40,547 nt of DNA, from positions 1 through 40,547 of the forward strand of contig SLRT01000149.1 in assembly GCA_007130825.1 (NCBI GenBank), written 5' to 3'. This stretch comes from Syntrophomonadaceae bacterium. Lineage in GTDB: Bacteria; Bacillota; Dethiobacteria; DTU022. Below the pieces are notes generated by a model, which was not told the DNA's origin, ran no database searches, and worked only from the letters and a program-made list of their open reading frames with translations. The translations under genes and the position numbers were made by a program. Shown in pieces: positions 1 through 40,547 of this stretch. The first letter of the stretch is position 1; each line of letters begins with the position of its first letter.

Positions 1-414
1 GAGGCGAAAAACCCGCTACGGGTATTGCGCTATGCCCTGGTGGAAGATTCCGGCGGCCCGGGCCGTTTTCGTGGTGGTCTGGGGACGGTGATCGAGTATG
101 AAGTGACCACGGCGTTGGATTTTGTGGCGTTGTTTGTGCTTGAAAGGGTTAAGTTTAAACCTTTTGGCCTGCACGGTGGATGGGAAGGTGCAGGTAACGA
201 TGCCTATGTGCTACGAGATGGTGAGCTTTTCCCAAACCTGGGTAAGGTAACGGGGTTCCAGCTGCAGAAAGGTGATGTGGTAACGGTAGTAACCGGTGGT
301 GGTGGCGGTTACGGGAATCCGCAGGAACGGGATCCAGAAAAGATCCGGGAAGATGTGAAAAAAGGATATGTGTCCCTGGAGAAAGCTAAGCAAGTATATT
401 CAGGTTTATCTTAA
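1..414 (+). CDS. hyuB: N-methylhydantoinase B / acetone carboxylase alpha-type protein, C-terminal part
   Basis: Only the last 137 codons are present; the frame is open to the left edge, so the start lies outside the window. The piece has the usual hydantoinase-B tail: a glycine-rich RYALVEDSGGPGRFRGG stretch, then a GGGGGYGNP segment near the end followed by a short charged helix. Proteins of this family act with an ATP-dependent HyuA subunit in opening hydantoin-type or oxoproline rings or in acetone carboxylation. The partner gene is not visible, so the substrate is unknown. The flavoprotein gene downstream starts 72 bases later and could be co-transcribed. Confidence 0.85.
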   Translation, partial: EAKNPLRVLRYALVEDSGGPGRFRGGLGTVIEYEVTTALDFVALFVLERVKFKPFGLHGGWEGAGNDAYVLRDGELFPNLGKVTGFQLQKGDVVTVVTGGGGGYGNPQERDPEKIREDVKKGYVSLEKAKQVYSGLS

Positions 415-486
415 TCTATATAACTAAAACTGTTAAATAAAACGGCGGACCTAAATTTGCCTTGTTTACCCGGGTGGTGCTAAGAA

Positions 487-1608
487 ATGAAATTGTTTGA
501 GCCTGTTACTGTTAACAAAATGACATTGCAAAATAGGGTGGTTTATCCTGCGGTAGTAAGCCGCTTGGCCTCTATAGAAGGTTTTGTAACCCGGGAATTG
601 AAAAACCGGGTTTTGCGTATTGCCAAAGGCGGAGTGGGTATGATTGTCCTGGAACCGGCAGGCATTATTGCCAGGAAAAGTGGCAATCTGCTTAAAATCC
701 ATGATGACAAATACATCTCCGGTTTAAAGGAGCTTGTTTCAGAGGTTCATAAAAATAGCGGGGCGAAAATAGGAATACAGCTCATACATTTTCTAAAGAT
801 CTCACGCAGTGGTTACCGGCAGACGTTGGAGGATCTCAGTATTACTGAGATCAAGCAGATTACAGAAGATTTTTATTCTGCAGCCGAACGGATCAAAACG
901 GCAGGATTTGATTTTATAGAACTTCATTGTGCCCATGCTTATACATTGTCCTCCTTTTTATCTCTGAGAAATAAGCGCCGCGATGCTTATGGCAATAACA
1001 TGGAAGGCAGAATGAGGTTGATCAGTGAAGTCTGCACGGCAGTTAATAAAGCGGTTGGGCATGATTATACCATTGGGTGCCGGATCAACGGAGACGAATT
1101 TATCTTAGGCGGTAATACGTTAAAACAATCATGCGTTATCGCCGAAAGATTAGTCCAGACAGGGGTGCATTATATTAGTGTTTCCGCTGGAGGAAAGTTT
1201 GAAGATGGATTAATTTATGACGGTATTGCCTGGCCTTACTCCGGGTACAGCGGCGCCCGTGCCATGCCCCCGGCATACATGCCTGAGGGGGTAAATGTAT
1301 ACCTGGCGGAAGCGATCAGGAATGTCGTCCGATCTTACCAGGTTCCTGTTATTGCTGCAGGCAAGATCCAGACTCCTGTGTACGCCGAATCATTGCTAAA
1401 AGAAGGGAAAGCGGATCTGGTTGCCCTGGGCAGACCACTTATTTGTGATCCGGACTGGCCGGTTAAGGTAGAAAACGGACGATCAGGTGAGATTGTGTTG
1501 TGTAAGTATTGCGGAGGTTGTACTGATAATGATCGCAATTTTGAGCCTGTTGTCTGCCGGCAGTGGCCAAAGGGTTCCTTAGACGCTCCCGTCAATTTCA
1601 AAGCTTGA
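487..1608 (+). CDS. Old Yellow Enzyme-family NADH:flavin oxidoreductase with Fe-S motif, single-domain form
   Basis: A 373-residue TIM-barrel flavoprotein. The N-terminus KLFEPVTVNKMTLQNRVVYP is the standard FMN-barrel opening. HCAHAYTLSSFLS followed by NKRRDAYGNNMEGRMRL is the family's active-site and substrate loop region. A cysteine cluster C339-x2-C342-x2-C345-x11-C357 matches the [4Fe-4S] site of the 2,4-dienoyl-CoA reductase branch. Members of that branch are usually about 650 residues and carry a C-terminal FAD/NAD(P) domain; here the protein stops just after the cluster, so electrons must come from another protein or the gene has lost a domain. A GGTGGTG ribosome site lies 6 bases before the ATG. 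The substrate is not predictable. Confidence 0.85.
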   Translation: MKLFEPVTVNKMTLQNRVVYPAVVSRLASIEGFVTRELKNRVLRIAKGGVGMIVLEPAGIIARKSGNLLKIHDDKYISGLKELVSEVHKNSGAKIGIQLIHFLKISRSGYRQTLEDLSITEIKQITEDFYSAAERIKTAGFDFIELHCAHAYTLSSFLSLRNKRRDAYGNNMEGRMRLISEVCTAVNKAVGHDYTIGCRINGDEFILGGNTLKQSCVIAERLVQTGVHYISVSAGGKFEDGLIYDGIAWPYSGYSGARAMPPAYMPEGVNVYLAEAIRNVVRSYQVPVIAAGKIQTPVYAESLLKEGKADLVALGRPLICDPDWPVKVENGRSGEIVLCKYCGGCTDNDRNFEPVVCRQWPKGSLDAPVNFKA

Positions 1609-1631
1609 GGCTCAAGATATTCTAACCCGGG

Positions 1632-1676
1632 CAAATAAAAAGGTGGTATCTGGCTTGTTTTTACCGATGCCACCTT
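1632..1676 (-). terminator. Rho-independent terminator of the por operon
   Basis: An 11-bp stem (1640-1650 with 1666-1676, one G-U pair) with a 15-base loop lies 37 bases past the porB stop. Read on the minus strand it is followed by TTTTATTT. It may also serve the convergent plus-strand flavoprotein gene. Confidence 0.75.
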
Positions 1677-1712
1677 AATGTGTTGAATAGAATGTTTGGT
1701 ATTCCCAGGCGC

Positions 1713-2600
1713 TTATGCGAAACAAGCTATCTTGCGTTTTAGAATACTGTATTGTAGATCTACCTCTGCCTGGATCTCATTAATTTGTTCCTCCTGTAGA
1801 TGGCGATAACGGCGCTGTACTTTCAGGTATTCTGAGACAGGAGTACCGTCTGCTCCATAGTTTAAGGTGTACCTGGTCCCGTTTTCCACTTCGTAGAGAG
1901 GAAATATCCCACTTGTGACGGCCAGGCGGGAAATGCCTACCGCGCTGCTGTCGGTGAGCCCCCAGCCATCGAGGCAGGGTGTAAGAATATTAATCAAACG
2001 AGTACCTTTGATCTCCTTTGCCTTTTTTATTTTGTTTACCAGGTCATCGAGATATCCTACGGTGGCTGTGGCCACATAGGGAATCTGGTGAGCTGCCATG
2101 ATCTCTACCAGGTTTTTTTTCATTGTGGTCTTGCCACCGGGAGTAGAGGTTGTGTAGGCATAGTGAGGAGTAGAGGAGCTTTTCTGGGTGCCCGTATTCA
2201 TGTAGCCCTCGTTATCCATACAGAAATATATAATATCTTCTCCTCGTTCCGCAGCCGAAGAGAGGGCCTGGAAGCCGATATCATAGGTTCCACCATCACC
2301 GGCGATGGCAATGGCTTGAATATGGTCTTTTCCCTTGGACTTAAGAGCCCGTTTTATACCGGAGGCGGAGGCCGCACTGGATTCCAGTGTGGTCTGGTAG
2401 ACCGGAATACGCATGGAGCTATATGGCTGAGGCCCTGATATAATAGCTGCACAGGAAGGCGGAACCACTGCAATTGTGTCCGGTCCCAGGGTATTTAAAA
2501 CATATCGAAACGCCAGGGCCTGTCCGCAACCGGGGCAGGCCTGATGTCCCGAACTAAAAATATTTTCTTCACAAATGTCATAGTGCTTGTCATTCTCCAT
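1713..2600 (-). CDS. porB: 2-oxoacid:ferredoxin oxidoreductase, beta (TPP-binding) subunit
   Basis: About 295 residues. The N-terminal CPGCG (near residues 22-26) supplies Fe-S ligands. GDGGTYDIGFQAL followed about 20 residues later by DNEGYMNTG forms the thiamine-diphosphate/Mg binding motif. The subunit decarboxylates a 2-oxoacid and passes electrons to ferredoxin, forming acyl-CoA. It is the last gene of a four-gene minus-strand operon. An ATG at 2600 sits inside the end of porA and follows GGTAGGTGAAG; an upstream GTG at 2609 is also possible. The pyruvate branch is the likeliest assignment, but branched-chain or aryl 2-oxoacids cannot be excluded. Confidence 0.9.
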   Translation of the reverse strand: MENDKHYDICEENIFSSGHQACPGCGQALAFRYVLNTLGPDTIAVVPPSCAAIISGPQPYSSMRIPVYQTTLESSAASASGIKRALKSKGKDHIQAIAIAGDGGTYDIGFQALSSAAERGEDIIYFCMDNEGYMNTGTQKSSSTPHYAYTTSTPGGKTTMKKNLVEIMAAHQIPYVATATVGYLDDLVNKIKKAKEIKGTRLINILTPCLDGWGLTDSSAVGISRLAVTSGIFPLYEVENGTRYTLNYGADGTPVSEYLKVQRRYRHLQEEQINEIQAEVDLQYSILKRKIACFA

Positions 2601-3762
2601 CTTCTTCACCTACCCATATGGAGTTTATGTCTGCTTGTTTTAGTTTGGTGCGCTTTACCAGGCTGGCAATGAGGGCTGGAGAGACATTAAGTCCACCCAC
2701 ACCTGTAAGGAAGCCGTGCACAGCAGGTGCTTTCTCCATACCGCAAACGGCTGCTTTTACTTCCTGATGTAAAATTCCACCCAGCCCCGGGGAGAAATTC
2801 CGGTCCATAACCATTACCCGGGGAACACCTTTTAACAAATTTTGCAGCATGTCTACCGGAAAAGGACGAAAAAGCCGAACTTTTAGCAGACCTGCGGCTG
2901 TCCCCTGATCACGCATCATATCTACCGCTTCCCTTGCAGTTCCGCACATGCTGCCCATGGTAACGATGAGGACTTCTGCATCTTCACAGCGGTATGCTTC
3001 CAACAGTTCATAGCCCCGGCCGGTCAACTCTTTCCACTCTGTGTCAGCTTTTGCTGCAACATCCAGTGCTTGATCCATGGCTTCCCCTAGCGCTTTGCGG
3101 TGCCGCCAGAACATCTCCTGGTTTACTACGTTGCCCCAGGAGCGGTTAATGGAAGGATCAAGATATAATTCCGGGTCGAAGGGGGGCAGGTATGAATCTA
3201 CCAGGGTACGGGAGGGCACATCGACCACTTCAAGAGAATGGGAAACGTAAAAAGCTTCGTGAATAACCATCGCCGGCAGCAGTACCTGCTCTGCCGTGCG
3301 GTAAGCCTGCAGTACAGTATCCAGCGATTCCTGAGCGCTCTCCGAGTAGTACTGGATCCAGCCTGTGTCACGCTGAGCCAGGCTATCTGTTTGGTCAGGC
3401 CAGAACCCCCAGGGGGAACCGATGGTCCGGTTGACGTTGGCCATGACGATGGGTGCCCGAGCACCCGAAGCATAGTGAAGCATCTCGTGCATGAGAAAAA
3501 GTCCCTGGGATGCTGTCGCTGTAAAGACACGCACACCTGTTAATGAAGCGGTAATACAGGCAGCCATGGCCGAGTGCTCGGATTCGGGGGTTATGGTTTC
3601 TGCTTCTAATTCCCCGTTGAGCTGCAGTTCAGTAAGTTTTTCAGCAATTGGCGTCTGGGGGGTGATAGGATAAATGGGTAAAACATTGGGTCTGGCCAGC
3701 ATGGCCCCATAAGAAACAGCATGGTTTCCGGTGAGGAGCATTGCTTTTGATTCTTTTATCAT
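2590..3762 (-). CDS. porA: 2-oxoacid:ferredoxin oxidoreductase, alpha subunit
   Basis: 390 residues from the ATG at 3762. PIYPITPQTPIAEKL near the N-terminus is the hallmark of the alpha subunit's pyrimidine-binding domain. TATASQGLFLMHEMLHYASG and the ANVNRTIGSPWGFWPDQTD region are typical of pyruvate and 2-oxoisovalerate enzymes. A longer reading exists but lacks a ribosome site. The ATG at 3762 has AGGAGG 6 bases upstream and overlaps the preceding stop as ATGA, which shows translational coupling with the fused flavoprotein. It also overlaps porB by a few codons. Confidence 0.92.
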   Translation of the reverse strand: MIKESKAMLLTGNHAVSYGAMLARPNVLPIYPITPQTPIAEKLTELQLNGELEAETITPESEHSAMAACITASLTGVRVFTATASQGLFLMHEMLHYASGARAPIVMANVNRTIGSPWGFWPDQTDSLAQRDTGWIQYYSESAQESLDTVLQAYRTAEQVLLPAMVIHEAFYVSHSLEVVDVPSRTLVDSYLPPFDPELYLDPSINRSWGNVVNQEMFWRHRKALGEAMDQALDVAAKADTEWKELTGRGYELLEAYRCEDAEVLIVTMGSMCGTAREAVDMMRDQGTAAGLLKVRLFRPFPVDMLQNLLKGVPRVMVMDRNFSPGLGGILHQEVKAAVCGMEKAPAVHGFLTGVGGLNVSPALIASLVKRTKLKQADINSIWVGEEDGE

Positions 3763-5405
3763 TTTAACTCCTCCTTTAGGACAATGGCTCCGCGGGGACA
3801 TTCGGCAGCACAGAGGCCACAACCCTTGCAGTACTGATCCAGTACGCGGTAGCCTTCTTCCAGGCTTTCATCTCGCTGTACGGCCATATCGGGACAAAAA
3901 TAAAAACAGTTATCACAGTAAAGGCAGTTTCCACAGCTAAAACAACGTTCTGACTCAGCTACAACCTGATCCAAAAGAATCCCAGCTTCCACTTCGCGAA
4001 AATCTTCGGTTCGAGTTTCCACCGGTTCTTTATACTTTTTAAGTGTCGGTTTTGACGGAAAATAGAAGGTGTTTATCTCTTTAAAAGCAACCGGGTCGTT
4101 CTCCTCTTCCCTGTTATCTTCTTCAAAACCCAGGTAACGATAGATTTCAATGGCTCCTAAATGCCCGGCGCTGATAGCGCAGGAAACATAGCGTTCGGCG
4201 CTGATAAGATCTCCACCGGCAAAAAAACCATTTCCAGCATCCGCTTGTCCCTCTAGATCCAGCAAGCCTTTCAGAGGGGTAAGATCAGCCTGGGTGCCGG
4301 TAGCACCGATCAATGTGTCTAATTCTATGGCAAAAGTTTCATCTTCTACAACTACAGGGCGTTGCCGTCCTGATTCATCGGGTTCACCTAACTGCGTGCG
4401 CTGGCAGAGAAGAGTATTTTTTTTACCGTCCCGCTGCAAAGCGAGCGGGGCTGCCAGAAGTTCCAGCTTTACGCCTTCTTCTTCCGCTTCGAGAATTTCT
4501 TCGGCGCTGGAAGGCATCTGTTCACGTTCCCGGCGGTAAAGGATAATAACTTCCCGGGAGCCAAGGCGCAGAGCGCTGCGCGCCGCATCAACCGCTGTAT
4601 TGCCTCCTCCGACAACTACAACTTTTGGGCCCGGTATGGCCGGTATGCCTGTATTGATTTGTTCTAAAAATTTTAGTCCATCAAGGTATTCCGGTTTATC
4701 GTCAAGGTCTTTAAGGCCGGGCTTATGTTGCGCCCCGGTGGCGATGAATACAGCAGCATATGTTTCCTTTAGCTTTTTAAAATCAGCAGGATTTGTTAAA
4801 AGAGCGCCGGTTTTTAGTTCGATTCCAGTTTGTAGCAATCTTTCTATTTCACCATTAAGGATATTCTGGGGCAGGCGGTAGGAAGGAATACCATAGTAGA
4901 GCAAACCGCCCGGTTTTTGCTGCGCTTCGTAGACAGTTACAGCGAAACCACGTCGTCGAAGCTGGTATGCTGCGGAGAGGCCGGCAGGGCCGGCGCCCAC
5001 AATGGCAATCTTTTCTTTGCGGGAGAGGTTCATAATGTGCAGTTTCCAATCCTTTTCCAGGGCCAGGTCACCCAGGTAGCGTTCCAGTGCTTTTACTGAG
5101 ACTTTTTCGTCGTATTCATTACGGTTACATTCAAGTTCACAGGGATGATGACAGACCCTGCCGATTACAGCCGGGAAAGGATTGTTAGCAGTCAGACTAA
5201 GCCATGCTTCCCTGTGCTCACCGTTTTTTAACTGCTGGATCCACGTAGGAATTTCACCGTTTACAGGGCAAGCCTTGTGACAGGGTGCAGGACGGTGCTG
5301 GTGTACCGGTACAGCGCTTCGCCATGTTCCTGTATTAAAAATATCTGTCCATCCCGTTGTCCAGGTAGTAGGTATTTCAACTATTTTGTCTGATGTTTTT
5401 GCCAT
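3759..5405 (-). CDS. GltD-like NAD(P)/FAD oxidoreductase fused to a 2x[4Fe-4S] ferredoxin (PorD-like) domain
   Basis: 548 residues. The N-terminal Fe-S domain is typical of glutamate-synthase small subunits (C42, C46, C85, C89, C93). An FAD fold begins at residue 135 (IVGAGPAG), and a second Rossmann motif for NAD(P) (VVVVGGGNTAVDAA) lies near residue 260. The last 75 residues carry two ferredoxin-type cysteine clusters (CGNCLYCDNCFYFCP and CKGCGLCAAECP). The ferredoxin part stands in for the delta subunit found as a separate gene in most four-subunit enzymes. Inference: the fusion could connect the oxoacid oxidoreductase directly to NAD(P)H. The ATG follows AAAGGAG and abuts the porC stop. 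Confidence 0.88.
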   Translation of the reverse strand: MAKTSDKIVEIPTTWTTGWTDIFNTGTWRSAVPVHQHRPAPCHKACPVNGEIPTWIQQLKNGEHREAWLSLTANNPFPAVIGRVCHHPCELECNRNEYDEKVSVKALERYLGDLALEKDWKLHIMNLSRKEKIAIVGAGPAGLSAAYQLRRRGFAVTVYEAQQKPGGLLYYGIPSYRLPQNILNGEIERLLQTGIELKTGALLTNPADFKKLKETYAAVFIATGAQHKPGLKDLDDKPEYLDGLKFLEQINTGIPAIPGPKVVVVGGGNTAVDAARSALRLGSREVIILYRREREQMPSSAEEILEAEEEGVKLELLAAPLALQRDGKKNTLLCQRTQLGEPDESGRQRPVVVEDETFAIELDTLIGATGTQADLTPLKGLLDLEGQADAGNGFFAGGDLISAERYVSCAISAGHLGAIEIYRYLGFEEDNREEENDPVAFKEINTFYFPSKPTLKKYKEPVETRTEDFREVEAGILLDQVVAESERCFSCGNCLYCDNCFYFCPDMAVQRDESLEEGYRVLDQYCKGCGLCAAECPRGAIVLKEELK

Positions 5406-5954
5406 TTACGCTACTCCTTTAAATTTTTTGGCCAGTTCGTAGCCATCGCGAAAGGAACTTATGTTTTCAGGCACTTTTACGGGGCTCATCTCTTCGATAA
5501 CATTTTGCATATTCTTGAAATCCGGGGCATCCAGTAACCCGGCGAGAGCTCCAAGCAAAACTGAATTGACGATACGGCCGAGCCCGTTTCGGGAAGCAAT
5601 GTTTATCCCGTCGATGGTGTATACTTTAAAACCGCTGCATTCTTTCAGATCTTTTGCCTCTTTGGTGGAATTGATAAGCAGGCTTGTGTCTTTATTTATT
5701 CCTTTAAGCATTTTTTCATCGATAAGGCTGGCATCAAAAATGAGAACTGCATCAGGATTTTCTATGTCGCAGCGCAGCCTGATCGGTCGATTATCGATGC
5801 GAATGTAAGAACTCACTGCCGTACCGCGCCGGGCTCCTCCATAACTGGCAAAAGCTTGCACATATTTGCCTTCACGGAAAAATGCTGTTGCCAGTACCTG
5901 GGCCGCCATTTGCGCCCCTTGGCCACCGCGTCCGTGTATCTTGATTTGCAGCAC
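5406..5954 (-). CDS. porC: 2-oxoacid:ferredoxin oxidoreductase, gamma subunit
   Basis: About 182 residues. The N-terminal IKIHGRGGQGAQMAAQVLA, then QAFASYGGARRG and VNSVLLGALAG, are diagnostic of the gamma domain. I place the start at the GTG at 5954, which gives the conserved MLQIKIHGRGGQG opening and has GGAGGTG 9 bases upstream; the ATG at 5972 overlaps that ribosome site. This is the first gene of the operon gamma, flavoprotein-ferredoxin, alpha, beta. Confidence 0.9.
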   Translation of the reverse strand: MLQIKIHGRGGQGAQMAAQVLATAFFREGKYVQAFASYGGARRGTAVSSYIRIDNRPIRLRCDIENPDAVLIFDASLIDEKMLKGINKDTSLLINSTKEAKDLKECSGFKVYTIDGINIASRNGLGRIVNSVLLGALAGLLDAPDFKNMQNVIEEMSPVKVPENISSFRDGYELAKKFKGVA

Positions 5955-6576
5955 TTGTTGAAACACCTCCATAGTCCATTTTAATTGTTTGATTATAATA
6001 TAATATCATTACCAAATTATAATGCATTATATACTGGCAATTTAATATTTCTTAGCTTGGTACTTACGAAAGAAATGGTTTCATGTAAACTTAAGCTCAG
6101 GCTACCATTTAAAGCCAACATGAGCTTAATAAGCAGAGAAAAAGAGGAGTTTTGCTGCTCTTATACTACCACAAAGAAAAATATATTCAACCCCTAAAGA
6201 AATAATTATTGTCATTGAGGTTATGAAAAGAAGAAACCCAACGGGCCAGGTTAACTGAAATTGATCTGTCCAGAATTTGCTCTGCCAGTAACAAGATACC
6301 GGTATTAAGGCAAAATTGCTTATCTGTTTAGTATGGCGATTCACTTGTATTTGTGAGGTAAAAAAGAAAAGTAGCTCTACCTTTAGCTCGCAAAATGATA
6401 ACCAGCTAAACGACTACCTGGGCTAATAATAGAAATTGAAACAGCGGTAATGTTGACCGGCAACTTGCCATTCATGGCGAAAAAATTAAATTTTTTATTC
6501 CATACCTCCAAATAGATAAGAAGCAAAGTACCAGGGTGATGTGCCAATTCTGGCAGTACGCAGGTATACAAATTGC
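5955..6576. other. Gene-free AT-rich spacer between por operon and carbamate kinase
   Basis: Short open frames here have no family resemblance and no convincing ribosome site. Several TATAAT-like hexamers lie at 5995-6035 on the minus strand, where the por promoter must be, but none has a good -35 partner. A hairpin (6091-6099 with 6121-6129, inner pair 6100-6103/6113-6116) is the only clear structure. Confidence 0.6.
6091..6129. repeat. Inverted repeat, 9-bp arms with inner 4-bp stem
   Basis: TTAAGCTCA and TGAGCTTAA are perfectly complementary and enclose GGCT/AGCC. There is no adjacent T-run, so it is not a standard terminator. Function unknown. Confidence 0.5.
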
Positions 6577-7521
6577 TTATGCACTAATTACTGTCCCGGT
6601 CTTACCTTCCAGCGCTTCAATGGATTTGAAAAGAGAAGTAATAATGGCCTTCTTCCCGGGATTTTCTTTAACATACATTACTGCAGCCTCGATTTTTGGC
6701 AGCATACTGCCGGGAGCGAAATGATTTTCTTTTATATATTTTTCTGCTTCCTCAATGCTCATATAATCCAGATCTTGTTGATTGGGTTGATTAAAGTTAA
6801 GGGCTACCTGGTCAACCTCGGTAAGAATCATTAAGACATCGGCTTCGATGTCATTTGCCAGTCTTGAGGCGGCCAGATCTTTGTCTACTACAGCTGGAAT
6901 TCCTTTCAAGATTCCGTTTTCCGTTTCGATAACCGGAATACCTCCACCCCCTGCCGTAATCACGATAGTAGTATCCCATAGTTCCTTTAAACAGGAAAAC
7001 TCCACGATCCTTTTCGGCATGGGTGAAGCAACAACTCTTCGCCAGCCCCTGCCGGCATCCTCAATCATTTTGTAACCTTTTTCCTGAATAATCTTTTCAG
7101 CTTCTTCTTGCGAATAAAAAAGGCCAATCGGTTTATTTGGCTGTTCAAAGGCAGGATCGTTTTCGTCAACTATCACCTGGGTGACGATTGTAACCACGGG
7201 CACGTTACGCTTTTTTCGGATCAATGCCCGGCGCAGCGCCTGCTGAATATGATAGCCTATGTATCCCTGGCTCATTGCGCCGCAAACATCAAGAGGCATA
7301 ACCGGCACGATATCTGCGGCTGCTTCACTGGATAGTACTATATTTCCAACCTGGGGCCCGTTGCCGTGTACGATAGCCAGCTCATTATCCCGGCGGCTTA
7401 TTTCAGCAATGTATTCCACCGTTTGGTTGATTACTTCCAGCTGATTTTCGGCGGTGGCAGGAGCGCCTTTCTTTAGTAAGGCATTTCCACCCAGCGCTAC
7501 AACAATCCTTGTTGGTCTCAT
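6577..7521 (-). CDS. arcC: Carbamate kinase
   Basis: 314 residues of the amino-acid-kinase fold. It catalyses carbamoyl phosphate + ADP to ATP + carbamate. Motifs seen: VVALGGNALL at the N-terminus (phosphate loop), VHGNGPQVGN, the PLDVCGAMSQGYIGY segment, ITAGGGGIPV and the nucleotide-site VDKDLAASRLA. The ATG at 7521 is chosen because GGAGG lies 7 bases upstream; the earlier ATG at 7536 overlaps that site. There is no adjacent arginine deiminase or ornithine carbamoyltransferase, so its carbamoyl phosphate source is elsewhere (agmatine, purine or hydantoin breakdown are possibilities). It stands alone on the minus strand. Confidence 0.93.
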   Translation of the reverse strand: MRPTRIVVALGGNALLKKGAPATAENQLEVINQTVEYIAEISRRDNELAIVHGNGPQVGNIVLSSEAAADIVPVMPLDVCGAMSQGYIGYHIQQALRRALIRKKRNVPVVTIVTQVIVDENDPAFEQPNKPIGLFYSQEEAEKIIQEKGYKMIEDAGRGWRRVVASPMPKRIVEFSCLKELWDTTIVITAGGGGIPVIETENGILKGIPAVVDKDLAASRLANDIEADVLMILTEVDQVALNFNQPNQQDLDYMSIEEAEKYIKENHFAPGSMLPKIEAAVMYVKENPGKKAIITSLFKSIEALEGKTGTVISA

Positions 7522-7657
7522 TACCCAAGCCTCCATATTTTGCTTGATTTATTATAATTGTAACACAGTTTAATCGCACATTCATGTAACGTGACACCAG
7601 TAACAGGTTTTTATCAGCCATTTATTAGAGTATTGCGGCAGCTAAAAATAAATAAAC

Positions 7658-7687
7658 TTGCGTGTATTTGGCTGTTTGTGATAAAAT
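7658..7687 (+). promoter_or_regulatory. Candidate sigma-A promoter for the membrane protein gene
   Basis: TTGCGT (7658-7663), an 18-base spacer and TAAAAT (7682-7687), 64 bases before the start codon. Moderate match only. Confidence 0.4.
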
Positions 7688-7750
7688 ATTCATAAACAGA
7701 CGAAAAGCTGAGCTATTGTCTGAATTTAAGCATAAGAAGGAGGTATTGCT

Positions 7751-9253
7751 ATGAATGCTAATGGTTTTTTTGATTATCTTGTGGAATGGTTTACAGTTCA
7801 ATTTCCCCAGTTTATTGGAGCAATAGCTATTCTGATTATAGGGTGGTTAATCGCACTGATTCTTGCTTCAGTAGTGCGAGGCGCATTACGCAGAACCAAT
7901 TTGGGCGCCAGGTTGGCACGCTGGATCAAAGGCGATGAGGAAGCCACCGGTGCGGAAGTCAACAAATGGAGTGGACGGATAATTTATTACCTGGCCATGT
8001 TTTTCGTGCTCGTGGCCTTTTTCCAGTATTTAAACCTTACTTTTATTGCTGAACCGTTAACTTCATTTTTAGTGCTGATTTTTGAATATGCTCCACGTAT
8101 TTTTGGAGCGGCGATTATTTTATTAGTTGCCTGGCTGATAGCAACCGTGCTGCGGATTGTTCTTCAGCGCTTACTGGAGGTAACTAAAATTGATGAACGT
8201 TATAACGACCTGAGTGGAGAAGAAAAAAAGGAAATATCTTTGGCTCAAACATTAAGTAACGTAGTGTATTGGGTGGTAATTTTGCTTTTTGTGCCCGCCA
8301 TTTTAAGCACTCTCACTTTGGAAGGACTTTTGGTTCCGGTACAAAGGATGTTTGAAACCATACTCATTTACCTGCCAAATATCCTTGCAGCTGGTTTGAT
8401 CATTTTTCTGGGGTGGTTCGGAGCCCGGATTTTACAAAGGGTTACGATTAATCTATTATCTGCACTTGGATTGGATCGCCTCAGCGACAGAGAAGATATC
8501 GCTTCCTTTTTCGGCGCCAGGAAACCCTCAGAGATTCTTGGCTTGCTGGTTTACGTTCTGGTGTTCGTATTTGCGATTATCGGAGCTCTAAATGCCCTGG
8601 CATTAGAGGCAATTACCCGTCCGGCCAGCAACATGTTGGAACTGATCCTGCAGGCATTGCCGGCAATTTTTGCTGCTACATTGGTTTTGGTAGTCGCGCT
8701 AATGGTAGGCAGAATATTAGCAGCCTTAATCTCCAAGCTGTTATCTGCGGCGGGATTCGATCAATTTTTAACCCGCCTGGGAATTGCCCGCACTACTCTT
8801 GAGGGACGCAGATCTCCTTCTGAAATTGCGGGCTACATAGTCCTCGTGGCTATAATGATGTTTGCAGCAATTGAAGCTGCCGGGTTGCTTGGATTTGCTG
8901 TCCTGGCTGATCTGATCGCCCAGTTAACTGTCCTGTTGGGCAGGGTTGTAGTGTCGGTAGTTATCTTTGGCATCGGTCTCTACCTTGGTGGTTTGGCTAA
9001 AGAAGTTGTTGAAACCAGTGGAGGACCGCATGCAGAGTTCCTGGCTAAACTGGCCCGGGTATCGATTCTTATCCTGGCCGGTTCCATTGCCCTGCAGCAG
9101 CTGGGAGTCGCAAACGAGATTATTATCATTGCTTTCGGTGTGCTCTTGGGAGCAGTAGCCCTGACCGGAGTGATTGCTTTTGGTCTGGGTGGACGAGACC
9201 TGGCAGCAAGAGAACTATCCGACTGGGTGGATCGGTTCAAGAAGACAGAATAA
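7751..9253 (+). CDS. Multi-pass membrane protein with mechanosensitive-channel-type TM-helix repeats
   Basis: 500 residues, almost entirely hydrophobic helices. A unit of the form P-x2-x(3)-A-x-hydrophobic stretch-GW-x-A-R recurs with prolines at residues 19, 115, 209 and 304, spaced 94-96 residues, with a diverged fifth copy near 386. This matches the conserved TM-helix repeat family found in small-conductance mechanosensitive channel relatives. The typical MscS beta-domain is not recognisable, so calling it a channel is tentative. The start is supported by AAGGAGG 8 bases upstream. It is transcribed alone, with a hairpin downstream. Confidence 0.8.
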   Translation: MNANGFFDYLVEWFTVQFPQFIGAIAILIIGWLIALILASVVRGALRRTNLGARLARWIKGDEEATGAEVNKWSGRIIYYLAMFFVLVAFFQYLNLTFIAEPLTSFLVLIFEYAPRIFGAAIILLVAWLIATVLRIVLQRLLEVTKIDERYNDLSGEEKKEISLAQTLSNVVYWVVILLFVPAILSTLTLEGLLVPVQRMFETILIYLPNILAAGLIIFLGWFGARILQRVTINLLSALGLDRLSDREDIASFFGARKPSEILGLLVYVLVFVFAIIGALNALALEAITRPASNMLELILQALPAIFAATLVLVVALMVGRILAALISKLLSAAGFDQFLTRLGIARTTLEGRRSPSEIAGYIVLVAIMMFAAIEAAGLLGFAVLADLIAQLTVLLGRVVVSVVIFGIGLYLGGLAKEVVETSGGPHAEFLAKLARVSILILAGSIALQQLGVANEIIIIAFGVLLGAVALTGVIAFGLGGRDLAARELSDWVDRFKKTE

Positions 9254-9332
9254 TAAACACTGTTACCGCTAAGCATTTTCATGAAACTGGAGCAAAAAAC
9301 AGGCAGTTCCTGTTGAAGGGCTGTGGTTATTA

Positions 9333-9362
9333 AGGGATCCAGGGTTTTCTCTCTGGATCCCT
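9333..9362 (+). terminator. Hairpin after the membrane protein gene
   Basis: A perfect 10-bp stem (AGGGATCCAG, 9333-9342, with 9353-9362) and a 10-base loop, 80 bases past the stop. No T-run follows, so a role as terminator is only likely. Confidence 0.45.
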
Positions 9363-9402
9363 GCTTCTCAAGTAACTTCATAAATTTATAGGACAGGTTA
9401 TT

Positions 9403-9432
9403 TTGACATTGCAGACAGTAAGTTGCTATAAT
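9403..9432 (+). promoter_or_regulatory. Sigma-A promoter for the LOG-family gene
   Basis: Consensus TTGACA (9403-9408), an 18-base spacer and TATAAT (9427-9432) preceded by TGC as an extended -10. It lies 47 bases before the start codon. Confidence 0.8.
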
Positions 9433-9479
9433 CTTTTTGAACCTGAGCAGACAATAATCTATTAAGGCAAGGATGAAAA

Positions 9480-10319
9480 ATGAAAAAGAAACATCCGGAA
9501 CCGGATAAAGCTTATAAGAATATGGAATTTATAAACAGCCCCGATGCACGCACTATCCGCATCCTGGCGGAATTTCTCGAGCCAATGCAGCGTTTCAGGA
9601 AACATAATATTTACGATACACTTGTTTTTTTTGGTTCCGCTCGAACAATAAGCCCACATGATGCTCAAGAAAAGCTTAAAAATGTGCAGGATCGGATTGC
9701 ACAATCTGAGGCAACTAATCCCGATCCCGCTTTACAGGAAGAGTTGGAAAATGCCAAAAACCAGGTATTCCTTTCCCGTTATTACCAGGAGGCCACCGAG
9801 TTAGCCAAACGTCTGACTGAATGGTCAAAATCACTGGATTCGATCTACCGTTTTGTAGTTTGCTCCGGAGGGGGCCCCGGGATGATGGAAGCAGCAAACA
9901 AGGGCGCTCTGGAAGCAGGCGGTAAGTCTATTGGGTTAAATATTAGTTTGCCGATGGAACAGGTCTCAAATCCTTTTATAACTCCTGAACTGAACTTCGA
10001 GTTCCATTACTTTTTTATGCGCAAGTTTTGGTTAATCTATCTTGCGAAGGGACTGGTTATATTTCCCGGTGGATTCGGTACGCTTGATGAGTTGTTTGAG
10101 ACTCTTACCTTAATTCAGACCGAAAAAGTAAAAAAGAAAATACCGATTGTAATCTATGGTTCGGAATACTGGGACCAGGTCATTAATCTTGATGTTATGG
10201 TCAATTACGGGTTAATCAGTAAAGCAGATCGGGAACTGGTGCAGTTCTGTGACACGGTGGACGAGGCATTTCTTTATATAAAAAACGAACTGACCCGGAT
10301 TTATCTTGACAATGAGTGA
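9480..10319 (+). CDS. LOG-family (TIGR00730-like) nucleotide 5'-monophosphate phosphoribohydrolase
   Basis: 279 residues. The GGGPGMMEAANKGA motif and PGGFGTLDELFETLTLIQ are the two signatures of the LOG/lysine-decarboxylase-like Rossmann fold, which cleaves nucleoside monophosphates to base plus ribose 5-phosphate; plant and some bacterial members release cytokinins. This is the long form: an extra N-terminal region (1-120) with FFGSARTISPHDA and a charged helical insert precedes the usual core. It is preceded by a near-perfect sigma-A promoter and AAGG. The physiological substrate is unknown. Confidence 0.85.
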   Translation: MKKKHPEPDKAYKNMEFINSPDARTIRILAEFLEPMQRFRKHNIYDTLVFFGSARTISPHDAQEKLKNVQDRIAQSEATNPDPALQEELENAKNQVFLSRYYQEATELAKRLTEWSKSLDSIYRFVVCSGGGPGMMEAANKGALEAGGKSIGLNISLPMEQVSNPFITPELNFEFHYFFMRKFWLIYLAKGLVIFPGGFGTLDELFETLTLIQTEKVKKKIPIVIYGSEYWDQVINLDVMVNYGLISKADRELVQFCDTVDEAFLYIKNELTRIYLDNE

Positions 10320-10359
10320 GAGTAACTTTTGTATTGATTCTGTACTTATTTTAGGCCCT

Positions 10360-10484
10360 TAAACCTGAAGTGCTGCGAATTATTAGCAGGACTTTTTTGA
10401 GCGATCCCGCAAACGCCGATGTACACTATGTTTAGCAGGAGTCATTTTTAAATCCAACTTTATGGCACCGGCTTGTCCAGGTTA
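10360..10484 (-). repeat. Dispersed intergenic repeat, copy B
   Basis: On the minus strand this tract aligns with 31862-31988 (plus). Both share TAACCTGGACAAGCC at one end and GCGGGAT..GC then AAAAAGTCCTGC and CTTCAGG at the other, the latter forming a hairpin with one mismatch in this copy. It fills most of the gap between the LOG gene and the sigma-54 regulator. Confidence 0.6.
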
Positions 10485-10541
10485 GGGATATTAAAGCGGC
10501 TTGGAGGCAGGGTAGGGTTAACAGGCGCTATTTTAAAGGGG

Positions 10542-11918
10542 CTAAAGCAAATCTTTCAACCTGTAATAGTTTAATTTATAGTAAAGGGTGCTCCTGGGGA
10601 TATTTAATATTTTTGCCGCCTTGCTTTTATTTCCGTCGACCATTTCCATAACTTTTCTTAAAACTTCCATTTCTGTTTTGGCGACACAGGTTTGCAAATC
10701 AAAACTTTCCCCCCCGTTTCGTGTTTTGCTCAGTGAACGCTCGATAATTTGTTCGGGGACACTTTCAAGCTCAATTTTTCCGTTCCTGGAGAACACCACA
10801 AGATGTTCCGCTGTATTTTTTAATTCCCGAATATTCCCTTTCCAGCTATAGTTGGTTAATACATTAAAAACTTCGGGCCTCAGTTTAGGTACATCCAGGT
10901 TATTTTTACTGCAAAATTTGTCTATAAAAGATTCTGCCAGGATTGGGATATCTTCTTTTCTCTCCCGCAGTGGGGGCAGCTCAACTTTAATCACGTTCAG
11001 TCTGTAATATAAGTCTTCTCTGAAGGTCCCAGTATCCACCATTTTGCGCAAGTCTTTATTGGAGGCCGAGATGATTCTTACATCTACTTCTCTGGGAGTG
11101 TCTGCTCCTATACGCAGGACCTTGTTTTCCTGGAGGACACGAAGCAGTTTGGCCTGCATGTGCGTGGGCATATCGCTTATTTCATCTAAAAAGAGAGTCC
11201 CCTGGCTAGCGTTTTCGAACTGCCCACCTTTCCCTTGTTTAAGAGCCCCGGTAAAAGCGCCGCCCACGTAGCCAAACATTTCACTTTCAAAAAGATTCTC
11301 AGGTATGGCGCTGCAATTTATTGCTACAAAGTTGCCTTTTCTGCCGCTGTGCTGGTGAATAGCCCGGGCAAATATTTCTTTACCGGTTCCGCTTTCACCG
11401 GTAATCAAAATACCGCTGTTTGTTTTGGCCACCTGTTTGGCCCGGTCAATTTTCTGTTTTATGACTTCGCTTTTGCCCAGGATTTGACCGAAAGAAAATT
11501 TTTCTTCACTTAGTTTGCTAACTTCTTCCCTGAGCTGGTTAAGTCTGTCCTTGGTTTCCTCCAGCTCGAAGGTTAGGTTAGTCATTTCTGTTACATCTTT
11601 GTCTGTGGATATCGCCCCGATAAAATGAGAGTTATAATAAAGGGGTTTGCTGCTGACCACGACATATGTACCTTTCCGGGGACTAACGTAAATATTTTTT
11701 GCTTCTTTTTTGTTTTCCAGGACGCTCAGCAGTAAGGCTGTGGGAAAAAAATCTTTTAATGGTTTTCCCACAATCTGGTATGTTTTAACATTAAAAAGCG
11801 CTTCAGATTTCTTACTCCAGTGAACAACAATACCGTCTTTATCAACAATGCATACAGCCTCATGAATTGCATTGAGAATATTTTTTACAGCTTCACTTTG
11901 AAGAATTCTAAGAGGCAT
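10542..11918 (-). CDS. Sigma-54-dependent transcriptional activator (PAS-AAA+-Fis)
   Basis: 458 residues. PAS sensor domain at 1-115, a short coiled linker (115-140), AAA+ core at about 145-385 and a Fis-type helix-turn-helix at the C-terminus (KSKAAKILNIPRSTLYYKL). The Walker A motif GESGTGK is at 174-180, the sigma-54 contact loop GAFTGA at 220-225 and Walker B LFLDE at 242-246, so it should be a competent ATP-driven activator. The PAS domain suggests it senses a small ligand. It lies beside a transporter and a dehydrogenase operon that both carry -24/-12 promoters, so it is the likely regulator of both. The ATG follows GGGGTGG. Confidence 0.93.
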   Translation of the reverse strand: MPLRILQSEAVKNILNAIHEAVCIVDKDGIVVHWSKKSEALFNVKTYQIVGKPLKDFFPTALLLSVLENKKEAKNIYVSPRKGTYVVVSSKPLYYNSHFIGAISTDKDVTEMTNLTFELEETKDRLNQLREEVSKLSEEKFSFGQILGKSEVIKQKIDRAKQVAKTNSGILITGESGTGKEIFARAIHQHSGRKGNFVAINCSAIPENLFESEMFGYVGGAFTGALKQGKGGQFENASQGTLFLDEISDMPTHMQAKLLRVLQENKVLRIGADTPREVDVRIISASNKDLRKMVDTGTFREDLYYRLNVIKVELPPLRERKEDIPILAESFIDKFCSKNNLDVPKLRPEVFNVLTNYSWKGNIRELKNTAEHLVVFSRNGKIELESVPEQIIERSLSKTRNGGESFDLQTCVAKTEMEVLRKVMEMVDGNKSKAAKILNIPRSTLYYKLNYYRLKDLL

Positions 11919-11947
11919 AAGCCACCCCGGCCTGTCCTGTTTTTAAC

Positions 11948-11976
11948 ATAATATCATCTATTTATTTATGCGTAAA
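11948..11976 (-). promoter_or_regulatory. Sigma-A promoter of the activator gene
   Basis: On the minus strand TTTACG (11971-11976), a 17-base spacer and TATTAT (11948-11953), 30 bases before the start codon. It would give the activator its own sigma-54-independent expression. Confidence 0.5.
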
Positions 11977-11995
11977 CTTTGTTTTATAAAGCGAT

Positions 11996-12043
11996 AAAAA
12001 AAGACTATGCCGGGCATATCAATATCCCCGCCCGGCATAGTCT
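11996..12043 (-). terminator. Rho-independent terminator of the transporter operon
   Basis: A perfect 14-bp stem (12002-12015 with 12030-12043, AGACTATGCCGGGC and its complement) is followed on the minus strand by seven T. It separates the transporter/small-peptide unit from the activator gene. Confidence 0.9.
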
Positions 12044-12081
12044 GTCATGCATATAATGCATTACTATTCTTTATGTTTGAT

Positions 12082-12189
12082 CTATTTCCATTTAGATCTG
12101 GCGCACATTGCCACCCTGACAAAGTATCCCACGATAGCAATATAACCTCCCAAGAAAACAATCATCCAGATGATAATTTCTGCATCCAT
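12082..12189 (-). CDS. MetS-like small subunit of an NSS-family transporter (35 residues)
   Basis: A 35-codon gene with a strong AAAGGAGG site (12197-12204) 7 bases before its ATG. The product starts MDAEIIIWMIVFLGGYIAIV: an acidic tip, one membrane helix and a basic, cysteine-containing tail ending RSKWK. One-helix peptides of this kind encoded directly after SLC6-type transporters in Gram-positive bacteria belong to the MetS family, known to be required for the MetP methionine/alanine transporter. It is separated from the transporter gene by a short hairpin and followed by a strong terminator. Confidence 0.8.
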   Translation of the reverse strand: MDAEIIIWMIVFLGGYIAIVGYFVRVAMCARSKWK

Positions 12190-12220
12190 ATTTATTCCTC
12201 CTTTATAAGATTAAGGAGCC

Positions 12221-12255
12221 CCGGTAAAAAGATCGAAATCTATTGTTTTTACCGG
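12221..12255 (-). promoter_or_regulatory. Intercistronic hairpin between transporter and small subunit
   Basis: A perfect 10-bp inverted repeat (CCGGTAAAAA, 12221-12230, with 12246-12255) around a 15-base loop, 22 bases past the transporter stop. On the minus strand the second arm ends in a T-rich stretch inside the stem rather than after it, so it is more likely an mRNA-stability or partial-termination element than a full terminator. Confidence 0.5.
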
Positions 12256-12277
12256 AATCAGCTTTAAACTCAGTTAA

Positions 12278-13753
12278 TCACTCATCTTTCTTGGTCATCG
12301 GACCGGCAACAACATTCTTGGCAAAGAAGTTGTTGAGAGCATAGCAAACAATGAAAAGTATGGCCCACTGGAAGATCATAGTGCCGGTAGTAAACACTTC
12401 AAAGGGATGCCACCAGTTGTCGGGATACCATTCAATAGACTGCATGACCCACCAGCCGAAAATAAAGACAAACATTAAGGGAATGATCCTGATCAAGAAA
12501 GTCCACCAAGCGCCAATGTGCAGGTCGCTGGTTTCGTTGAGTTGGGCGCGGGCTTTTTCCACGCCGTATTTCATCATCGCTACAGCTGTCAGTAAACCAC
12601 TGATCAGAAGGCCTACTCCCCAGACCCAGTCCTGGTTGTCCAGGAAATTGATACTTAGGGCGGAAGGAATCCCGAATAAGAAAGTGGCAATACCGGCATA
12701 TATAGCTGCTTTTTTACGGTCTATACCGAAATTCATAACGTTGGTGGTAATAAGTTCGATCATAGCGATTAAAGAAGAAATAGCTGCCAGGAAAAGAGCC
12801 AGGAAGAAAAGAGAAGAAACCAACCATGCGGCTGGTGTTTCAGCCAGAAGTTCAACAACATAAATGAAGGTGAGGCCAATGTTGCCGGCTGCCAGAGCTT
12901 CTTCGGCTAATTCTATAGTAGGAGACATGGCATAAACTGTACACAAAACAGCGATAGCCGCAACAAAGCCGGCCAGAACATCGGCAAAGCCAATGATGGT
13001 ACAGTTAACGCCAACATCCTCTTTTGCCCTGGCGTAAGAAGCATAAACCAGGAGCAGGCCCCAACCTGCGCCTGTAGACCAGGCAGCCTGGGTAAAGGCT
13101 TCCAGCCAGACCCGGCCGCTTATCAACAGGGGCCAATCCGGCACGAAGAGGTAGCGCAGTCCTTCAACAGAACCTGGGAGCAGAACAGCTCGTATAGCCA
13201 GGATAATAAGCAGAACAAAAAGGGAAGGCAAAAGTACTTTTAGTATACTTTCCAATCCGCCTTTTATTCCCCGGTAAACTACAAAAAATACAATTAATAC
13301 TGCGAGAAAATGAAAGCCGATGGTTTCCAGGGGATTTCCAATAAAGGCATCCCAAAAGGCTTGTCCTTCAACTCCCGGGGTGATAGAACCGGAAAGAGCA
13401 TATACAAAATAACGCAGAGACCATCCGGCGACAACTGCATAATAGAATGTTATCCCGATGCAGACCAGGGCCATCCAGGCGCCTACCCAGGCGAACTTTT
13501 TGCCCATAAAGTCCCGGAAAGCTCCAACATTACCCAGCTGGGATCGCTGTCCCATGAGAAATTCTGCCATCAAAAGCGGGATCGCCCAAAATACCAAAGC
13601 AATAGTTATAGCAATTAGAAAGGAACCACCGCCCCATTCGGCCGCTACCCGGGGGAACCTCCAGATGTTTCCTGTTCCAACAGCCATGGAGATAGCAGCT
13701 ATAACAACGACTATCCTGCTACCCCATTCTTCTCTTTGACCATTCGGAGCCAT
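12278..13753 (-). CDS. Neurotransmitter:sodium symporter (SLC6/NSS) family transporter
   Basis: 491 residues with about 11-12 membrane helices. The first helix carries VGTGNIWRFPRVAAEWGGGSFL, the unwound substrate- and sodium-binding segment of LeuT-type transporters. Characterised bacterial members carry neutral amino acids with sodium. The GGAGG site lies 11 bases before the ATG. Upstream is a minus-strand -24/-12 promoter; downstream is the MetS-like peptide gene. Because the divergent operon encodes an amine/imino-acid dehydrogenase under the same kind of promoter, I infer that it imports that enzyme's substrate. Confidence 0.92.
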   Translation of the reverse strand: MAPNGQREEWGSRIVVVIAAISMAVGTGNIWRFPRVAAEWGGGSFLIAITIALVFWAIPLLMAEFLMGQRSQLGNVGAFRDFMGKKFAWVGAWMALVCIGITFYYAVVAGWSLRYFVYALSGSITPGVEGQAFWDAFIGNPLETIGFHFLAVLIVFFVVYRGIKGGLESILKVLLPSLFVLLIILAIRAVLLPGSVEGLRYLFVPDWPLLISGRVWLEAFTQAAWSTGAGWGLLLVYASYARAKEDVGVNCTIIGFADVLAGFVAAIAVLCTVYAMSPTIELAEEALAAGNIGLTFIYVVELLAETPAAWLVSSLFFLALFLAAISSLIAMIELITTNVMNFGIDRKKAAIYAGIATFLFGIPSALSINFLDNQDWVWGVGLLISGLLTAVAMMKYGVEKARAQLNETSDLHIGAWWTFLIRIIPLMFVFIFGWWVMQSIEWYPDNWWHPFEVFTTGTMIFQWAILFIVCYALNNFFAKNVVAGPMTKKDE

Positions 13754-13890
13754 AAAATATTTTTCCTCCTTTCGATCTTTAAAAAAATAATAAATAGCTT
13801 GTGTTACCCTGTAATACCTTGTGCTTAAAAAAATCTTGGTTTAAAGTTCGGAGTATAGGCATCCCACCTTTTTGAATAAATTAGTCTCCC

Positions 13891-13900
13891 TACACGTGTA
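13891..13900. promoter_or_regulatory. Palindrome at the start of the transporter transcript
   Basis: TACACGTGTA is a perfect 10-bp palindrome placed just downstream of the minus-strand sigma-54 promoter, close to the expected transcription start. It could be an operator, but no partner site is seen. Confidence 0.3.
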
Positions 13901-13910
13901 CAATGCTTTT

Positions 13911-13928
13911 TTGCAATTGGTATGCCAT
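13911..13928 (-). promoter_or_regulatory. Sigma-54 (-24/-12) promoter of the transporter operon
   Basis: The minus strand reads ATGGCATACCAATTGCAA. The invariant GG (13926-13925) and GC (13914-13913) are separated by exactly 10 bases, as the sigma-54 consensus TGGCAc-N5-TTGCa requires. The transcript would begin near 13902, about 150 bases before the start codon. Confidence 0.75.
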
Positions 13929-14069
13929 TCATCAATAATTACAATCAACCTTTAGTCTATACAATAGTAAAATTGCCAAGTTTACCGCTATTGTGTAGTG
14001 TACGCATATATAGTATAACTATTACAAGAATAATACAAGTAAATATTTAACTGTAAAAATACGGTATAA

Positions 14070-14160
14070 TGTCAGTATGTTGACACTAATAAAGCATTAC
14101 TAATACACTAAGTATTGTGAAGCAACTGTCAGCTTGCTGACATATGTCATTTATCTGACA
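14070..14160. promoter_or_regulatory. Three activator-binding sites TGTCA-N6-TGACA
   Basis: Three 16-bp dyads lie at 14070-14085, 14127-14142 and 14145-14160, each TGTCA-N6-TGACA; the middle one extends to TGTCAGC..GCTGACA. The last two are 18 bases apart centre to centre, the first 57 bases away. They lie about 175-250 bases upstream of one sigma-54 start and 220-295 upstream of the other, the usual distance for enhancer sites. Inference: they are bound by the adjacent PAS-AAA+-Fis activator and serve both promoters. Confidence 0.8.
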
Positions 14161-14345
14161 TCCATAAATACTTCGAGTTTTTTTGACTAATATTCATTTA
14201 TTCTCGTTTTTACCTTCGGCCGGTTATTAAAGGCTGTTTAAATGGTTAAAGCTTATTTAATGTATCTTTTTGACCAATATATATTTCTATCCTTACAGCG
14301 GGCTAAAAAGAAAAGGAAGCCTGATAAGCTGAAATGCCAGTTTCT

Positions 14346-14363
14346 TTGGCATAAAAATTGCTT
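14346..14363 (+). promoter_or_regulatory. Sigma-54 (-24/-12) promoter of the dehydrogenase operon
   Basis: TTGGCATAAAAATTGCTT has GG at 14348-14349 and GC at 14360-14361 with the required 10-base spacing. The transcript would start near 14373, leaving a leader of about 110 bases. Confidence 0.8.
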
Positions 14364-14485
14364 TTATATTATGCATGGAGATGAGCTCAGGTAAACGCTG
14401 GTAAGTTTATGTGCAAGTTAAAGATAGTAAAGAAATTTAAATACATAAAAAATAAATCAACATGAAGCCGACGGGAGGTAAAAGT

Positions 14486-14800
14486 TTGAGAATTAAAGAT
14501 CACCCAATTATTGATTTTCAACGGGGTAAACAGGTTACCTTTAGTTTTAATGGCCGACAGGTAACAGCTTATGAGGGCGAGACCATTGCAGCGGCGCTGC
14601 ACGCTGCCGGAGTAAGGGTGTTAAGCCACAGTCACAAACTAAAGCGGCCGCGCGGGTTTTTTTGCGCGATCGGTAACTGTTCTTCGTGCCTGATGCAAGT
14701 TAACGGAGAGTTTAACGTGCGGATTTGCATTACCCCGGCGCGGGAAGGTGACCGGGTGGAAATGCAGCAAGGAAGAGGTGAAATCGTTGAAAAAACCTGA
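14486..14800 (+). CDS. [2Fe-2S] ferredoxin-like subunit of an amine/imino-acid dehydrogenase
   Basis: 104 residues. The plant-type ferredoxin fold has ligands C60-x4-C65-x2-C68-x12-C81. The RPRGFFCAIGNCSSCLM region is the same as in the N-terminal part of sarcosine oxidase alpha, HcnA and hydroxyproline dehydrogenase gamma subunits. A TTG at 14486 is chosen because GGGAGG lies 7 bases before it; an ATG at 14462 would start upstream of that site. It is the first gene of a six-gene plus-strand operon behind a sigma-54 promoter. Confidence 0.82.
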   Translation: MRIKDHPIIDFQRGKQVTFSFNGRQVTAYEGETIAAALHAAGVRVLSHSHKLKRPRGFFCAIGNCSSCLMQVNGEFNVRICITPAREGDRVEMQQGRGEIVEKT

Positions 14801-15881
14801 GATTGCCATAGTGGGTGGTGGACCGGCCGGTTTATCGGCTGCCTTGAGCGCTGTTCGCCAGGGCGCCCAGGTAATGCTGATTGATCGTGACCCTGTTTTG
14901 GGCGGACAACTGGTTAAGCAAACCCATATGTTTTTTGGATCCAAGAAACAGTATGCCGCTATACGCGGTATTGACATTCCTCAAAAGCTTCTTGCTGCTT
15001 TGCAGGAAGAAGGCAATGGAAAATTTGACCCCCGGGTAAATACCACCGTCCTTGGCTGCTATGACGATGGTGTTTTACTCCTGGAAAAGGAAGACCGGGC
15101 TGAACTTATTCAACCTAGGAAAATCATTATTGCCACCGGTGCCGCAGAAAAGATGCTACCATTCCCCGGAAATGACCTGCCCGGGGTTTACGGAGCCGGT
15201 GCGGTGCAGACCCTGATGAATGTCTATGGCATCAAGCCTGGCACAAGGGTGCTTATGATCGGCGCCGGCAATATTGGCTTAATTGTCAGCTACCAGCTGC
15301 TGCAGGCGGGGGTGGAAGTGACGGCGATTATCGAGGGGGCGCCGAAGATCGGGGGCTACCTGGTCCATGCTACCAAAGTGCGCCGGGCCGGAATACCGAT
15401 ATTGACTTCCCACACCATTAAAAAAGCCTATGGATGTGATTCGGTGGAAGGAGCGGTGCTCTGTAATTTGGACGAAAAGTGGTGTGCTGTTCCCGGCACC
15501 GAGCAGAGCCTGGCAGTGGATGTAATCTGCCTGGCAGTCGGCTTGACCCCCCAGACTGAACTATTATGGCAGGCCGGCTGCGAACAGCAATATTTGCCCG
15601 AGCTGGGCGGTTACGTGCCTTTGCGCAGTGAAAAAATGCAGACCTCCCTTTCTCACCTGTTCGTGGCAGGCGACGCAGCCTGCATAGAAGAAGCCGGTTC
15701 GGCAATGGTCGAAGGTAAAATTGCCGGCCTTTTTGCTGCTGCAGACCTGGGTTATGCCGAGAATGTCGAAGCGCTTAATGAAACTTTTTCCCGTGAGCTC
15801 GAAGAGCTGCGCAGCGGACCAGCAGGGGCCAAGATCAGGCAGGGTTTGTCCAGGCTTAAAGGAGGTGCTCAAGTATGTTAG
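14787..15881 (+). CDS. FAD-dependent oxidoreductase, alpha subunit of the dehydrogenase complex (HcnB/SoxA core type)
   Basis: About 364 residues. IAIVGGGPAGLSAALSA at the N-terminus binds FAD. A second Rossmann motif (VLMIGAGNIGLIVSYQLL) lies near the middle, and a C-terminal LFVAGDAACIEEAGSAMVEGKIAG closes the FAD site. The order matches the flavoprotein of sarcosine/proline/hydroxyproline dehydrogenases and hydrogen cyanide synthase. In many of these, the ferredoxin and BFD-like parts are fused to it; here they are separate genes on either side. The TTG at 14787 follows AGAGGTG and overlaps the previous gene by 14 bases. Confidence 0.87.
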   Translation: MKKPEIAIVGGGPAGLSAALSAVRQGAQVMLIDRDPVLGGQLVKQTHMFFGSKKQYAAIRGIDIPQKLLAALQEEGNGKFDPRVNTTVLGCYDDGVLLLEKEDRAELIQPRKIIIATGAAEKMLPFPGNDLPGVYGAGAVQTLMNVYGIKPGTRVLMIGAGNIGLIVSYQLLQAGVEVTAIIEGAPKIGGYLVHATKVRRAGIPILTSHTIKKAYGCDSVEGAVLCNLDEKWCAVPGTEQSLAVDVICLAVGLTPQTELLWQAGCEQQYLPELGGYVPLRSEKMQTSLSHLFVAGDAACIEEAGSAMVEGKIAGLFAAADLGYAENVEALNETFSRELEELRSGPAGAKIRQGLSRLKGGAQVC

Positions 15882-16369
15882 AAAAAACCGGAGTTCCTGA
15901 TGCAGATCAAATAAAAAAAATAACTCCTTCTCCGGGAAGGCTCAAAAAAGGTCCTGTAGCAGTAGTCGAATGTTTTCAAAGTATTCCCTGCGATCCCTGC
16001 CGTTATGCCTGCCGTCAGGAGGCAATCAAGGAATTTAAAGACATAAACGATCTTCCTGTAATCGATCATGATTTATGTAACGGCTGCGGGTCGTGTATCA
16101 GCAAATGTCCCGGCCTGGCTATTTTTGTAATCGATGATACCTACAGCGAAAAAGAAGGCCTGGTTAAACTGCCCTACGAATATTTACCCCTCCCCCGGCC
16201 CGAAGAAGAGGAAAACGGAATAGACACCGAAGGCTGGGAGGTATGCAGCGCCCGGGTAGTAAAAGTGCAAAATGCCAAAGTATTGGATCGCACACCGGTT
16301 GTGTGGTTGACTGTTCCCCGGGAGCACCTGATGAAAGTACGCAATTTTCTTAGAAAAGGCGGTGCATAA
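15875..16369 (+). CDS. 2x[4Fe-4S] protein of the dehydrogenase complex
   Basis: 164 residues with two cysteine clusters: C33-x5-C39-x2-C42-x3-C46 (the first is atypical) and the regular C68-x2-C71-x2-C74-x3-C78. The C-terminal half has no recognised domain. It likely moves electrons from the flavoproteins to ferredoxin or another carrier. AAAGGAGGTG lies 6 bases before the ATG, and the start overlaps the previous stop by 7 bases, indicating coupling. Such an extra subunit is absent from the aerobic sarcosine oxidases, in line with an anaerobe. Confidence 0.82.
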   Translation: MLEKTGVPDADQIKKITPSPGRLKKGPVAVVECFQSIPCDPCRYACRQEAIKEFKDINDLPVIDHDLCNGCGSCISKCPGLAIFVIDDTYSEKEGLVKLPYEYLPLPRPEEEENGIDTEGWEVCSARVVKVQNAKVLDRTPVVWLTVPREHLMKVRNFLRKGGA

Positions 16370-16370
16370 A

Positions 16371-16649
16371 ATGGAAGAAGATACCATTATCTGCCGTTGC
16401 GAAGATTTAACACTTGCCGATATCCGGAAAACGATTAAAAGTGGACACCAGAACCCCCAGGTAATCAAGCGCCTTACCCGTTGTGGTATGGGGCCCTGCC
16501 AGGGTAGTACCTGCCGGGAATTACTCTTAAAAGAGGTGGCATCAGCAGCGGGTAAAAGTGTGGGCGAACTGGAAATGACTACCTACCGGCCGCCGACCAA
16601 GCCGATTAAAATAAAAAGTATGTTAGGAGCCGACAAAGATGACAGCTAA
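16371..16649 (+). CDS. BFD-like [2Fe-2S] subunit
   Basis: 92 residues. Ligands C8-x-C10 and C38-x4-C43, then CQGSTC, follow the bacterioferritin-associated-ferredoxin-like domain that is usually the C-terminal part of the alpha flavoprotein in HcnB/SoxA relatives. Here it is a free-standing gene, starting directly after the previous stop with AAGGCGG before the ATG at 16371. Confidence 0.82.
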   Translation: MEEDTIICRCEDLTLADIRKTIKSGHQNPQVIKRLTRCGMGPCQGSTCRELLLKEVASAAGKSVGELEMTTYRPPTKPIKIKSMLGADKDDS

Positions 16650-17796
16650 AGCAGATGCAGTGATCATTGGCGGAGGTGTCCATGGATGCAGTATAGCTTA
16701 TCACCTGGCTAAAAAAGGATGGAAAAATGTTATCCTGTTGGAAAAAGGCACTCTTGCCTGCGGCGCAACCGGCCGCAGTGTGGCGGGAATTCGCCATCAG
16801 TTTGGTACGGAGATAAATATACGCCTGGCTAAAGAAAGCGTAAAGAGGATGGAAAGACTGGAAGAAGAACTGGATTACCCTGAAAGCATTGAATTAATGC
16901 AAAATGGTTACCTGATGCTGTCATACAGCGCAGAAGAACTGGAGCTTTTCCGCTGTAATCGAGACCTTCAAAAATCGCTAGATCCGGACAATCAAACTGA
17001 AATCCTCACCCCGGAGCAGGCAGCAGATCTTGTGCCTGGATTAAACCTCGAAGGGCTTTATGGGGCCTCATTTAATCGCCAAGACGGGCATGCCAGTCCA
17101 TTTCACGTTACCCAGGCTTATGCGGATGCTGCCAAACGATTGGGGGTGGATATTCGGACCGGGGTAGAAGTGACCGACATAAAAAAAGACCGTTCTCATG
17201 TAACCGGGGTTGTCACCGGCAAAGGTGAGGAGATAAGCGCCCCGGTGGTTATTGCAGCAGCCGGCGCGTACACTAAACCCCTGGGAGAAATGCTTGGCCT
17301 GGAAATTCCTGTTATACCGGAGCGTCACCAGGTTGCGGTTACTGAGCCGTTGGAGATGTTTTTAGGCATTATGGTTATATCTTTTGCCCACGGAGCATAT
17401 TTTAAACAGACTCCACACGGTAGTTTACTGCTGGGAGTTGGAGATCCGGAACGTGAGGTAAAAGATTTTAATGAACGATCCAGCTGGCAATTTTTATACG
17501 ATGTATTCGAAAAAACTACCTTTCACCTGCCTGTCCTTCGTGAGGCAAACGTAATCCGGCAATGGGCGGGACTTTATGACATGACTCCCGACTCCCAGGG
17601 TATCCTCGGGAAAACTGAAGTTGAAGGTTTTTATATCAACACCGGCTGGAGCGGTCACGGTTTCCAGTTAGCCCCGGCGGTGGGCCAGGTTATGGCTGAA
17701 ATCGTATCCGGGGAAAAACCGTTTATTGATGTTAGCTGTATGCACCTGGAACGGTTCGAACGTGGAGAGCTGATCCCGGAACCGGCCTGTGTTTAA
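16639..17796 (+). CDS. DAO-family FAD oxidoreductase, catalytic beta subunit (SoxB/HcnC/proline dehydrogenase beta type)
   Basis: 385 residues. The FAD-binding start AVIIGGGVHGCSIAYHLAKKG, ACGATGRSVAGIRHQFGTE, and the C-terminal NTGWSGHGFQLAPAVGQVMAE are typical of glycine/sarcosine/proline-oxidising subunits. This subunit should oxidise the C-N bond of a secondary amine or amino acid. It overlaps the BFD-like gene by 11 bases. Without biochemistry the substrate (proline, hydroxyproline, sarcosine or another N-methyl amino acid) cannot be fixed. Confidence 0.88.
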   Translation: MTAKADAVIIGGGVHGCSIAYHLAKKGWKNVILLEKGTLACGATGRSVAGIRHQFGTEINIRLAKESVKRMERLEEELDYPESIELMQNGYLMLSYSAEELELFRCNRDLQKSLDPDNQTEILTPEQAADLVPGLNLEGLYGASFNRQDGHASPFHVTQAYADAAKRLGVDIRTGVEVTDIKKDRSHVTGVVTGKGEEISAPVVIAAAGAYTKPLGEMLGLEIPVIPERHQVAVTEPLEMFLGIMVISFAHGAYFKQTPHGSLLLGVGDPEREVKDFNERSSWQFLYDVFEKTTFHLPVLREANVIRQWAGLYDMTPDSQGILGKTEVEGFYINTGWSGHGFQLAPAVGQVMAEIVSGEKPFIDVSCMHLERFERGELIPEPACV

Positions 17797-17812
17797 TAAT
17801 TGGGGAGTGATG

Positions 17813-18604
17813 ATGATTAACATATACGGCGGAGAAAGAGAATTCGGTTATTTGTCCGAAAACAGTGACGACAGGGTTATCCGCATGAAAAAGGGTCAGA
17901 ATTATGCTGGATACTCGGTGGGAATCCTGCATATCGATGATGTTTACTATCCACTTTTGCCCGGGAATGTGGTTAATGCTTACAGCTATGATTTTCCCGT
18001 TAAAATGAAGGCCGTGCCTGACCTTGATGTCCAGGGGCTGCTCAGTGGCGATTCCAGCCTGGGGGAACCGATTGTCAGGGCGGCAGTAGAACTGGAGAAA
18101 GAAGGGATCAGGGCCATTTCCGGGGCCTGCGGGTTCTTTGGTTTTTTTCAGAAACAGGTGGCGGAAGCGGTTGAAGTGCCGGTCAGCATGTCCAGCCTGG
18201 TCCAGGCCGGCTGGATTAAGACCACCTTGAAACCGGGTCAGAGGATTGGAGTATTGACTGCCGACCTGGCTTCGATTAATGACCGGCTCTTGGAAAGCTG
18301 CTACATCGAGGATCCCGGCATGCTGGTAATCAAAGATTTAAGGCATGGACCGCATTTTTCTGCGATTTTAGAAGGCATGGGCACATTTAACAACGGAGAA
18401 GTAAAAAAAGAAGTCACCTCTGCGGTCGTGGAACTGGTAAAAGAAAACAATGATATCGGGGCTATTTTGCTTGAATGCAGCGATATGCCGCCCTATGCCG
18501 CTTATGTCCAGAGAGCAGTTGGCCTGCCGGTTTTTGATTTCATTACCATGATCCGGTGGCTGCACTACGCGACAACCCAGAGGCCTTACACCGGTCATAT
18601 ATGA
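17813..18604 (+). CDS. Aspartate/glutamate/hydantoin racemase-family protein
   Basis: 263 residues from the ATG at 17813, which has GGGGAG 5 bases upstream. Two cysteines in the right positions for two-base racemisation are C106 (SGACGFFG) and C212 (LLECSDMPPYA). It is the last gene of the dehydrogenase operon. In this setting it may convert the D- and L-forms of the imported substrate or product, but the family also includes maleate isomerases and decarboxylases, so the reaction is open. Confidence 0.8.
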   Translation: MINIYGGEREFGYLSENSDDRVIRMKKGQNYAGYSVGILHIDDVYYPLLPGNVVNAYSYDFPVKMKAVPDLDVQGLLSGDSSLGEPIVRAAVELEKEGIRAISGACGFFGFFQKQVAEAVEVPVSMSSLVQAGWIKTTLKPGQRIGVLTADLASINDRLLESCYIEDPGMLVIKDLRHGPHFSAILEGMGTFNNGEVKKEVTSAVVELVKENNDIGAILLECSDMPPYAAYVQRAVGLPVFDFITMIRWLHYATTQRPYTGHI

Positions 18605-18608
18605 TTCA

Positions 18609-18869
18609 TCAGACTGCTTTTCTCGGTATGTTATATAATAGGTACCCTTTGGCCAGGAATAAGATAACAATACATAGTATCGCGGTAGAAATAACTTTGG
18701 CCGGGGAAATATGGTTGTTCAGGATTCCAGCATAAGCCCAGATGATAACCAGGCCTTAGGCAATATCCATGTCCCGCCTCATCCTGGTTATGCCGATCGC
18801 CGCTCCGAGCAGCACTACAATCATTAAAAGCAGGGACAGCCAGATCACGGAATAATGCCAGGCAAAGAT
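18609..18869 (-). pseudogene. C-terminal remnant of a TspO/MBR-like (tryptophan-rich) membrane protein
   Basis: Read on the minus strand from a TAG at 18870-18872 the frame gives IFAWHYSVIWLSLLLMIVVL, then a basic loop, then an in-frame TAA (18756-18758), then GLVIIWAYAGILNN and a last hydrophobic helix before a TGA. The WHY and VIIWAYAGI pieces resemble the last helices of TspO-like proteins. The N-terminal part is missing and a stop breaks the rest. I am moderately unsure of the family but confident that the segment is decayed coding sequence. Confidence 0.45.
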
Positions 18870-18879
18870 CTATAAAGCG

Positions 18880-19974
18880 CTAGGCCAGTCCTTTTTCCTT
18901 TAATATTTTTTCGTGTAACATTTTAAAGTTTTGAATTGGCGGTTGTTCTATATCTGCCCTTATTGTTAACTTGGCCGCGTCTGCAGGACACTTGGCAACA
19001 CAAACGCCACACCCTATGCACCAATCATTATCTGTCAAAGGGAAATTCTCTTTCATTGTCAGGGCGTCTACAGGGCATACCTGCAAGCAATGCTCACACC
19101 CTGTACAATCTTTTTGCTCGGTTACCCTTAAAAAATACGTGGCCATCAAGGTGTCTCGCGGTATCTTCCTTCGTTTTATACTACCCACGTTCCAGCATGC
19201 ACAACCACAGCAGTTACAGTTATGCTTAATTCCTTCAATACAGTTGTCAACAAAATGTACAAGGCCTGCCTGTTCACTTGTTTTAATTAAATTTCGTGCT
19301 TCTTGTTTTGTGATTTCTCTTCCTTGCCCGCTATCAATGAGATATTGGGCCATCTCGTCAAATTTTAAGCAAACCTCCATTGGATGTTCACAACTTTTTC
19401 CCAGTAGCTTCATGGCCATACGACAAGAACAATTTGCTACAGCAATTTGTGTGGCATTTGAAACAACCCAGTCCATCATGTGATAGGGCAAAACTGCTTC
19501 AATATCCTGGTTCGTCGTTTCGGTCGGCGGGATGTATCGCGAAGTCTTGGTTTTTGTACTGCCATAAGCTTCTCTGGTCACATTCCGGTTAAAATACTTG
19601 GCGATTGAGGCGGCCATCTTCCTATTATGTGGGTTTTCTTCACCTTTCCAAAAAAAAGTCTGGGGAAATCCGAAACCCACTTGATGGAGGGCATAGCCTA
19701 TTTCACCGCCACTGGTCCGCCCGGAAAATAAAAAACCTTTTTCATAAAGTGCTTCTAAAACAGGCACCAGTTTCTCTCTGGAAATAGCGCCTGAAGAAGC
19801 AATTACATCAACACTTACCGGCTGCATCGGGGTGACTCTGGTAGGAAACAGCAAAGCAACTTCTGCTTCCATGGGGGTCAAATTTGCTTTTAATATTTCA
19901 CGCAAATCATCGTTGTCCGGCATTCCCATTCCCAGGCGGGATAAATGGTAAGCCAGGTGTTCATATACATCCAC
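18880..19974 (-). CDS. Cysteine-rich 4Fe-4S dicluster protein
   Basis: 364 residues, 18 cysteines. The N-terminal 130 residues look like a helical, possibly winged-helix, region. A central block has C182, C184, C195, C202, C245 and the dense group C253, C255, C256, C258, C260. The C-terminus carries two standard ferredoxin clusters (C280/283/286/290 and C309/312/315/319). Proteins of this build occur in anaerobes as electron-transfer or maturation partners, but I know of no assigned reaction. A GTG start at 19974 follows GGGAG. It stands between decayed genes, with no obvious operon partner. Confidence 0.75.
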   Translation of the reverse strand: MDVYEHLAYHLSRLGMGMPDNDDLREILKANLTPMEAEVALLFPTRVTPMQPVSVDVIASSGAISREKLVPVLEALYEKGFLFSGRTSGGEIGYALHQVGFGFPQTFFWKGEENPHNRKMAASIAKYFNRNVTREAYGSTKTKTSRYIPPTETTNQDIEAVLPYHMMDWVVSNATQIAVANCSCRMAMKLLGKSCEHPMEVCLKFDEMAQYLIDSGQGREITKQEARNLIKTSEQAGLVHFVDNCIEGIKHNCNCCGCACWNVGSIKRRKIPRDTLMATYFLRVTEQKDCTGCEHCLQVCPVDALTMKENFPLTDNDWCIGCGVCVAKCPADAAKLTIRADIEQPPIQNFKMLHEKILKEKGLA

Positions 19975-20091
19975 TGTCGACCACTCCCTATATCTCAGCT
20001 TTCAACAAAACAAACACGATTAATCTGCTGCCGGAGTAACTTGAAACAAATAAGAGAAATTATCATCCGGCATATAAACCAAACTTAATTA

Positions 20092-20289
20092 CTATATTTC
20101 ATTCAAAACTTCTATAAATAGCTCCACCAGGTCAGGGTCAAATTGAGCTCCGGTGCATTTTTCAAGTTCAGCAAAAGTTTCTTTCCGGGAATAGCCGGTC
20201 ATCCGGCAGGCCTCAGGGTTAACTTCAAGGTATTTACCCCCTTTATCTATTACAAAAACTCCTACAGGAGCTTCATCATACTCCGATTC
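20092..20289 (-). pseudogene. PAS/HD-GYP protein remnant with internal deletion
   Basis: Between a TAA at 20290-20292 and a TAG at 20092-20094 the minus strand encodes a PAS beginning (EAPVGVFVIDKGGKYLEVNP and the following EACRMTGYSRKETF) joined directly to AELEKCTGAQFDPDLVELFI, which is the usual tail of an HD-GYP cyclic-di-GMP phosphodiesterase. The catalytic HD and GYP parts are gone and there is no start codon. A large in-frame deletion in a PAS-HD-GYP gene explains this. Confidence 0.6.
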
Positions 20290-20410
20290 TTATTGTTTAT
20301 CTACGTTGTGACCGGCAGAAGTTTATTTTTATCGGTGTTTCTTATACTGATCAGGGGTTTTGCTTTCTTTCTACTTCTGGCGGCCCCGGTCTATCCTTGC
20401 AGCAGGTCTT

Positions 20411-20662
20411 TTAAATCAGCTCATTTATGCTGCGGCAGACTTTTACTATATTTTCATTGTCATTAACTTTATGACTGTTTTCCAATTCATCCTCCGGTAT
20501 GGGGATAAGAGAAATACCTATTATTAATGTTATCAGTGAAATGGCAATTAACAATGCTGGTATCCTGACCGGCTTTTTTTTAATTATATTTCTCATTAAA
20601 AATATAAAAGCAATAGTAAAACCGGCTAAACCCACAATGCTTAAGATCATTCCTGGTTCCAT
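20411..20662 (-). CDS. Small two-helix membrane protein, unknown function
   Basis: 83 residues. The ATG at 20662 has GAAGGGAG about 6 bases upstream and is preferred over an upstream start lacking one. Two hydrophobic helices (about 6-25 and 35-54) are separated by a basic loop RNIIKKKPVR, followed by an acidic soluble tail. No family is recognised. Confidence 0.55.
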   Translation of the reverse strand: MEPGMILSIVGLAGFTIAFIFLMRNIIKKKPVRIPALLIAISLITLIIGISLIPIPEDELENSHKVNDNENIVKVCRSINELI

Positions 20663-20708
20663 TTTATGACTCCCTTCTATAAACATAATAAATCTTTTTA
20701 CTGATTAT

Positions 20709-20742
20709 AAAACCATCAGCATACAATTAGTCAAATGGTTTT
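20709..20742 (-). terminator. Candidate terminator downstream of kynureninase
   Basis: An 8-bp stem (AAAACCAT, 20709-20716, with 20735-20742) whose minus-strand end runs into TTTTATAAT, about 105 bases past the kynU stop. It is weak because the stem is AT-rich. Confidence 0.35.
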
Positions 20743-20847
20743 CATTACCTGCTAGATCTACTGGCGTATAAAGAGCTTCTTGGTGATAAAATTGTCGGAC
20801 AACAAAACTAATGACTAAATTATAGTTTATTAGCGTCCGTTGTCGGC

Positions 20848-22146
20848 TTAAGCAATAGTATCCCTGCTGTTCTCATATTTTTGATGCTCTTTTACATCAA
20901 TAATACCCTTTAAGCTTTGGACCACCTGCCATACTTCATGGAAGGTGTTGTAAAGAGCAATCGGAGCAAGGCGGATGATGTTTGGCGGCCGATAATCAGG
21001 GATAATGCCTCTTGCTTTAAGGGCTTTATTGATACTGGCGGCGTTATCATGCTCTACAGCTACATGCCCGCCTCTGCGTTTTATTTCGCGGGGAGTTCCT
21101 ACCCGGTAATTATAAGGGGTGCTGGTGAGTCCTATTTCTTCCAGGAGATATATTAAGTAAGAAGTGAGTTTCAGAGACTTTTCCCGCACACTATCAATCC
21201 CAGCTTCTGCAAAAATTCGCAAGGATCCTTCCAGTGGGGCGGTGCTCAGGAGTTGGGGAGAACTGATCTGCCAACCTCCTGCTCCATAAGCCTGTTCAAA
21301 CTCAAGCAGCATATCAAACTGCCTGTCTTTTCTATAACCCCACCAGCCAGCTAAAGAGGGCGTTTTAGTAAAATGTATATTGTTTACAAAAAGGCTTGCT
21401 GTTGCCCCCGGCCCTCCATTCATATGCTTATAATTACACCAGAGCGCAAAATCCACTCCCCACCGGTCAAAATAATGAGGGACTGCACCAATGGAATGGC
21501 TGCAGTCAAAACCAATGAGAATGCCTTGTTCATGTGCTTTCGCTGTCAGCAGCTCCATATCCAATAACTGTCCGCTTCGATAATATACGGAAGGAAGAAG
21601 AATTAAAGCTATTTCATCTCCCATATTTTCCAGGGAAGCGATGATGTCTTTTTCCTCAATCAAGCGGCTTTCGCTGCTTTTGATCAGGACAAGATGTTCT
21701 GCAGGATCAAGGTTTTTAATGTTGATCTGGCTCTCCAGGGCATAAATATCAGAAGGAAAATTCAGTTCGTCGGCCAGGATCTTTGTCCTTGAACCCCGGG
21801 GCTGATAAAAAGTACCGACAAGGGTATGGAGGTTAACGGTAGTCGATCCGGTGACAATTACTTCATCTTGTTTTGCCCCGACCAGCGGCGCCTGTAACCC
21901 TCCCAATTTTTCACCGTAATAGAACCAGGGATTTTCTTTATCCAGCCAGCCCCCAATACCCAGGCGTTTCCATTGATCCAACACCTTAAACAGGCTTTCT
22001 TCTCCATCTTTGGACAACAAGCCTAAAGAATTTCCATCCATATAGATCTTATTCGGTGGGAGGTGAAAACGCTTTCTGTAACCAGCCAGCGGGTCTTGTT
22101 TGTCCAGGTGCAGGGCTCCTTCTTTGCCGATATTAAAAACAGTCAT
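20848..22146 (-). CDS. kynU: Kynureninase
   Basis: 432 residues, full length. A PLP enzyme that cleaves kynurenine to anthranilate and alanine. YMDGNSLGLLSKDGEE near residue 35, FDCSHSIGAVPHYF, and CNYKHMNGGPG with the PLP-binding lysine, are the family's signatures. The C-terminal half (PPNIIRLAPIALYNTFHEVW) is also typical. The ATG follows GTGAGGC. There is no tryptophan or indoleamine dioxygenase nearby, as expected for an anaerobe; a formamidase-like gene lies 9 kb away. It may use kynurenine or a related aroyl-alanine taken up from outside. Confidence 0.93.
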   Translation of the reverse strand: MTVFNIGKEGALHLDKQDPLAGYRKRFHLPPNKIYMDGNSLGLLSKDGEESLFKVLDQWKRLGIGGWLDKENPWFYYGEKLGGLQAPLVGAKQDEVIVTGSTTVNLHTLVGTFYQPRGSRTKILADELNFPSDIYALESQINIKNLDPAEHLVLIKSSESRLIEEKDIIASLENMGDEIALILLPSVYYRSGQLLDMELLTAKAHEQGILIGFDCSHSIGAVPHYFDRWGVDFALWCNYKHMNGGPGATASLFVNNIHFTKTPSLAGWWGYRKDRQFDMLLEFEQAYGAGGWQISSPQLLSTAPLEGSLRIFAEAGIDSVREKSLKLTSYLIYLLEEIGLTSTPYNYRVGTPREIKRRGGHVAVEHDNAASINKALKARGIIPDYRPPNIIRLAPIALYNTFHEVWQVVQSLKGIIDVKEHQKYENSRDTIA

Positions 22147-22306
22147 TTTAAAGCCTCACTTTTTATTAATAAGTTTTACCTTAAGAAGTTTAATATATAG
22201 CAAGTGACCTTACTGGTTCATAGCTTTATTGTAACATATATCGTTTACATCTCCTCCCTTGCGGGAACAGGTCGCTTTTTATCTGTTTGCCTGAACCCGG
22301 AACAAT

Positions 22307-22336
22307 TCGACATCCATAACAAATAGTTGCTATAAT
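22307..22336 (+). promoter_or_regulatory. Sigma-A promoter with extended -10
   Basis: TCGACA (22307-22312), an 18-base spacer and TGCTATAAT ending at 22336. The -10 overlaps a possible ATG at 22335, which therefore cannot be the start; translation more likely begins at 22374. Confidence 0.6.
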
Positions 22337-22373
22337 GGCTCCAGATAATAACAGAAAGGACCTGGTATCCTCA

Positions 22374-23384
22374 ATGAACCGCTTTGATGAGCGCGATACG
22401 ATATTTTCCCGTTTGGAGCTTGTTCCTGGAAGCAAACAATACGACTCCTATTACACAAACCGTCCAGAGTTAAAGGATACAGACGATCGGCTTCGGACTT
22501 TATCAGCCGGTGTATATGCTCATGACCGGTCCAATATGGCCCGGATTGATTCAGCATTCCGGTTTTTAAAAGATATTCGGCCGCTTGCTCCAGGACCTGC
22601 CAAAGCCGAAAATTCTTCTCAAAATGCTATTTCGATCAAGGAAATCGAACAAGGGCTCCATGCAGCTGCTATGGATTACGGCGCCGTATTGTACGGTCAA
22701 GCTGTTCTCGGGCTGGAATGTTTTTATTCAGTGCGGGGCAGGGGCCCTGCATATGGAAAACCGGTAAATAACCCGCATCGAAACGCATTAATATTTGCAG
22801 TGGAGATGAACCGGGGAAAAATCTCCCATGCCCCGCGACCGGAAGAGGCAGTGGAAGTAACCCGGGCTTATGTACGCGTTGCGGTGATCGGAATGATTTT
22901 AAGCTATTTTTTAAGAGAACTGGGGTATGAAGCGCGCTGCCACATGGACGGGGAAAGCGAGCTTATCCTCCCGGCTGCGGCCCAGGTTGCCGGACTTGGC
23001 AAAATAGGGCGGATAGGGCTGCTTTTGACTCCTGATTTTGGTCCCCGGGTCCGTCTCGGTGCGGTGACCACGAACTTTCCAGCAGCTTCGTTTTCCGGAA
23101 GCAATTTGAACGAAGCACATCAGCCGGCAGATTATTGTGCCAGATGCGATCTCTGCGCCCGCCGCTGCCCGGGAAAAGCAATTCCTTTCAAAGCGGCCCT
23201 GGAAACGGGAAAAGTGGGGTTACAAAATACGACAGCAGCGAAAAAAGCAGATACAAACGTTGCTCCTGAAACAAAGAATTCACCATGGAAAATTGAGCAC
23301 AAAGCCTGTTTTGCCATATGGAAAAAATTCGGCACAGACTGTGGAATATGCGTGTCTGTGTGTCCTTATGGTGAAGCACAGTGA
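22374..23384 (+). CDS. Reductive dehalogenase-like (RdhA-type) iron-sulfur protein lacking a Tat signal
   Basis: 336 residues. NRFDERDTIFSRLEL and the QYDSYYTNRPELKDTDDRLR region resemble the N-terminal part of RdhA proteins. EARCHMDGESELILPAAA, AGLGKIGRIGLLLTPDFGPR and LGAVTTNFP are the cobalamin-domain motifs shared with RdhA and, more distantly, QueG. Two ferredoxin-type clusters close the protein: CARCDLCARRCPGKAI and W-x6-C-x9-C-x2-C-x3-CP. There is no twin-arginine leader or RdhB anchor gene, so it is cytoplasmic. Substrate unknown; the family also has non-respiratory members. Confidence 0.78.
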   Translation: MNRFDERDTIFSRLELVPGSKQYDSYYTNRPELKDTDDRLRTLSAGVYAHDRSNMARIDSAFRFLKDIRPLAPGPAKAENSSQNAISIKEIEQGLHAAAMDYGAVLYGQAVLGLECFYSVRGRGPAYGKPVNNPHRNALIFAVEMNRGKISHAPRPEEAVEVTRAYVRVAVIGMILSYFLRELGYEARCHMDGESELILPAAAQVAGLGKIGRIGLLLTPDFGPRVRLGAVTTNFPAASFSGSNLNEAHQPADYCARCDLCARRCPGKAIPFKAALETGKVGLQNTTAAKKADTNVAPETKNSPWKIEHKACFAIWKKFGTDCGICVSVCPYGEAQ

Positions 23385-23544
23385 TCATCTGCAGCTGTTT
23401 TTCAGAGGACGGGATTTTTACAACATTGTTTGCTTAGAAAATACCGCTTTCCCTTTTTATTATGTTTTTCATGACAACAGCAGCACACCTGGGATTAGTT
23501 ATGATGATAACGGTGATGTTGTCAACAACCCGTCACCCATGACA

Positions 23545-24339
23545 TTACTTGATCAAACGGCGGCGCATTAGTAACTGGGGCAGGGGGAAGATAAGCAGGA
23601 TGAAAATTATTAACCACATTACGTGGTAGATAAGTTCAGCGCTGACCAACCCTATCGTCAAAGCCCGCAGCAAGGCGACCACATGATAAAGGGGCAGCAG
23701 CCAGGCCAGCTGCTGCAGTATCTGAGGCAGTACATCAAGGGGGAAGAATACTTCGGAAAACAAGAACATGGGAGTGACGATCAGGGTAAAGAAATAGGCG
23801 AAATTGTCTATTTTAGGGACTATGCCGGTCCAGATCATGGCAATCTGGGAGAATACCAGTCCGTTTAAGACAAGAACAACGGGGGTGAACAAAGCCCAGG
23901 GAGAAAGGACCAGTCCCAGGGCGGCGATTACGCCCATTATTACTGTTCCGGAAAGCACACTTTTAAAGGTGCCGTAAAGGAGTTCTCCTACCACCACTTC
24001 TTCAAGGTTTATCGGGGTGGCTACGATAGCATGATAGATTTTTTGGAAATGCATCCGCACAAATGAATCGTAAGAACACTCCGCTGCTGCCGCCCACATG
24101 GCTGATGTAGCGACGATACCGGGGGCGATAAACTGGGTGTAACTCATACCCTCAATATCTTCAACCATTACGCCCAGGCCTGCGCCCAGGGCGGCCAGGT
24201 ATAGAAGCGGTTCGACTATGTTAAAGGCAATGTTGGTGGCCCAGGTTTTTCTAAAAACGATCAAGTTGCGGGCGAGCACTTTTAATGCCCACCGGTTAAC
24301 CGGGCTATAGTATGAAACCAGTTTCTTCAGTTTCTGCAT
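23545..24339 (-). CDS. ABC-2 type transporter permease (NodJ/DrrB-like)
   Basis: 264 residues with six predicted helices and the conserved middle segment APGIVATSAMW and a C-terminal LYHVVALLRALT-type motif of ABC-2 exporters. It is the membrane partner of the ATPase gene directly upstream, whose end it overlaps by 35 bases. The exported molecule (drug, polysaccharide or lipid) cannot be predicted. Confidence 0.9.
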   Translation of the reverse strand: MQKLKKLVSYYSPVNRWALKVLARNLIVFRKTWATNIAFNIVEPLLYLAALGAGLGVMVEDIEGMSYTQFIAPGIVATSAMWAAAAECSYDSFVRMHFQKIYHAIVATPINLEEVVVGELLYGTFKSVLSGTVIMGVIAALGLVLSPWALFTPVVLVLNGLVFSQIAMIWTGIVPKIDNFAYFFTLIVTPMFLFSEVFFPLDVLPQILQQLAWLLPLYHVVALLRALTIGLVSAELIYHVMWLIIFILLIFPLPQLLMRRRLIK

Positions 24340-25255
24340 AATCTAATCCTCTTCCTGTCAACTTTAAGAAAACATCTTCCAGGTTGGATGGTCGCACCCG
24401 GTACGTTTGCACGTAACCGCTAGAATTTATCAGTTCCACAGCAGCGTTTTCATCTTCTGCGACAAACAGGTAAATGGTGTTTCCGGCGATCTGGTAACCG
24501 CTGATTAAATTTTCCAGTGTGCCCAGTAAGGCATGGCTTTGTCCCGGGCTTATTTCTACTTCCACTACTTTTGCGCCCACTTGCTTTTTAATTAGTTCCA
24601 AGGGTTTTCCTTCTTCTAAAATTTTACCTTTGTCCATGATTATCAGTTCGTCGCCAAGCTGACTGGCCTCTTCCAGGTAGTGAGTAGTCAGGATAAGGGT
24701 TAAACCTCTTTTTTTTAACTTGCGCAGGTGTTCCCAGATCAAGCGCCGGCTTTGGGGATCAAGGCCCGTCGTCGGTTCATCGAGAATAAGAATTTCCGGA
24801 GTATGAATCAGGCCGCGGGCGATAGTTAACCTGCGTTTCATGCCGCCGGAGATTTGTTCCACCTCCTGGTCGGCTTTAGTGGAGAGGCCGAAGAAGTGGA
24901 GGAGTTCTTTGGCCCGTTTTTGAGCCTCAGACCTGCAGATGCCGTAATATCCGGCGTAAACGAGCAGGTTTTCACGGACGGTCAGCTCTAAATCCAAATT
25001 GTTTTCCTGGGGAACCACTCCCAGTTTAGTTTTTATGGAACGGGGTTCAAGGGTTACATCTTTTCCCAGCACGGTCAACTTTCCGCCTGATATGGGCAGA
25101 AAACAATAGATCATGGCTACAACAGTAGTTTTGCCGGCTCCGTTGGGACCAAGAATGCCGAAACATTCTCCGCGGTGGATTTTAAAATCAATTCCGGCTA
25201 CGGCCGGGAATCCATTGTAATTCTTTTGCAGACTTTGAGCTTCCACTACTATCAT
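24305..25255 (-). CDS. ABC exporter ATP-binding protein (NodI/CcmA-like)
   Basis: About 316 residues. Walker A GPNGAGKTT, the signature QISGGMKRRLTIAR, Walker B EILILDEPTTGLDP and the H-loop TTHYLEEA are intact. A C-terminal domain of about 90 residues after the nucleotide domain is usual in this exporter class. The ATG at 25255 or the TTG at 25258 are both possible with GGAGG upstream. Together with the next gene it forms a two-gene exporter operon. Confidence 0.93.
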   Translation of the reverse strand: MIVVEAQSLQKNYNGFPAVAGIDFKIHRGECFGILGPNGAGKTTVVAMIYCFLPISGGKLTVLGKDVTLEPRSIKTKLGVVPQENNLDLELTVRENLLVYAGYYGICRSEAQKRAKELLHFFGLSTKADQEVEQISGGMKRRLTIARGLIHTPEILILDEPTTGLDPQSRRLIWEHLRKLKKRGLTLILTTHYLEEASQLGDELIIMDKGKILEEGKPLELIKKQVGAKVVEVEISPGQSHALLGTLENLISGYQIAGNTIYLFVAEDENAAVELINSSGYVQTYRVRPSNLEDVFLKLTGRGLDYAETEETGFIL

Positions 25256-25430
25256 CAATGAATTTCCTCCCGGGTCTGACTTACTATGTTGGGATGCCGA
25301 CTTATATTATAACTTATTTTGCCGGTTTGTTTAATTGTGGCATGAATTGGAACAAAGGAGGCCGGTTTTAAAGTTATGCTCTTAAAATAAATTTGCAGTT
25401 TTACAGGTAAAACAAGCTTTTTTGTGCTGA

Positions 25431-25463
25431 AAAAAACCGGGGCTTTCCTGCACCCGGTTTTTT
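25431..25463 (-). terminator. Rho-independent terminator of the molybdenum hydroxylase operon
   Basis: A perfect 11-bp stem, AAAAAACCGGG (25431-25441) with CCCGGTTTTTT (25453-25463), and an 11-base loop, 40 bases past the operon's last stop. It can act on both strands. Confidence 0.85.
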
Positions 25464-25502
25464 AGGCATTCGTATTATATTCAAGCTTTCAGGGATGTCT
25501 TA

Positions 25503-27818
25503 TTACTTCCCCTGTTTTTCCTTTAGGGCTTTAAGCACTTTTTCCGGAGTGATGGGCAGTTCTGTGAATCTTACTCCAATGGCATCATATACGGCGTTGG
25601 CAATGGCCGGGATCGTCGGTTGCACCGGACCTTCACCTGATTCCTTGACGCCAAAAGGTGCGGTGGGATCATAACTATCCACTATGGTGGTATCCATTTC
25701 CGGAAGCTCCATCACCGTGGGCACCTTGTAATGATGCAGGCAGGCGTTCATCATCCTGCCGTCCTTGTCCAGATGCATCTCTTCGTAAAGTGCCTGTCCC
25801 AAGGTAAACATGATCGAGCCTTCAACCTGTCCCTCCACACTCATCGGATTGACAGCCTGTCCGCAATCTCCAGCTTCTGTTACCTTGGTGACGCGAACCT
25901 TGCCTGTTTCCACATCAACATCAACTTCAATAGCCTGGGCGCTGAAACCGAATGTGGGTGAATGGCCGATATTGGCGCCCTGGACCCGCTCGCCGCGGGT
26001 AAGATCGATTCCCTTAAGGCGCGGTGGAGAGAAATGGCCAATCCCGGTCAGCGTTCCTACTGTATTGGTATATACATCAACAACTTTTTCCCACTCAATA
26101 TTCTTTTTAGGTTCAAAAACGGAGTAAAAACGCCGATCTCTTACCTCCAGCTGCTCGGCGCGGCAGCTTAACATGCCGGCGGCAACTTCAAAGAGCTTGT
26201 CGTTGATCTGCCGGGCAGCTTCTTTAATAGCTACCCCGGAAGCATAGGTGACCCTGCTGGCAAAACTACCGAGATCAAAAGTGCCCAGCTCTGTATCTCC
26301 CGAAACCACGTGGACATCTTCGTAGTTTACCCCCAGAACTTCGGCTGCCATCTGGGCCATTACCGTGTTGCAACCCTGGCCAATATCAGCAGCGGCACAG
26401 TGGACAGTCACACCGCCTTCTGTGTCTACGCGGATAAGCACAGTAGTATGCGGTTTGTAGGAAAGGTAGAGAGTATAGGCGGTACCGGAAATATAATAAC
26501 CGCCGGCCAGGCCGATGCCTTTGCCGAAAGGCTGCTTACCATGTTTTTCCAGGTAACCGGAATTCTCCACGACTGTCTGCAGGCACTTTTTGTATTCTGT
26601 GTGAGGGACATGGAGGTTGCTCACACTGCGGTATCCCGATTCAACCGCATTTTTCATCTTTAGTTCATAAGCGCTGACACCCATCATTTCAGCCAGCTCA
26701 TCAAGCAGGCATTCCATGGCATAGCGGGGTTGAACACCGCCTAAGCCGCGCATAGCCCCGCAGGTGGGCTTGTTTGTATAAACGCGCCGCACTCTCGCTC
26801 GGGCATTTGGCACCTTGTAAGGCAGGTGGATCATGGAGGTGGTGTAAAACATAACCACCATGCCCCAGCCCGCATAAGCGCCGCCATCCAGGGTATTGTC
26901 AAAATCCACGGCTTGGATATAGCCGTTCTGGTCCAGACCGATTTTCATTTTCATATGACAGGGATGCCGGCCTTTATTCGTGACAAAAACCTCATTGCGA
27001 TCATAAGTCACCCTCACCGGCCGGCCTGTCTTACGGGAAAGAAGGGCGGCACAAAAATCGGAGGAACTGGCCTCTCCCTTGCCGCCGAAACCGCCGCCTA
27101 CTGCAGGAAGGATGACCCGAATTTTGTTCATCGGCATATCCATTACAATGGAAAGCTGCCGGTGCAGGTAGTGCGGGACCTGGTTGCTGGACCACAACTG
27201 CAGCTGGCCGTTTTGCGGATCATAATGGGCCAGGGAGCTGTGAGGTTCCAAAAAAGCATGGTTTACATATGAGGTATAAAACTTTTTTTCCAATACATAT
27301 TTACACCCGGCAAATGCCTGGTCAGGGTCACCGAAAAGCTGTTCGCCTTGATGCAACACGTTATCCGGTTCGTTTTCGTGGATAAGTATTTCGCCGGCCC
27401 GCTTCATTGACTCAAAGGGGTCAAGCAGCACGGGCAGCGGTTCATATTCTACTTCAATCAGATCAAGGGCTTCCTCGGCTGTTTCTTCATCGATAGCGGC
27501 CACGGCTGCCACACCTTCACCGTGAAATCGCACTTTATCTACGGCAAGGGTCACTTCGTTGGCTGTCTGGGGCACGATACCCCACTTATTAGGGGCGTCT
27601 TCGCCCGTAATTACCGCCAGCACACCCGGCAGGGCTAGCGCTTTACTGTAATCAATATTTTTAATAAAGGCATGGGCATAGGTGCTGCGTTTAATCTTAC
27701 CGTGAGCCATGCGGGCCATAACCATATCATCGGTGTAAATGGCCTCGCCTTTGACCTTGGCCGGTCCGTCTATACGGGTTACGCTCCTGCCAACCTGGCT
27801 GAATTTTTTACCCTCCAT
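25503..27818 (-). CDS. Xanthine dehydrogenase-family molybdopterin-binding subunit
   Basis: 771 residues. It has the ald/xan domain followed by the MoCo-binding domain. Seen: a glycine-rich VGGGFGGKGE, RVRRVYTNKPTCGAMRGLGG, and near the C-terminus FGVKESGEGPVQPTIPAIANAV holding the catalytic glutamate. The three-subunit split arrangement and length fit nicotinate/xanthine/4-hydroxybenzoyl-CoA-type hydroxylases. Its ATG overlaps the 2Fe-2S gene stop by one base (TAATG). The substrate is likely a purine, N-heterocycle or aromatic thioester and is not determined. Confidence 0.92.
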   Translation of the reverse strand: MEGKKFSQVGRSVTRIDGPAKVKGEAIYTDDMVMARMAHGKIKRSTYAHAFIKNIDYSKALALPGVLAVITGEDAPNKWGIVPQTANEVTLAVDKVRFHGEGVAAVAAIDEETAEEALDLIEVEYEPLPVLLDPFESMKRAGEILIHENEPDNVLHQGEQLFGDPDQAFAGCKYVLEKKFYTSYVNHAFLEPHSSLAHYDPQNGQLQLWSSNQVPHYLHRQLSIVMDMPMNKIRVILPAVGGGFGGKGEASSSDFCAALLSRKTGRPVRVTYDRNEVFVTNKGRHPCHMKMKIGLDQNGYIQAVDFDNTLDGGAYAGWGMVVMFYTTSMIHLPYKVPNARARVRRVYTNKPTCGAMRGLGGVQPRYAMECLLDELAEMMGVSAYELKMKNAVESGYRSVSNLHVPHTEYKKCLQTVVENSGYLEKHGKQPFGKGIGLAGGYYISGTAYTLYLSYKPHTTVLIRVDTEGGVTVHCAAADIGQGCNTVMAQMAAEVLGVNYEDVHVVSGDTELGTFDLGSFASRVTYASGVAIKEAARQINDKLFEVAAGMLSCRAEQLEVRDRRFYSVFEPKKNIEWEKVVDVYTNTVGTLTGIGHFSPPRLKGIDLTRGERVQGANIGHSPTFGFSAQAIEVDVDVETGKVRVTKVTEAGDCGQAVNPMSVEGQVEGSIMFTLGQALYEEMHLDKDGRMMNACLHHYKVPTVMELPEMDTTIVDSYDPTAPFGVKESGEGPVQPTIPAIANAVYDAIGVRFTELPITPEKVLKALKEKQGK

Positions 27819-28306
27819 TATTTCACCTCCCTGGTCGCTATTCTATCAGCAGCCGCACCAATTGCTTCCACAATTTTCTTATAGCCGGTGCAGCGGCAGA
27901 TGTTGCCGGCAATACCTCTTTTTATGCTTGTTTGGTCCGGGTGAGGGTTTTTGTCCAGCAAGGCCTTTGTGGTAAGGATCATCCCCGGGGTGCAAAAACC
28001 GCACTGCACCGCGCCATGATCCAAAAAAGACTGTTGAATGGGGTGCAGGGCTCCCTGCTCGTCAGCGAGGCCTTCAATAGTGATAATTTTTCTACCCTGG
28101 CAGGTAATGGCCAGGGTTAGACAGGACAAAACCGGTGCACCGTCCATAAGCACAGTACAGGCACCGCAATCGCCTTCGCCACAGCCTTTTTTCGTTCCCG
28201 TAATGCCCACTTTTTTCCGGATAACATCCACAAGCAGGTCCCTGGGAGTGACCGGTATTTCATAGAGCTGGTTGTTTATCTCCAGTTGAATTAGTTGTTG
28301 TTTCAT
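27818..28306 (-). CDS. Xanthine dehydrogenase-family [2Fe-2S] subunit
   Basis: 162 residues. The first cluster is plant-type: C42-x4-C47-x2-C50-x11-C62. The second is in the helical domain (QCGFCTPGM and NICRCTGY). This is the standard small subunit, which passes electrons from the molybdenum centre to FAD. AGGAGG overlaps the stop of the FAD subunit gene, 4 bases upstream. Confidence 0.94.
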   Translation of the reverse strand: MKQQLIQLEINNQLYEIPVTPRDLLVDVIRKKVGITGTKKGCGEGDCGACTVLMDGAPVLSCLTLAITCQGRKIITIEGLADEQGALHPIQQSFLDHGAVQCGFCTPGMILTTKALLDKNPHPDQTSIKRGIAGNICRCTGYKKIVEAIGAAADRIATREVK

Positions 28307-28309
28307 TAA

Positions 28310-29191
28310 TTACACCTCCTGTGCGGCGTTAAACGCCTCTTGCAGTACTCTGCGGGACAGCACGAAGACTGCTTCCCGTCGATATTCCGCTGTGGCGCGG
28401 ATATCGGAAATTGGCTGGGCTTCGCCTGCTGCAGCTGCCGCAGCTTTTTCGATCAAATTGCTGTTTAAGGCCTGCCCCACCAGGAGCGCCGGAACTTCTA
28501 CTGAAACTAAAGGCCTTGGGGCCACGGAACCCATGACCAGTCTCAGGACCTTAACCGTCCGGTTATCAGCCTCCAGTGTCAGGTTAACTGCCATATTTAC
28601 CGCATCGATTTCCATGGCGTTTCGCAGGCCGATGTTCGTATAGCAACTGGCAGTTTGGGGTGCCGGTTCCGGCAGTAAAAATTTGACCAGCAATTCTCCC
28701 TGTTCCAGGGCTGTTTTACGATTCCCGATAATAAAATCTTCCAGGGGCAGTTCCCGCTCACCTGCAGCGCTGTTGATCACCACTTTTGTTCCGAGGGCGA
28801 CCAGGGGTGAGGAAGTTTCAGCTGCCGGGGAAGCATTGCAAATATTGCCTCCGATTGTAGCCATGGCCCGCACCTGGGTTGAACCCAGTTCTCTTGCGGC
28901 CTGATGCAGGGCAAAATATTTATCTCTGAGTACGGCTGAATGCTCAAGTTCAGAAATCTTTGTGGCAGCGCCGATAACCGCGCCTTTTCCTGCTTCGTAG
29001 ATCAGGCCCTGGAATTCTTTCACTCCGTTGATGTCTATTAAGCATTGGGGCTTTAATAAACTTTGTTTCATGTTCAGGATCAAATCCGTACCCCCGGCAA
29101 GCACTTTGGCCTGGCTGCCAAGGCGCCCGGCCAGTTCAAAAGTCTCATCGGCAGTTTTGGGGGCATAATATTCAAATTCGTCCAAGTACAC
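28310..29191 (-). CDS. Xanthine dehydrogenase-family FAD-binding subunit
   Basis: About 294 residues. KVLAGGTDLILNMKQ and ATIGGNICNASPAAETSSPL are the FAD-binding motifs of the medium subunit. A GTG at 29191 is preferred because AAAGGAG lies 9 bases upstream; a TTG at 29200 would touch that site. It is the first enzyme gene after the PadR-type regulator, only about 41 bases downstream of it. Confidence 0.92.
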   Translation of the reverse strand: MYLDEFEYYAPKTADETFELAGRLGSQAKVLAGGTDLILNMKQSLLKPQCLIDINGVKEFQGLIYEAGKGAVIGAATKISELEHSAVLRDKYFALHQAARELGSTQVRAMATIGGNICNASPAAETSSPLVALGTKVVINSAAGERELPLEDFIIGNRKTALEQGELLVKFLLPEPAPQTASCYTNIGLRNAMEIDAVNMAVNLTLEADNRTVKVLRLVMGSVAPRPLVSVEVPALLVGQALNSNLIEKAAAAAAGEAQPISDIRATAEYRREAVFVLSRRVLQEAFNAAQEV

Positions 29192-29232
29192 TGGTGCCAA
29201 CTCCTTTAACTCTTTTATTGTAGGTTGTTACC

Positions 29233-29781
29233 CTACGTTTTTTGTTGCTCCGCCGGCAGGCCGGCCAGCAACTCCTGTAAGAATTTTTCCTCGGCTTCGC
29301 GGAAATTGAGGAGAATTTTAATTACAGCCTTTTTCTTAAACATTATATCGTTTCTGGCCTCTAATATTTCCGCCAGTTTCTTTTTGTTTGCCTGGACCCG
29401 GAACAACCTTTTTTCAATACAGGCACCCATTTCAGTGGGTGTAAGCAGATCTGAGGATTCCAAGCCGACATTTAAGTCCAGGTAATGCCATTCAAAACCG
29501 GACAAAAGCCTTTTTGAGGCATAAACCAGGGCGGTTTTACCATCAGCGGTAATATAGTATCTTTTCCTTTCCGGCATTCTACCCTCCTTTTCCTTTTGGG
29601 AAGATACTAATTTTTTATTTTCCAGCTTCTTTAATACCTGGTAAATAGAAGCCACACCTACCCGCACCCAGCGCCGCATCTCTCTTAAATCAATAGTTTT
29701 ATCAATTTCGTAGGCGTATGAGGGCTTCTCATTGACGATACTGAGCAGGATAACTTCTATATTTGACAATTCTGGTCTCAT
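29233..29781 (-). CDS. PadR-family transcriptional regulator
   Basis: 182 residues. An N-terminal winged helix (SNIEVILLSIVNEKPSYAYEI and GVASIYQVLKKLENKKLV, then a wing with GRMPERKRYYITADGK) is followed by a C-terminal helical dimerisation domain, as in PadR repressors. The gene stands at the head of the molybdenum hydroxylase operon. Auto-repression with control of the hydroxylase is the likely arrangement. Confidence 0.88.
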   Translation of the reverse strand: MRPELSNIEVILLSIVNEKPSYAYEIDKTIDLREMRRWVRVGVASIYQVLKKLENKKLVSSQKEKEGRMPERKRYYITADGKTALVYASKRLLSGFEWHYLDLNVGLESSDLLTPTEMGACIEKRLFRVQANKKKLAEILEARNDIMFKKKAVIKILLNFREAEEKFLQELLAGLPAEQQKT

Positions 29782-30344
29782 TTATGCTCCTGTTATAGTC
29801 TATAGTAGTATATCTAATAACTTCGCCAAGTGTTATAAATCTCCTTCCTGAAATACCTGAAATAAAAAATATTATTTCAAATTTGAGTTTTAAGATTTAT
29901 ATTCACGCCTGGTTAGAGTTTTATTATAAAAGCATCCGAAAAAAATGATATGAGGCATTTGTTAGTTTTGCGTGAAGCTTTATGCGCTATGGCCGATTTT
30001 CAAAGTAATCCATGATCTTACTTATTTCTGAATCCGGTTTTATATTTCTCGTTACTATACCGCCGTTATTATCTTTCTAACAGGAGTTGAGTTTTTCTAT
30101 TTTTTTGTGTGGTCAGAGTGGTCCAACATTAGGGATCCAGAATTTACACGAAACGGAATTAAATTAGGTAAATGCTTTATTTTCCAGTCTGTATTGCTGT
30201 TTTGGACTTCTTTACTAATGGTGCTGCTTTGTATCTGACTTGTGACAAAAATAAAGCAGTGTATTACAATGTAAGGAAATAGGGGGTTGCGTTATTAAAC
30301 GTTAAGAAATAGAAATTGCTTTGATCTAGGAGTGAAACATTGCC
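29782..30344. other. Gene-free spacer between PadR operon and DUF4126 gene
   Basis: No supportable reading frame was found. Near the PadR start a small dyad TATAG-T-CTATA (29794-29804) could be an operator. An AT-rich hairpin (TGAAATAA at 29858-29865 with 29872-29879) and a weak promoter-like pair (TTGTGA 30240-30245, TACAAT 30265-30270) are the only signals seen. Confidence 0.45.
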
Positions 30345-30920
30345 ATGGAAGTTATATTAAGCCTGCTGATCGGAATCAGCCTCAGTGCCACCACCGGCTT
30401 TCGGATTTTTGTTCCCCTGTTTTTTTTAAGTATAGCCTCTCTGGCAGGCTGGGTGGAGCTGTCTCCGGCCTTTAATTGGGTTGGCAGCTATACAGCCCTG
30501 ACTGCTTTGACGATTGCTATGGTGTTAGAAACAGGAGCCTACTTTTTTCCTTTCATCGATAACCTGCTCGGGACACTTTCTGCTCCGGTCAGCCTGATCG
30601 CGGGGACTTTGATTACGTCTTCCCTGATGATCGATCTGCCTCCGATATTAACCTGGACCCTGGCTGCAGTAGCAGGGGGTGGCGCGGCACTGGGTGGCAG
30701 CGCCGTCAGCAATGTAATGCATGGCGCTTCCACGTCAATGACAGGGGGAACTGCTAACATCTTCCTTTCACTGGCCGAAACTATTTTTTCATTAATTATC
30801 TCGGTGCTGGCGGTCCTGGTTCCAGTCCTCGCTTTTTTGCTCCTGGTTATATTTGTGTTCATTATGGTCGGGATCTTCCGCAGAATTAACAGTTCTCGTC
30901 CCCGTAATAAGCATGCCTGA
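30345..30920 (+). CDS. DUF4126 family membrane protein
   Basis: 191 residues with about five hydrophobic helices. The N-terminal SLLIGISLSATTGFRIFVPLF and the central AGGGAALGGSAVSNVMHGAS are typical of DUF4126 proteins. Function is not known. It is preceded by a long gene-free tract and ends 2 bases before the convergent formamidase-like gene, with no terminator in between. Confidence 0.8.
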   Translation: MEVILSLLIGISLSATTGFRIFVPLFFLSIASLAGWVELSPAFNWVGSYTALTALTIAMVLETGAYFFPFIDNLLGTLSAPVSLIAGTLITSSLMIDLPPILTWTLAAVAGGGAALGGSAVSNVMHGASTSMTGGTANIFLSLAETIFSLIISVLAVLVPVLAFLLLVIFVFIMVGIFRRINSSRPRNKHA

Positions 30921-30922
30921 CT

Positions 30923-31522
30923 TTATTCCAGCGTTAAAGGTTTTTCAAAAAGAATAGCTCTACACGGCGAGCCCTCGGCCCCTTTAATTTTAACGGGGGC
31001 GGCGACCAGGAAATAATTCCCGTCAGCTGCTTCGCTAAGATCCAATGATTCTATAATTGCAACCCCGTTGGAAAGGAAGGGGACATGGATGCTGGCTTCA
31101 TCTTCCATGGGTGCTACTGACCAGGCATCCGCTCCCACAGTGATTATGCCCTGATCTATCAGGTACTGGCCTGCGCATGGCGCAAGGTAAGAGGTCCCGT
31201 TTGATTTTAGCAGGAGGCGCTTTACGCTTTTCGCTAAATTATCTTTGAAAAATTCGGCCTGCACAAGGCAATTTTCCGGAATTGAAAGCACCTGGCAGGG
31301 CCCGATAAAATGATCCAGGGGCATTTCTGAAATGTCTTTTGCCCCGTCGCAGAAATGAAGGTAGGCATCGCAGTGGGTTCCGGCATGAAGGTTTGAGTGA
31401 AGCAGGTTTAAGTTGTAAGGGTAGCCTTCGCTAAAGCTTGCCAGCTGTTCCAGGTAGGGACCGGGAGCATCGGGGTAGCGTGGAGCCGAGAGCATTTCCC
31501 GGCTAATGTCGTAGTATTTCAT
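30923..31522 (-). CDS. Cyclase family (kynurenine formamidase-like) metal-dependent hydrolase
   Basis: About 199 residues from the ATG at 31522, which has GAGGTGA 5 bases upstream. The metal-binding motif H-x-GTH-x-DAYLH (LHAGTHCDAYLHF) is intact. The fold hydrolyses formyl- or cyclic amides, for example N-formylkynurenine or isatin. With a kynureninase in the same window, a kynurenine-related role is tempting, but the family is broad and the genes are 9 kb apart. Confidence 0.82.
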   Translation of the reverse strand: MKYYDISREMLSAPRYPDAPGPYLEQLASFSEGYPYNLNLLHSNLHAGTHCDAYLHFCDGAKDISEMPLDHFIGPCQVLSIPENCLVQAEFFKDNLAKSVKRLLLKSNGTSYLAPCAGQYLIDQGIITVGADAWSVAPMEDEASIHVPFLSNGVAIIESLDLSEAADGNYFLVAAPVKIKGAEGSPCRAILFEKPLTLE

Positions 31523-31620
31523 TTGCGTCACCTCTCGTGTAGTAGTAGGAAATTCCTATTTTAAGGACTATGGTTATATGTTAAAAGGATACCATAGCCA
31601 CGTTATTTCAACAACATAAA

Positions 31621-31710
31621 GATACGGGTAAGCCATTTGCGTTGTAGGCAAAAAATTCTTTTAATAAGCTGTTTAGCACCGCTAAAGATCGCAAATGGCT
31701 CACGGGTATC
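31621..31710. repeat. Long inverted repeat with inner hairpin and nearby short direct repeats
   Basis: Arms 31621-31641 and 31690-31710 match at 18 of 21 positions (core GCAAATGGCT). Between them TTTAGC-ACC-GCTAAA forms a second hairpin. Just to the right, 31735-31790 contains repeated TTTAGTCGGG and GTCGGG units. The arrangement suggests a decayed mobile end or a folded transcript; no protein is evident. Confidence 0.55.
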
Positions 31711-31861
31711 AACATCTAGTCTAGTTTGGTTACTGTTTAGTCGGGTAGTCGGGCTGGTCGGGTGTCTGTTTAGTCGGGGAGACGGGTGACTGTTGAACCG
31801 GTGCGTCAAGCGGATTCGACCTTGAAGCACCATATGGTCTTATTGCTTTTAAATATAACCA

Positions 31862-31988
31862 TAACCTGGACAAGCCAGTTCCATCAAAATTGAGTTTGAA
31901 AATGAAATATCTCAAACGTCCGATTCGTCAGCAGTCGCGGGATTGCCGAAAAAGTCCTGCCACAAATGCGCAGGACTTCAGGATAAAG
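31862..31988 (+). repeat. Dispersed intergenic repeat, copy A
   Basis: It aligns with the minus strand of 10360-10484. In this copy the hairpin AAGTCCTGC (31952-31960) with GCAGGACTT (31970-31978) is perfect. The diverged middle suggests an old duplication. It ends where the GC-rich hairpin element begins. Confidence 0.6.
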
Positions 31989-32155
31989 CTCCTGTATGCC
32001 CAGTAAAGGCTGGGTGGGGCGTTCAGCGGGAGATAGACCCGCCGGGGCAAAAGTCAGAACTCCGTAACTTGGGCAGAGGCACTGCCAACCGGAAGGGGCA
32101 GCAAACGGCCCAGGCCTACCAGCTGCTACGCCAGTTCTCGACCCTATGAAAGGAT
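31985..32155 (+). ncRNA. Candidate structured RNA, resembling HEARO / IscB omega-RNA
   Basis: A GC-rich island within AT-rich sequence folds into consecutive small hairpins: CCCAG-TAAAGG-CTGGG (31999-32014), GCGGG-AGATAGA-CCCGC (32026-32042), GGCAG-AGGCA-CTGCC (32072-32086) and GCAGC..GCTGC (32098-32126) with an inner GGCC pair. The CCCAGTAAAGG hairpin and the CCGTAACTTGGGCAG stretch remind me of HEARO RNAs, the omega-RNAs of IscB elements, but I am recalling this, not searching. No IscB gene follows; the next gene has its own promoter. Confidence 0.4.
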
Positions 32156-32344
32156 GCTATATATATTTATGGGTAATGGCTTATTCCCGGGCTCCTCGAG
32201 ATGATAGTGCTTGATAAGTGTAAATAAATTTAATCCCTACCTGTTAGCTGCAGGAGCGCCGGATTATTGAAAGCTGTTACGACAAAACTTAATAGAACAG
32301 TCGATGATCGCTTCGGGATGGTTTTTTTGCTTACCTGGATTGAT

Positions 32345-32373
32345 TTGCCGTGGATTTGCACAGGTGCTATAAT
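32345..32373 (+). promoter_or_regulatory. Sigma-A promoter of the MoxR operon
   Basis: TTGCCG (32345-32350), a 17-base spacer and TATAAT (32368-32373) with TGC before it as an extended -10. It lies 36 bases before the MoxR start. Confidence 0.65.
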
Positions 32374-32409
32374 TGTTAACATAATAATAAATATTTTGTT
32401 GGTGAAATA

Positions 32410-33345
32410 ATGGATAAGGTCCAAGAGGTACTGGAAGGAATCAGCCGGGTGATTATCGGCAAGAAGGAAGTAATTTCTTCTATTCTTGCCGGTATACTTA
32501 GTGGTGGTCACCTGTTGATCGAAGATGTGCCCGGAACGGGCAAGACTACCTTAAGCAAAGTAATGGCCAAAACACTGGGGTGCACATTTAAGCGAATTCA
32601 GTTTACCCCTGACCTGATGCCTTCCGATATTCTCGGGCTGTCAGTTTATGATCGGCAAAAAGGTGAATTTGTGTTTAAACCGGGTCCGGTCATGAGCCAG
32701 TTTGTTCTGGCCGATGAAATCAACAGGACTTCTCCTAAGACCCAGGCCGCTCTTCTTGAAGCTATGGCCGAAGGGCAGGTAACAGTAGATGGGGCAACTT
32801 ACGTGTTACCGGAACCTTTTATAGTTATTGCCACCCAGAACCCGATTGAATATGAAGGCACCTATCCTTTGCCCGAAGCTCAGCTGGACAGGTTCATGAT
32901 GCGCCTGGCCCTGGGATATCCTGAAATTGAAGATGAACAAAAAATACTGCAGATAGGTTCCGGAAACTCATTTTTTAAAGAAGTAAAAATGGTAATAACC
33001 GCTGATGAGCTGACTGCTATACAGCAAAAAACAAAACAGGTGTACATGGCCGAAATTCTGCAGCATTATATTGCAAGACTGACCAAAGAAACCCGTGCCC
33101 ATCCCGATCTTCTCCTGGGGGTGAGCTCTCGCGGCGCTCAGCATCTTTACCGGGTGGCCAAGGGGATTGCACTGGTTCGGGGTCGTGATTACGTGCTGCC
33201 TGATGATATCCAGGCCATGGTCATTTCTGTTTTTGCGCACCGTCTGATTTTAAAGCCCGAAGCCCGGTTAAAAGGCAAAGAAAGGTCTGATGTTTTAAAT
33301 GAAATTCTTGATCAAATCTACGTTCCGGTGATCCCCAATGGTTGA
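32410..33345 (+). CDS. MoxR-family AAA+ ATPase
   Basis: 311 residues. Walker A VPGTGKTTLSK, Walker B LADEINRTSPKTQAALLEAMAE and the ATQNPIEYEGTYPLPEAQLDRF segment are diagnostic of MoxR. These proteins are thought to act as chaperones for metal insertion or complex assembly. It is the first gene of a coupled set MoxR, DUF58, transglutaminase, a trio commonly found together. The next gene overlaps its end by 8 bases. Confidence 0.93.
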   Translation: MDKVQEVLEGISRVIIGKKEVISSILAGILSGGHLLIEDVPGTGKTTLSKVMAKTLGCTFKRIQFTPDLMPSDILGLSVYDRQKGEFVFKPGPVMSQFVLADEINRTSPKTQAALLEAMAEGQVTVDGATYVLPEPFIVIATQNPIEYEGTYPLPEAQLDRFMMRLALGYPEIEDEQKILQIGSGNSFFKEVKMVITADELTAIQQKTKQVYMAEILQHYIARLTKETRAHPDLLLGVSSRGAQHLYRVAKGIALVRGRDYVLPDDIQAMVISVFAHRLILKPEARLKGKERSDVLNEILDQIYVPVIPNG

Positions 33346-34528
33346 AATCAAAAAACCGGTATTTCTCCTGGTAGTAGTTGGTTTGGGCATTATTGCCGTT
33401 CTGGTTGGAGGCAGGTTTCCTTATTTCTTTTTCTACCTCGCGCTGCTGCTCGCCCTGGTTCCTTACCTGTGGTTGTCGATTGGTTTAAGAAGAATTACGG
33501 GCGATATCGAGGTTTCGGCAAACCGGACAGAAGTAGGGCAGAACCTTGTGGTTAAATACATTATCAACAATTCTTCATCCGGCCGTTTTCCTTACCTGGA
33601 GTTAAGCAATATAGTCGGATCGTCTTTCCAGGCGCCTGTGGAAAAAAAGATAGTCAGTTTGGAAGCCGGAGAAACTGAAGCTTTTGAGCGCGAAGTCAGA
33701 TGCACCCGCAGGGGCAAGTATGATATGCGTGAGTTCCAGATAAAGACGGGAGATCCATTCGGATTGTTTCAGCTGTCCAAATTCCTGGCCACGGGGGAAG
33801 AGATAATAATTTACCCGAAATTGACAAGGCTGCAGGAAATAAAACCGTTAGCCCGGCAGCATTTTGGCGATTTCGACCAAAAGGAGAATCGTTTTGAAAA
33901 CCACAGCCTGATTTCTGATTTACGGGAATGGCAGGCCGGAGACAGTATAAAAAAAATCCATTGGAAGCAAACTGCCAGGCAGGAACAAATTGTGGTCAAG
34001 AATTATGAAAAAAAAGGCGATATAGCGCCCAAGATATTTTTAGATATGAGCGAAAGCAGTTACCTTCACGACTACAAACATCGCCTTGAAGACATGGCGG
34101 TGGATATAGCTGCTTCCTTCATGTATTATTTCCTGGGCAATAATATTTCCGTTGAACTTTTTTCCGAGCCGCTTTACGCCGGCAGCCTGGGCGGCAGCCA
34201 ACCGGGAGATTTTTTAGAGGTAATGGATCGGATTATCGATTTGGCCCCACTGGGGAAAACCGATTACTCCACGTTTGTCAGTAATCGCTGTCACTACCTG
34301 GCCACCAGCGGATCGCTGTACCTGATTACACCCAGGCTCAGTTTTACAGATGCGGCAGTTCTATTAGGCTTAAAGCAAAAAGGATTTGATCTCGTCCTTT
34401 TTTATCTGGCCCCGGCCAACCTTAGTGCGGCGGCAGCCACCGTTTTAGAGAGGTTGAGAGAAAACAGGGTTAAGGTGCAGATTCTCTATCCAGCGGAGGT
34501 TTTAAAGGATGAAAGTGCGGCGCTTTGA
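33338..34528 (+). CDS. DUF58 domain-containing membrane-anchored protein
   Basis: 396 residues. Two N-terminal membrane helices (about 7-50) are followed by a beta-rich domain and the DUF58 core: CTRRGKYDMREFQIKTGDPFG and SDLREWQAGDSIKKIHWKQTAR. The C-terminal part has a von Willebrand-like fold (FLDMSESSYLHD). It overlaps both neighbours, so the three proteins are probably made in fixed proportion as a membrane complex with MoxR. Confidence 0.9.
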   Translation: MVEIKKPVFLLVVVGLGIIAVLVGGRFPYFFFYLALLLALVPYLWLSIGLRRITGDIEVSANRTEVGQNLVVKYIINNSSSGRFPYLELSNIVGSSFQAPVEKKIVSLEAGETEAFEREVRCTRRGKYDMREFQIKTGDPFGLFQLSKFLATGEEIIIYPKLTRLQEIKPLARQHFGDFDQKENRFENHSLISDLREWQAGDSIKKIHWKQTARQEQIVVKNYEKKGDIAPKIFLDMSESSYLHDYKHRLEDMAVDIAASFMYYFLGNNISVELFSEPLYAGSLGGSQPGDFLEVMDRIIDLAPLGKTDYSTFVSNRCHYLATSGSLYLITPRLSFTDAAVLLGLKQKGFDLVLFYLAPANLSAAAATVLERLRENRVKVQILYPAEVLKDESAAL

Positions 34529-36752
34529 TTTTGCATTAGTCTTTCAATCAGCCATAGTTTTTGGCCTGGGGCTCTCCCTGGCGACGCCGGTTATTGAGCA
34601 AATAGGCTATATAGTCCCGGGGCTTTTTTTGCGTGCTTTATTTACCGCCCTTTTTGTTACAGTTTACACCGTTTTCTACCTGTTTCCTGTTGTGGTGGTA
34701 AGCATTCCGCTTCTACTTGCCGGCCTGGCAGTGCTCTATTATCGAAATATACCCATAGTCGTGGAATGGGTAACTTCAATATTAACCATACCGCAGCCTG
34801 CTGATGCTCTTTTTTGGCCCCTGTTAATTTTAGCCGGTATAACCCTGGCCCTTTTTGTCATAGTGTTCAGGTTTAGATACTCACTGTTACTGCTTTTTGT
34901 TGTCGGTCTGGCAGCTTTTGTTCCCCTGTGGTACTTATTTATCGATTCGGCTTATCCGTCATCCATTACTTACAGCATCTTTTGGCTAATGCTGCTTAGC
35001 TACCATAAGGGGACTGAACTCTGGAGCAGGCTTCCGCAGAGAAACAGAAGAAAACAAGAGGAAATAGTGGGACTTCGAAATGGTTGGCTTGGCTATACTG
35101 TTTCGCTTCTTTCGATCGCTGTATTGATAACTTTGATTCTGCCCAAAGATCTGGGGCCTGTTCAATGGCACTCTTTACAGGCCTGGGTTAATGAAAACTT
35201 TACTTTTCTCAACAGACTGCGAAGCAGCGAGACAAACGAAATTAGAGGCGATGGGGGAACATTCGGTTTTTATGCTTTTGGCTCGCAGGAAGGGGCCGAG
35301 CTGGGCGGTCCGCTGTGGCTGGATGAGACAGTTTTGATCGAGGTGCGTGGCCAGGGTGGAATCTATTTGAGAGGGCGGATCAAAGATACTTATACCGGCC
35401 GCCATTGGAAGAAAACGGAGGCTTTGGAAGGAAGAGATTTTTTTGCTGCCCCGCGAGAAGCGCTGCTTGATTTATTAACTGACACAGAGGTAACGATCAA
35501 ACATAAGCGGTTAAGAACCAGCTCGGTTTTCAGTATGCTTTATCCGCAGGATGTTTCATCTTTACCCGGTGCGTTGCAAATCGGGCAAAACAGCAGTATG
35601 GTCATGTCAGAAAGCATCCCTCTAAATCATGAATACACGGTTAAAGGCCTGGATTTGGCATACCGCTCAAATTTTGCCGAGCTGGAAAGAGAAGAAGACC
35701 TTTCTACGCTGGATTATTATCTTGATCTGCCATCTGATCTGCCTTCCCGGGTTAAGGAGTTGGCTTTGGAAGTTGCCGGCGAAAAGAAGGGTTATTATAA
35801 CCGGATTAAAGCTCTGGAAACCTTCCTGCGCCATAATTACAGCTATAACCGGAATGTGCCGGAAGTAGCGGGTAACCGCGATTTTGTCGATTATTTTCTT
35901 TTTGACCGGAATGAAGGGTACTGCACTTACTTTGCTACTGCCCTGGCAGTTATGGGTCGTGCCGCCGGTATTCCGACACGTTATGTAAGCGGGTTTTCTG
36001 TTCCGGATGAAGAGTCGGAAGACGGGGTTTATGAGGTGGCCGGAACAAATGCTCATGCCTGGGTGGAGGCTTATATTCCGGGCCTCGGTTGGCTGCCCTT
36101 TGAAGCCACCCCCGGCTTTAGCACCAGCGCTGATCTGCCCCGGCACCGGGATACGGCTGAAAGTGATGCTTACGCTGTTGAAGACGAAGAAGGGCAGGTT
36201 GCTCCATTTTATGGTCGAGATTATTATGATCATCATCCAGACAGTACCGCAGCTTATCCCGGAGTTGAAAGCCGGATAAGTGCCGGTATTTTTATCGCGG
36301 TCTTGTTGAAAATTTTAACTGCAGTTTTACTCACAGCCATGTTGGTCTTTATTGCTCATGTAGCTTACCGTTACAGGCGCGTTAAAAAAATGATAGGCAA
36401 CCTGGAGGTTCAAAACCCGCGCCGGCGCGCTGTCGGTTATTATTTGATTGCCCTTTCACTGCTTGATAGAATAAATCTGGGAAAATGGCCCGGTGAAACA
36501 CCTCGTAAATACAGCAAAAGAATCATCCGCCGGGTTTATTTTCTGGCCCTTAATCTTAACTTCAGGGAGGTATCAGAAGGGATAAATTTAGCCCTTTACA
36601 GTCAAGAGGAGATTACCCCGGAATTGGCTAAAGAGGCCGAACAGTTTTTCCGCTATATTTTCAAACACTACCTGGCGAAGGTGGGCAGGTTAACCGCCCT
36701 GTTCGAAATCCTGTTAAAGGGCAAGCACTTTACTGAAGATTTAATGAGTTGA
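34509..36752 (+). CDS. TgpA-like membrane transglutaminase (DUF3488/transglutaminase core)
   Basis: 747 residues. About five to six N-terminal helices, a large outside domain, then one C-terminal helix near residue 600 and a cytoplasmic tail of DUF4129 type. The transglutaminase-like core has the catalytic cysteine in RNEGYCTYFATAL, histidine in NAHAWVEAY, and GWLPFEATPGF, where glutamate takes the place of the usual aspartate, a variant known in this family. It likely acts on the cell wall or surface proteins as protease or transglutaminase. It is the third gene of the MoxR operon. Confidence 0.9.
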   Translation: MKVRRFDFALVFQSAIVFGLGLSLATPVIEQIGYIVPGLFLRALFTALFVTVYTVFYLFPVVVVSIPLLLAGLAVLYYRNIPIVVEWVTSILTIPQPADALFWPLLILAGITLALFVIVFRFRYSLLLLFVVGLAAFVPLWYLFIDSAYPSSITYSIFWLMLLSYHKGTELWSRLPQRNRRKQEEIVGLRNGWLGYTVSLLSIAVLITLILPKDLGPVQWHSLQAWVNENFTFLNRLRSSETNEIRGDGGTFGFYAFGSQEGAELGGPLWLDETVLIEVRGQGGIYLRGRIKDTYTGRHWKKTEALEGRDFFAAPREALLDLLTDTEVTIKHKRLRTSSVFSMLYPQDVSSLPGALQIGQNSSMVMSESIPLNHEYTVKGLDLAYRSNFAELEREEDLSTLDYYLDLPSDLPSRVKELALEVAGEKKGYYNRIKALETFLRHNYSYNRNVPEVAGNRDFVDYFLFDRNEGYCTYFATALAVMGRAAGIPTRYVSGFSVPDEESEDGVYEVAGTNAHAWVEAYIPGLGWLPFEATPGFSTSADLPRHRDTAESDAYAVEDEEGQVAPFYGRDYYDHHPDSTAAYPGVESRISAGIFIAVLLKILTAVLLTAMLVFIAHVAYRYRRVKKMIGNLEVQNPRRRAVGYYLIALSLLDRINLGKWPGETPRKYSKRIIRRVYFLALNLNFREVSEGINLALYSQEEITPELAKEAEQFFRYIFKHYLAKVGRLTALFEILLKGKHFTEDLMS

Positions 36753-36853
36753 TTTACGCAGAATTTATTAGTTTCTGAAACGGCAATGCACACTGGATCA
36801 GCCACTATTTGTTTTAAAGATCAGAAAGCAGCATGAGGAGTTGTTAAAAAAGC

Positions 36854-37816
36854 ATGAAGGCTCTCTTGTTTAAAAACGAATTGCAACTGGTTGATATTTA
36901 TCCACAGCCTTCTTTACGAGCAGAAGAAGCGTTGATTCAAATCACCAAAGCCGGTATTTGCAGGACCGACCTTGAAATCATTAAAGGTTATATGGACTTT
37001 GAGGGAATATTAGGACATGAATTCTGCGGGGTGGTCGAGGATATAGAAGGTAGCGACCGCTCGCTTCTGGGAAAAAGAGTGGTTGCAGAAATTAACTGTG
37101 GTTGCCGGGAATGCGCATATTGCCGACAGGGGTTGGAACGGCATTGCCCACGCCGGACCACTCTGGGTATTACCGGTAGAGACGGTTGCATGGCGGAGTA
37201 TCTAGCCCTGCCCCTCAGTAACCTTCATCATGTACCCGATAATGTCAGTGACGAAGAAGCAGTATTTGTCGAGCCATTGGCCGCAGCCTTTGAAATTACA
37301 GAACAAATCCAGCTCAAGCCTGCTGCCAAAGCTGCTGTGCTCGGTGACGGCAGGCTGGGAATATTGATCGCCCTTGTCTTAAACTTAACCGGGGCTGATT
37401 TGTTCCTGGTGGGGAAACATCCGGAAAAGCTGGCTATTGCTGCAGAGCAGAAAGTAAAGACGATCCACCTGGAGGATTTCAACGGCGAAAAAGATTTTGA
37501 TGTTGTCGTGGATGCTACAGGAAACCTCAGCGGTTTCGAATTGGCACAAAAGCTGGTTAAACCAAGGGGGCAACTGGTGCTGAAAAGTACTGTAGAAGAG
37601 AAGAAGGAGTTAAATTTAACCTCCCTTGTTTTGGATGAAATTACAGTAGTTGGCTCACGGTGCGGCCCTTTTGCCCCGGCTTTGAGATATCTGGAGAAAA
37701 AGCTGATCGACGTCAATCCATTAATAGCGGAAATATACAAGTTTGATCAGATCTTCGAAGCTTTTGAGTATTGTAAAACGGGCGATCCTTTAAAAGTGCT
37801 GATCGATTTTGACTAA
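36854..37816 (+). CDS. Zinc-dependent alcohol dehydrogenase-like (MDR) oxidoreductase
   Basis: 320 residues. Catalytic zinc ligands C36 and H55-E56, and a full structural-zinc set C84-x2-C87-x2-C90-x7-C98, are present. The nucleotide-binding motif AVLGDGRLGILIAL lies mid-protein. It is shorter than typical members (about 340-350). Substrate is probably a polyol, sugar alcohol or threonine-like compound, and cannot be fixed. The stop overlaps a following ATG by one base. Confidence 0.88.
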   Translation: MKALLFKNELQLVDIYPQPSLRAEEALIQITKAGICRTDLEIIKGYMDFEGILGHEFCGVVEDIEGSDRSLLGKRVVAEINCGCRECAYCRQGLERHCPRRTTLGITGRDGCMAEYLALPLSNLHHVPDNVSDEEAVFVEPLAAAFEITEQIQLKPAAKAAVLGDGRLGILIALVLNLTGADLFLVGKHPEKLAIAAEQKVKTIHLEDFNGEKDFDVVVDATGNLSGFELAQKLVKPRGQLVLKSTVEEKKELNLTSLVLDEITVVGSRCGPFAPALRYLEKKLIDVNPLIAEIYKFDQIFEAFEYCKTGDPLKVLIDFD

Positions 37817-37884
37817 TGCATTCCGTATTAGTCAAGATTAACGTGTGTACCAAGATGAATATACATGAACAGGATGCGATAACA

Positions 37885-38343
37885 ATGAAGATTCCCGGGC
37901 TATTTACTTCGAAAAAGCAAGTTGAACTTGCAAAGCAACCCGGACGGCAAGATTTCAAAAAGCTGAGAAACCTGATTATCCTTTTGCTAATTTGTGATCC
38001 AGGGCTTAAGGTGTCCGAGATAGCAGAGCTCAAGTGGCAGGATCTGGATCTTTTCACCGGCAAACTCAAACTCAGAAGGGGAAAGAACGGCCAGCAATGT
38101 ACTTTAATGCTGGACAAAAACAACCTGAAAATCATGAAAGAATGGCGGGAACGCCAGGCGAAGGGGACTTACTATAGGGCCCTGGACCATGTTTTTACAA
38201 ACACGGAAGGCAGGCCTTTATCTCCGCGCTATGTGAAGCTTCTATTTACACTGTTTATTTTAAATACCGTCCTGCCGGTGAATATTATGCCAATTACATT
38301 GCCTGGGTCGAGATCTCGAACGGAGAGCGGGACTGATCAATGA
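37885..38343 (+). pseudogene. Truncated tyrosine recombinase (XerC/D-like integrase) fragment
   Basis: About 150 residues with the first half of the integrase catalytic domain: LRNLIILLLICDPGLKVSEI, AELKWQDLDL and KLKLRRGKNGQQ, then FTNTEGRPLSPRYVKLLF. The HxLRH box and the catalytic tyrosine are absent; the frame continues into unrelated residues, while another frame reads FKYRPAGEYYANYIAWVEIS until a TGA at 38334. The gene is therefore broken by deletion or rearrangement. The start is uncertain (ATG at 37816, 37855 or 37885, the last with AGGATG upstream). Confidence 0.6.
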
Positions 38344-38360
38344 TGAAAAAAGGCGAATTA

Positions 38361-39632
38361 ATGAGGCGATTATTTTTTCTAATAGTTGTCATTATCTTAC
38401 TGTTTGCTCTTCTGGCCGAGAGGGTCGGAATTATTCCTGGTGAAATCGATGTAGGTTCGGAGGAAGGGGAAGAAAAAAGCGAGGTAGATGAGGCAGATAA
38501 TGGTCAAGGTTTCAGGCTGGGCAGCGAGGTGCTTATGGATGAAGAGCGCCACCTGGTGGAAGATAAAAAGGTGGGCCTGGTGACGAACCAAAGTGGTATG
38601 AACAGCCTGGGAGAAAGCACAATTGAGCTCCTGCAGGAAGCAGAAGGTATTACGCTGGCAGCATTGTATGCCCCGGAGCATGGTATTGATGGTACTGCCA
38701 GAGCCGGAGAATACGTGGAATCTTACACTCATGAAGATTTTGCTATTCCCGTTTACAGCCTTTATGGTAAAACGAGGATGCCCACTGAAGAGATGCTCAG
38801 CGAGGTCGATATTCTTGTGTATGATATCCAGGATATTGGAGCGCGCACCTATACTTATATTTCCACCCTCAACTACTGCATGGTGGCCGCTGAAGAATAC
38901 GACCTTCCTCTTGTTGTCTTAGACCGTCCCAACCCCTTGGGCGGCTTGATCGTGGATGGGCCGGTTTTGGAAAAGCGGTTTAAGTCCTTTGTGGGAGTGG
39001 ACACAATGCCGATGGCCCACGGCATGACGGTAGCAGAACTATCCCGTTATTTTAATCGCAATATTGGTGCAGAGCTGATTGTGGTTCCCATGGAAGGTTA
39101 CGATCGGAGCATGATTTTTCAGGATACGGGACTTTCCTGGGTCCAGACTTCGCCCAATATACCGGACCTGGAGGCAGTATTCGGTTACATGGTTACCGGG
39201 CTGGGAGAAGGCACCGGGGTTTACCAGGCTGATATGTTCAGGTGGATTGGCGGTAAAGATCTTGATGCGGAAGATTACGCCGCTTTGCTCAATGATGCGG
39301 GTTTGGAGGGAGCTGAATTTATTCCTGAAGAACGTGATGAAGCCGGGGGTGTGCGGCTGAAGATAATAGACTACCACAGCTTTAACCCGGCCAGGACAGG
39401 GTTATATGCCCTGGCTTATGCCTTTGAGCTGGGTGATTTTAACGTGCCAAAAAGCAATGACACGATCGTCATGTTTGATAAGATCATGGGCACTGACAAA
39501 ATGGGTAAATACCTTGAAGAAGGCCTCAGCCCGCAGGTGATCGAGGAGCGTTTTGAGCCTGCAATTCAGAGCTTTAAAGAAAAGAGGCAGGATTACCTCC
39601 TGCCCCAATACGGATCATGTGAAGGTGGATAA
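38361..39632 (+). CDS. namZ: Exo-beta-N-acetylmuramidase NamZ-like (DUF1343) protein
   Basis: About 423 residues. One N-terminal membrane helix (FFLIVVIILLFALLAERVG) anchors or exports it, followed by an acidic linker and the DUF1343 domain: KVGLVTNQSG, YAPEHGIDGTARAG, VYDIQDIGARTYTYISTL and LDRPNPLGG. NamZ releases N-acetylmuramate from the non-reducing end of peptidoglycan fragments. The ATG at 38361 has AAAGGCG upstream; 38340 or 38343 are alternatives. There is no MurQ or MurNAc transporter nearby in this window. Confidence 0.85.
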   Translation: MRRLFFLIVVIILLFALLAERVGIIPGEIDVGSEEGEEKSEVDEADNGQGFRLGSEVLMDEERHLVEDKKVGLVTNQSGMNSLGESTIELLQEAEGITLAALYAPEHGIDGTARAGEYVESYTHEDFAIPVYSLYGKTRMPTEEMLSEVDILVYDIQDIGARTYTYISTLNYCMVAAEEYDLPLVVLDRPNPLGGLIVDGPVLEKRFKSFVGVDTMPMAHGMTVAELSRYFNRNIGAELIVVPMEGYDRSMIFQDTGLSWVQTSPNIPDLEAVFGYMVTGLGEGTGVYQADMFRWIGGKDLDAEDYAALLNDAGLEGAEFIPEERDEAGGVRLKIIDYHSFNPARTGLYALAYAFELGDFNVPKSNDTIVMFDKIMGTDKMGKYLEEGLSPQVIEERFEPAIQSFKEKRQDYLLPQYGSCEGG

Positions 39633-40110
39633 GCTGGCAGGTGTCAAGTAAAAGCTACAGGCAGTATTTAGCTTTTATGATCTGAATTTCATTAACAGCT
39701 TAAGTTTGATCGTAAATATCACGGCCTGCTAAAGAACAATCTGTTCACTGCCGGGATACCGGCCGTGAAAAAGATTATTTTGTTTGCTGTAATTAAACTA
39801 ATGCAGCTGAAATAATTCTAAATATGATGATATAATAAAGAATGATTAATTGAAACATATTGTGTTGGAGCCCTTATCTATTTTCTGTATGGTGGCATAT
39901 CGGCAAAGCGGTAACGCTGTCAGTATTTATAGCGCCTTGCTAAATGCACAGGCTGAAATAGGGTTACGATCTTACCTTTAATCATCTAATCATCGAGGAA
40001 CTTTACAACTTTTGATAGGCTGGGTTATCTGATAAAATGTGAAATATAGGCCATGATTAACATGATATAATCATAGTTTTCGATCACTTTAATAATGGAG
40101 TTTAAAATAT
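39633..40110. other. Gene-free spacer before the ATP-grasp gene
   Basis: Two TGATATAAT extended -10 elements lie at 39828-39836 and 40063-40071. TCACGGCC (39719-39726) pairs with GGCCGTGA (39761-39768) and includes a small GCCGG-GATA-CCGGC hairpin; it could terminate the namZ-like gene but no T-run follows. A 30-codon frame from 39889 lacks a ribosome site and any recognisable product. Confidence 0.45.
40063..40071 (+). promoter_or_regulatory. Extended -10 promoter of the ATP-grasp gene
   Basis: TGATATAAT, 39 bases before the start codon. There is no clear -35 box, in keeping with an extended -10 promoter. Confidence 0.4.
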
Positions 40111-40547
40111 ATGCCTAAAGCAGATTTTGTCCCTGTTATCCTTGGAAGTGATCACACTGCTTACGGAATGGCCCGATCGTTTCACGAGCAGTATGGAATT
40201 AAAAGCAAGGCGGTTGGAGTGGGACAGCTGACTCCGACCCGGGATTCAAAGATTATTTCTGTTGATGTATGTGAAAATTTAAAACAAAGCGATATTTTTG
40301 TAGAGAAGTTGACAGACCTGGCCGGAGAATTAAAAGAAAAAGCAGAAAACCTTATTCTTATTGCCTGTAACGAAAATTATTCTGAACTGGTAGTTAGAAA
40401 TAAAGAAGCCTTAAAAAATGAATATATTATACCTTTTGTCGATGAAAAATTAATGGATCAATTGATCTATAAAGAAAACTTCTACCGGCTGTGTGAAAAA
40501 CACAACCTGGATTACGCGAAAACCATCATTTGTACTGTCGAAAATAA
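40111..40547 (+). CDS. ATP-grasp carboxylate-amine ligase (D-aspartate ligase-like), N-terminal part
   Basis: The frame is open to the right edge; 145 residues are visible. FVPVILGSDHTAYGMARSFHEQYG at the start is characteristic of the D-aspartate ligase / carbamoyl-phosphate-synthase-like ATP-grasp family in Firmicutes, and the following part (LILIACNENYSELVVRNKEAL) is the preATP-grasp domain. The ATP-binding part lies outside the window. Members add D-aspartate or another amino acid to cell-wall precursors. The ATG is preceded by ATGGAG. Confidence 0.75.
   Translation, partial: MPKADFVPVILGSDHTAYGMARSFHEQYGIKSKAVGVGQLTPTRDSKIISVDVCENLKQSDIFVEKLTDLAGELKEKAENLILIACNENYSELVVRNKEALKNEYIIPFVDEKLMDQLIYKENFYRLCEKHNLDYAKTIICTVEN

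Follow-up and report, generated by a model that had tools for sequence, protein, structure and literature searches.

A probable PrdR-type, sigma-54-dependent proline regulon organised around one dyad array and two divergent promoters in a soda-lake Syntrophomonadaceae bacterium

Genes and promoter elements at the locus

The DNA analysed here (the window) is a stretch of 40,547 nucleotides from the 2.33-Mb genome of a soda-lake Syntrophomonadaceae bacterium. Within it, an intergenic region (13754-14485) lies between a sodium symporter gene and a divergently oriented dehydrogenase operon. A sequence-only reading had placed two divergent -24/-12 promoters with exact GG-N10-GC spacing in this region, and both boxes are indeed perfect and point outwards: the predicted transporter promoter TGGCATACCAATTGC at 13927-13913 on the minus strand, and the predicted dehydrogenase promoter TGGCATAAAAATTGC at 14347-14361 on the plus strand, each matching TGGCA-N6-TTGC without mismatch. 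The same reading had noted three TGTCA-N6-TGACA dyads between the promoters, and all three are perfect (14070-14160). They comprise a singlet (14070..14085), which is nearer the transporter promoter and whose geometry is kept in relatives, and a doublet (14127..14142 and 14145..14160) with a start-to-start distance of 18 bp. A search for riboswitches and other known RNA elements found none in the window.

The statistical weight of these elements differs. By chance, the 40.5-kb window is expected to hold a mean of 0.67 -24/-12 boxes, and 13 of 100 shuffled sequences reach two; two boxes are therefore not rare, and the evidence for them lies in their position and conservation. This is the one point in favour of the pattern having arisen by chance in AT-rich intergenic DNA. 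Against it, only 0.04 dyads are expected in the whole window and none of 100 dinucleotide shuffles reaches three, while the entire genome holds just four perfect dyads, three of them in this array. Together with conservation of the array in diverged sister genomes, the shuffles and genome-wide counts rule out a chance origin, the probability of which we regard as negligible. The fourth genomic dyad lies within the coding sequence of a GGDEF-protein gene, and was rejected as a further target on account of that position. The genome also carries one rpoN gene (208.8 bits), the presence of which had been proposed as a check on the promoter assignment, and an activator with an AAA+ domain, a GAFTGA loop and a Fis-type helix-turn-helix adjoins the target genes, so that GG-N10-GC boxes, sigma factor and enhancer-binding protein are all present.

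To the left of the array, on the minus strand, lies the symporter gene (12278..13753), followed by a 35-codon open reading frame with a ribosome-binding site (12082..12189). The transporter had been described as a sodium symporter with a small subunit; it can now be placed more precisely in the NSS/SNF family, as it matches PF00209 with 206.7 bits (cut-off 27), which rules out the SSS family. Its closest solved structure is MhsT (4us3), and it is predicted to be a Na+/proline importer from its association in relatives with prd and Δ1-pyrroline-5-carboxylate (P5C) dehydrogenase genes. The downstream reading frame is genuine and encodes a single-helix, MetS-like subunit; of 80 related loci, nearly all have a small reading frame behind the transporter gene. 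MetPS of Corynebacterium is a bacterial NSS transporter with a small subunit of this kind. Like MetPS, MhsT and LeuT, the window transporter belongs to the SNF family, and it has a tiny single-helix partner gene; it is unlike them in its predicted proline substrate and its putative sigma-54 control.

To the right, on the plus strand, what had been read as a six-gene dehydrogenase operon resolves into a five-gene, L-proline-dehydrogenase-like complex and an Asp/Glu-type racemase gene. The first gene encodes a 2Fe-2S subunit equivalent to the N-terminal part of an alpha subunit (14486..14800; TTG start with GGAGG), and is overlapped by a gene for an alpha-like FAD/NAD(P) oxidoreductase subunit (14748..15881; start uncertain). 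These are followed by a gamma-like, 4Fe-4S ferredoxin-like subunit (15875..16369) and a delta-like, BFD-like [2Fe-2S] subunit (16362..16649), both assigned by profile matches, by the DAO-fold FAD catalytic beta subunit (16639..17796), and by a protein of the Asp/Glu/hydantoin-racemase superfamily with two invariant cysteines (17789..18604). The subunit order alpha, gamma, delta, beta is complete, with alpha split over two genes. Among solved relatives, the beta subunit best matches the L-proline dehydrogenase beta subunit of P. horikoshii (1y56_B; 238 bits, versus 178 bits for sarcosine oxidase beta), so the DAO-fold catalytic subunit resembles that of this alpha4-beta4 enzyme (1y56). The order alpha, ferredoxin-like, small Fe-S, beta also recalls the four-subunit, alpha-beta-gamma-delta enzyme of Thermococcus profundus, the genes of which are arranged pdhA-F-X-B (PMC4364671), and the window complex has the Arg-X-Trp FMN motif (as RQW). 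Unlike these enzymes it is bacterial, has its alpha subunit divided into 2Fe-2S and FAD genes, is predicted to be under sigma-54 control, and is accompanied by a racemase gene.

A structural model of the sixth gene product (mean pLDDT 76.5) matches arylmalonate decarboxylase as well as Asp/Glu/hydantoin racemases; racemisation of proline by this protein is a guess. Genes of this superfamily also occur near the transporter in four other loci (L023, L092, L093 and L095), and in other loci a proline racemase of the usual family is found there. The two types were not seen together at transporter loci, and the Asp/Glu-type enzyme could possibly be a replacement of the usual one.

Elsewhere in the window, a 2-oxoacid:ferredoxin oxidoreductase operon (1713-5972), with a TPP subunit and an NAD(P)-binding Fe-S protein that has a ferredoxin-type C-terminus, may serve amino-acid fermentation. 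A kynureninase (KYNU_C; 20848-22146) and, 9 kb away, a cyclase-family protein that is possibly a kynurenine formamidase (30923-31531) raise the possibility of anaerobic tryptophan breakdown.

Conservation of the array with the activator

The dyads had been expected to be conserved in orthologous intergenic regions and to co-occur with the activator, and both expectations are borne out. An order-wide comparison covered 71 genomes, allowing up to 3 mismatches in the doublet and requiring at least 63% identity for an activator orthologue. The transporter occurs in 8 of the 71 genomes, the activator orthologue in 7 and the 18-bp-spaced doublet in 7. All seven doublet genomes carry the transporter, six of the seven activator-orthologue genomes have the doublet, and the doublet is present in none of the genomes that have neither transporter nor activator. 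The two departures from co-occurrence are attributable to assembly, as G001 is 77% complete and yielded no activator orthologue, and the G005 contig is short.

Similar results were obtained for 83 loci with orthologous transporters. Two or more dyads lie upstream of the transporter in 15 of 20 activator-linked loci versus 7 of 63 others; for a perfect -24/-12 box, the figures are 18 of 20 versus 4 of 63. In two of the four box-bearing exceptions, both of them sister species, the activator gene is either absent from the assembly or located on a different contig; conversely, three activator-linked loci (L041, L049 and L077) have weak or no dyads. When all 1024 palindromic half-sites with a spacer of 6 were compared in the upstream regions, TGTCA clearly led, its 16 perfect dyads being spread over 9 loci (the runner-up has 3), and no TGTCA dyads with other spacers were found in these regions. 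The geometry of the array is also kept: the doublet members are 18 bp apart, the singlet lies 45-114 bp closer to the promoter, and the dyad nearest the -24 element is mostly about 90-165 bp, and up to 211 bp, from it. The dyads and the perfect box thus track the window-type activator across distant Clostridia, and these comparisons support a shared sigma-54 enhancer.

The proposal that one enhancer is shared by divergent promoters gains support from four sister species (G001, G004, G007 and G010), in which, as in the window, two perfect -24/-12 boxes flank a single array and point away from it. Elsewhere in Clostridia, the activator gene is followed by the array, a single promoter, the transporter and the dehydrogenase, and the divergent, shared form is therefore a lineage-specific rearrangement. 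The array might instead activate a single promoter of the pair, and a different factor, or a weaker site that escaped recognition, would then serve the other; most clostridial arrays do serve a single transporter-dehydrogenase promoter, and sharing is our interpretation of the layout. Five species of the genus have both perfect boxes together with one array, and no second array is found beside either promoter, so we consider activation of one promoter alone quite unlikely. Further perfect -24/-12 boxes, without adjacent dyads, were observed in three relatives: at 3113-3127 of L017 (G001:C188), 2138-2152 of L151 (G004:C9) and 340-354 of L152 (G005:C108). Those of G004 and G005 precede a second NSS transporter gene. 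The box in G001 is located behind the transporter and is separated from the array by about 2.3 kb, so that long-range action of the enhancer is conceivable there.

Relationship of the activator to PrdR

The gene that had been noted as a neighbouring PAS-AAA+-Fis activator is present at 10542..11918 on the minus strand, and domain and profile searches identify its product as a sigma-54 activator with a GAFTGA loop that is related to PrdR. The protein scores 709 bits against the NCBIfam PrdR model (NF041552), aligning to positions 134-576; it falls under the curated cut-off of 795 because the CBS region, corresponding to the first 133 model positions, is missing. An N-terminal CBS pair is present in prd-linked PrdR proteins, whereas the window activator and that of G031 lack it. 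In a phylogenetic tree the window activator clade joins the prd-linked PrdR proteins, weakly (84/60), and stands apart from 13 Alkaliphilus-type activators. The recognition helix is near-identical in all three groups, and its sequence in the window activator, IPRSTLYYK, is common to bona fide PrdR.

The binding-site array is likewise common to prd-linked PrdR. In Anaerovirgula, Geosporobacter and Anaerosolibacter, the same doublet-plus-singlet arrangement lies upstream of the prd operon that adjoins true PrdR, and in G031 an activator of the window clade follows prdD-prdE and precedes the array and the transporter. The prd operon of one sister species (L158, G071:C6; PrdA over cut-off) was found to have neither dyad array nor -24/-12 box, so the prd link of the window clade is not universal. 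In G044, a second activator copy, of which the C-terminal part remains at the contig end (L146; 6669-7478), and the full copy are in tandem and flank the transporter on both sides.

Palindromes of the TGTCA-N6-TGACA kind are bound by several regulator families, and the dyads could in principle be sites for an unrelated regulator, such as a repressor, with the neighbouring activator acting elsewhere. This appears very improbable, as the dyads co-occur with the activator both within the order and in distant Clostridia, and the same array is found at prd operons beside true PrdR, the published motif of which is TGT-N10-12-ACA (PMC6615313).

Two of the nearest comparable systems concern regulation. 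The window resembles the PrdR/sigma-54 D-proline reductase regulon of C. difficile and other Clostridia (prdC, prdABDEF; PMC6615313) in its PrdR-like activator with a near-identical recognition helix, its TGT-N10-ACA dyads in a doublet-plus-singlet array, and its -24/-12 promoters. It is unlike that regulon in that an NSS importer and a proline dehydrogenase complex take the place of proline reductase as predicted targets, the activator has no CBS pair, a single array is flanked by divergent promoters, and prdA was not found in the genome. As in the sigma-54 regulons of Clostridiales reconstructed by Nie et al. 2019 (PMC6615313), the activator adjoins its presumed targets, and multiple upstream sites lie 100-250 bp from the promoter; unlike those regulons, the window target set is in none of the 39 groups of their Table 1. 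A literature search for this transporter and dehydrogenase set under PrdR control found none in the library covered.

Proline as the predicted ligand and substrate

It had been suggested that the locus would allow ligand and substrate to be assigned. Proline can be assigned to both roles, although the assignment rests on relatives, not on this locus alone. As PrdR responds to proline (PMC6867894), the ligand of the window activator is probably proline as well. For the enzyme and importer, proline is the best-supported substrate from the beta-subunit match, the gene order, and the prd and P5C dehydrogenase context. In Halanaerobiaceae, transporter and dehydrogenase genes are followed by genes for P5C dehydrogenase (TIGR01236; 793 bits, cut-off 614) and 2-oxoglutarate:ferredoxin oxidoreductase subunits; in Anaerovirgula the locus adjoins proABC and the prd operon; and prd operons of Thermosediminibacteraceae contain orthologous transporters (L057, L059, L066 and L072).

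The same regulatory logic could apply to another substrate, a related imino or N-methyl amino acid such as 4-hydroxyproline, sarcosine or dimethylglycine, that the activator would sense. Sarcosine oxidase beta and dimethylglycine dehydrogenase are among the matches of the DAO-fold beta subunit, the same heteromeric family includes hydroxyproline and opine dehydrogenases (PMC4575208), and a PAS-type activator of B. thuringiensis, SoxR, controls an operon annotated as sarcosine oxidase that includes a proline racemase (PMC4428206). We nonetheless consider a different substrate unlikely, since the best solved match is an L-proline dehydrogenase, P5C dehydrogenase adjoins the complex in Halanaerobiaceae, the neighbours in relatives include prd, proline racemase and proABC genes, and the activator is PrdR-like.

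The regulon had also been described as complete within 8 kb. Activator, importer and enzyme are all there, but the pathway is incomplete because P5C dehydrogenase (792 bits, over the cut-off) is encoded on another contig, without this promoter or array. The window genome contains two proline-racemase-family genes, and the array was found neither at the proline racemase gene nor at the P5C dehydrogenase gene; a search for D-proline reductase gave no PF09338 match in the genome. Aldehyde:ferredoxin oxidoreductase was rejected as the next enzyme in this organism, as only distant matches (29-33%) were found and a P5C dehydrogenase over the cut-off exists. In Alkaliphilus-type loci (L040, 17352-19969, and 13 others), a 4Fe-4S protein and a 718-residue aldehyde:ferredoxin oxidoreductase usually follow the dehydrogenase, and this enzyme might oxidise glutamate semialdehyde with ferredoxin. 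A proline-racemase-family gene beside TRAP-transporter-like and aldehyde:ferredoxin oxidoreductase genes was also observed (L161, G000:C121; 2815-3825).

We assign a probability of roughly 0.8 to the reading that this region controls a PrdR-type, sigma-54-dependent proline regulon, with one enhancer serving two divergent promoters. From the elements, their conservation, their co-occurrence with the activator and the homologies, all read directly from sequence and comparison, we infer proline as ligand and substrate, activator binding, and looping to both promoters. In this model, the activator would sense proline or a related signal and bind the three dyads as an enhancer, and looping would then drive sigma-54 RNA polymerase at both promoters. 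The left promoter would produce the Na+-coupled NSS importer and its 35-residue subunit, and the right promoter the multi-subunit L-proline dehydrogenase, converting proline to P5C, along with a cofactor-independent racemase; P5C would be oxidised to glutamate by the P5C dehydrogenase encoded elsewhere. A broader reading is offered tentatively, as possible but on balance doubtful: that a PrdR-type proline regulon switched from reduction of proline to its uptake and oxidation, that its PAS-only activator lost the CBS pair, that a single enhancer of three dyads serves two promoters (three in sister species, where the third is some 2.3 kb distant), and that a new proline racemase of the Asp/Glu superfamily, independent of cofactors, replaces the usual one found beside the complex in other lineages.

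Proline provides a checkable substrate for an importer and a five-subunit oxidoreductase, and a checkable ligand for an activator, all of which automatic annotation would leave generic. Operons for proline reduction and for proline oxidation have this array and recognition helix in common, and a testable question is whether cross-regulation occurs in Anaerovirgula, Geosporobacter and Anaerosolibacter, which have operons of both kinds. Control of the PrdR type is known from proline reduction in gut Clostridia; in soda-lake and alkaliphilic Clostridia it probably extends to the uptake and oxidation of proline.
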